Of a stretch of 33,565 nt of DNA, positions 1 through 33,565 are shown piece by piece. The first letter of the stretch is position 1. Each line of letters begins with the position of its first letter. The notes under the pieces are model-generated. The model saw only the letters and a program-made list of their open reading frames with translations, was not told where the DNA came from and did not search any database. The translations under genes were made by a program, and so were the position numbers. Source of the stretch: Alphaproteobacteria bacterium (GTDB lineage: Bacteria; Pseudomonadota; Alphaproteobacteria; Acetobacterales; Acetobacteraceae); the NCBI GenBank assembly GCA_026400795.1, contig JAPLOJ010000126.1, positions 1 to 33,565 on the forward strand, given 5' to 3'.

Positions 1-230
1 ACGAGCTTGTTCTTGATCGAGCCCCACGCGATCTTGCCGATGATCGGCAGTTCGCGGTCTGAGGCAAATCCGACCACGTAGCGCGGCGTCACAGCGGCAT
101 CATCAATGACAATGCCAGCAGCTTTCGATCCAGCCTTTACGGTCTGGGCTGCAATATCATCCAGTGAGGAAGCCGCAACCTTGGCGATCGCCGCCACGTC
201 ATCCAATAGCGCCAGAAGTCCGCCACTCAT
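1..230 (-). CDS. DUF808 (YedI-like) inner-membrane protein, N-terminal part
   Basis: This partial gene runs off the left edge; only about 76 N-terminal residues are visible, so it is missing from the ORF track. The translation begins MSGGLLALLDDVAAIAK and continues with a SLDDIAAQTVKAG segment and a RELPIIGKIAWGSIKNKL segment. This is the conserved amphipathic N-terminus of the DUF808/YedI family, small multi-pass inner-membrane proteins of unknown function. The ATG at 230 is preceded on the minus strand by AAGGGGCAGG, a plausible ribosome-binding site. The family match comes from recalled N-terminal motifs (LLALLDD, RELP). The membrane helices themselves lie outside the window. Its upstream side is flanked by decayed mobile-element sequence. 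Confidence 0.8.
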   Translation of the reverse strand, partial: MSGGLLALLDDVAAIAKVAASSLDDIAAQTVKAGSKAAGIVIDDAAVTPRYVVGFASDRELPIIGKIAWGSIKNKL

Positions 231-245
231 GATCGCCCTGCCCCT

Positions 246-480
246 TCAGAAGTCGACGACGTCAAGCCGGGCCGCACCTTGCGCCGCCGGTCCGAACGCC
301 TGAGGCACATAAGGCCCAGGACCACCATCGCGGAAATGGTTGACGTACGGAGAACAGCCATCGCGCCCGAATGGGCGGCGCGTCATCCTAACGCCTGCCG
401 CTGCCTGCCGGCATCTCAAATCGGCGAAGTACAGCAGACCATTATCGGTTAGCACCACCTCCAACATTTGTGCAACAGCG
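246..480 (-). pseudogene. possible transposase fragment (IS481-like), very degraded
   Basis: The minus-strand reading frame contains VVLTDNG followed by FADL and then RRPF-R-C. This order resembles the region around the second catalytic Asp (TDNG) of IS481-type DDE transposases. There is no start, no third catalytic residue and no terminal repeat visible. The stretch lies next to a decayed recombinase, which makes a mobile-element origin more plausible, but the similarity is short and could be chance. Confidence 0.25.
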
Positions 481-599
481 GCGGGGCGAAAACCAGGGCA
501 ATCGGCTTGCAGTGCTGTGGGATTGAACGAACCCGTTGTCGCGGGAGCCTGCCCTACAGCAGCGCCGCGATGTCCCGCGACAGCGTTTCGGGTTTTCGT

Positions 600-906
600 A
601 CAGCGCCTGGTTGCGAATCACATCCATGGAAACATCTTAGCGATAGAGCCGAGTGCCATTCTTGGTGAACGTCGGCGTCATGGCGCAGCCGCTTTCGGTA
701 AAGATCAGCCCCTTCAGCAAGGCTGGCGTACGCGCCCGGGCATTGGCCGCACGCAGCCGCGGGCTCGCTTGCAGAATGCTGTGCACCTTGTCCCACAGGC
801 TGCGGTCAATGATCGGCGCATGCTCGCCGGGATAGGAAACGCCCTTATGCCTGGCCTTGCCCAGATAAACCTGGCTGTTGAGCAGCCGGTACCGAAGGCA
901 TGCCGA
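600..906 (-). pseudogene. serine recombinase (resolvase/invertase superfamily) remnant
   Basis: Read on the minus strand, this segment encodes YRLLNSQVYLGKARHKG, then YPGEHAPIID, LWDKVHSIL, RTPALLKGLIF, MTPTFTKNGTRLYR, a TAA stop at 637-639, and then DVSMDVIRNQ in the same frame. These are the middle blocks (recombinase domain and start of the zinc-ribbon region) of large serine recombinases found in alphaproteobacterial mobile elements. The N-terminal catalytic resolvase domain is absent upstream, and a stop interrupts the normal YRYY motif. No intact copy is in the window. It is a dead fragment marking a former integration near the DUF808 gene. Confidence 0.75.
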
Positions 907-1085
907 AAAACAGCCACACGGAGGTGACCAGCCAGACGAAAACGACCAAACTCAAAGCCGCCTGAGGCCCGCTTCAAATGCGGTCACTTTCAGGGGAACA
1001 TCGTAGTTTTGCACGCAAGCTTTGGAGGGAATTCGCCGGTTCGGAGAGAAAACGCCTCAAAGATTCCGCCTCTGCGGGTATGCAC

Positions 1086-2183
1086 CTACAACAGCCGAAG
1101 CAGTGCCGGGAAAGACCCCGCCTTATGCGCCTCCATCGGCGCCTGGCTGCCGGCCGAATGGGCGCCGGCGCTGGTCGCCAGCCGCAATTCGCGTGGTGAG
1201 ACGCCATAGCTCCGCCGAAACATACGGCTGAAGCTGGAAGGATCAAACAGCCCGACTGATTCCGCGATCTCGGAAATGCTCCGCGGCTCCATTGGATTCG
1301 ACAGCGCGCGATGGGCGGCGGCCAATCTTTCGCGTTGGATGCAAAGCGCGACACCGCCATGGATTTCAAACAGCCGATAGAGCTGGGAACGCGAAATCCC
1401 GGCAAGCCGGCAAAGCCGTGCGGGGCCGAAGGTTGCCGCGCCAAGATTGGCGCGGATCAGCGCGCGCAGCCGCATGATCTGCGCCGCCGCAATCGGGCCA
1501 GAGGAGGCTTCATCGCCCCGCCTGCCTGGCGCCACCGCCAGCGTTATCATCGCCCGCGTCGCTTCCGCCATCCGTTCGGCCTCGGCGGCGTTCATATTCG
1601 GCAATTCCGCCGCCAATATCCGCAAATGCTCGCCCAGCAACCGGCCTTCGGGCGTGTTCAGCATGCGGCAGCCATTGGCCAAGCCGCTTGTCTCCGGCAG
1701 CAAATCGCGCGGCATATATAAAAACAACCAGGCCGAATGCGTGCGCGCCACTTCAAAGGGCTGCGCAAGGGAATCCAGCATAATCTCCCCGGGGCGCATC
1801 ATACTGATCTGATCGCGCGTGCGGTGGACCCGGCTGCCCTGCGTCGCCATGGAAAAGCACCAATGATCCAAGCCATCCCGGCGGAGGCATTCGGCGGTAC
1901 GGCTATAGGCACCCCCGGGCGTCTCTGCCTTGGTCAGGGCAAGCCGGCCAAAACTCCAAGTCGTCGCCTCTGCCTCATAGCTTTCCGGACGAGCCGGCGG
2001 GCTGTGGTGGATCAGGAAGCTCGCATTCGCTTCTCGCCAGGCATCGAATTGCTGCTGCGGCGGCAGGTGGCGTGTTGATTCATGCAGGCAGCGCAGCGGT
2101 ACGCCAAGCGGGGGGACCTGCGGCATACCATCCGCCGCACCCCCCAATGCCTTCGCACCTTCATGGGCCCCAAACTCAAGCAT
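1086..2183 (-). CDS. AraC-family transcriptional regulator
   Basis: A 365-residue regulator with a C-terminal AraC/XylS double helix-turn-helix. Motifs seen are LCRLAGISRSQLYRLF (first HTH), ISEIAESVGLFDPSSFSRMFRR (second HTH) and YGVSPRELR at the end of the domain. The N-terminal about 230 residues would be the ligand or oligomerisation part and match no family I can name. I chose the ATG at 2183 because GAGG sits 9 bases upstream. The ORF track starts 15 bases earlier at a TTG. It is divergent from the patatin gene across a 471-bp gap, so that gene is a candidate target. It is paralogous to the regulator at 10433-11404 (same ISRS-LYR and DPSSF motifs). The ligand is unknown. Confidence 0.9.
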   Translation of the reverse strand: MLEFGAHEGAKALGGAADGMPQVPPLGVPLRCLHESTRHLPPQQQFDAWREANASFLIHHSPPARPESYEAEATTWSFGRLALTKAETPGGAYSRTAECLRRDGLDHWCFSMATQGSRVHRTRDQISMMRPGEIMLDSLAQPFEVARTHSAWLFLYMPRDLLPETSGLANGCRMLNTPEGRLLGEHLRILAAELPNMNAAEAERMAEATRAMITLAVAPGRRGDEASSGPIAAAQIMRLRALIRANLGAATFGPARLCRLAGISRSQLYRLFEIHGGVALCIQRERLAAAHRALSNPMEPRSISEIAESVGLFDPSSFSRMFRRSYGVSPRELRLATSAGAHSAGSQAPMEAHKAGSFPALLRLL

Positions 2184-2279
2184 ATGTAACAACCTCAACC
2201 CTTATTTCCGGCATTTAGTTAGCAAACTACATGATCAGCCGCCCCAACTCCAAGGTTTTGTTAATCTTTCCTAGGATAA

Positions 2280-2309
2280 TTGCTATGGCATTGGGACAAT
2301 TGGTAAAAT
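2280..2309 (+). promoter_or_regulatory. candidate sigma70-type promoter for the patatin gene
   Basis: TTGCTA (2280-2285) and TAAAAT (2304-2309) are separated by 18 bases in the AT-rich part of the divergent intergenic region. The -10 box matches five of six consensus bases and the -35 box is weaker. A start here would give a leader of about 340 nt containing the inverted repeats below. Confidence 0.35.
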
Positions 2310-2367
2310 GACGGGATGCGAAGCCCGTCGCCGCGTCGCCTGCCTACTTATTCACCGGTTGAACCCC

Positions 2368-2477
2368 GCCATTCCCCAGGGCTGAAGTTGGGCGCGGAAT
2401 GGCTCGCCTAGCCACGGGATGGGCTGCCTATGCCCTTCACGGCGTCCCGCCCCAAGAGAACCCCGGCTCATCCCGTG
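2368..2477 (+). repeat. two inverted repeats in the patatin leader
   Basis: GCCATTCC (2368-2375) pairs perfectly with GGAATGGC (2396-2403). CACGGGATG (2413-2421) pairs perfectly with CATCCCGTG (2469-2477), and the second helix can extend inward by three more pairs including one G-U. Neither is followed by a T-run, so they are not ordinary terminators. They may be leader RNA structure or operator sites. Confidence 0.5.
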
Positions 2478-2654
2478 CCGGAGGCCCCCGCCCATGACAA
2501 TGCCCGCCGCGTCGGATAATGAGGCGCATCTCGACCGCGACCTTGCCGATATCGCCCAACCTATCGCCGCCGCCGCCCGTGCACCGCATCCAGGCTTGCT
2601 GTGCCCGGCGGCGATGCAGGTTTCCCCGTCACGCCCAATCTGAAGGAGCCTGCC

Positions 2655-3677
2655 ATGACCAAGCGCAAAACGATCAAGGTGGATTTGGCCCTGCAAGGTG
2701 GCGGGGCGCATGGCGCCTTCACCTGGGGTGTCTTGGACCGCCTGCTTGAAGAGCCCTGGCTGGAGATTGATGGCATTTCCGGCACCTCAGCCGGTGCCAT
2801 GAATGCTGCCGTCATGGCCTGCGGCTATGCACGCGAAGGCCGTCCGGGTGCCCGCCAAGCGCTTGAGGGTTTCTGGCGCAAGGTTTCGGAAGCTGCTCGC
2901 TTCAGCCCCTTACAGCGCGGCCCGGTGGATATCATGCTGGGGCGCTGGACGCTGGATAACTCGCCGGGCTTTCTGATGATGGACATGATGGCGCGGATGG
3001 TCTCGCCCTATGATGTGCCAGCCTTGGGCGGCAATCCTTTGGCCAGCATCTTGAACGATAGCCTAGATTTCACCGCGCTCCGCAATGGCCCGATCAAAGT
3101 CTTCGTCACCGCCACCAGCGTGCGCACGGGCCGCGCGCGCATCTTCCGCAATGCCGATCTGGGGGTGGAAGCGCTGCTCGCTTCCGCGTGCCTGCCGCAG
3201 CTTTTCCAGGCGGTGGAAATTGATGGCGAAGCCTATTGGGATGGCGGCTTCGCCGGCAATCCAACCCTGGTGCCTTTGGTGACGGAGTTGGATTCAGACG
3301 ATACCATCCTCATTCCGATCAACCCGATCAACCGGCCCGATATGCCGCGCACCGCGCGGGATATTCTGGATCGCGTGAACGAAATCTCCTTCAACGCGGT
3401 GGCGCTGAAGGAACTCAAAATGATGGCGCTGCTCCGCAAGGTTGCCGATCCGGGCGATAGCGAAGGTGCCGCCTGGGCGCGCATGCGGCTGCATATGGTG
3501 CGCAATGATGTGATGGTGGACCTTGGCTATTCGTCCAAGCTCAATGCCGAATGGGCCTTTCTGGAATGGTTGCGCGATGCCGGACGCAAGGCTGGCGATG
3601 CCTTCCTGCAGGATCACGCGGCGGCAATCGGCAAGCATTCCTCGCTTGATCTGGATGCGCTGCTTGAAGGTATCTGA
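2655..3677 (+). CDS. patatin-like phospholipase
   Basis: A 340-residue cytosolic-looking patatin-family acyl hydrolase, probably acting on phospholipids or other acyl esters through a Ser-Asp dyad. The oxyanion-hole glycine run GGGAHG is at about residues 15-20, the nucleophile elbow GTSAG places the serine at 45, and WDGG supplies the catalytic Asp at about 196. All core motifs are intact. The start at 2655 has an excellent ribosome-binding site (GAAGGAG, 7 bases upstream); the ORF track's earlier start at 2601 lies in leader sequence. No signal peptide is seen. It converges with the AI-2E permease gene 22 bp downstream. The exact substrate cannot be told from sequence. Confidence 0.92.
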   Translation: MTKRKTIKVDLALQGGGAHGAFTWGVLDRLLEEPWLEIDGISGTSAGAMNAAVMACGYAREGRPGARQALEGFWRKVSEAARFSPLQRGPVDIMLGRWTLDNSPGFLMMDMMARMVSPYDVPALGGNPLASILNDSLDFTALRNGPIKVFVTATSVRTGRARIFRNADLGVEALLASACLPQLFQAVEIDGEAYWDGGFAGNPTLVPLVTELDSDDTILIPINPINRPDMPRTARDILDRVNEISFNAVALKELKMMALLRKVADPGDSEGAAWARMRLHMVRNDVMVDLGYSSKLNAEWAFLEWLRDAGRKAGDAFLQDHAAAIGKHSSLDLDALLEGI

Positions 3678-3699
3678 CGCAGTGGCTTGCGGGCGCGCT

Positions 3700-4728
3700 T
3701 CAGTCCCGCGCCTCCTGCCCCGAAAGCAGCGCGGCGAAGGGTCGCGCGCCGAGAAATTCCTGACACAGCGTCAGCGCGGCAATCAGCGCCGGCGGGCCGA
3801 TAAAGGCGCCCGGTACGCCCCAAAGATAGCCGCCGACAAAGACCGATGCCAGTACCAGGAAGGGCGAGACCGCCAGGTTGCGGCCCGCCAGGCGCGGTTC
3901 GATATAGCTGCCGCCCAGGAATTGCATCACCTGCAAGCCGGCAAAAACCATCAGCGCCGCGCCCCAAGTTCCGAATTGCAGCGCCGCGAAAAGGGTTGGG
4001 AACAGTGTTGCCACCAGCGGGCCGAGGAAGGGGATATAGTTCAGCACCAGCGCAATCGCGCCCCATTCGGCGGCAAGTTCAAGCCCCATCACCTTGGCGA
4101 AGGCCCAAACCACCAGGCCGGTCGCGACCGATACCAGGGTGCGCACCAGCATATATGCGCGGAGCTTCGTCCCGATCCGCTCCGCCGCGCGCAGCAGCGC
4201 TGCCGCCGTGCCGGACCCAAGCCGCGCCATTTGCGATCTGACCGCGCCAACCTCCAACAGGCCGAGCAGCACAAAGACCATCGTCAGCAGAATGAAGCTG
4301 AGTGTCCCGCGCAGCTGCGCCAATACGCCCTGCGCCAGGCGCACCAGCCAGCGCGCATCGAATTGCGCGGCGATGCTGCCGGCCACATCAATCCCGCGCG
4401 CTTCCGCCCAGGCGATTTGCGCGGCGTAGAAGGCCTGGATTTGCGCCGCATTCGCGACGACATGCGCGCCAACCCTCCCGAAAGCCCAGGCAACCAGCAG
4501 CGCCAAGCCAAGCAGCGTCACCAGCGTGACCAACATGGTCACCAGCAGCGCGGCAACCGCTGGCATGCGCTTTTGCAGCGCGCCTTGCAGCGGCCAAACC
4601 AGCGCGATGACGAAAATCGCAAATACCACCGGTGCAATCACCGCTTGCGCTGCGGAAAGCGCAGCGGCCAAGATGACCACACAAGTGAGCGAGAGCAGAA
4701 CGATCAAGGGGCGCGGCAGGGTGCTCAT
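3700..4728 (-). CDS. AI-2E family (PerM/DUF20) membrane transporter
   Basis: A 342-residue multi-pass protein. It has a pair of N-terminal hydrophobic helices, further helices around residues 45-75, a central soluble stretch (about 75-135) and a helix-rich C-terminal half. The C-terminal half carries the conserved LNYIPFLGPLVA segment and the GSYIEPRLAG segment typical of the AI-2E/YdgG/PerM permease family. Members export autoinducer-2, sodium or other small solutes; the substrate here is unknown. The ATG at 4728 lies only 23 bp from the divergent start of the hydrolase gene, so the two promoters must lie within each other's coding region or transcripts must come from elsewhere. Confidence 0.9.
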   Translation of the reverse strand: MSTLPRPLIVLLSLTCVVILAAALSAAQAVIAPVVFAIFVIALVWPLQGALQKRMPAVAALLVTMLVTLVTLLGLALLVAWAFGRVGAHVVANAAQIQAFYAAQIAWAEARGIDVAGSIAAQFDARWLVRLAQGVLAQLRGTLSFILLTMVFVLLGLLEVGAVRSQMARLGSGTAAALLRAAERIGTKLRAYMLVRTLVSVATGLVVWAFAKVMGLELAAEWGAIALVLNYIPFLGPLVATLFPTLFAALQFGTWGAALMVFAGLQVMQFLGGSYIEPRLAGRNLAVSPFLVLASVFVGGYLWGVPGAFIGPPALIAALTLCQEFLGARPFAALLSGQEARD

Positions 4729-4751
4729 TTTCTATCTTTCGGAGAAGCCGG

Positions 4752-6263
4752 ATGCTGATGCGTTGGGTCAAAAGCTTGGGCAAGCGGGCGCTGCTGCTGG
4801 TGGCGGCGCTGCTCATTCTCCTGATCGCATTGCGCGCCTGGGATGTCTATCACGGACCGGATTTGCGCGCCTGGCACACCAAGGTGCCGCCGGAATTGGA
4901 CGCGGCGGCGCTGGATGCCACGGATTGGGCGGGCTTCGTGGCCGCCGAAGCGCGCGCCTTTGATTTCGTCCGGGAAAAGGTCTCTGACCGTCTGCCGCCC
5001 GAAGATCGCAGCCCCGCCAATCGCTATGACCCGGCAAGCCCGCTCCATCCGGCGGCTTTCGCGCAGGATTGGAACCGTTCCTACGTGCTGGAACCGAGGG
5101 GCCCGCTGCGCGGCGCTGTGGTGCTGGTGCATGGGCTGACGGATGCGCCCTTCAATATGCGCCATCTGGCGGCGCTTTATGCCGAAGCCGGCTTCATCGC
5201 CATCGCGCCGCGCATGCCGGGCCATGGCACCGTGCCGGCGGGCCTGGCCGATGTTGCCTGGCCAGATTGGGCGGCCGCCACGCGCCTTGCCGTGCGCGAA
5301 GCGCGCCGCCGCGCGCCGGGGCTGCCGCTGCATTTGGTGGGGTATTCCAATGGCGGGGCGCTTGCGCTGCGCCATGCCCTTGAAGCAGCCGAGGACAGTG
5401 CCGTTGGCCTGCCGGACCAGCTTGTATTGCTCTCCCCCATGGTTGGGGTGACGCCTTTTGCGCGTTTTGCCGGGCTCGCGGGGCTGCCGGCTTTGCTGCC
5501 TGCCTTCGCGGGTGCGGCCTGGCTTTCCGTGCTGCCGGAATTCAACCCCTTCAAATATAATTCCTTTCCGGTGAATGCCGCGCGGCAATCCCATCAATTG
5601 ACGGTCGAGGTGCAGTCCCGGCTCCGCCGGTTGGAGCAAAGCGGGCGGCTCGACCGCTTCCCCCCGCTGCTGACCTTCCAATCGCTGGCGGATGCCACGG
5701 TCAGCACACGCGCCGTGATCACCGCGCTGCATGCGCGCCTGCCTGCCGGCCGGAGTGAATTGGTGCTGTTTGATATGAACCGCGAAGCGGCGATCGGCCC
5801 CCTTCTGGCCCCGCGCACCGATACCGCTTTCACCGCCATCCCGCCCGCACCGCGCGGCTTTGGCCTGACGCTTATCACCAATACCGCGCCGGATACGCTT
5901 TCGGTGGATGCCCGCTTCACACCAGCGGGCAGCACGGCCGAGGCGATCAGGGCGCTGGACCTTGCCTGGCCGCGGGGGCTGTTTTCCCTGTCCCATCTTG
6001 CTTTGCCCTTCCCGGTGGAAGACGGGCTCTATGGCCTTGCGCCGGACACTCATGATAATTTCGGCCTGCGGCTCGGTGCCCTCGCGCCGCGTGGAGAAAG
6101 TGGCGTGCTGGTCATGAGCCTTGATAGCCTGTTACGCGTGACATCGAACCCGTTCTTCCCTTACCTGCGGGAGAGGGTGACGGGGATAATCCCTGGCGCC
6201 TCCGGGACGCCCGGCGCAGGACCGGGACGCGCCGCCGATCCGGCGATGCGGCCGGCGCGGTAA
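4752..6263 (+). CDS. membrane-anchored alpha/beta hydrolase
   Basis: A 503-residue protein with an uncleaved-looking N-terminal hydrophobic segment (about 12-28) and then an alpha/beta-hydrolase fold. VVLVHGLTD (about 123-131) is the oxyanion region, PGHG lies near 156, and GYSNG places the nucleophile serine at about 199. The C-terminal half is long and its acid and histidine positions are not certain by eye. It probably hydrolyses an ester or lipid substrate at the periplasmic face. GGAG precedes the ATG at 4752. The last about 40 residues are low-complexity and read through a REP-like repeat (6146-6180), so the natural C-terminus may once have been earlier. The RND genes follow on the same strand after 35 bp. 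Confidence 0.85.
   Translation: MLMRWVKSLGKRALLLVAALLILLIALRAWDVYHGPDLRAWHTKVPPELDAAALDATDWAGFVAAEARAFDFVREKVSDRLPPEDRSPANRYDPASPLHPAAFAQDWNRSYVLEPRGPLRGAVVLVHGLTDAPFNMRHLAALYAEAGFIAIAPRMPGHGTVPAGLADVAWPDWAAATRLAVREARRRAPGLPLHLVGYSNGGALALRHALEAAEDSAVGLPDQLVLLSPMVGVTPFARFAGLAGLPALLPAFAGAAWLSVLPEFNPFKYNSFPVNAARQSHQLTVEVQSRLRRLEQSGRLDRFPPLLTFQSLADATVSTRAVITALHARLPAGRSELVLFDMNREAAIGPLLAPRTDTAFTAIPPAPRGFGLTLITNTAPDTLSVDARFTPAGSTAEAIRALDLAWPRGLFSLSHLALPFPVEDGLYGLAPDTHDNFGLRLGALAPRGESGVLVMSLDSLLRVTSNPFFPYLRERVTGIIPGASGTPGAGPGRAADPAMRPAR
6146..6180 (+). repeat. REP-like palindromic element inside the hydrolase 3' end
   Basis: The sequence CCCTTACCTGCGGGAGAGGG forms an imperfect hairpin. It resembles the dispersed CCCTCTCCCGC/GCGGGAGAGGG intergenic repeats common in proteobacteria. 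Here it lies within the open reading frame. Only one copy was noticed in the window, so the repeat identity rests on resemblance to known element types. Confidence 0.4.
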
Positions 6264-6298
6264 CCATGAACCCTATTCTGGAATTGGAGGGATCGAGC

Positions 6299-7384
6299 AT
6301 GCGGAGACATCCGGGTGGCCGCGGGCTGCTATGCCTGATCCTGGTCGGCGCCCTTGCCGCTTGCGACCAGCAGCCCGCCGCCCCCGCGCCTGAACCGCGC
6401 CCGGTGCGCGTGGTGAGTGTGGCCGAGCGCGCCGATAGCACCATCGTCACGCTTACCGGCACCATCCAGGCGGAAACCGAGGTCAATATCGGGTTCCGCA
6501 TTGATGGACGCATGGTGGAACGTCTGGTCAATGTGGGTGACCGCGTGGCAGCCGGCCAGATGATCGCGCGGCTTGACCCAACCAATGAGGAAAACGGCGT
6601 GCGCGCGGCGCGCGCTGCCCTGGTGGCGGCTGAGGCGCAGATGGTGGAAACCCACGCCAATTACCATCGCGCACGGGAATTGCTGCGCACCGGCTTTGGC
6701 ACGCGCCAGCGCTATGACCAGGCGGCGCAGCAATTGCAAACCGCGACCAGCGCCGTGGATTCCGCTGAAGCCCAGGTGAATATCGCTGAAAACCGCCTGG
6801 GCTACACCGTGCTGCTGGCGGATGCGCCCGGCACCGTCACCGCCCGTGGTGCGGAACCCGGTGAGGTTGTCGCCCCCGGTCGCATGATTGTGCGGCTTGC
6901 GCGCCAGGAAGGCCTGGATGGCGTTTTTGACGTACCGCCTTCAGTGAAGGACCGCGCGCCGGCTGATGCGGTGGTGATGGTGGCGCTGACGCTTGACCCA
7001 ACAGTGCGTGCTGCGGGCCGTGTGCGTGAAGTTTCCCCCAGCGCCGATGCGGTGACGGGGACTTTCCGGGTGCGCATTGGCCTGGATAATCCGCCCGCCG
7101 GACTCAGGCTTGGGTCCACGGTGACGGGACGGATGGAGATTGCGGGCGGTGGCGGCTATGCCATCCCGGCCAGTGCGCTCACGCGCCAGGGCGCAAGCCC
7201 TGCTGTTTGGGTGGTGGACACGGCCGCACGCACGGTTGCGATGCGCCCCGTTGAGGTTCTGCGCCATGACCCGACGCGCGTTGTGATTGGCTCTGGCCTC
7301 GCGCGCGGGGATGTGGTGGTGACCGCCGGCGTGCAGGCTCTGCGCCCCGGGCAGAAGGTGCGCTTGCTGGACGCCCCGCAGTGA
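6299..7384 (+). CDS. RND efflux periplasmic adaptor subunit (lipoprotein)
   Basis: A 361-residue membrane-fusion protein linking an inner-membrane RND pump to an outer-membrane channel. The chosen ATG at 6299 has GGAGG 9 bases upstream and gives a lipoprotein signal with lipobox LAAC (Cys at 22); the ORF-track start 33 bases earlier would spoil the signal. The order fits HlyD/AcrA-type adaptors: a lipoyl half-motif (IDGRMVERLVNVGDRV, about 64-79), an alpha-helical hairpin (about 95-165), a second lipoyl half (DAPGTVTARGAEPGEVV) and beta-barrel segments. The stop overlaps the permease start by 4 bases (GTGA), indicating translational coupling. No outer-membrane factor gene is beside it. Confidence 0.93.
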   Translation: MRRHPGGRGLLCLILVGALAACDQQPAAPAPEPRPVRVVSVAERADSTIVTLTGTIQAETEVNIGFRIDGRMVERLVNVGDRVAAGQMIARLDPTNEENGVRAARAALVAAEAQMVETHANYHRARELLRTGFGTRQRYDQAAQQLQTATSAVDSAEAQVNIAENRLGYTVLLADAPGTVTARGAEPGEVVAPGRMIVRLARQEGLDGVFDVPPSVKDRAPADAVVMVALTLDPTVRAAGRVREVSPSADAVTGTFRVRIGLDNPPAGLRLGSTVTGRMEIAGGGGYAIPASALTRQGASPAVWVVDTAARTVAMRPVEVLRHDPTRVVIGSGLARGDVVVTAGVQALRPGQKVRLLDAPQ

Positions 7385-10300
7385 TCGGCCCCAATCTTTC
7401 CGAATGGTCCATCAAGCGGCCGCAACTGGTCATGTTTTTCATGCTGGTGGCGGTAATTGCCGGCACGCTGGTGTTCTTGCGGCTTGGTCGTAATGAAGAC
7501 CCGGCGTTTACCTTCCGCACCATGGTTGTGCAGGCCGCCTGGCCCGGCGCAACCATTGAGGAAACCCTGCTGCAAGTGACCGAGCGGCTGGAGCGTACGC
7601 TGCAGGAAACGCCCAATCTCGACCGCCTGCGGAGCTACACTGTCGCGGGCCAGACCACGATCTTCGTTGAATTGAAAGGCGCGACGCCGGCAGCGGTGGT
7701 GCCGGATATGTGGTATGAAGTGCGCAAGCGCGTGGGCGATATGCGCCACACCCTGCCGCAAGGGGTGATCGGCCCCGGCTTCGATGATGATTTCGGCGAT
7801 ACTTTCGGCATCATCTTCGGCTTCACTGCCGATGGCTTCGGACATCGTGAATTGCGTGATCAGGTGGAAGCGGTGCGTTCGCGCCTGCTGCGCGTGCCCG
7901 ATGTCACGAAAATCGAAATCCTGGGCGCGCAGGATGAGGTGATTTTCATTGAATTCTCGCTGGAACGTCTTGCCGGGCTTGGGCTGAATTACCCGGCGCT
8001 GATCGCTGCCCTTCAGGCGCAAAACGCGGTGCGCCCGGCGGGGTTGGTGCAGACCGGTGCGGAACGCCTCGCACTTCGCGTTTCCGGCGCTTTCCAGAAT
8101 GAGGCCGATCTTGCGGCGGTGTCCTTCCTGGCCGGTGATCGGCTGATACGGCTGACCGATATTGCTGAAATCCGCCGGGGATTCACGGACCCGCCGCAGC
8201 CCATATTCCGCGTTAATGGCAAGCCCGCCATTGGTCTTGCGGTGGCCATGCGCGAAGGCGGGGATATTCTGGCGCTTGGCAAGAATCTGCGCCTCGAAAT
8301 GCGCAAGATTGAAAGCAGCTTGCCAATCGGGATCGAGCCCTTCCTGGTGGCCGATCAGGCGGAGACTGTGGATATCGCCATTGGCGATTTCACCGAAAGC
8401 CTTTGGCAGGCGATCCTGATCATCATGGCGGTGAGTTTCGTCGCACTTGGTGTGCGGGCCGGGGCGGTGGTGGCGCTTTCCATTCCCTTGACGCTCGCCA
8501 TTGTGTTCCCGCTGATGCTGCTGGCGGGGATTGACCTGCAACGCATTTCGCTTGGTGCCCTGATCATCGCGCTGACGCTGCTGGTGGACGATGCGATGAC
8601 GACGATTGACGCCATGATCCGGCGGCTTTCTGTTGGTGATCGCAAGGATCAGGCAGCGACTTTTGCGTATCGGACGCTGGCCGCACCCATGCTGACCGGC
8701 ACTTTGGTCACCATCGCGGGCTTTTTGCCGATTGGCTTCGCGGCCAGTTCCGCCGGCGAATATACCTTTTCCATCTTCGCGGTGGTGGGCATTGCGCTGG
8801 TGGTTTCCTGGTTTGTCGCCGTGATGTTCGCGCCCCTGCTTGGCATGGCGATTTTGAAGGCGCCGAAGCTGGCAACGGCCGGCCAAGCGCCGGCGCCTGG
8901 GCGGTTGTTGCGCGGCTATGCGGCCTTCCTGCATATGGCGATCCGCTTCCGGTGGATCACGATTGCCGCCGCGGTCGCTGCCTTTGCCATTGCGCTTTTC
9001 GCGGTGCGCTTTGTGCCGCAGCAATTCTTTCCTTCATCCGACCGGCCTGAATTGGTGGTGGATCTGACGCTGCCGCAAAACGCTTCAATCCACGCGTCTG
9101 AGGCAGCGATGGAAAGGCTGGATGCGGCCTTCGCCAAAGACCCGGATATTGCGCATTGGAGCAGCTATGTCGGGCGCGGCGCGATCCGCTTCTATCTGCC
9201 GCTCAATGTGCAACTACCCAACCCGTTCTTCGCCCAGGCCGTTGTGGTGGCGAAGGATTTTGAGGCGCGCAAACGCCTGCAACCGCGCATCGAAGCCTTG
9301 CTTGCGGAACAATTCCCTGCCGCCATTTCGCGCGTGGCGCCGCTGGAATTGGGCCCACCGGTTGGCTGGCCCATTCAATACCGCGTGTTGGGGCCGGAGA
9401 TTGAGGGCATTCGCGGCATAGCCAAGGAACTCGCGCAAGTTGTCGCGACCAGTGGCGGGGTACGCAGCCCAAGCTTCGACTGGATTGAGCCCGCGCGGCA
9501 ATTGCGCATTGAAGTGGATCAGGACCAGGCGCGCCAGCTTGGGCTTTCTTCCGCGGCCCTTGCCGCCACCTTGAATGCCGTGATCACCGGCAGCGTGATT
9601 ACGCAAATCCGCGACGATATTTATCTGGTGAATGTGCTGGCCCGCGCAACGGCGAGCGAACGCATCTCACTCGATACGCTGCAAACCATGCAGGTGCCGA
9701 TCCCGGGTGGCCGCACCGTGGCGCTTGGCCAATTCGCCACGATTTCCTACGGGCAGGAATACCCGCTGGTCTGGCGCCGGGATCGCGTTTTGGCGTTGAC
9801 CGTGCAGGCCGATGTCCGCCCGGGCGTGCTGCCTGAATCAGTGGTGGCGGAACTCGCGCCACGCATCGCGGAACTGCAAACGCGCCTGCCCGCGGGCTAT
9901 GCCATCGAAATCGGCGGTATTGCGGAAGAAAGTGCGAAAAGCCGCGCTTCGGTCTTGGCGGTGGTGCCCATCATGATCGTTGTGATGCTGACCGCGCTGA
10001 TGTTTCAGTTGCAAAACTTCGCGCGGCTTGGCCTGGTGGTGGCAATCCTGCCGCTTGGGCTGATTGGCGTGGTGGCGGCGCTGCTTGCCTTTGGCCGGCC
10101 GCTTGGCTTTGTGGCCATTCTTGGCATCCTGGCTTTGCTTGGCATGATCGCGAAAAATGGCGTGATCCTGATTGTGCAGATTGAGGAAGACCGCGCGGCC
10201 GGTTTGCCGCTACGGGATGCGGTGGTGGCAGCGGCGACCTCTCGCCTCAGGCCAATGATGCTGACGGCGCTTTCCACCGTGCTGGGGCTTATTCCGATTG

Positions 10301-10446
10301 CGCCGACGGTATTCTGGGGGCCGATGGCCTTCGCCATTATGGGCGGGCTTTTGGTGGCGACCTTGCTGACGCTGGTGGTGCTGCCGGCGCTTTACGTCGC
10401 CAGTCTGGAGCGCCAGAGCGACCGAAAGGTGATCAGCGAAAGCTGA
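7381..10446 (+). CDS. RND (AcrB/HAE-type) efflux permease
   Basis: A 1021-residue proton-driven inner-membrane efflux pump, close to the usual family length. It has an N-terminal helix (about 15-35), a large periplasmic porter domain, a helix bundle (about 335-490), a second helix near 520-540, a second porter domain and a C-terminal helix bundle (about 860-1010). The transmembrane acidic pair of the proton relay is seen as LLVDDAM (Asp 403-404). The start is a GTG overlapping the adaptor stop. The 3' end overlaps the convergent AraC-type gene by 14 bp. The substrate is unknown; nearby AraC-type genes are candidate regulators. Confidence 0.95.
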   Translation: MIGPNLSEWSIKRPQLVMFFMLVAVIAGTLVFLRLGRNEDPAFTFRTMVVQAAWPGATIEETLLQVTERLERTLQETPNLDRLRSYTVAGQTTIFVELKGATPAAVVPDMWYEVRKRVGDMRHTLPQGVIGPGFDDDFGDTFGIIFGFTADGFGHRELRDQVEAVRSRLLRVPDVTKIEILGAQDEVIFIEFSLERLAGLGLNYPALIAALQAQNAVRPAGLVQTGAERLALRVSGAFQNEADLAAVSFLAGDRLIRLTDIAEIRRGFTDPPQPIFRVNGKPAIGLAVAMREGGDILALGKNLRLEMRKIESSLPIGIEPFLVADQAETVDIAIGDFTESLWQAILIIMAVSFVALGVRAGAVVALSIPLTLAIVFPLMLLAGIDLQRISLGALIIALTLLVDDAMTTIDAMIRRLSVGDRKDQAATFAYRTLAAPMLTGTLVTIAGFLPIGFAASSAGEYTFSIFAVVGIALVVSWFVAVMFAPLLGMAILKAPKLATAGQAPAPGRLLRGYAAFLHMAIRFRWITIAAAVAAFAIALFAVRFVPQQFFPSSDRPELVVDLTLPQNASIHASEAAMERLDAAFAKDPDIAHWSSYVGRGAIRFYLPLNVQLPNPFFAQAVVVAKDFEARKRLQPRIEALLAEQFPAAISRVAPLELGPPVGWPIQYRVLGPEIEGIRGIAKELAQVVATSGGVRSPSFDWIEPARQLRIEVDQDQARQLGLSSAALAATLNAVITGSVITQIRDDIYLVNVLARATASERISLDTLQTMQVPIPGGRTVALGQFATISYGQEYPLVWRRDRVLALTVQADVRPGVLPESVVAELAPRIAELQTRLPAGYAIEIGGIAEESAKSRASVLAVVPIMIVVMLTALMFQLQNFARLGLVVAILPLGLIGVVAALLAFGRPLGFVAILGILALLGMIAKNGVILIVQIEEDRAAGLPLRDAVVAAATSRLRPMMLTALSTVLGLIPIAPTVFWGPMAFAIMGGLLVATLLTLVVLPALYVASLERQSDRKVISES

Positions 10447-11404
10447 GAGCAGCGGCAAGCCCAGGCGCGGCCCGGCTTGCTTGCGGTGCGCGGCGCGTCA
10501 GTACTTCGCTTGGCGTGCAGCCGAATTCTCGGCGGAAGGCGCGGGTGAAGCTGGATGGGTCGTAAAAGCCGACTGCTTCCCCGATGCGGCTCACCGAAGG
10601 CGGCGCATCCACGCGCACCAATTCTCGGTACGCCTGGCGCAGCCGGCGCTGTTGAATAACGCGCGCAATGCCGCCAATCGGCGCGAAGCAGCGATAGAGT
10701 TCCGAACGCGAAATCCCTGAGCGTTGCACAAGCATTGCCGGTGAAAGCTCCGCCTCGCCAAGCGCCGCATCCACCAGCGCCACGACGCGCGCGCGGCGCG
10801 CCGCTTCCAATTGCTGGCGCGTTGTCGCCGGGCGCATTTCCAGGCCCATCAGGCAGGCGGTCAGCATGGAAGACAGCGCCGCTTCCAAGCGTGGCGCATC
10901 TTCCGCGTTGATTTCATCGGCCGAGGCCGCCATGCGCGGCAGCATGCCGCCCAGCATGCGCGCTGCCGGGCTGCGCAGCGGCATGCTGCGCATGGTTGCG
11001 AAAACCGGGGCGAGTTGCGGCAGGTGTTCAGGCTGAATGAGCACGCCGCACCAATTGCCACCAAGCCGGCGCACCCCAAAGCCGAGTGAGAGGGAGCCGA
11101 GCAATAATTCCTCAGGCTGCCCATCCGCTGCGCCAAGGCGGAGCGCCAGCAGCCAATGATCCAGCCCGTCGCGCAGCCCTTCACTGCGGGCGCGGCGATA
11201 GTCGGCGGCATCGGCTTCGATTTTCAGCAAGACATGGCGGCCAAGGCGACGGAGTTCAGCATGGCCGCAAAAGCCAGCCGCACCAGAACGCGGCGCCGCG
11301 ACATGCACCACCGGCTCCCAAAAGGCGCGCCAGACATCAAAGCGGATCGCGGGCGGCAGGTCGCGCGTATCCACCGCAAAACGATCCGGCGGCCCAGCGC
11401 TCAT
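10433..11404 (-). CDS. AraC-family transcriptional regulator
   Basis: A 323-residue regulator with a C-terminal AraC double HTH. Motifs seen are MLVQRSGISRSELYRCF, VSRIGEAVGFYDPSSFTRAF and FGCTPSEVL. The N-terminal section has the same LPP-FD-WR motif as the regulator at 1086-2183, so the two are paralogues. I chose the ATG at 11404 because the extra 39 codons in the ORF track (GTG at 11521) use AT-richer third positions unlike the gene body. Neither start has a strong ribosome-binding site, so this is moderately sure. Its 3' end overlaps the RND permease gene convergently. It may regulate the RND genes or the DUF1269/patatin pair divergent to it. Confidence 0.88.
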   Translation of the reverse strand: MSAGPPDRFAVDTRDLPPAIRFDVWRAFWEPVVHVAAPRSGAAGFCGHAELRRLGRHVLLKIEADAADYRRARSEGLRDGLDHWLLALRLGAADGQPEELLLGSLSLGFGVRRLGGNWCGVLIQPEHLPQLAPVFATMRSMPLRSPAARMLGGMLPRMAASADEINAEDAPRLEAALSSMLTACLMGLEMRPATTRQQLEAARRARVVALVDAALGEAELSPAMLVQRSGISRSELYRCFAPIGGIARVIQQRRLRQAYRELVRVDAPPSVSRIGEAVGFYDPSSFTRAFRREFGCTPSEVLTRRAPQASRAAPGLAAALSFR

Positions 11405-11831
11405 GCCAAGGCGCGGCGCCGACGTTTCGGTCAGGGTTGATGATGGATGAGGCAAAACTGCCGCTCTCCCGCGCGAGAAGTCAGCATTTTCTATCCCCAA
11501 GCCGGTCAGTGTGCCAGCCACAGATGCAGGCGCGGGGATAAGGCGCCTAACATGGGGACGGAAGGCTCATCCCCCGCAGTAACTTGGTCCGCTATCGCAG
11601 CACACTTCTTGAATCTAAAACTTCATTATTTCTGCCCCTGAGAATCCCTTGCCTTTATGGGCTGCCGCATGGGATAGAAACTCCTAGGCGCAGTTGTTCA
11701 AACCTGACTGAGACAGGGCGCAAGGTGACGCCATTTGGCCACCACGCGATGCCCTTCCCCAGTCCCGGCAAGCGCGCCACGGCCCGCAGCGTGTCGGACT
11801 TCGCCAAGGCCAGCAATTAGGAACCAACATC
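11405..11831. other. divergent intergenic region without a recognisable gene
   Basis: These 427 bases lie between the AraC-type start and the DUF1269 gene. The stretch near 11600-11650 is AT-rich (CTTGAATCTAAAACTTC and nearby) and is the likeliest promoter zone, but I could not fit a clean -35/-10 pair. Short ORFs across it have no recognisable features. Confidence 0.5.
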
Positions 11832-12326
11832 ATGGCTGATCTTCTTGTCATTTCCTTCCCCACCGAAGCGCAGGCTGAAGAAGCCCGCACGCGTGTTGCC
11901 TCCATGCAGCGCGAATACCTGATTGAACTTGGTGATTCCGTGGTGGCACTCCGCAAGCCTGATGGCAGCATCAAGCTGAACCAGACCTTTCAACCGACAG
12001 CCGCTGGTGCTGCGGGCGGGGCGATGTGGGGGGCCTTGATTGGGCTATTGTTCCTCAACCCGCTCGCGGGCGCGGCGATGGGTGCGGCGGCCGGCGCGGT
12101 TTCGGGGCGGCTCACGGATGTCGGCATCAATGATAAATTCATGAAGGAAGTGGCAGAAAGCCTTCAGGGCGGTGAAGCCGCGCTGTTTCTGCTGATCCGC
12201 AAAATGACCGCCGAGCGTGTGATGGAAGGGCTGCAAGGCATGGGTGGTAAAATCATGCGCACCTCCTTCGATGAAACCAAGGAAGCCACGCTGCGTGAAG
12301 CCTTGGCTGGAGCATCCGGCGGATGA
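11832..12326 (+). CDS. DUF1269 domain protein
   Basis: A 164-residue protein starting MADLLVISFPTEAQAEEA, the typical N-terminus of the DUF1269 family. The core carries a glycine-rich hydrophobic hairpin at about residues 55-95 (GAAGGAMWGALIG and GAAMGAAAGAVSG), a glycine-zipper type membrane segment. The C-terminal part is soluble (FMKEVAESLQ, ALFLLIRKM). The family function is not established; membrane-associated and stress-related roles are proposed. AGGA precedes the ATG by about 10 bases. It is followed after 28 bp by the patatin-like lipoprotein gene, so the two are probably co-transcribed. Confidence 0.88.
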   Translation: MADLLVISFPTEAQAEEARTRVASMQREYLIELGDSVVALRKPDGSIKLNQTFQPTAAGAAGGAMWGALIGLLFLNPLAGAAMGAAAGAVSGRLTDVGINDKFMKEVAESLQGGEAALFLLIRKMTAERVMEGLQGMGGKIMRTSFDETKEATLREALAGASGG

Positions 12327-12354
12327 TGCCCGCAGGCAGGATGCGGTTCCGCGC

Positions 12355-13578
12355 ATGAGGGCCGGCTTCGCCCTTCGTGCCGTCGCGGCCTGCCTGCTGC
12401 TCGCCTTTTTGGCAGGCTGCGCCAGCATTACGCGCCTGCCGGCACCGCCCTCACAACAGGTGACCGCCATTGATGTCCTGGGCGTGCCGGATTCACGCTT
12501 CTGGGCAGATGGCGATCCTGCGCCGATCATTGCCTATTACGAACGCGTCCTGAGCCGCCGGAATGCGGGGCGGCCAATGGGGCGTGGGGGGCGCATTCCG
12601 CCTGCACATTTCCTGGCGCTTTCGGGTGGCGCTGATGATGGCGCCTTTGGCGCCGGTGTGCTGGTGGGCTGGACCGAAACCGGCCAAAGACCGGAATTCG
12701 AATTGGTCACGGGCATTTCCGCCGGCGCCCTGATTGCGCCCTTTGCTTTTCTTGGGCCTTCCTATGATCCGCAACTGCGCGCGCTATTCACCGAAATCGC
12801 ACCGAGTGATGTGGTGCAGCTTGGCCGGCTTGCCTTGTCCGTGCTTTTCCGCGAGGCGCTTGCCGATACCGCGCCGCTGGCGCGCCTGATTGAACGCCAT
12901 GCTGATGCGGCGATGTTGCAGGCCATTGCGGCAGAACATCAACGTGGGCGGCTATTGCTGATCGGCACGGTCAATCTGGATGTCGGGCGCCCGGTAATCT
13001 GGAACATCGGTGCGATTGCAGCGAGTGGCCATCCTGAGGCTCTCAATCTGTTTCGGCGTATTTTATTGGCCTCTGCTTCCATCCCCGGCGCTTTTCCACC
13101 CGTGATGATTGATGTCGAAGCCAATGGGCGGGCTTTCCAGGAAATGCATGTGGATGGCGGCGCGGCGATGCAGGTTTTTCTCTATCCGGCCAGGCTCCGC
13201 CCACGCGCTTTGGCGGGCCCCGCCGGACAGCAACGCGAAACCACGGCCTGGGTCATTCGCAATGGCCGCGTGGATGTGGCAATCACCGACCCACCTGGTG
13301 GCATTTTCAGCATCGCGCGCAGGTCTGCGCAGACGCTGTTGCATTTCTCCTCCATCAATGATCTTGATCGGATTTATCTGAGCACTTACCGCGATCGCAT
13401 CGGCTTTCGTCTGCAAAGCATCGGGCCGGATTTCGATACGCCGCGGCCCAGATTCTTTGATAATGCCTATATGCGCGCGCTTTTCGCCTATGGTGAGGCG
13501 CGTGGCCGTGATGTGACAAGCTGGGTGACGGCACCGCCGCCGGTCGGGCTGATTTCTCCGCCACCGCCGGGGCCTTGA
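12355..13578 (+). CDS. patatin-like phospholipase, predicted lipoprotein
   Basis: A 407-residue patatin-family protein with a lipoprotein signal: a hydrophobic stretch, then LAGC with the acylated Cys at 22. This predicts membrane anchoring on the periplasmic side. Core motifs are SGGADDGAFGAG (oxyanion region, about 90-101), GISAG with the nucleophile serine at about 122, and VDGG with the catalytic Asp at about 267. The start at 12355 was chosen because it creates the signal peptide; the ORF track's start at 12244 reads through the upstream gene. It may hydrolyse envelope phospholipids or acyl esters. This is the second patatin gene in the window and is quite different from the cytosolic-looking one at 2655. 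Confidence 0.9.
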   Translation: MRAGFALRAVAACLLLAFLAGCASITRLPAPPSQQVTAIDVLGVPDSRFWADGDPAPIIAYYERVLSRRNAGRPMGRGGRIPPAHFLALSGGADDGAFGAGVLVGWTETGQRPEFELVTGISAGALIAPFAFLGPSYDPQLRALFTEIAPSDVVQLGRLALSVLFREALADTAPLARLIERHADAAMLQAIAAEHQRGRLLLIGTVNLDVGRPVIWNIGAIAASGHPEALNLFRRILLASASIPGAFPPVMIDVEANGRAFQEMHVDGGAAMQVFLYPARLRPRALAGPAGQQRETTAWVIRNGRVDVAITDPPGGIFSIARRSAQTLLHFSSINDLDRIYLSTYRDRIGFRLQSIGPDFDTPRPRFFDNAYMRALFAYGEARGRDVTSWVTAPPPVGLISPPPPGP

Positions 13579-13605
13579 AGCATTGCTGAGAAATGCAGTC
13601 CGCCG

Positions 13606-14388
13606 TTACGGCACGATAAGCCCGTAAAGCGTCGTCGCGACTTCAGTCGCGATCAGCAGCACCACCGCCAATTCCAATAGGCGTGAGCGGCGCGTTTCCG
13701 TTAAATCCAGCAAAGTTTCGGAGATTTCGCGCACCATCTCAAGCTTGCCGGCAAGCGCTTCGGTGCGTTCTGCAAGCTCCCATTCCGCCGCAAGGGTCGC
13801 GTGCAGCGGCGCCAATTCGGGATGGTCCCACAGCAATTCGGGTTTGGCCGCCGTATCCACGCGTGCCGAGGCGCGCGCGCGGGCGGATATCGCCTCCCCG
13901 ATCAGTGGCACGATCATCCGCGTCGGCAAGCCAAGCTGCCCGCGCCGTAGCCGTTCCAAAGGTGCTTCCAGCCGGTCCAGCGTGCGCGCCAGCATCTCCT
14001 CCTGATGGGTCAGTACCGCGCTTTTGGCGAGCGCCTTGGCCACCAGCGCCAGGCGCGCCGGCGTGTCGTCTCGCAACATGATGGTGCCGGCCTCATCCGC
14101 GCCATCTTCCGCCGCGCCGATGATGATCTCCGCTGTTTCATGCTCTGGCACGTCAAGCGGTTCATGGAGATGCGGGCGGAGTTGCGCGGCCAAAGCCTCG
14201 GCCTGTTCCAGCGTGGCGCCGATGGTCACAACCGCGCCCCAGCGGAAGGCAAAGGCGCGCCCACCGCCGGGCAATTCGCCAAGGCTGAGCGCCCCAGGCA
14301 GCACAGGGCCGCGCCGTTCAAGCGCGCGCGTTTCAAGCCGCTCAGCCAGCAGCAGCGCGTGGACGGAAAGAAAGGTTTGATCAGACAT
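13606..14388 (-). CDS. RMD1 family (DUF155) protein
   Basis: A 260-residue protein with the features of the RMD1/YagE/DUF155 family: an N-terminal mixed domain with FRWGAVVTIGAT, a helical middle (LTHQEEMLARTLDRLEAPL, then a WELAERTEALAGKLEMVREI coiled segment) and a single C-terminal transmembrane helix (VVLLIATEVATTLYGLIV). Yeast and mitochondrial relatives act in meiosis and mitochondrial translation; bacterial members have no settled function. The ATG at 14388 (MSDQTF) was preferred over the ORF-track start 24 codons upstream because that stretch is low-complexity. It converges with the patatin lipoprotein gene and is divergent from the peptidase operon. Confidence 0.85.
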   Translation of the reverse strand: MSDQTFLSVHALLLAERLETRALERRGPVLPGALSLGELPGGGRAFAFRWGAVVTIGATLEQAEALAAQLRPHLHEPLDVPEHETAEIIIGAAEDGADEAGTIMLRDDTPARLALVAKALAKSAVLTHQEEMLARTLDRLEAPLERLRRGQLGLPTRMIVPLIGEAISARARASARVDTAAKPELLWDHPELAPLHATLAAEWELAERTEALAGKLEMVREISETLLDLTETRRSRLLELAVVLLIATEVATTLYGLIVP

Positions 14389-14576
14389 GGATAAACCATA
14401 GCTTGCCGGAGCCGCGCGGCGCCAGCACGCCCCCGGCGCCGCCCGCCGGACGGGGGGCACAGCCCCGGGACGTGCCGTGCAAGGCCATTATGTGCTAGAC
14501 AGCTACACCGAATATGAAGGCCAAGCTGCGTGCTGCCCCAAGCGCGCCCGCTGGTCAGGATGGCAGGCAAGAAAAC

Positions 14577-15959
14577 ATGAGCGATCTCGACAGGGTTCTG
14601 GCGCATATAGACGCCGACATGGGGGGCGCGCTGGAGCGCCTTTTTACCGTGCTCCGCATCAAATCCATCTCGACCGACCCCGCATTCGCGAAGGATTGCG
14701 CGGCCAATGCCGAATGGCATGCGGCGGATTTGCGCAGCATTGGCTTTGAAGCCTCGGCACGACCAACGCCTGGCCATCCCATCGTGGTGGCGCATGACCG
14801 CAGCGCCAAGGGTGCCTCGGCGTTGTTCTACGGGCATTATGATGTCCAGCCGGTGGACCCCTTGGAATTATGGGACCGTGACCCGTTTGACCCGGTGATC
14901 GAAGCCATGGCCGATGGCACGAAGGTGATTCGTGGCCGTGGCAGCGCGGATGATAAGGGCCAGTTCATGGCCTTTGTCGAAGCCTGCCGCGCTTGGAAGG
15001 CCGTGACGGGCAAGCTGCCCATCCCGGTTTCCCTCCTGCTGGAAGGTGAGGAAGAATCGGGCGGTGTCAATCTGCCCGGCTTCCTTGAGGCCAACAGCCA
15101 AGAATTGAAGGCGGATATCGGCCTGATCTGCGATACCAATATGTGGGACCCGCAAACCCCCGCCATTGTCACCATGCTGCGCGGGCTTTGCGGCGAGGAA
15201 GTGATCATCCACGCCGCAGACCGCGATTTGCATTCCGGTTTTTACGGCATGGCGGCGGCCAATCCGAACCGGATTTTGGCGAAGATCCTGGCTGATCTTT
15301 ACGATGACCAGGGCCGCGTGACGCTGCCTGGCTTTTATGATGGCGTGCCGGAATTGCCGGAAAGCCTGAAGCAGCAATGGGGAACGCTTGGCTTCACCGC
15401 CGAGAAGTTCCTCGGTGTCATTGGCCTGTCGCAGCCAGCCGGTGAGAAGGGTCGGGATGCGCTGGAAATGGTCTGGTCGCGCCCGACATGCGAAATCAAC
15501 GGCATGGGCGGCGGCTATCAGGGTGATGGTTTCAAGACCGTCATTCCGGCGCAAGCTTCCGCCAAAGTATCTTTCCGCCTGGTGTTTGACCAAGACCCGC
15601 ACGCCATCCGCAAGGCCTTCCGCGCGCATGTGATGGCGCGCCTGCCTTCGGATTGCAGGGCGGAATTCATTGAACATGGATCAGGCCGCGCCATTCGCTT
15701 CCCGGATACGGACCCTGCCTTCGCCAAGGCGCGCGCGGCGCTGTCCGATGAATGGGGCAAGCCTGCGGTCTTTATCGGCTCGGGCGGTTCCATCCCGGTC
15801 ACGCATATGCTGAAGACATCGCTTGGCATGGATGTAGTGCTGGCCGGCTTCGGTCTGGAAGATGACCGCATTCATAGCCCGAATGAGAAATACAATCTGG
15901 AAAGCTTCCAGAAAGGCATCCGTTCCTGGGCACGTATTCTGGAGGCATTGTCACAATGA
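14577..15959 (+). CDS. M20 family dipeptidase (metallo-hydrolase)
   Basis: A 460-residue dinuclear zinc hydrolase that probably cleaves dipeptides or N-acyl amino acids in the cytoplasm. Conserved M20 blocks are present: FYGHYDVQP (ligand His 87, Asp 89), GRGSADDKGQ (bridging Asp about 125), LLEGEEESGG (catalytic and ligand Glu about 158-159), CDTNMW (ligand Asp) and IHSPNEKY (ligand His near the end). The start MSDLDRVLAHIDAD matches the usual family N-terminus; the ORF track's start at 14514 adds 21 unlikely residues. Its stop overlaps the AbgT start (ATGA), so hydrolase and transporter are translationally coupled, suggesting the peptidase processes what AbgT imports. Confidence 0.93.
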   Translation: MSDLDRVLAHIDADMGGALERLFTVLRIKSISTDPAFAKDCAANAEWHAADLRSIGFEASARPTPGHPIVVAHDRSAKGASALFYGHYDVQPVDPLELWDRDPFDPVIEAMADGTKVIRGRGSADDKGQFMAFVEACRAWKAVTGKLPIPVSLLLEGEEESGGVNLPGFLEANSQELKADIGLICDTNMWDPQTPAIVTMLRGLCGEEVIIHAADRDLHSGFYGMAAANPNRILAKILADLYDDQGRVTLPGFYDGVPELPESLKQQWGTLGFTAEKFLGVIGLSQPAGEKGRDALEMVWSRPTCEINGMGGGYQGDGFKTVIPAQASAKVSFRLVFDQDPHAIRKAFRAHVMARLPSDCRAEFIEHGSGRAIRFPDTDPAFAKARAALSDEWGKPAVFIGSGGSIPVTHMLKTSLGMDVVLAGFGLEDDRIHSPNEKYNLESFQKGIRSWARILEALSQ

Positions 15960-17506
15960 GCGCGTCGAAAAATTACCCGGTGAAAGACGAACCTAAATCC
16001 ATCATGCAGCGCCTTTTGGATACGGTGGAGCGCGTGGGCAACCGCGTGCCGCATCCGGTGATGATCTTTGTCTATCTGATCGTCTTTGTGGTGTTGCTCT
16101 CAGCCCTGCTGTCGCTGCTTGGCGCGCAGGTGACCTATCAGGCCTATAACCCCGCGACCGGCAAGATCGAACAGGCCACAACAGCGGCGCGTAGCTTGCT
16201 GACGATTGATGGCATTCGCTTCATGTTCACCGGCGTGGTGCCCAATTTCATGGGCTTCAACGCGGTTGGCGTGATCATTGTTGCCATGGTGGGCGTTGGC
16301 GTTGCGGAAGAAGCTGGCTTGGTGAAGGCGCTTATCCGCAAGCTGGTAATCGTCGCGCCACCGAAGCTGCTGACCTATATCCTTGTGTTCGTCGGCATTG
16401 TTTCGTCTATCGCGGCGGATGCGGGTTATTTGGTACTTATCCCGCTGGCGGCGGCGGCCTTTCTTTCGGTTGGGCGGCATCCCTTGGCGGGCCTCGCCAT
16501 GGCCTTTGCCGCGGTTGCTTCCGCCTTCATGGTCAATGTCATGATCGTGCCGGTGGATGGCATTCTGACGGAAATCACCAATGATGCGGCGCGGCTGGTC
16601 AATCCGAATGTTTCGATTGATCTTGCGGCGAATGTCTGGTTTTCCATCGCGTCCGTCGTGGTGCTGACGGTGCTGATTGGCGTGATCACCGAAAGGGTGA
16701 TCGAACCGCGCCTTGGTCCTTACAAGGGCGATTATGAAGTACCGGGTGAGAATGTTCTGTCCGAGGAAGAATATAAGGGCCTGCGCGCTGCGCGGAATGC
16801 CTTGTTCGGCGTGCTGGCCTTTATCGGCCTACTGACGCTGCCGCCGGGCGCGCCGCTCCGCAATCCCGAAACCGGCGCCATCATCGGGTCTTCGCCCTTC
16901 ATGGGTAGCCTGATTGTTTCCATTGCGCTGATCTTCCTGGTCTGCGGCATTGCGTATGGCCGCGCGGCCGGCACCATGCGCACGGGGGCCGAAGCTATTG
17001 CCGCCATTCAAAAATCCATCGGCGCGCTGGCGGGGTTGATCCTGCTGCTGCTGGTGATCAGCCAGTTCATTGCCATCTTCAATTATTCCAACATGGCGAC
17101 CCTTGCGGCGGTTTCCATGGCGGAATTCCTGGAAAAACTGAATCTGCCAACGGTTGCGCTGCTGATCGGCTTTGTCATTGCGGTCTTTGGCATTGACCTG
17201 ATCATCACCGCGGCGATTGCGAAATGGGCGATCTTCGCGCCGGTTTTCGTGCCGCTGCTCATGCAGCTTGGCGTGGCGCCGGAAGTGGTGCTGGCGGCCT
17301 ATCGCGTCGGTGATAGCCCGATGAATTCCATCACGCCGCTCAACGCCTATTTCGCGATGATCGTGACCTTTGCGATCAAGTATCAGAAGGATGCGGGGGT
17401 GGGTACAGTAATTGCGCTGATGCTGCCTTATGTCATCGCGATTTCCGTGGTTTGGACCACGCTTTTGGCAGCTTGGTATATGCTCGGCCTGCCTTGGGGG
17501 CTCTAG
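15956..17506 (+). CDS. AbgT family transporter
   Basis: A 516-residue inner-membrane protein of the AbgT (p-aminobenzoyl-glutamate transport) family. Family signs are the N-terminal LDTVERVGNRVPHPVMIFVY segment, long hydrophobic helices throughout and the conserved YRVGDSPMNSITPLNAYFAM segment near the C-terminus. Family members import p-aminobenzoyl-glutamate or export sulfonamide-type antimetabolites. Coupling to an M20 hydrolase mirrors the abgAB-abgT arrangement of E. coli, where the hydrolase splits the imported conjugate, although the peptidase here is of a different M20 type. The SLC13 gene starts 3 bases after its stop. Confidence 0.93.
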   Translation: MSASKNYPVKDEPKSIMQRLLDTVERVGNRVPHPVMIFVYLIVFVVLLSALLSLLGAQVTYQAYNPATGKIEQATTAARSLLTIDGIRFMFTGVVPNFMGFNAVGVIIVAMVGVGVAEEAGLVKALIRKLVIVAPPKLLTYILVFVGIVSSIAADAGYLVLIPLAAAAFLSVGRHPLAGLAMAFAAVASAFMVNVMIVPVDGILTEITNDAARLVNPNVSIDLAANVWFSIASVVVLTVLIGVITERVIEPRLGPYKGDYEVPGENVLSEEEYKGLRAARNALFGVLAFIGLLTLPPGAPLRNPETGAIIGSSPFMGSLIVSIALIFLVCGIAYGRAAGTMRTGAEAIAAIQKSIGALAGLILLLLVISQFIAIFNYSNMATLAAVSMAEFLEKLNLPTVALLIGFVIAVFGIDLIITAAIAKWAIFAPVFVPLLMQLGVAPEVVLAAYRVGDSPMNSITPLNAYFAMIVTFAIKYQKDAGVGTVIALMLPYVIAISVVWTTLLAAWYMLGLPWGL

Positions 17507-17509
17507 CGC

Positions 17510-19324
17510 ATGAATGACATCACCATCATGGCCGCGATCATCCTCGCGGCCATTGTGCTTTTCATCTGGAATCGCATTCCCGTCATTCTGGTGGCCATGG
17601 GTGTCGGCATGGCGCTTTACGCCACCGGCCTTGTCACGCTGAACCAGGCACTGTCGGGCTTCGGCGATCCGGCGGTGATGTTCATCGCGACTCTTTTTGT
17701 GGTGAGTGCTGCGCTGGACCGCACCGGCGTCACGGCCTGGGCAGGGCAGATGCTGATCCGCGGCGCTGGTGAGAATAGCCGCTCGCGATTGCTGGTGCTG
17801 ATTTCCCTGCTGGCGGCGATGTTGACTGCCCTTATCAGCCTCAATGGCGCGATTGCGGCGCTTTTGCCGGTGGTTGTTGTCTTGGCACTCCGGCTGCGCC
17901 TGCCGCCATCACAATTGCTCATGCCGATGGTTTTTGCGGCGCATGCGGGGTCGAAATTGGCGCTCACCGGTTCTCCTGTGAACGTGCTGGTGAGTGAGGC
18001 GGCGCTCGATGCCGGTGCCCGCGCCATCGGTTTTTTCGAATTCACCATTGTTGGCATTCCGCTGTTGCTGGGCGTGATTACCATCACCCTGCTGTTCGGG
18101 CGGAAGCTGCTGCCGCATCGCGCCGGTGAGACCATGAGTGTGGATTTCAGCCGCCATGCGACCACGCTTGTTGAGCAATACCGGTTGAAGGAAGGTCTGT
18201 TCCGGCTTCGGTTGCGCGCCACTTCGCCATTGATCGGCCAGCCGCCATCTGCGCTGCAGGAAGATAGCTGGGCGGGGCTTCGCCTGGTCGCCGTGAATGA
18301 TGGCCTAACGGGCGATAGGCTACGCCGCCCCACCATGATGGAGGGCGATTTCCTGCTGGTTTCCGGCCAAGGCGAGGATGCAGCGCGGCTGGCCACTGAA
18401 CAACATTTGGCCTTCCGACTTGAAAACAGCGATGAGGATTTGCGCGATAGCCTGTTCAATCGCAGCTCGGGCCTTGCGGAAGTCATGATCCCGCCGCGTT
18501 CGGAAATGATCGGCCAGACCGCCTATCAAGGCATGATCACCGAAAGCGGTGATCTGGTGGTTATCGCCATCCAGCGTGGTGGAGAGGATGTGGGCGCTGA
18601 GCCGGTGCAATTGCAGGCGGGCGATACGTTGCTGTTGCAGGGAACATGGAAGGCGCTTGATACGCGCCTTGCCGATCCGCAAGTGCTGGTGGTGAATTCG
18701 CCTGATACGGTGCGCCGTCAGGCGGTGCCGCTTGGCGCTGGCGCTTGGACCACGCTTGGTGTGCTGGCCGGCATGGTGTTTTTCCTCGCGACCGGGCTGC
18801 TGCCAGGTGCGGTGGTCGGCATCGCTGCCTGCTTCATTCTGATTTTGTCGCGCGTGGTAACTGTGGATCAAAGCTATCGCGCGGTTGACTGGACAACGGT
18901 GATCCTGGTCGCGGCAATGATGCCGCTTTCGACAGCCATGGTACAAACCGGCGCGGCGCAATTGATGGCGGATGGGCTGGTGGCCATGGCGGCGGGCGGC
19001 AGCCCGATTATTCTGCTGGCGGGGATTTTTGTGCTGACAGCGGTGCTTGGCCAGTTGATCAGCAATACTGCAACGGCGCTGATTATCATTCCGGTTGGCG
19101 TTGCTGCCGCAACCTCCATGGGGATTTCGCCCATACCGGTGCTGATGAGCATCGGTATCGCCGCCGCCGCTGCATTCCTGACGCCGATCGCGACGCCAAC
19201 CAATCTGATGGTGATGCGCCCGGGCGGCTATGCCTTTGGCGATTACTGGAAGTTCGGCCTGCCGATGATGATTTGGTTCTTCATCGTCTGCGTCTTCGTT
19301 GTGCCGTTGATCTGGCCGTTCTGA
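17510..19324 (+). CDS. SLC13 family permease with RCK/TrkA-C domains
   Basis: A 604-residue inner-membrane transporter of the DASS/SLC13 type. Its N-terminal helix bundle includes LISLNGAIAALLPVV and GSKLALTGSPVNVLV (substrate/sodium-site hairpin type). A central soluble part (about 205-385) fits two RCK_C/TrkA-C domains (RLKEGLFRLRLRATSPLIG, ending in repeated GD-LL motifs). A second bundle contains ISNTATALIIIPV and TPIATPTNLMVM. The family takes up sulfate, di- or tricarboxylates. Three bases separate it from each neighbour, so it belongs to the same operon as the peptidase, AbgT and LpxR genes. Confidence 0.92.
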   Translation: MNDITIMAAIILAAIVLFIWNRIPVILVAMGVGMALYATGLVTLNQALSGFGDPAVMFIATLFVVSAALDRTGVTAWAGQMLIRGAGENSRSRLLVLISLLAAMLTALISLNGAIAALLPVVVVLALRLRLPPSQLLMPMVFAAHAGSKLALTGSPVNVLVSEAALDAGARAIGFFEFTIVGIPLLLGVITITLLFGRKLLPHRAGETMSVDFSRHATTLVEQYRLKEGLFRLRLRATSPLIGQPPSALQEDSWAGLRLVAVNDGLTGDRLRRPTMMEGDFLLVSGQGEDAARLATEQHLAFRLENSDEDLRDSLFNRSSGLAEVMIPPRSEMIGQTAYQGMITESGDLVVIAIQRGGEDVGAEPVQLQAGDTLLLQGTWKALDTRLADPQVLVVNSPDTVRRQAVPLGAGAWTTLGVLAGMVFFLATGLLPGAVVGIAACFILILSRVVTVDQSYRAVDWTTVILVAAMMPLSTAMVQTGAAQLMADGLVAMAAGGSPIILLAGIFVLTAVLGQLISNTATALIIIPVGVAAATSMGISPIPVLMSIGIAAAAAFLTPIATPTNLMVMRPGGYAFGDYWKFGLPMMIWFFIVCVFVVPLIWPF

Positions 19325-19327
19325 AGC

Positions 19328-20335
19328 ATGGGCGGCTTCCAACGATTCTTACTGGGCAGCGCAGCGCTTATTGCGGCGCTGCCCGCCCTGGCCCAAACGC
19401 CTGCGCAGCAACAGGCTGACCCAGCAGGCACCTTCGCGTTTCTGTTGGAAAATGACACCTTCTCCGGCAATGATCGCTACTACACCAATGGCTTTCTTTT
19501 CGCCTGGCGGGCCCCTTCCTATGAACCGCCTGCTTGGCTTGCGGGGCTGACAGAGGGGCCAAACCTGTTCTTCCCAGGTGGTGGCGTGACGCGCTGGGGC
19601 CTTAGTTTCGGGCAGAAGATTTACACGCCGGAAGACACGTTGGCGACCAATCCTGACCCGAAGGATCGCCCCTATGCCGCCTGGCTTTACGGCGCGGTTT
19701 CGCTGCATTCCTATACGGCGCGCGAGATGGGCACGCTGGAATTGCAGCTTGGCGTTATCGGGCCTTCCGCGCTTGGCGAATGGGTACAGAACACGACGCA
19801 TGACATGATGCGCATTGATCGCGCCTATGGCTGGGATTACCAGCTGCGTGATGAACCCGGCGTCAATCTGGTGGCGAACAGGCAATGGCGTCTGAATGGC
19901 GAAGCCGATGCGGGTGGGCGGCGATTTGGCTTGGTGCCGAGCCTCGCGGCCAGCCTTGGCAATGTGCATACTTACGCTGCCGGGGGCATGCTGTTGCGCT
20001 ACGGGACAGAGCTTGAAGCGGATTTCGGTCCGCCGCGCGTGCGCCCGGTTTCCGCTGGCTCGGTTTTCTTCCAGCCGACCGGGCGCTTTGGCTGGTATGT
20101 CTTTGGCGGTGTTGAAGGTCGCGCGGTGGCGCGTGATATATCATTGGATGGCAATACCTGGCGCGATAGCCGGAGCGTGGATCGGGAAGTGCTGGTTGGT
20201 GATGCCAGCGTCGGCGTTGCGTTGATTTTTGAGGGCGCGCGTCTGACCGCGACCTATACGATCCGCAGCAAGGAATTCGAAACACAGCGAGAGGCTTCGC
20301 AATTCGGGTCGGTCAGTATTGCGTTTCGGTTTTAG
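19328..20335 (+). CDS. LpxR-type lipid A deacylase (DUF2219)
   Basis: A 335-residue outer-membrane beta-barrel enzyme with a signal peptide (cleavage likely after ALAQ near residue 23). The family signature is present: LLENDTFSGNDRYYTNG holds the catalytic-site Asn42, Asp43, Thr53 and Asn54, QNTTHDMM holds the His at about 158, and RDEPG holds the Glu at about 176. LpxR removes the 3'-acyloxyacyl chains of lipid A and alters endotoxin structure. It ends in Phe (FRF), as expected for barrel assembly. Its position as last gene of a transporter operon is unusual and may simply reflect co-transcription. Identity as an active LpxR is inferred from motifs. Confidence 0.85.
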   Translation: MGGFQRFLLGSAALIAALPALAQTPAQQQADPAGTFAFLLENDTFSGNDRYYTNGFLFAWRAPSYEPPAWLAGLTEGPNLFFPGGGVTRWGLSFGQKIYTPEDTLATNPDPKDRPYAAWLYGAVSLHSYTAREMGTLELQLGVIGPSALGEWVQNTTHDMMRIDRAYGWDYQLRDEPGVNLVANRQWRLNGEADAGGRRFGLVPSLAASLGNVHTYAAGGMLLRYGTELEADFGPPRVRPVSAGSVFFQPTGRFGWYVFGGVEGRAVARDISLDGNTWRDSRSVDREVLVGDASVGVALIFEGARLTATYTIRSKEFETQREASQFGSVSIAFRF

Positions 20336-20475
20336 CACCTGATCCGCGAGGGACGCCCAAGAGATACCCTGCACAGTTGCGCGACACTTGGCCAATGTGC
20401 GGTGCTGACCCTTAGTTTCAAGCTACATTAGAGAAAGTCTTGGCGGCAGCGCCACAAGAAACAGGGGGCATGTAA

Positions 20476-22068
20476 ATGAGATCAAAATGGGCCGGGGCTG
20501 CCGTGCTGGGTCTGATGGTTGGTGCTGCGCCGGCTTTCGCTCAGCAGCCCACAATGGAAGATCTGATGCGGCGCATTGATGCGTTGCAACAGCGCGTCAA
20601 TGAACTTGAACGTGAACGCCGCCCGCAACGCCCGGCCGCGGTTGCAGCGCCCGTGCCCGCACCTGCACCGGCGGCGACACCCGCGCCTGCCCGCGCTGCT
20701 GCACCGCGCCCTGCACCGGCGCCGGCCACCGCTGTCGCTGTCGCTGCCGCCCCCGCCGCCGCGCCGCGCTCGCCCGAGGCCGTACGCGCCGAAGTGGATG
20801 AGGCGCTGCGCGGGAGCCTGGATGGGCTTGCCATGCGCATCCCAAATACTGATACGACCGTGCGGCTTTACGGGTTTCTGCGCCTGACGGGTTATCGCGA
20901 TTTCAATGCGCGCAACCCGACCGATGCGGCTTCAGTGCAGGGTATTCCGCTGACGGCCAAAAACACGCAGCCTGGCGATGGCGACATTACTGCGCGCAGT
21001 TCGCGCTTCGGTTTTGATACGCGCGGCGATAATGCCTGGGGGCGGCTCGATACCACCATCGAAGGCGATTTCCGTGGAGAGATTGTACAGGGCGGTGATC
21101 TCGCCTTCCGGATCAGGCAGGCCTTCGCCGAATTGACCCGCGATGATTGGAGCTACCTGCTCGGCCACACAAATAGCCTCTGGAATGAGGGGCTGACAGA
21201 GGCGCTTCACGACGCCACCAACCTCAATCAATCCTTCATCCGTCAGGCGCAATTCCGTGTTTCACATCGCTTCGGGGGTAATTGGAGCCTGCAAGGCTCG
21301 GTTGAATCTTCCTTCGGCGATATCCTTACGCAAAATGGACCTGCCTTGTCACCGGTGCGTTTTGATGGCGGCGCCACCCCAGCCTTCGATCAGATGCCGG
21401 ATCTGCTGACGCGCCTGACGTGGCGTGACGGTGCCGAGGAATACGTGCTGCGCGGCTTGTTCCGGCAGCTATCGCTTGAACCGGATGGCACCACGCTTGG
21501 CCCAAGGCCGAGCGAGAGCACCTATGGCTGGGGCCTTGCCGCCCATACGCGCCTGCCTCTAGGCAAATGGATCGCTGGCCTCGGGCGCGATGAGCTGATG
21601 CTGATGGGCTATTATGGCGAGGGGATCGGTCGCTATTTTGCCGGCAATACTTTCGGCCAGGGCGGTATTTCCGATATCATTACCGCGACCGGCATGGATT
21701 ACAGCCTTGATTCGGTACCGACTTATGGCGGCACCATCGGCTATCGGCGCTTCTGGACGGATTTTGTGCGGAGCACGGTTTCTTATGCTTACGCGCGGCA
21801 GGATTTCCCATCCTCGATCCAGTTCGGCACTGGCACGCCTGGGGCCTTGGCGCGGAACCGGGAAATGCAGCAGGTGATTGCCAATCTGATCTGGAGCCCC
21901 TTTGCCGATCGCCCGACCAGCCGCATGCCTTTTGGTTGGCTTGATCTGGGGCTGGAGTATGTTTTCAGCCGGCGTGATCTTGAAGATGGCGCGGCGGCGG
22001 CGGGTGCTAATCGTGTGGGCCACGGCATCGCCAATCGCATACTGGCCGTTGGCATTGTGCGGTTCTGA
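20476..22068 (+). CDS. DcaP-type trimeric outer-membrane porin
   Basis: A 530-residue porin with a signal peptide (cleavage after AFA, residue 22), a short coiled coil (about 26-46, MEDLMRRIDALQQRVNELE), a Pro/Ala-rich linker (about 47-98) and a beta-barrel beginning near TVRLYGFLRLTGYRDF and ending in IVRF. This layout fits the DcaP family, trimeric channels with periplasmic coiled coils that pass dicarboxylates and other anionic solutes. A GGGGG ribosome-binding site precedes the ATG. A 140-bp gap from the LpxR gene suggests its own promoter, though read-through is possible. It would give the outer-membrane entry step for the transporter operon upstream. Confidence 0.88.
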   Translation: MRSKWAGAAVLGLMVGAAPAFAQQPTMEDLMRRIDALQQRVNELERERRPQRPAAVAAPVPAPAPAATPAPARAAAPRPAPAPATAVAVAAAPAAAPRSPEAVRAEVDEALRGSLDGLAMRIPNTDTTVRLYGFLRLTGYRDFNARNPTDAASVQGIPLTAKNTQPGDGDITARSSRFGFDTRGDNAWGRLDTTIEGDFRGEIVQGGDLAFRIRQAFAELTRDDWSYLLGHTNSLWNEGLTEALHDATNLNQSFIRQAQFRVSHRFGGNWSLQGSVESSFGDILTQNGPALSPVRFDGGATPAFDQMPDLLTRLTWRDGAEEYVLRGLFRQLSLEPDGTTLGPRPSESTYGWGLAAHTRLPLGKWIAGLGRDELMLMGYYGEGIGRYFAGNTFGQGGISDIITATGMDYSLDSVPTYGGTIGYRRFWTDFVRSTVSYAYARQDFPSSIQFGTGTPGALARNREMQQVIANLIWSPFADRPTSRMPFGWLDLGLEYVFSRRDLEDGAAAAGANRVGHGIANRILAVGIVRF

Positions 22069-22078
22069 AGGCACACAT

Positions 22079-22128
22079 AAAAAACCGGCCATGGTGGTTT
22101 AAGGGGTCAGTTCTGCCACCATGGCCGG
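22079..22128 (-). terminator. rho-independent terminator for the minus-strand degQ transcript
   Basis: CCGGCCATGGTGG (22085-22097) and CCACCATGGCCGG (22116-22128) form a perfect 13-bp hairpin with an 18-nt loop. On the minus strand it is followed by six T residues (plus-strand A-run 22079-22084). The direction of the T-run assigns it to degQ. It may also help stop plus-strand porin transcripts. It lies about 110 bp beyond the degQ stop, leaving a long structured 3' region. Confidence 0.8.
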
Positions 22129-22236
22129 CCAGGCTGGAAACCGCGGCCGTTGCGGGACGTCTCCGCACGGCGCACGGCAATTCGTCTCCAGCTTTGCTGT
22201 GAATTAGGTCAGGTAGTCGCCTGACCCACTCAGTCT
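22129..22236 (-). ncRNA. structured degQ 3' region, possible 3'-UTR-derived RNA
   Basis: Between the degQ stop and the terminator lies a gene-free stretch with a second hairpin, GGTCAGG (22207-22213) and CCTGACC (22220-22226) with a 6-nt loop. On the minus-strand RNA, GGGTCAG from this hairpin can also pair with CTGACCC in the loop of the terminator. A pseudoknot or alternative fold is therefore possible. No known RNA family was recognised. Confidence 0.35.
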
Positions 22237-23670
22237 TCAGGCCTGCGCGGCCGGCACGGCGATGAAGGCCGGCTTGCCATCACGCATGATGCGCACCGCA
22301 ACCGCACCGCCCGCGGCATTCGCCTCACGCAACGCACGCAGCACGGCTTCAGCATCATCGGTCGCCGCCGCGCCGACACCCACAATCACATCGCCACGGC
22401 GCAAGCCGGCTTCCTGGGCGCGTGAATTCGGCTCCACGGCCTGCACCAGCGCACCCTTCGCATCATTGGGCAGGCGGAGTGATGCACGCGCTTCCGGCGT
22501 GATCGGCGCGAGCGAAACACCAATACGCGGCGCGTTGGATTGTTCCGCACCCGCGCGGGCACGTTCCGTACCAGGCTGAGCAGCGATATCCACACGCAGA
22601 CTGGCTTCCGCACCATCGCGCCAGAGCTTCAGATCAGCCTTCGCACCGGGGCGGAGATCCGCCACGCTGCGCGCCAGGTCACGCGGGTTGCGCACGGCCT
22701 TGCCATCCAGCGCCGTCACCACATCGCCGGGCTTGAGGCCAGCCTTGGCGGCGGGGCTGTCATTTTCCACACCTGCCACAAGGGCACCCTGCGGGGCTTC
22801 AGCGCCCTTGGCCGGCAACTTCAACGCCGCCGCCATGGCCGCATTCACGGGCTGGGTCGAAACGCCAAGGAAGCCGCGCTCCACTTGGCCTTTCTCACGC
22901 AGTTCCAACACAACGCGCTTCACCATGTTGGACGGCACGGCAAAGCCGATGCCAACCGAACCACCGGTCGGGCTGAAGATTGCCGTGTTCACGCCAATCA
23001 CGCCGCCATCGCGGGCGAAAAGCGGGCCGCCGGAATTGCCCTGATTGATAGACGCATCCACCTGGATGAAATCATCATAGGGGCCAGAGCCGATGTCCCG
23101 GCCAGTCGCGGAAACCACACCCGTGGTCACAGTGCCGGACAGGCCATAGGGATTGCCCATGGCCACCACCCAATCGCCGGGCTGGGCGCGATCAGAATCA
23201 CCCAGGGCCACGAAGGGTAGCGGCGCGCCGGCTTCAATCTTTAGCAGCGCGACATCGGTGCGCGCATCGCGGCCAACCACGCGGGCCTGTAATTCACGGC
23301 CGTCTTCAAGCTTTACGATGATGCGGTTGGCGCCTTCCACAACATGGTTATTGGTCACGATGAAGCCGGCGGCATCAATCACGAAGCCCGAACCCGTGCC
23401 CTGCACGCGGCCTTGGCCGGGGTTGGGCATGCCCATTTCCGCGCGTGGCGCCTTGCCGGCGACATTGATGGTGACAACGGCGGGACGCACGGCCTTCACC
23501 AACTCGGCAAAGCCGGCAGCGGGTGCGGCGCGGTCAAGCGTGATGGCCGGGGCAACAGGCGCCGGGGCATTTTGTGCGTGCACGGCAAGGCCGGTCAGCG
23601 CGGTTGAACCAAGCAAAAGGCCGAGCAGCGCATAGCGCGCAGTACGGCGGGCGGGGCTGGAAGTAGCCAT
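22237..23670 (-). CDS. degQ: DegQ/Do family periplasmic serine protease
   Basis: A 477-residue HtrA-type quality-control protease of the periplasm. A signal peptide (cleavage near VHA-Q, residue 32) is followed by a trypsin-like domain with the full triad: His109 (TNNHVV), Asp139 (RTDVALL) and Ser213 (GNSGGPL). Two PDZ domains follow (about 265-370 and 385-475; RGFLGVS and PRIGVSLAP starts, GLKPGDVV and GLRRGDVI loops). The N-terminal loop before GTGSGFV is very short, lacking the long FF-containing LA loop of DegP, which favours a DegQ-like call. It lies downstream of a response regulator and sensor kinase on the same strand, suggesting envelope-stress control. Its start is preceded by a leader that can hide the ribosome-binding site. 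Confidence 0.92.
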   Translation of the reverse strand: MATSSPARRTARYALLGLLLGSTALTGLAVHAQNAPAPVAPAITLDRAAPAAGFAELVKAVRPAVVTINVAGKAPRAEMGMPNPGQGRVQGTGSGFVIDAAGFIVTNNHVVEGANRIIVKLEDGRELQARVVGRDARTDVALLKIEAGAPLPFVALGDSDRAQPGDWVVAMGNPYGLSGTVTTGVVSATGRDIGSGPYDDFIQVDASINQGNSGGPLFARDGGVIGVNTAIFSPTGGSVGIGFAVPSNMVKRVVLELREKGQVERGFLGVSTQPVNAAMAAALKLPAKGAEAPQGALVAGVENDSPAAKAGLKPGDVVTALDGKAVRNPRDLARSVADLRPGAKADLKLWRDGAEASLRVDIAAQPGTERARAGAEQSNAPRIGVSLAPITPEARASLRLPNDAKGALVQAVEPNSRAQEAGLRRGDVIVGVGAAATDDAEAVLRALREANAAGGAVAVRIMRDGKPAFIAVPAAQA

Positions 23671-23675
23671 GAGTT

Positions 23676-23740
23676 GTTTTCTCCATCAAAAGGGCAGGGC
23701 GCTGATTCGCTTTCGCCTTGATTGCGAAAATGGAGAAAAC
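23676..23740 (-). promoter_or_regulatory. degQ leader helix sequestering the Shine-Dalgarno
   Basis: On the minus strand GTTTTCTCCAT (23740-23730) and ATGGAGAAAAC (23686-23676) are perfect 11-bp complements. The second arm contains the degQ ribosome-binding site GGAG, about 10 bases before the ATG. Between them TTTCGC and GCGAAA (23729-23724, 23716-23711) form an inner 6-bp hairpin with a 7-nt loop. Seven of the eleven outer pairs are A-U, so the helix could melt with heat. It works only if transcripts start upstream of 23740, for example by read-through from the kinase gene. Confidence 0.6.
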
Positions 23741-23765
23741 CTGCTGTAAAGTCCCGAACGCGAAG

Positions 23766-23781
23766 CTGAAATGATTTTCAG
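23766..23781. promoter_or_regulatory. short palindrome upstream of degQ (possible operator)
   Basis: CTGAAATGATTTTCAG is a perfect 6-bp inverted repeat around a 4-base centre, just downstream of the kinase stop. A weak promoter (TTTCAG, 17 bases, TACAGC on the minus strand) overlaps it. The position suits a regulator site for degQ; binding by the neighbouring response regulator is only a guess. Confidence 0.35.
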
Positions 23782-23792
23782 GATTGGGCCTG

Positions 23793-25145
23793 TCAGCTTT
23801 CGGCCTTTGCGCCGGAAAGATCCACCGTCACGCAAAGCCCTGGCGCCGCGTCTGACAATACCGGCGCCGCGCCATGAAGCTTCGCCACCGCCGTCACCAA
23901 AGCCAGGCCAAGCCCGCTGCCCGGTGTGCCCCGGCTACGGTCTAGCCGATAAAAGCGGCGCAGCACGCGCGCGCGTTCTTCGGCCGGTACGCCTGGCCCA
24001 TCATCGGCCACTTCAAGCACCGGGCCAGCGCGCAGCGCCACGCGCACGGCTTGCCCGCCATGGGTCAGGGCATTGTCTATCAGATTGGCCAGCATCTGGC
24101 GCAGCAGCGCGGCATCGCCATGCAGGCGCTGGTCGGGTGCCACCTGCACCTCAAGCCGCTTGCCGGCTTCTTCCGCGACAACCGCGTAAGCCTCGGCGAG
24201 TGTTGTCACCAGCGCGGAAAGCTCCACCACCGGCGCTTCCTGCGGCGGCAGCGGCGGGCCGGCTTCAAGCTGCGCGATGCGGAGCAGCCCAGTGAAGGTG
24301 GCAAGGACCGTATCCAATTCGGTAAGCGCAGCTTCAAAAGCTGCGCCATCGGCAGTTGGATCGCGCGCGCGCGCAAGGGCGGCTTCCAGCTTTTGGCGCA
24401 GGCGTGAAAGCGGCCCGCGCAAATCATGCGCGACATCCACCGTGACTTGTCGCATGCCTTCGATCAGCGCTTCCTGCCGTTCGAGCAGCGTGTTCACCGT
24501 GCCCGCCAACCGGTCGAATTCATCAGCGCTGCCGGCCAAGGGCAGACGGCGTGCGAGGTCTCCATGCATCACCTGTTCAGCGGCTTCGGAGACACGCCTG
24601 AGGCGATTTTGTAACCCGCGCGCCATGAACAAGCCGAAAGCGAGCGCAAGCAATACGGCGATTGCGCCCGCCGCGAGCAGCGTGGTGGCGAGGGTTGAAG
24701 CTGTATCCAGCACCGCGCCAAATTCGGCCGCGACCAGCAAGGTGAAGCCAGTGGCAACACCAATGCCCAACGTGCGCACCGGCCCTTCTGGCGCCCTGAG
24801 CGTCACAAAACCGCGCAAGCCCATCGGCGCGCCGGAAAGTCGCGCAGACCCGGCAAGGGGGCGCCCATCCGGCAAGCGCAACTGCACCAGAATGGCGCTT
24901 GGTGTGCGGTCCCGCGTGCGCGCTTCCACCGCGCGCGTCAGGCCAATCATGCCGAAGCGCTGGAATTCGCCGAGCAATAATTCGGCCTCCGCGCGGATGG
25001 TGCTGTCCAAAGCTTCTTCCAAAGCTTGCGAGCTACGCAGCCACCCAAGCCCAAGGCCAAGCGCGGAAATGCCCAAGACACCAAAGGCGGTTAGCAGCGC
25101 CGTGCGCAGCGCAAAACTACGCAGCAGCCTGCCAATAGTGCTCAC
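23793..25145 (-). CDS. two-component sensor histidine kinase
   Basis: A 450-residue inner-membrane kinase. It has TM1 at about 13-35, a periplasmic sensor section (about 36-150), TM2 at about 152-174, and a HAMP domain (about 175-230). The dimerisation domain has the phospho-acceptor His240 in VAHDLRGPLSRLR. The ATPase domain has the N box (LANLIDNALTHGG), G1 (VADDGPGVP), F (RFYRL) and G2 (GSGLGLALV). All catalytic boxes are intact. Its start overlaps the response-regulator stop by 4 bases (ATGA). With the regulator upstream and degQ downstream, an envelope or periplasmic stress signal is likely; the ligand is unknown. Confidence 0.93.
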   Translation of the reverse strand: MSTIGRLLRSFALRTALLTAFGVLGISALGLGLGWLRSSQALEEALDSTIRAEAELLLGEFQRFGMIGLTRAVEARTRDRTPSAILVQLRLPDGRPLAGSARLSGAPMGLRGFVTLRAPEGPVRTLGIGVATGFTLLVAAEFGAVLDTASTLATTLLAAGAIAVLLALAFGLFMARGLQNRLRRVSEAAEQVMHGDLARRLPLAGSADEFDRLAGTVNTLLERQEALIEGMRQVTVDVAHDLRGPLSRLRQKLEAALARARDPTADGAAFEAALTELDTVLATFTGLLRIAQLEAGPPLPPQEAPVVELSALVTTLAEAYAVVAEEAGKRLEVQVAPDQRLHGDAALLRQMLANLIDNALTHGGQAVRVALRAGPVLEVADDGPGVPAEERARVLRRFYRLDRSRGTPGSGLGLALVTAVAKLHGAAPVLSDAAPGLCVTVDLSGAKAES

Positions 25146-25819
25146 TTCGGCGCACCGAGCATATAGCCAACACCACGCATGGTCTGAATGGGCGCGGGCG
25201 ATCCATCCTGAGACAGCTTGCGTCGCAATCGGCTGACATGCACTTCAACAAGGTTGGTGGAGGGATCGAAGTTCAAATCCCAGACCCCTTCCAGCAGCAT
25301 GGTCTTGGTCAGCACCTGATCGGGGCGGCGCAGCATGAATTCCAGCAGGCGCATTTCAGTCGGCAGCAATTCTACCGGCTGGCCATTGCGCCGCACCACG
25401 CGCTTCAGCAGGTCCAATTCAATATCGCCCACCTGCAGCAGCACGGGGTCGGTGGCGGGCGCTGGGCGCCGCGCGAGTGCCGCGATACGCGCGCGGAGTT
25501 CACTGAAGGCGAAGGGCTTTGCCAAGTAGTCATCCGCGCCGGCATCAAGGCCTTCCACGCGCCGCTCCACCTCACCAAGTGCGGTCAGCACCAGCACGGG
25601 GGTGGTGATGCTGGAAGCGCGCAAGGTGCGCAGAATAGTGAGGCCATCAGGCCCCGGCAGCATGCGATCGGTGACGATCACATCCCAGGCCTCACCAGCG
25701 GCGAGCAGCATGCCATCTCGCCCGGTGCGCGCCACCTGCACGACATGGCCGATTTCCTGCAGACCCTTGGCGATGTAATCGGCGGTCGCTCTATCGTCTT
25801 CGATCAGCAGGATGCGCAT
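25142..25819 (-). CDS. OmpR/PhoB-type response regulator
   Basis: A 225-residue regulator. The receiver domain (1-115) has the acidic pair EDD at 8-9, phospho-acceptor Asp51 (VIVTDRMLP), the TA switch region (VLVLTAL) and Lys101 (LAKPF). The C-terminal winged-helix DNA-binding domain (about 128-222) has LLPTEMRLLEFML and VEVHVSRLRRKL. It is translationally coupled to the kinase by a 4-base overlap and starts 12 bp after the M20 peptidase stop, so these genes form one minus-strand operon. Likely targets are degQ and perhaps its own operon, inferred only from position. Confidence 0.95.
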   Translation of the reverse strand: MRILLIEDDRATADYIAKGLQEIGHVVQVARTGRDGMLLAAGEAWDVIVTDRMLPGPDGLTILRTLRASSITTPVLVLTALGEVERRVEGLDAGADDYLAKPFAFSELRARIAALARRPAPATDPVLLQVGDIELDLLKRVVRRNGQPVELLPTEMRLLEFMLRRPDQVLTKTMLLEGVWDLNFDPSTNLVEVHVSRLRRKLSQDGSPAPIQTMRGVGYMLGAPK

Positions 25820-25831
25820 GGGGCGCGGATA

Positions 25832-27031
25832 TTACTCCAGCGTCGCAATGGCAACCGCCAGGCGGCAGCCTTGGGCAAATTCCGGAATAACCACATATTC
25901 ATTGACCGTGTGGATTTCAGCCTGACCGGCGCCGAAGGTCACGGTCGGCACACCATGCTTCACCAGCCAATTCGCATCAAGCCCGCCTGCGGAGACCATG
26001 GTGACGGGTTCAAGCCCCATGGCTTGCGCAGCCTTCTTGGCGCGCTGCACGGCGGGGTCATCTTCCGACATCAGGAAGGGCGGATAGGCGGTGCGGGATT
26101 GGAAACTCACCTCCGCCATGTTGCCATCGGCATCCTTCACCTCGGCCTTCGCCTTGTTGAAGGCGGCTTCAAAGGCTTCAGTGATCTTGACGGCAAAGGC
26201 AGCATCCGTGCTGCGCGCTTCACCAACCAGATGCACGTAATCCGTCACGACATTGGTGGCATCGCCGGCGGGCTTGCCATCCTTGCCGCCGAAGATACCA
26301 ATATTGGAGGAGCCTTTGCCCTCCGGCTGCACCACCTTGCCGAACCAGCCGGCACGATGCGCTTCCGTGAGCCCGACGGATGCCACCAGGGTTGAGGAAA
26401 TGCCGCGTTCCGGCGCAACCCCGGCATGGGCGGCCTTGCCCTTGATGGTGACTTCCCAATTCTGCTGGCCAACCGCGCCGATGGTCAGCAAGGCAGCATG
26501 GGTGCTGTCCACATTGAAGCCCATGGTGGCACCGCCAAGGTCCTTCGGGTCAAGTTCCCGCGCGCCATGCAGGCCGCTTTCTTCGCGCACGGTGAACAGC
26601 ATGGTGATCGGCGGATGCGGCAGCTTGTGATCAATCAGGGTTTTTGCCAGCGCGATCAGCACCGCGCAGCCTGTGCCATTATCCCCACCCAAAGCCGTGG
26701 TGCCATCAGACACGATGCGATCCCCCTCGCGCCGCGGCTTCGCGCCCTTACACAGCGGCACTGTATCCATATGCGTGGAGAATAACAGCCGCGGGCCGGG
26801 CTTTGTGCCCGGCAGGTCAACGATCAGATTGCCCACTTCGGTCGGCAGCTTGATGCGTTGGTGGACCGTATCGTAGCGGATCGCGCTTGTTGGCACGCCA
26901 ACCTTCTTCAACTCATCCACAATGGCAGCGCCGATGGCGGCTTCAAACCCCGTTACGCTGTCAATCGCGAGCAAGCGGATCAGCATGTCTGTCGCGTAAT
27001 CAACATCAACAATCTTGGCGGTGCTGTTCAT
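25832..27031 (-). CDS. M20 family metallopeptidase, PepT-like
   Basis: A 399-residue cytoplasmic zinc aminopeptidase or hydrolase of the M20 family, nearest by eye to the PepT/tripeptidase group. Seen motifs are STHMDTVPL (ligand His87, Asp89), LGGDNGTG (bridging Asp117), TVREESGLHG (catalytic and ligand Glu 150-151), NVDST (ligand Asp) and AEIHTVNEY (C-terminal ligand His). A dimerisation lid domain occupies about 185-300 (KGKAAHAGVAPERG). It is between marC (36 bp upstream) and the response regulator (12 bp downstream). The exact peptide substrate is unknown; a link to recycling peptides from periplasmic proteolysis would fit the DegQ context but is inference. Confidence 0.9.
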   Translation of the reverse strand: MNSTAKIVDVDYATDMLIRLLAIDSVTGFEAAIGAAIVDELKKVGVPTSAIRYDTVHQRIKLPTEVGNLIVDLPGTKPGPRLLFSTHMDTVPLCKGAKPRREGDRIVSDGTTALGGDNGTGCAVLIALAKTLIDHKLPHPPITMLFTVREESGLHGARELDPKDLGGATMGFNVDSTHAALLTIGAVGQQNWEVTIKGKAAHAGVAPERGISSTLVASVGLTEAHRAGWFGKVVQPEGKGSSNIGIFGGKDGKPAGDATNVVTDYVHLVGEARSTDAAFAVKITEAFEAAFNKAKAEVKDADGNMAEVSFQSRTAYPPFLMSEDDPAVQRAKKAAQAMGLEPVTMVSAGGLDANWLVKHGVPTVTFGAGQAEIHTVNEYVVIPEFAQGCRLAVAIATLE

Positions 27032-27067
27032 GGTTTTTTCCTTTTCGTCTTGGAATGTCGCAGCGCG

Positions 27068-27727
27068 TCAGCGCTTCGCAAGAATGGGGGTGAGCGCGTC
27101 AACCACGCCGGTCAGCATAATCTGCGCGCCGATGCACAGCAGCACAAATGCCGCCAGTTTGGCAGCAATCAGCATGCCTGTCGGGCCAAGGCGGCGCGCG
27201 ACCGCGGCGGCATTGGCATAGGCGATCCAGACGGTCAGTGCCACCGTCGCGGCCATCAGCGTGAAGGCCAAAGCGTTCAGCACGATATCGCTGATTTCGG
27301 AGGAGCGCCGTTCCGCGGAAAGGGCGATAGACGCTGCAATGGTGCCCGGGCCGGTGGTCAGCGGCAGGGTCAGCGGAAAGAAGCTCATGCGCTCCACCGG
27401 GGCGGTATCCAGGGCGGCGGGGGCCTGGGATTCGCGGCGCTGGTTGTCATCTTCCTCATTCAGCATCTGCCAGCCGGCCACGGCAACGGTCAGCCCGCCC
27501 GCAATCCGCAGGGCTTCAAGGGAAATGCCGAAAAAGCCCAGGATAGGAGCGCCGAGGAACAGGGCACCAAGCAACACGATGAAGCTATTGATGGCGATGG
27601 ATCGCGCCAAGCGGGCCCGTTCCTGTTCGGTCAGCCAGCGTGTCATGCCATGGAAAATCAGCGCGCCGGCGGGCGGGTTGATGATGCTGATCAGCGCCGA
27701 AAAGCCAAAGAGCCAGGCAGCAAACAA
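27068..27727 (-). CDS. MarC family integral membrane protein
   Basis: A 219-residue protein with about six hydrophobic helices. MarC family blocks are ALISIINPPAGALIF near the N-terminus, LRIAGGLTVAVAGWQML in the middle and FFPLTLPLTTGPGTIA at the start of the second repeat. The function of the family is unknown. The track start is a TTG at 27727 with no properly spaced ribosome-binding site. An ATG at 27753 with AGGG upstream starts MTASAILG but is out of frame by one base at a run of five G. One additional G would give a continuous MTASAILGGLFAAWLFG. The N-terminus may therefore carry a frameshift or sequencing slip. Confidence 0.85.
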   Translation of the reverse strand: MFAAWLFGFSALISIINPPAGALIFHGMTRWLTEQERARLARSIAINSFIVLLGALFLGAPILGFFGISLEALRIAGGLTVAVAGWQMLNEEDDNQRRESQAPAALDTAPVERMSFFPLTLPLTTGPGTIAASIALSAERRSSEISDIVLNALAFTLMAATVALTVWIAYANAAAVARRLGPTGMLIAAKLAAFVLLCIGAQIMLTGVVDALTPILAKR

Positions 27728-27753
27728 ACCCCCAAAATGGCGGAGGCCGTCAT

Positions 27754-28743
27754 GATGCCCTGCCCAATCCTGAAAATGCAGATGGCAATGGCTGGGACAA
27801 AAAGATTTCTCGTCTCATGTTGTGATGAATGATTACTCCCTCAATGTGGTTAAATGAGGAATGCTCGGTATGTTAGTCAAAACAGCCCAGAAATGTGCCC
27901 TTCGTCCCAAGGGTCAGCCGGGGAGGATGGTTTACTTTTTCGATAGAGCCAAACAATTTAGCGGACAGCGCTGACTTGCTTCGCTGCGGTTTGATGTTTT
28001 TTCTCGCATTGCAGCTTTCGTGTTTTGCCTCAAGGCTTAAATGTATTTTCATTTCGAAACCAACTAAACGTCTTGCTCAAAAATACGTCATGCCGGCGTT
28101 TTGCCGAATTGCGCGAATGTCGCGGCAATGACGCCTGCGCCACGCGCGGGTCAATTCAGCAACGCTTCGTGCATCGCGCTGGTGTCTTTGCAGCGGGTTT
28201 CTTGAACGCTGCGGATGAGCGGAGAATGCGTGCAAAGCGTATCGCCAGGATGTCGCGGCGCGGTCCTTCGGGTATAATCATCCGCGATAGGATGAAAGCC
28301 TGAATAACCCGACCCCGACTTCTGTCTAGCTCTGCAGGATGCTGCCGATTCTGCTGGGGCGCGAGCGCATCAAGCGCAGGACCATCCAGCAAATCCGCCT
28401 GATGCATCACCAAAACGCAGCCTAACCTTACCCTTAAATGGCCCAGATGCTCCGCTACAAAGCCCGCCAATTGGTCTCAAATCATTTGACGACGGACAAG
28501 AAATCCTCCGTACCTCAAATCGCCAATTTGGTCCCATAGGCGCTGAGGACGGACACTTCGTCCTGGGCTGGGCGATGGAACGCGTCGCGCGGGTAATACC
28601 GCGGACCGGCTTTTGCCAGCCCGCAGGCTGGTGGGCGGCGGTCGCATCGCTGCCCTTGGTTTTCATTTCGCTAAGCTGCCATGCCTGGCTGATCCAGTGA
28701 GGCATAGTAGCGCTCTTCGGCTCGAACGGGCGGGATACAGCCG
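27754..28743. other. gene-poor, AT-richer intergenic region
   Basis: About 1 kb with no convincing gene. The part from 27780 to 28120 is visibly richer in A and T than its neighbours, with codon patterns unlike the rest, and looks like acquired or decaying DNA. The ORFs listed here (27895-28131, 28025-28303 plus; 28156-28470, 28370-28771 minus) show no family motif, overlap one another and are read as chance ORFs. No tRNA, CRISPR or clear IS ends were seen. Confidence 0.55.
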
Positions 28744-28992
28744 ATTGGCGCACGAAATACGTCTGTTTCAATTGGCGATCATTTCGTCAACTTCATAGAT
28801 GTGCAGGTTCAATCGGGCCGCTACGGGTCCGCCAGCGAAGTGGTGCGGGCGGGTCTCCGTTTGCTGGAAGAGCAACATGCCAAGGTAAAGGCGCTTCAGG
28901 AAGCGCTTATTGTCGGTGAGGAAGCTGGTCAGGCGGCACCATTTGACAATGGCGCGTTCCTCAAGCGCATGCGCAGCAAACATGCCAGGTAA
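28744..28992 (+). pseudogene. ParD-like antitoxin, orphan, start codon missing
   Basis: The frame reads ARNTSVSIGDHFVNFID, then VQSGRYGSASEVVRAGLRLL, and ends with PFDNGAFLKRM. This is essentially a full ParD antitoxin (ribbon-helix-helix N-terminus plus toxin-binding tail). The expected ATG before ARNTSV is absent: the frame has ATT at 28744 and runs back to a stop without ATG, GTG or TTG. The first usable start, GTG at 28801, would cut off the DNA-binding segment. No parE toxin reading frame follows after 28992. It is probably a decayed or orphan antitoxin. Confidence 0.7.
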
Positions 28993-29093
28993 ATGATCGG
29001 CTGGCCATGCCTGATTTGGATCAGATTTTCGGGAAAAATCACGATCTTCAGGCCGGCCACGATAGTCGAGCCAGCCTTTGATCCGATAACCCC

Positions 29094-29795
29094 TCACCCC
29101 TTCGCCCAAGCAATCGCGGCGCGCGCCAGCGCATCAATCGTATCCGCGACGGGAAAAGGCAGCACCGGACCGGCGGCGATACCAAGCGGAATTTCCGTAC
29201 AGCCCAGCACCACTGCCTTGGCACCACGCGCCATCAGGCTGCGCGCCACTTCCGCCAAGGGTTCATAGGATTCCACAAGCTTATTCGCCTTCACCGCCGT
29301 GATCGCTGGCGTGACACGGCTTTGCATTTCCTCATCACTTGGCGTCAGGCATTCATAGCCAAGCCCATCCAGCCTTTGCTGATAAAGCCGCATGGCCAGC
29401 GTGCCCGCCGTGCCCATCACGCCAATGCGCCCGCTGGCCACGCCAAGCCGCTGCAACTCAGCGCCCGCCGCATCCACAATATGCAGAATGGGCAGGCTGG
29501 TCGCGGCGTGCATGCCTTCATACCAGCCATGGGCGGTATTGCAGGGAATGGCGATGGCCCCACAGCCCGCGGCTTCCAGGCCGCGAATGCCGCGCACCAG
29601 CGCCGGCAAGGGGTCCTCTCCGCCCGCAACCCGCGCCGCGGTGCGGTCCGGCACGCGCGGGTCGGACCACAGGATGGTCGGGATGTGGTCCTGATCACGC
29701 TCTGCTGGTGTCAGCAGCGTGAGGCGCTGCATGAAACATGCACTCGCCAGCGGCCCCATACCGCCCAAAACGCCCAGGATTCGAGCATCAGCCAT
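29094..29795 (-). CDS. aspartate/glutamate racemase family protein
   Basis: A 233-residue cytosolic enzyme of the Asp/Glu racemase (YgeA-type) family. It starts ILGVLGGMGPLAS, and carries the two catalytic cysteines in IPCNTAHGWY (Cys85) and VLGCTEIPL (Cys199), so a two-base cofactor-independent racemase mechanism is preserved. The ATG at 29795 gives the standard N-terminus, with AAAGGG upstream; the ORF track's start 16 codons earlier is not needed. It is divergent from the TauE/SafE gene with a gap of 101 bp. Whether it acts on aspartate, glutamate or another amino acid is not clear from the sequence. Confidence 0.92.
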   Translation of the reverse strand: MADARILGVLGGMGPLASACFMQRLTLLTPAERDQDHIPTILWSDPRVPDRTAARVAGGEDPLPALVRGIRGLEAAGCGAIAIPCNTAHGWYEGMHAATSLPILHIVDAAGAELQRLGVASGRIGVMGTAGTLAMRLYQQRLDGLGYECLTPSDEEMQSRVTPAITAVKANKLVESYEPLAEVARSLMARGAKAVVLGCTEIPLGIAAGPVLPFPVADTIDALARAAIAWAKG

Positions 29796-29896
29796 CGCAA
29801 AGCACCCTTTCACAGTCGCCCCAAGGGGTGACGCGTAACCCATGCGCCTCTATGCCACGCCCCTTGAGGACGGCACAGCGCCGCGTAGGACAGCAA

Positions 29897-30685
29897 ATGA
29901 GTTATCTGAACGATCCGCTTTGGCTCGGCGCCTTGGCTTTGGCGATGGCGGCGACGGGCCTGGTTTCCGGCACACTCGCGGGGCTGCTTGGCGTGGGCGG
30001 CGGCATTGTGATTGTGCCGCTGCTGTTCAATGTCTTTCCGCTCTTTGGCATTCCTGAGGCGGTGCAGATGAAGGTGGCGGTGGCGACATCACTCGCCACT
30101 ATTATCCCAACCTCCATCCAATCAGCGCGCAAGCATCGCGCAACTGGGGTGATGGATATGGCGCTGGTGCGTTCCATCTGGCCGAGCATGTTGGCGGGCG
30201 TGGTGGTTGGCACGTTGCTCGCGGTTTATGTGCGGGGCGAAGGGCAGACGGCGATTTTCGCGCTGGTCGCTTTGCTTGTCGCCTTCAACATGGGCTTCAC
30301 CGGGCTTGACTTCAAACTGACCGATCGTGTGCCGGATGGCGCGCCGCGCGCAGCACTTGGCCTCGGCATTGGTTCAGTGAGCGCCATGATGGGGATTGGC
30401 GGGGGCACATTGGGTGTGCCTTTGCTGTCCTTGCTGGGCTACCCCATCCGCGCGGCGGTCGCGACCGCCCTGATCTGGGGCGGGTGGAGCGATCCGCGCG
30501 TGCCGCCCTTTTCACTCGGCTATGTCAGCCTGATCGGCTTTGCGCTGATCGCACCCACTTCCATCATCGCGACACCTTGGGGCGTGAAGCTCGCGCATAC
30601 CATCCCGCCCTTGCTGCTGAAGCGCGCCTTCGCGGTGTTTCTGGCGATCACGAGTGCGCGGATGTTTTGGTCAATCTTTACGTGA
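29897..30685 (+). CDS. TauE/SafE family membrane permease, apparently shortened
   Basis: A 262-residue multi-pass protein of the sulfite exporter TauE/SafE family, which moves sulfite, sulfoacetate or related organic anions. The family glycine motifs appear twice (GTLAGLLGVGGGIVIVPLL at about 25-43 and GIGGGTLGVPLLSLLGYPI at about 173-191), marking the two repeats. After YPIRAAVATA the sequence jumps straight to LIWGGWSDPRVPPFSLGYV. In the family members I recall, a hydrophobic stretch of about 15 residues (SAFGFIIA-type helix) lies here. An in-frame loss is therefore likely and could disable the transporter. The ATG at 29897 has AGGA upstream; the ORF-track start at 29738 lies in the racemase gene. 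Confidence 0.85.
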   Translation: MSYLNDPLWLGALALAMAATGLVSGTLAGLLGVGGGIVIVPLLFNVFPLFGIPEAVQMKVAVATSLATIIPTSIQSARKHRATGVMDMALVRSIWPSMLAGVVVGTLLAVYVRGEGQTAIFALVALLVAFNMGFTGLDFKLTDRVPDGAPRAALGLGIGSVSAMMGIGGGTLGVPLLSLLGYPIRAAVATALIWGGWSDPRVPPFSLGYVSLIGFALIAPTSIIATPWGVKLAHTIPPLLLKRAFAVFLAITSARMFWSIFT

Positions 30686-30832
30686 GGCAAGGCACGTCAT
30701 CTTCGCCTTGAGGATTTCCGCAAGGCGAAGATCCATCTTCTCTGCGGAGATGAACCTGCCTGCCCGGCGTTGCTTGAGCAGTTCCGCGAGCGCGGCGCGT
30801 TCCGATGGCTCGTTTTTAATCTTCTGCCCCAT
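30671..30832 (-). CDS. small hypothetical protein (53 aa)
   Basis: A small reading frame, MGQKIKNEPSERAALAEL then KQRRAGRFISAEKMD, ending after about 53 residues. Third positions are GC-rich like real genes of the window, and the protein is charged and helical, resembling the tail of small antitoxin-like proteins. No family is recognised. The ATG at 30832 has GGGG about 10 bases upstream. It overlaps the tauE 3' end convergently by 15 bp and lies between tauE and serB. It could still be a chance ORF. Confidence 0.35.
   Translation of the reverse strand: MGQKIKNEPSERAALAELLKQRRAGRFISAEKMDLRLAEILKAKMTCLASRKD
30699..30732. terminator. strong hairpin downstream of tauE
   Basis: ATCTTCGCCTTG (30699-30710) and CAAGGCGAAGAT (30721-30732) form a perfect 12-bp stem with a 10-nt loop, 14 bases past the tauE stop. 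There is no T-run on either side, so it may be a weak terminator or mRNA-stabilising hairpin. It also lies inside the small minus-strand ORF. Confidence 0.45.
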
Positions 30833-30885
30833 CAATTTGTCGCCCCGCTGCAACACCGGTCTTAACCTTGAAAAACCCCGCCGCC

Positions 30886-31756
30886 TCAAACTACCCGCCG
30901 AAACGCCTCCGCCGGATACCCCTGCGCAAACAGCAGCGCGCGCAAATCCGCATGATCCACCCGCGCCCGCGCTGCCGCCGCCACCACGGGCTTGGCCTTG
31001 AAGGCAACGCCAAGCCCGGCAGCGCCCAGCATATCCAGATCATTCGCGCCATCGCCCACGGCCAGGGTCGCTGCCAAACCAATCCCTTCTTCCGCTGCCA
31101 GGCGCTTCAGCGTAACCAGCTTGGCATTACGGCCCAGAATGGGCTCACCCACCAGGCCGGTCAGCCGGCCACCCTCATGCAGCAGGGTATTGGAGTAATG
31201 TTCATGAAAGCCGAGCCGTTCTGCGACACGGCCCGTGAAAAAGGTGAAGCCACCGGATACCAGGGCGCAGCGCGCGCCATGGGCGCGCATGGTCGCCACC
31301 AATTCCTCGGCGCCAGGCATCAGCGCGGTCGTGGCCCAGGTACGCTCAAGCGCCTCCAGCGCCAGGCCCTTCAGCATGCCCACACGCTCCCGCAGCGCGC
31401 CTTCGAAATCCAATTCGCCATTCATGGCCCGGCGCGTAATGGCCGAGATTTCTTCCTTGAGCCCAGCCTCGCCCGCCAATTCATCCAGCGTCTCGCTAGT
31501 GACCAAGGCGCTTCCGCCGCCCCGCCACATCCTGCGCGATGGCATCCACGGGGCTGCCTTCCAGCGCCGTGCGCGCCACGCGATCAGCAACTTCCAGCGG
31601 CAAGCCAGCAAAGGGGATATCGGCGGCTTCATGCGCGGCAAGCGGCGCCACGGCGCCGAGTTCAGCGCCCGCTTCACGCAGCGCAGCGCCAACCTTCGCC
31701 TGATGTTCCGGGGCAAGCGCGCCGCGTGGCGCTATCAGGGTCAAAACCTTTTCCAT
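30886..31756 (-). pseudogene. serB: phosphoserine phosphatase, catalytic motif deleted and frameshifted
   Basis: SerB makes the last step of serine synthesis. The N-terminal frame (MEKVLTLIAPRGALAPEH to VAGRRKRLGH, then stop) and the C-terminal frame (VTSETLDELAGEAGLKEEI, ALVSGGFTFFTG, VGDGANDLDML) are both clearly SerB but lie in different frames. At the junction near 31500-31506 the expected segment LLVADMDSTI is absent. The length and phase fit loss of about 26 nt, which removes the nucleophile Asp motif DxDxT and shifts the frame. The ATG at 31756 is 20 bp from the divergent miaA start, a known arrangement. The rest of the gene looks well conserved, so the lesion is recent or an assembly error. 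Confidence 0.88.
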
Positions 31757-31776
31757 ACCCGGCCTATGCCCGCGCC

Positions 31777-32742
31777 ATGAGTAAGGATCAACCTCTCTCA
31801 TTATTCGTGGTCGGCCCCACCGCCTCGGGCAAATCCGCACTCGCCCTCGCCATCGCCGAACGCCTCGGTGGCACCATCATCAATGCCGATAGCATGCAGC
31901 TTTATCGGGAACTCCGCATCATCACCGCCCGCCCAAGCCCGGCAGACGAAGCCCGCGCGCCGCATGTGCTTTACGGCGTGCGCGAAGCGGCCGAGGCCGC
32001 TTCGGTGGCCTGGTGGCGCGATGCCGCACTGGCAGCGATGGATCAGGCGCACGCGGCGGGTCGGCTGCCCATCATCTGCGGCGGCACTGGCATGTATTGC
32101 GCGGCGATGACCCAGGGCCTGGCCGCCATCCCGCCCATCCCCGCGACAGCCCGCGAAGAAGCCCGGCGCCTTTTGGCCGAGGAAGGCCCGGCTGCCTTGC
32201 ATGCACGTCTCGCAGCCGAGGACCCTGCCTCCGCCGTGCGGCTCCGCCCCAGTGACAGCCAGCGCATCGCCCGTGCCTATGAGGTCTGGCGCGGCACGGG
32301 CCGAGGCATCGCGGCCTGGCAAGCGGAAGCCAGCGCCGCCCCCGCGCCCTGGCGCTTCGCCGCCATTCTGCTGGACCCGCCGCGGGCTGAACTGCGCGCT
32401 GCCACCGCCCAGCGTTGGGCGGCAATGATCCAGGCCGGCGCGGTTGAGGAAGTGCGGGCCCTACTGGCCCAGGGCCTTGACCCCGCCTTGCCCGCCATGC
32501 GCGCCCTTGGCGTGCCGGAAATCGTAGCCATGCTTTCCGGGCGGCTGACGGAAGACGAGGCCTCCGCCCGCGCCATCCTGGCGAGTGGGCAATATACCAA
32601 GCGGCAAGCCACCTGGTTCCGCCACCATGAATTGGCGCCCCCGGACCGATCCTATCCCATAAATGCGCGATTTGAGGATTTTGCGCAATTTTCGGAAAGT
32701 GAATCGGCCAAATTTTTCGCATTTCTTGATTTTTGCCGTTGA
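31777..32742 (+). CDS. miaA: tRNA dimethylallyltransferase
   Basis: A 321-residue enzyme that adds a dimethylallyl group to A37 of tRNAs reading UNN codons. The P-loop is GPTASGKS (13-20), followed by INADSMQLYRELRI (substrate site), CGGTGMYCAA, the RLRPSDSQRIARAYEV segment and the C-terminal GQYTKRQATWFRH motif, in the family's order. The start MSKDQPLS at 31777 is the normal one; the much longer ORF in the track (from 30868) reads backwards through serB. It is divergent from serB with 20 bp between start codons and is followed by ilvB. Confidence 0.96.
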   Translation: MSKDQPLSLFVVGPTASGKSALALAIAERLGGTIINADSMQLYRELRIITARPSPADEARAPHVLYGVREAAEAASVAWWRDAALAAMDQAHAAGRLPIICGGTGMYCAAMTQGLAAIPPIPATAREEARRLLAEEGPAALHARLAAEDPASAVRLRPSDSQRIARAYEVWRGTGRGIAAWQAEASAAPAPWRFAAILLDPPRAELRAATAQRWAAMIQAGAVEEVRALLAQGLDPALPAMRALGVPEIVAMLSGRLTEDEASARAILASGQYTKRQATWFRHHELAPPDRSYPINARFEDFAQFSESESAKFFAFLDFCR

Positions 32743-32767
32743 CGCCCCCCAGCCGAGGGTCTAACAG
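32739..32767 (+). promoter_or_regulatory. candidate ilvB promoter overlapping the miaA stop
   Basis: TTGACG (32739-32744) and TAACAG (32762-32767) are separated by 17 bases; the -35 box is near consensus and the -10 box is weak. The miaA stop codon lies inside the -35 box. Confidence 0.35.
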
Positions 32768-32778
32768 CCCCTCCTCGC

Positions 32779-32800
32779 CGGCCCTGAACCTTCGGGGCCG
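32779..32800 (+). promoter_or_regulatory. hairpin in the ilvB leader
   Basis: CGGCCC and GGGCCG form a 6-bp stem with a 10-nt loop, 26 bases before the ilvB ATG. No leader peptide rich in Leu, Val or Ile codons and no clear T-run were found, so classical attenuation is not shown. It could be a leader hairpin or a remnant terminator for miaA. Confidence 0.35.
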
Positions 32801-32826
32801 ATTGCTTTTCATGAAGGAAGTCACCC

Positions 32827-33565
32827 ATGTCTGCCGCGACCCAAGCCCCGCCCGCCTCTGAAGCCCTGACCATGTCGGGTGCTGAGGTCGTATTGCGCGC
32901 GCTGAAGGATAACGGCGTTGAGGTCATCTTCGGCTACCCCGGCGGCGCGGTGCTGCCGATCTATGACGCGATTTTCCAGCAAAACGCCATTCGCCACATT
33001 CTGGTGCGCCATGAACAGGCGGCAGTGCATGCGGCGGAAGGCTATGCGCGTTCCACCGGCAAGGTTGGCGTGGTGCTGGTCACCTCCGGACCCGGTGCCA
33101 CCAATGCGGTGACGGGGCTTTTGGATGCGCTGATGGATTCAGTGCCGGTGATTTGCCTGACCGGCCAGGTGCCTACGCATTTGATAGGCAATGATGCCTT
33201 CCAGGAAGCCGATACCACCGGCATCACCCGCCCCGCGACCAAGCATAATTATCTGGTCAAGAAATCCGAAGACCTGGCGCGTGTGATGCACGAAGCCTTT
33301 TATGTCACGAAATCCGGCCGCCCCGGCCCGGTGGTGATTGATCTGCCGAAGGATATCCTGATCAACAAAGCGCCCTATCGGGAAGCGACCACGCAAAGCC
33401 ATCGTTCCTATCGCCCGCGCACGGAACCCGATGCCAAGGCCATCCGCGATGCGGTGCGCTTGTTGAAGCGCGCGCATCGCCCAATTGTCTATGCCGGCGG
33501 CGGCGTAATCAATGCCGGGCCGGAAGCATCGCGCTTGCTGCGCGAATTCGTGCGCATGACTGGCA
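32827..33565 (+). CDS. ilvB: acetolactate synthase large subunit, 5' part
   Basis: The first 246 residues of the thiamine-diphosphate enzyme that condenses pyruvate (or pyruvate with 2-oxobutyrate) in valine, leucine and isoleucine synthesis; the gene runs off the right edge. Seen are GAEVVLRALKDNGVEVIFGYPGG, the catalytic Glu63 in VRHEQAAVHAAEGYAR, SGPGATNAVTGLLDALMDSVP, and QEADTTGITRPATKHNYLV, then RPGPVVIDLPKDI and the start of the central domain (VYAGGGV). AAGGAAG lies 8-10 bases before the ATG at 32827. The regulatory subunit ilvN probably follows outside the window. It is absent from the ORF track because it is open at the end. Confidence 0.96.
   Translation, partial: MSAATQAPPASEALTMSGAEVVLRALKDNGVEVIFGYPGGAVLPIYDAIFQQNAIRHILVRHEQAAVHAAEGYARSTGKVGVVLVTSGPGATNAVTGLLDALMDSVPVICLTGQVPTHLIGNDAFQEADTTGITRPATKHNYLVKKSEDLARVMHEAFYVTKSGRPGPVVIDLPKDILINKAPYREATTQSHRSYRPRTEPDAKAIRDAVRLLKRAHRPIVYAGGGVINAGPEASRLLREFVRMTG

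Follow-up and report, generated by a model that had tools for sequence, protein, structure and literature searches.

A possible read-through lock on degQ translation, embedded in its predicted promoter, in a Roseomonas-like genome

We analysed a 33,565-nt stretch of DNA (contig JAPLOJ010000126.1, assembly GCA_026400795.1; here called the window) in which the Shine-Dalgarno (SD) sequence of degQ, on the minus strand, lies in one arm of a perfect inverted repeat. The explanation that we favour, with about as much doubt as confidence, is that the upstream arm of this repeat (arm 1) is a part of the degQ promoter, the SD being open in the gene's own mRNA and locked only in RNA that reads through from upstream. 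In this model a promoter that Acetobacteraceae have conserved 3ʹ of the histidine kinase gene would run through arm 1, which would take up its spacer and the first three bases of its -10 box. Transcription would start near 23720, 3ʹ of arm 1, and give a degQ mRNA with a 5ʹ UTR of about 50 nt and an open SD; since the -10 box lies on the end of arm 1, a message from about 23720 would lack this arm. Read-through RNA from the peptidase, regulator and kinase genes would be the sole carrier of both arms, and the 11-bp helix formed in it would close the ribosome-binding site over the whole ordinary temperature range. In effect, DegQ would be translated solely from transcripts of its own promoter, which is probably under two-component control.

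The arms, the promoter-like elements, the energies and the gene ranks used below were computed, and the transcription start, the control by the regulator, the read-through RNA and a selection for the lock are what we infer. On a more tentative footing, we propose that an envelope-stress protease gene may here carry a read-through lock in its own promoter, with the spacer strand doubling as an anti-SD. If this is right, one DNA segment would serve as a promoter and, only in transcripts that enter from outside, as a lock on translation, and this would replace the heat-sensor story of an earlier note on this locus.

The degQ locus and its inverted repeat

The closest named relatives of the window are mostly Roseomonas sp. 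MAGs (Acetobacteraceae), and the window represents a Roseomonas-like metagenome assembly. The gene order on the minus strand is M20 peptidase, OmpR-family regulator, histidine kinase and Do-family protease. The last of these, degQ (22237-23670), encodes a serine protease with two PDZ domains; its product scored 444.3 bits against TIGR02037 (cut-off 416.2) and matched Trypsin_2 and two PDZ stretches, which places it in the Do family (DegP/DegQ/HtrA), and it scored below the cut-offs of the DegQ and DegP equivalog models. Directly 5ʹ of degQ lies the gene of a sensor histidine kinase (23793-25145, minus strand) with HAMP and HATPase_c matches. No HisKA model matched this kinase at E 0.001, and it carries an H-box-like VAHDLRGPLSRL. 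The kinase gene is overlapped by that of an OmpR-family response regulator (25142-25819, minus strand; Response_reg and Trans_reg_C), and 12 bp further 5ʹ is the gene of a PepT-like M20 peptidase (25832-27031, minus strand), the possible head of read-through transcripts. The order of kinase and degQ was retained in most of the nearest kinase orthologues, and the stretch from the kinase stop to degQ showed nothing resembling a terminator.

In 13 species of the genus, DegQ was 93-96% identical and was preceded by the same upstream region. The window (at 23781-23795) and the genomes G015 and G013 have some 10 additional bases (CTGACAGGCCCAATC), which bring the kinase stop forward, and in the other relatives the kinase stop is the TGA of the palindrome described below. 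The small-genome members G002, G008, G009, G025, G027 and G029 were without a close DegQ orthologue and without the leader block; their best DegQ homologues were about 50% identical, and this pattern suggests loss of the degQ gene. One contig titled Asaia bogorensis (L064, CAMCZJ010000215.1) encodes a DegQ that is 94% identical to that of the Roseomonas-like clade, and it is probably a misnamed MAG.

Arm 1, GTTTTCTCCAT (23740-23730, minus strand), falls in the spacer and reaches three bases into the predicted -10 box, and it lies 5ʹ of the predicted start. It is perfectly complementary to the downstream arm, ATGGAGAAAAC (23686-23676, minus strand), which includes the SD GGAG (23684-23681). The earlier note had described this 11-bp helix with the GGAG of degQ in its stem, and both arms were found exactly as described. 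Among the 261 genes with an SD that we surveyed in the window and in 400 kb of the sister genome G020, the longest perfect SD-containing helix reached 11 bp for degQ only, once per genome; the runner-up had 8 bp, and 5220 composition-shuffled leaders gave no helix of 11 bp. The helix is therefore real and, for a single gene, far from what chance would produce. Taken as a whole, the 111-nt leader had an unremarkable folding energy (z = 0.26), the SD-containing helix being its unusual part. The helix survey, the shuffles and the opening costs given below bear out that an RNA with both arms would hide the SD of degQ, strongly and unusually so. The inner TTTCGC/GCGAAA hairpin, also named in the note, is present in the window, but it does not hold in the relatives: in 5 of 13, CAG/CAGG or GGC stands in place of its 5ʹ half.

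Within the clade, the core UUUCUCCAU/AUGGAGAAA was retained in most of the 13 species and was shortened in G026. The downstream arm had appeared unpaired in several relatives, which turned out to be an alignment artefact, the right register keeping a 9-bp core in most of them. Base 2 of arm 1 drifts to C, G or A and is unpaired without compensation in 8 of 13 species, and beside this freely varying base the paired stretch TTTCTCCAT is invariant. The distance between the arms varies by indels, and the invariant block extends far 5ʹ of arm 1. We checked the 13 orthologues for the compensatory changes in the two arms that the earlier note had named as a test, and found none among the 11 pairs of the outer helix; the inner helix had one pair, in one sequence, with both partners changed. 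The degQ leader thus did not show the compensatory base changes by which an RNA family is recognised. With RNAalifold, the leader alignment folded far better than its column-shuffled versions (0 of 300), and we discarded this signal as evidence of structure because it came from invariant columns, with pair counts that gave no covariation support. A covariance model found the element only within the clade, with weak partial matches elsewhere and no homologue outside the clade. Fragments of the block recurring elsewhere in the genus lay inside coding genes and were attributed to chance. As the outer pairs lack two-sided changes, the fold signal stems from invariant columns and the element is confined to the clade, conservation alone would give no argument for RNA structure.

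A conserved promoter-like layout behind the kinase gene

We searched the family with the kinase protein and compared, for the nearest orthologues, the DNA between the kinase gene and degQ. Of 32 such regions, 31 had one layout with fixed spacing; they come from about 11 Acetobacteraceae genera and, being related within genera, are phylogenetically non-independent. The first element of the layout, TGA-N8-TCA, is often a perfect palindrome; YYTNCA (mostly CCTCCA) stands 16 or 17 nt behind it, and SANNNT follows at a constant 12 nt. TGA-N8-TCA and YYTNCA had been spotted by eye as anchors before they were tested, the last element was left free in the search pattern, and the degQ start codons of the family were chosen by rule. 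In this last element, the second place was A and the first was C or G in 31/31 regions and the sixth was T in 23/31; an A was enriched 11 nt after the invariant A (17/31). Because of the invariant A and the A enriched 11 nt on, the element can be read as a -10 box, with A at -11, followed by a start nucleotide.

In the window the first element is the palindrome TGAAAATCATTTCA (23780-23767, minus strand), a perfect TGAAA-N4-TTTCA that is invariant in the 13 orthologues and is a probable operator. Between genera it covaries (TGAAA/TTTCA, TGACA/TGTCA, TGACG/CGTCA) at the same position in the 31 regions. In the 31 family loci (L189-L225) the palindrome usually overlaps the kinase stop, its TGA being the stop codon. 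TTTACA (23750-23745, minus strand), 16 nt 3ʹ of the palindrome, is the equivalent of the family YYTNCA, the anchor in 31/32 regions, and another 12 nt on lies the predicted -10 box CATTTT (23732-23727, minus strand), identical throughout the 13 species of the clade. In G225 and G411, the next relatives, the box reads CATTCT and CTCTCGCCATTCT is kept, with the pairing there lost but the box preserved, and the arm-1 region is conserved beyond pairing.

Counted 11 nt from the invariant A taken as -11, the predicted start falls at about 23720 (23718-23723, minus strand). The predicted 5ʹ UTR begins with CAAGGCGAAAGCGAATCAGCGCC (23698-23720, minus strand), which holds a small hairpin whose halves GGCG and CGCC are invariant in the 13 species; as a whole this stretch directly 3ʹ of the predicted start, CAAGGCGAARGCGAATCAGCGCC (23698-23720), is nearly invariant among them. 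The reading of the earlier note needs both arms in the degQ mRNA, and the note had named a start below 23735 as fatal to it. Such a start is now predicted from the family-wide conserved promoter, and it would exclude arm 1 from the message.

The strict promoter pattern matched the genome of the window once, 5ʹ of degQ, so that this pattern defined no regulon, and a sigma70 consensus scan found nothing. RpoH-type and plain TTTACA -35 readings, tried by hand, had no conserved partner box. The degQ promoter is probably controlled by the adjacent two-component system, and a conserved promoter for the kinase-degQ pair across Acetobacteraceae would make this control directly testable.

Accessibility of the SD in long and short RNAs

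The predicted cost of opening GGAG in the long leader at 37 °C was 5.4-13.7 kcal/mol across the relatives and 8.1 kcal/mol in the window; with the 5ʹ end of the RNA set at arm 1 it was 4.6-14.1 kcal/mol and, in the window, 12.4 kcal/mol. In most relatives the opening costs about 8-14 kcal/mol, and the SD was predicted to be hidden in all 13 species. The ibpA and ibpB leaders of E. coli are known thermometers, for which the same calculation gave 2.6-3.0 and 5.2-5.4 kcal/mol, respectively. In the long context, the predicted probability that the SD of the window is open was about 2e-6 at 37 °C and about 5e-5 at 50 °C.

For an mRNA beginning at the predicted start 23720, opening of the SD was predicted to cost 1.6 kcal/mol in the window, with a median of 1.0 over the 13 species, and for RNA entering from upstream the median of the 13 was 9.7 kcal/mol. 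By the difference between long and short RNA, degQ ranked first of 152 genes in the sister genome G020, the background genes being drawn from 400 kb samples, and in 13 of 13 species its contrast exceeded that of every other G020 gene, with at most one exception.

Two other genomes showed contrasts like those of the clade with other sequences. In G411 (L190) the SD helix is formed in another register, CATTCTCC/GGAGAGTG, with a 5ʹ arm made up of the -10 box and CC; in G021 (L220) an unrelated SD-hiding hairpin (CTCCTGT/ACAGGAG, with an inner GCGGCCC/GGGCCGC stem) lies 5ʹ of degQ. The same hairpin, with one pair broken, occurs in G022 (L221). A family-wide SD lock, suspected from G021, G425 and G448, was rejected after shuffle tests and background genes showed no general enrichment. 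The strong lock is restricted to the clade and a few relatives (G411, G021) and only 5 of 30 leaders stand out in the family, so that selection for the lock is a presumption.

Alternative explanations and known systems

Some complementarity arises anyway when a promoter strand rich in pyrimidines faces an SD rich in purines, and this counts against our preferred explanation. The promoter and the start could be the same and the SD complementarity merely a functionless by-product of a spacer and -10 box of this composition facing the ribosome-binding site, which we regard as unlikely, though deserving real weight. Such a by-product would agree with the outer helix, in which no pair changed on both sides in 13 species, with the uncompensated drift of arm-1 position 2 in 8/13 and with the lack of a family-wide lock. 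It does not easily account for an 11-bp perfect helix absent from all 5220 shuffled leaders, for TTTCTCCAT staying invariant beside a freely varying base, for a long-short contrast larger than that of any other among the 152 genes, or for the lock retained by G411 in another register. Alternatively, the promoter could be located further 5ʹ, so that both arms would belong to the leader and a signal other than heat (a small RNA, a protein, a ligand or upstream translation) would free the SD. The good folding of the alignment (0/300 column shuffles) and the SD hidden in all 13 species speak for this. We nevertheless find it improbable: the conserved -10-like box overlaps arm 1, the fold signal comes from invariant columns without covariation, no Rfam family matched the window at gathering thresholds, and the element had no homologue outside the clade.

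Two further explanations appear very improbable to us. The inverted repeat could be a DNA operator, made either of two half-sites of one protein or of phased response-regulator direct repeats that include arm 1. The stretches CATTTCAGC / CTTTACAGC / GTTTTCTCC do share a period-11 similarity that was reached in 2 of 500 shuffles, and repeats of this kind are bound by OmpR-family regulators (PMC9275681); however, the distance between the arms varies by indels, the SD accounts for the downstream arm, and the -10 box accounts for arm 1 better than an operator would. The other is the RNA thermosensor of the earlier note. Its appeal to heat control of HtrA-type proteases has a real precedent, the fourU thermometer of HtrA in Salmonella (PMC4166951, citing Klinkert 2012), and a U run does lie opposite the SD region of degQ. 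A thermometer requires an SD helix that melts in the physiological range, however, and in most orthologues this helix was predicted to be too stable for that; the opening costs in the window (12.4 kcal/mol from arm 1, 8.1 kcal/mol in the longer RNA) are about 3 to 9 kcal/mol above those of ibpA and ibpB. These predicted energies, together with the SD open at only about 5e-5 and thus effectively closed at 50 °C, make a degQ thermosensor unlikely, and the predicted start would leave arm 1 out of the message. For other loci, this suggests that upstream arms complementary to an SD should be checked against promoter conservation before they are called RNA thermometers.

With the fourU element of Salmonella htrA (PMC4166951), degQ shares an HtrA-type protease and a U-rich strand opposite the SD. 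In a fourU element four U residues pair with AGGA/GGAG, whereas here the partner of the U run is AAAA, beside the SD, and that of GGAG is CUCC; the degQ helix is also predicted to be too stable and its upstream strand to be untranscribed. The fourU model (RF01795) had no match in 20 relatives, and the controls were silent too. ROSE elements, found at alphaproteobacterial small heat-shock genes, likewise hide the SD at the 3ʹ end of the leader and occur in the same bacterial class, but the degQ helix has no non-canonical pairs around the SD and the gene is a protease. The ROSE model (RF00435) had no match in the window or in 59 relatives, a weak test, as the control genomes were silent as well.

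For the proposed operator, the nearest likeness is to alphaproteobacterial promoters under OmpR-family two-component systems, such as those of CenR (TGA-N8-TGA), which share the envelope-stress setting and the TGA-N8 spacing, and CenR-type sites at activated operons lie 5ʹ of the core promoter, as the degQ element does (PMC9275681). The CenR site is a direct repeat, whereas the degQ element is inverted (TGA-N8-TCA), and binding of a regulator to it is putative.

A narrow literature search returned no description of a read-through lock on a bacterial stress gene or on a chromosomal gene. The lock proposed here most resembles the leader of phage T4 gene e. That is a phage late gene with mapped starts and a measured 100-fold block (PMC3014915), whereas degQ is a chromosomal stress-protease gene with a predicted start and a predicted lock. 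In T4 gene e, and also in soc and I-TevI, the 5ʹ strand of the SD helix is encoded in the promoter region of the gene itself; translation occurs from promoter-proximal RNAs, and long RNAs started upstream remain silent (PMC3014915). The same overlap is predicted at degQ, where the predicted -10 box CATTTT overlaps arm 1.

Follow-up and report, generated by a model that had tools for sequence, protein, structure and literature searches.

A 26-nt gap removing the catalytic motif of serB in an Acetobacteraceae draft genome probably reflects an assembly or sequencing error rather than a loss of serine synthesis

SerB, the phosphoserine phosphatase described by the TIGR00338 model, is a HAD-IB phosphatase, and DxDxT is the nucleophile motif of HAD phosphatases. 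Pseudogenes born of assembly are also documented. Cooley and Wright 2024 (PMC11017572) give coverage, platform and assembler as their causes, and describe reassembly and simulation studies in which low coverage and the choice of assembler yield many false pseudogenes. The serB gene described here is like SerB in that it keeps the sequence and the domain order of that enzyme, and unlike it in that, as assembled, it lacks DxDxT and is frameshifted. It is also like the spurious draft pseudogenes of Cooley and Wright 2024 (PMC11017572), since a conserved gene is broken in one draft that has other breaks. That paper treats frameshifts and internal stops generally, whereas the present case concerns deletions of 20-42 nt.

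The gene lies in a window of 33,565 nucleotides, which is the whole stretch of DNA analysed and corresponds to contig C370 of a 3.4-Mb draft genome (450 contigs, 84% complete, 3% contamination). The fragmentation of this source assembly makes it look like a metagenome bin. Comparisons were made with a set of 34 congeners. serB occupies 30886-31756 on the minus strand, with its ATG at 31756 and its stop at 30886, and it is read in two frames, where a single ORF of about 298 aa is expected for SerB. The 5' part (31496..31756, minus strand) encodes the N-terminal domain in 86 aa, and its translation in one frame from 31756 to 31496, MEKVLTLIAPRGA...GRRKRLGH*, ends at a frameshift stop just past the junction. 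The 3' part (30886..31512, minus strand) encodes the HAD-IB phosphatase domain without the nucleophile motif. It is translated as LVTSETLDELAGEAGLKEEIS... to the stop at 30886, from LVTSETLDELAG onward in a frame differing from that of the 5' part. The match of serB to the TIGR00338 SerB equivalog begins at model position 23 and scores 195 bits, above the curated cut-off of 144. A full-length congener SerB aligns to the window gene in two pieces, with 89% identity over residues 1-84 and 95% over residues 90-298, and the 3' part is 91-98% identical to closer congeners. Conservation of both halves had been noted in the first-pass annotation of this DNA, and these identities bear it out.

At the junction between the two parts (31505/31506, minus strand), a single clean gap of 26 nt separates the window sequence from all close congeners, and in BLAST comparisons with nearly all of these it is the sole gap in the gene. 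The missing segment is present in every relative of the multiple alignment and encodes LIADMDSTM in the closer ones, so that its loss both shifts the frame and removes the catalytic DxDxT motif from the junction. The deletion is private: no relative with an alignment across this site shares it, and SerB is full length in every congener in which the gene is whole on one contig. The first-pass annotation had described serB as broken by a deletion of about 26 nt that changes the frame and removes the catalytic motif. For the sequence as assembled this is right, as judged from the BLAST gap, the alignment and the two frames, and the size proves to be exactly 26 nt relative to close congeners. The loss of DxDxT likewise stands, and the lost peptide had been given incorrectly as LLVADMDSTI. 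Because the lost residues include the DxDxT nucleophile, the assembled serB, judged from its sequence, cannot encode an active SerB.

The remainder of the gene does not look like a decaying one. Outside the gap, dN/dS between the window serB and its congeners is 0.08-0.17, compared with 0.09-0.18 for pairs of intact congeners, and the private changes consist of one amino-acid change and five silent ones. No relaxed selection is thus seen in the remaining serB, so that normal constraint on the gene either persists or ended only very recently; dN/dS would look equally unrelaxed after a loss that recent. On contig C251, serA and serC lie side by side and are both intact. The first-pass annotation had proposed a search of the genome for another phosphoserine phosphatase; among the HAD proteins above the Pfam cut-off, to which this search was confined, none was recognized, and neither a second intact serB nor a relocated DMDST segment was found in the bin. 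A degenerate pattern for DMDST, scanned over the whole bin, gave no match. Two other HAD matches above the Pfam cut-off were considered as phosphoserine phosphatases and rejected, since from their sequences they appear by eye to be phosphoglycolate-phosphatase-like.

A second private deletion lies nearby, in a TauE/SafE permease gene (29738..30685, plus strand; PF01925). This is a 42-nt in-frame gap at 30468/30469, seen against the relatives G013, G024 and G020, and every relative that could be aligned across this position has the segment. The gap takes out 14 aa of a hydrophobic segment. On the other side of serB, miaA (31801..32742, plus strand; PF01715) is intact, and the alignment of 31801-33565 with G024 is ungapped, with no indel. 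The two private deletions are about 1 kb apart, and the roughly 4.5 kb aligned around them is otherwise nearly free of indels; this prompted an audit of further contigs of the assembly. Contigs of the source genome were compared with about 800 kb of G020, and G013 and G024 were compared with G020 in the same way as controls.

In 85.7 kb of the source genome compared with G020, five clean deletions inside genes reached 20 nt or more (26, 42, 21, 21 and 20 nt), versus none in 98.7 kb of the two controls, where one 17-nt deletion in G024 and one 45-nt insertion in G013 were seen. Besides the two deletions in the window, the five comprise a 21-nt in-frame deletion in a thioesterase-like gene (named by eye; C105:2852), a 20-nt frame-breaking deletion in a conserved gene of 762 aa that by eye is acyl-CoA-synthetase-like (C304:8154), and a 21-nt deletion (C92:2673) for which G020 is the sole relative compared, in a small, conserved gene that looks EF-hand-like by eye. 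At C304 and C105 the relatives examined have the missing segment: alignment to 22 of 24 relatives opens a single 20-nt gap in C304, and alignment to 23 of 24 opens a single 21-nt gap in C105, while for the rest the missing length is split over several gaps. Frame-keeping and frame-breaking deletions both occur, three of the five keeping the frame. The chance that all five would fall in the source genome under equal rates is about 0.02 (p), a value that is suggestive and not conclusive because the test was made after the pattern had been seen. Another gene on C92 may carry a single-base frameshift, at about 13680.

Three general sources of deletions were considered for this pattern and set aside. 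Short frame-changing indels occur at 0.43 per kb in the source genome, compared with 0.32 in G024 and 0.22 in G013, an excess too mild to attribute the pattern to general indel noise. Microhomology at the junctions amounts to 0-1 nt, which does not fit replication slippage between direct repeats. Local folding is somewhat above average in stability on at least one strand at three or four of the five sites and not at C105; it is not consistently extreme and gives no firm signal of hairpin-driven deletion.

The 26-nt gap is most likely absent from the genome of the organism, and we consider it probable that it arose as an assembly or library artefact. We infer this from a deletion that is private, clean and accompanied in the same assembly by other private, clean deletions of 20-42 nt in conserved genes, one of them 1 kb away, with none in the controls. 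The sequencing library or the assembler would have introduced a set of spurious deletions of this size into a fragmented draft, and the living cell would probably carry an ordinary, intact and functional serB. The first-pass annotation had left the choice between a real loss and an assembly error open; both are retained here, with the evidence leaning to error. Several points temper this reading. The contrast of five to zero involves small numbers and was noticed post hoc, and the three frame-keeping deletions could also be explained by selection acting on real deletions. De Bruijn assemblers seldom create junctions that lack overlap, so the deletion may be present in at least some of the reads or molecules. 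On the likely view that the gap is an artefact, annotating this draft automatically would produce false auxotrophies and pseudogenes, with about one conserved gene affected in every 15-20 kb; this is relevant to those who use such drafts for metabolic prediction.

The main alternative, which we hold to be a credible but distinctly weaker contender, is a real deletion of very recent origin. The strain, or the population fraction that dominates the assembly, would then be a serB null that needs external serine or glycine, serine derived from glycine, or another phosphatase, and serine auxotrophy would be predicted in this lineage, in contrast to its relatives, for which serine synthesis is expected. 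The clean junction within otherwise well assembled sequence, the lack of a second intact copy in the bin and short-indel rates that only mildly exceed those of relatives are in keeping with such a loss, as is the lack of a serB match in the congeners G017 and G018. A real loss of serine synthesis is nevertheless not favored, because the assembly contains other deletions of this kind, selection on what remains of the gene is not relaxed, and serA and serC are intact; that the other HAD proteins above the cut-off resemble phosphoglycolate phosphatases, and not phosphoserine phosphatases, also speaks against it. Searching the literature for serB loss turned up nothing of use.

Far less probable is that the lineage has a real mutational process, such as homology-free end-joining repair, that frequently deletes 20-40 nt from a genome in early decay. 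The several private deletions with 0-1 nt of microhomology speak for such a process, but the count extrapolates to about 200 deletions per genome, single-base frameshifts in conserved genes are hardly in excess, the genome size is within the range of relatives, and serB itself shows no relaxation. Just as improbable is the specific scenario of a Roseomonas/Neoroseomonas group member whose serB was lost a short time ago, when 20-40-nt deletions independent of homology arose in a burst, and which relies on its neighbors for serine. That the broken gene works through programmed frameshifting or as a split enzyme, as the conservation of both halves might suggest, can be practically dismissed, because the nucleophile motif is absent from the DNA itself, so that a frameshift could not restore it, and the rest of the bin yielded no DMDST sequence either.

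Among the congeners, G017 and G018 gave no serB match, even with G017 being 98% complete (770 contigs); their lack of serB may reflect either a contig gap or a real absence. Congener G025, which has 6% contamination, carries two slightly different full-length serB copies (G025:C1 and G025:C88), probably from two strains in one bin. No RNA families or tRNAs were found in the window. Beside the TauE/SafE exporter gene, 29094-29843 on the minus strand matches the cysteate racemase CuyB (NF052483; 250 bits, cut-off 190), which suggests that the CuyB-like gene and the exporter form a sulfonate-related pair.
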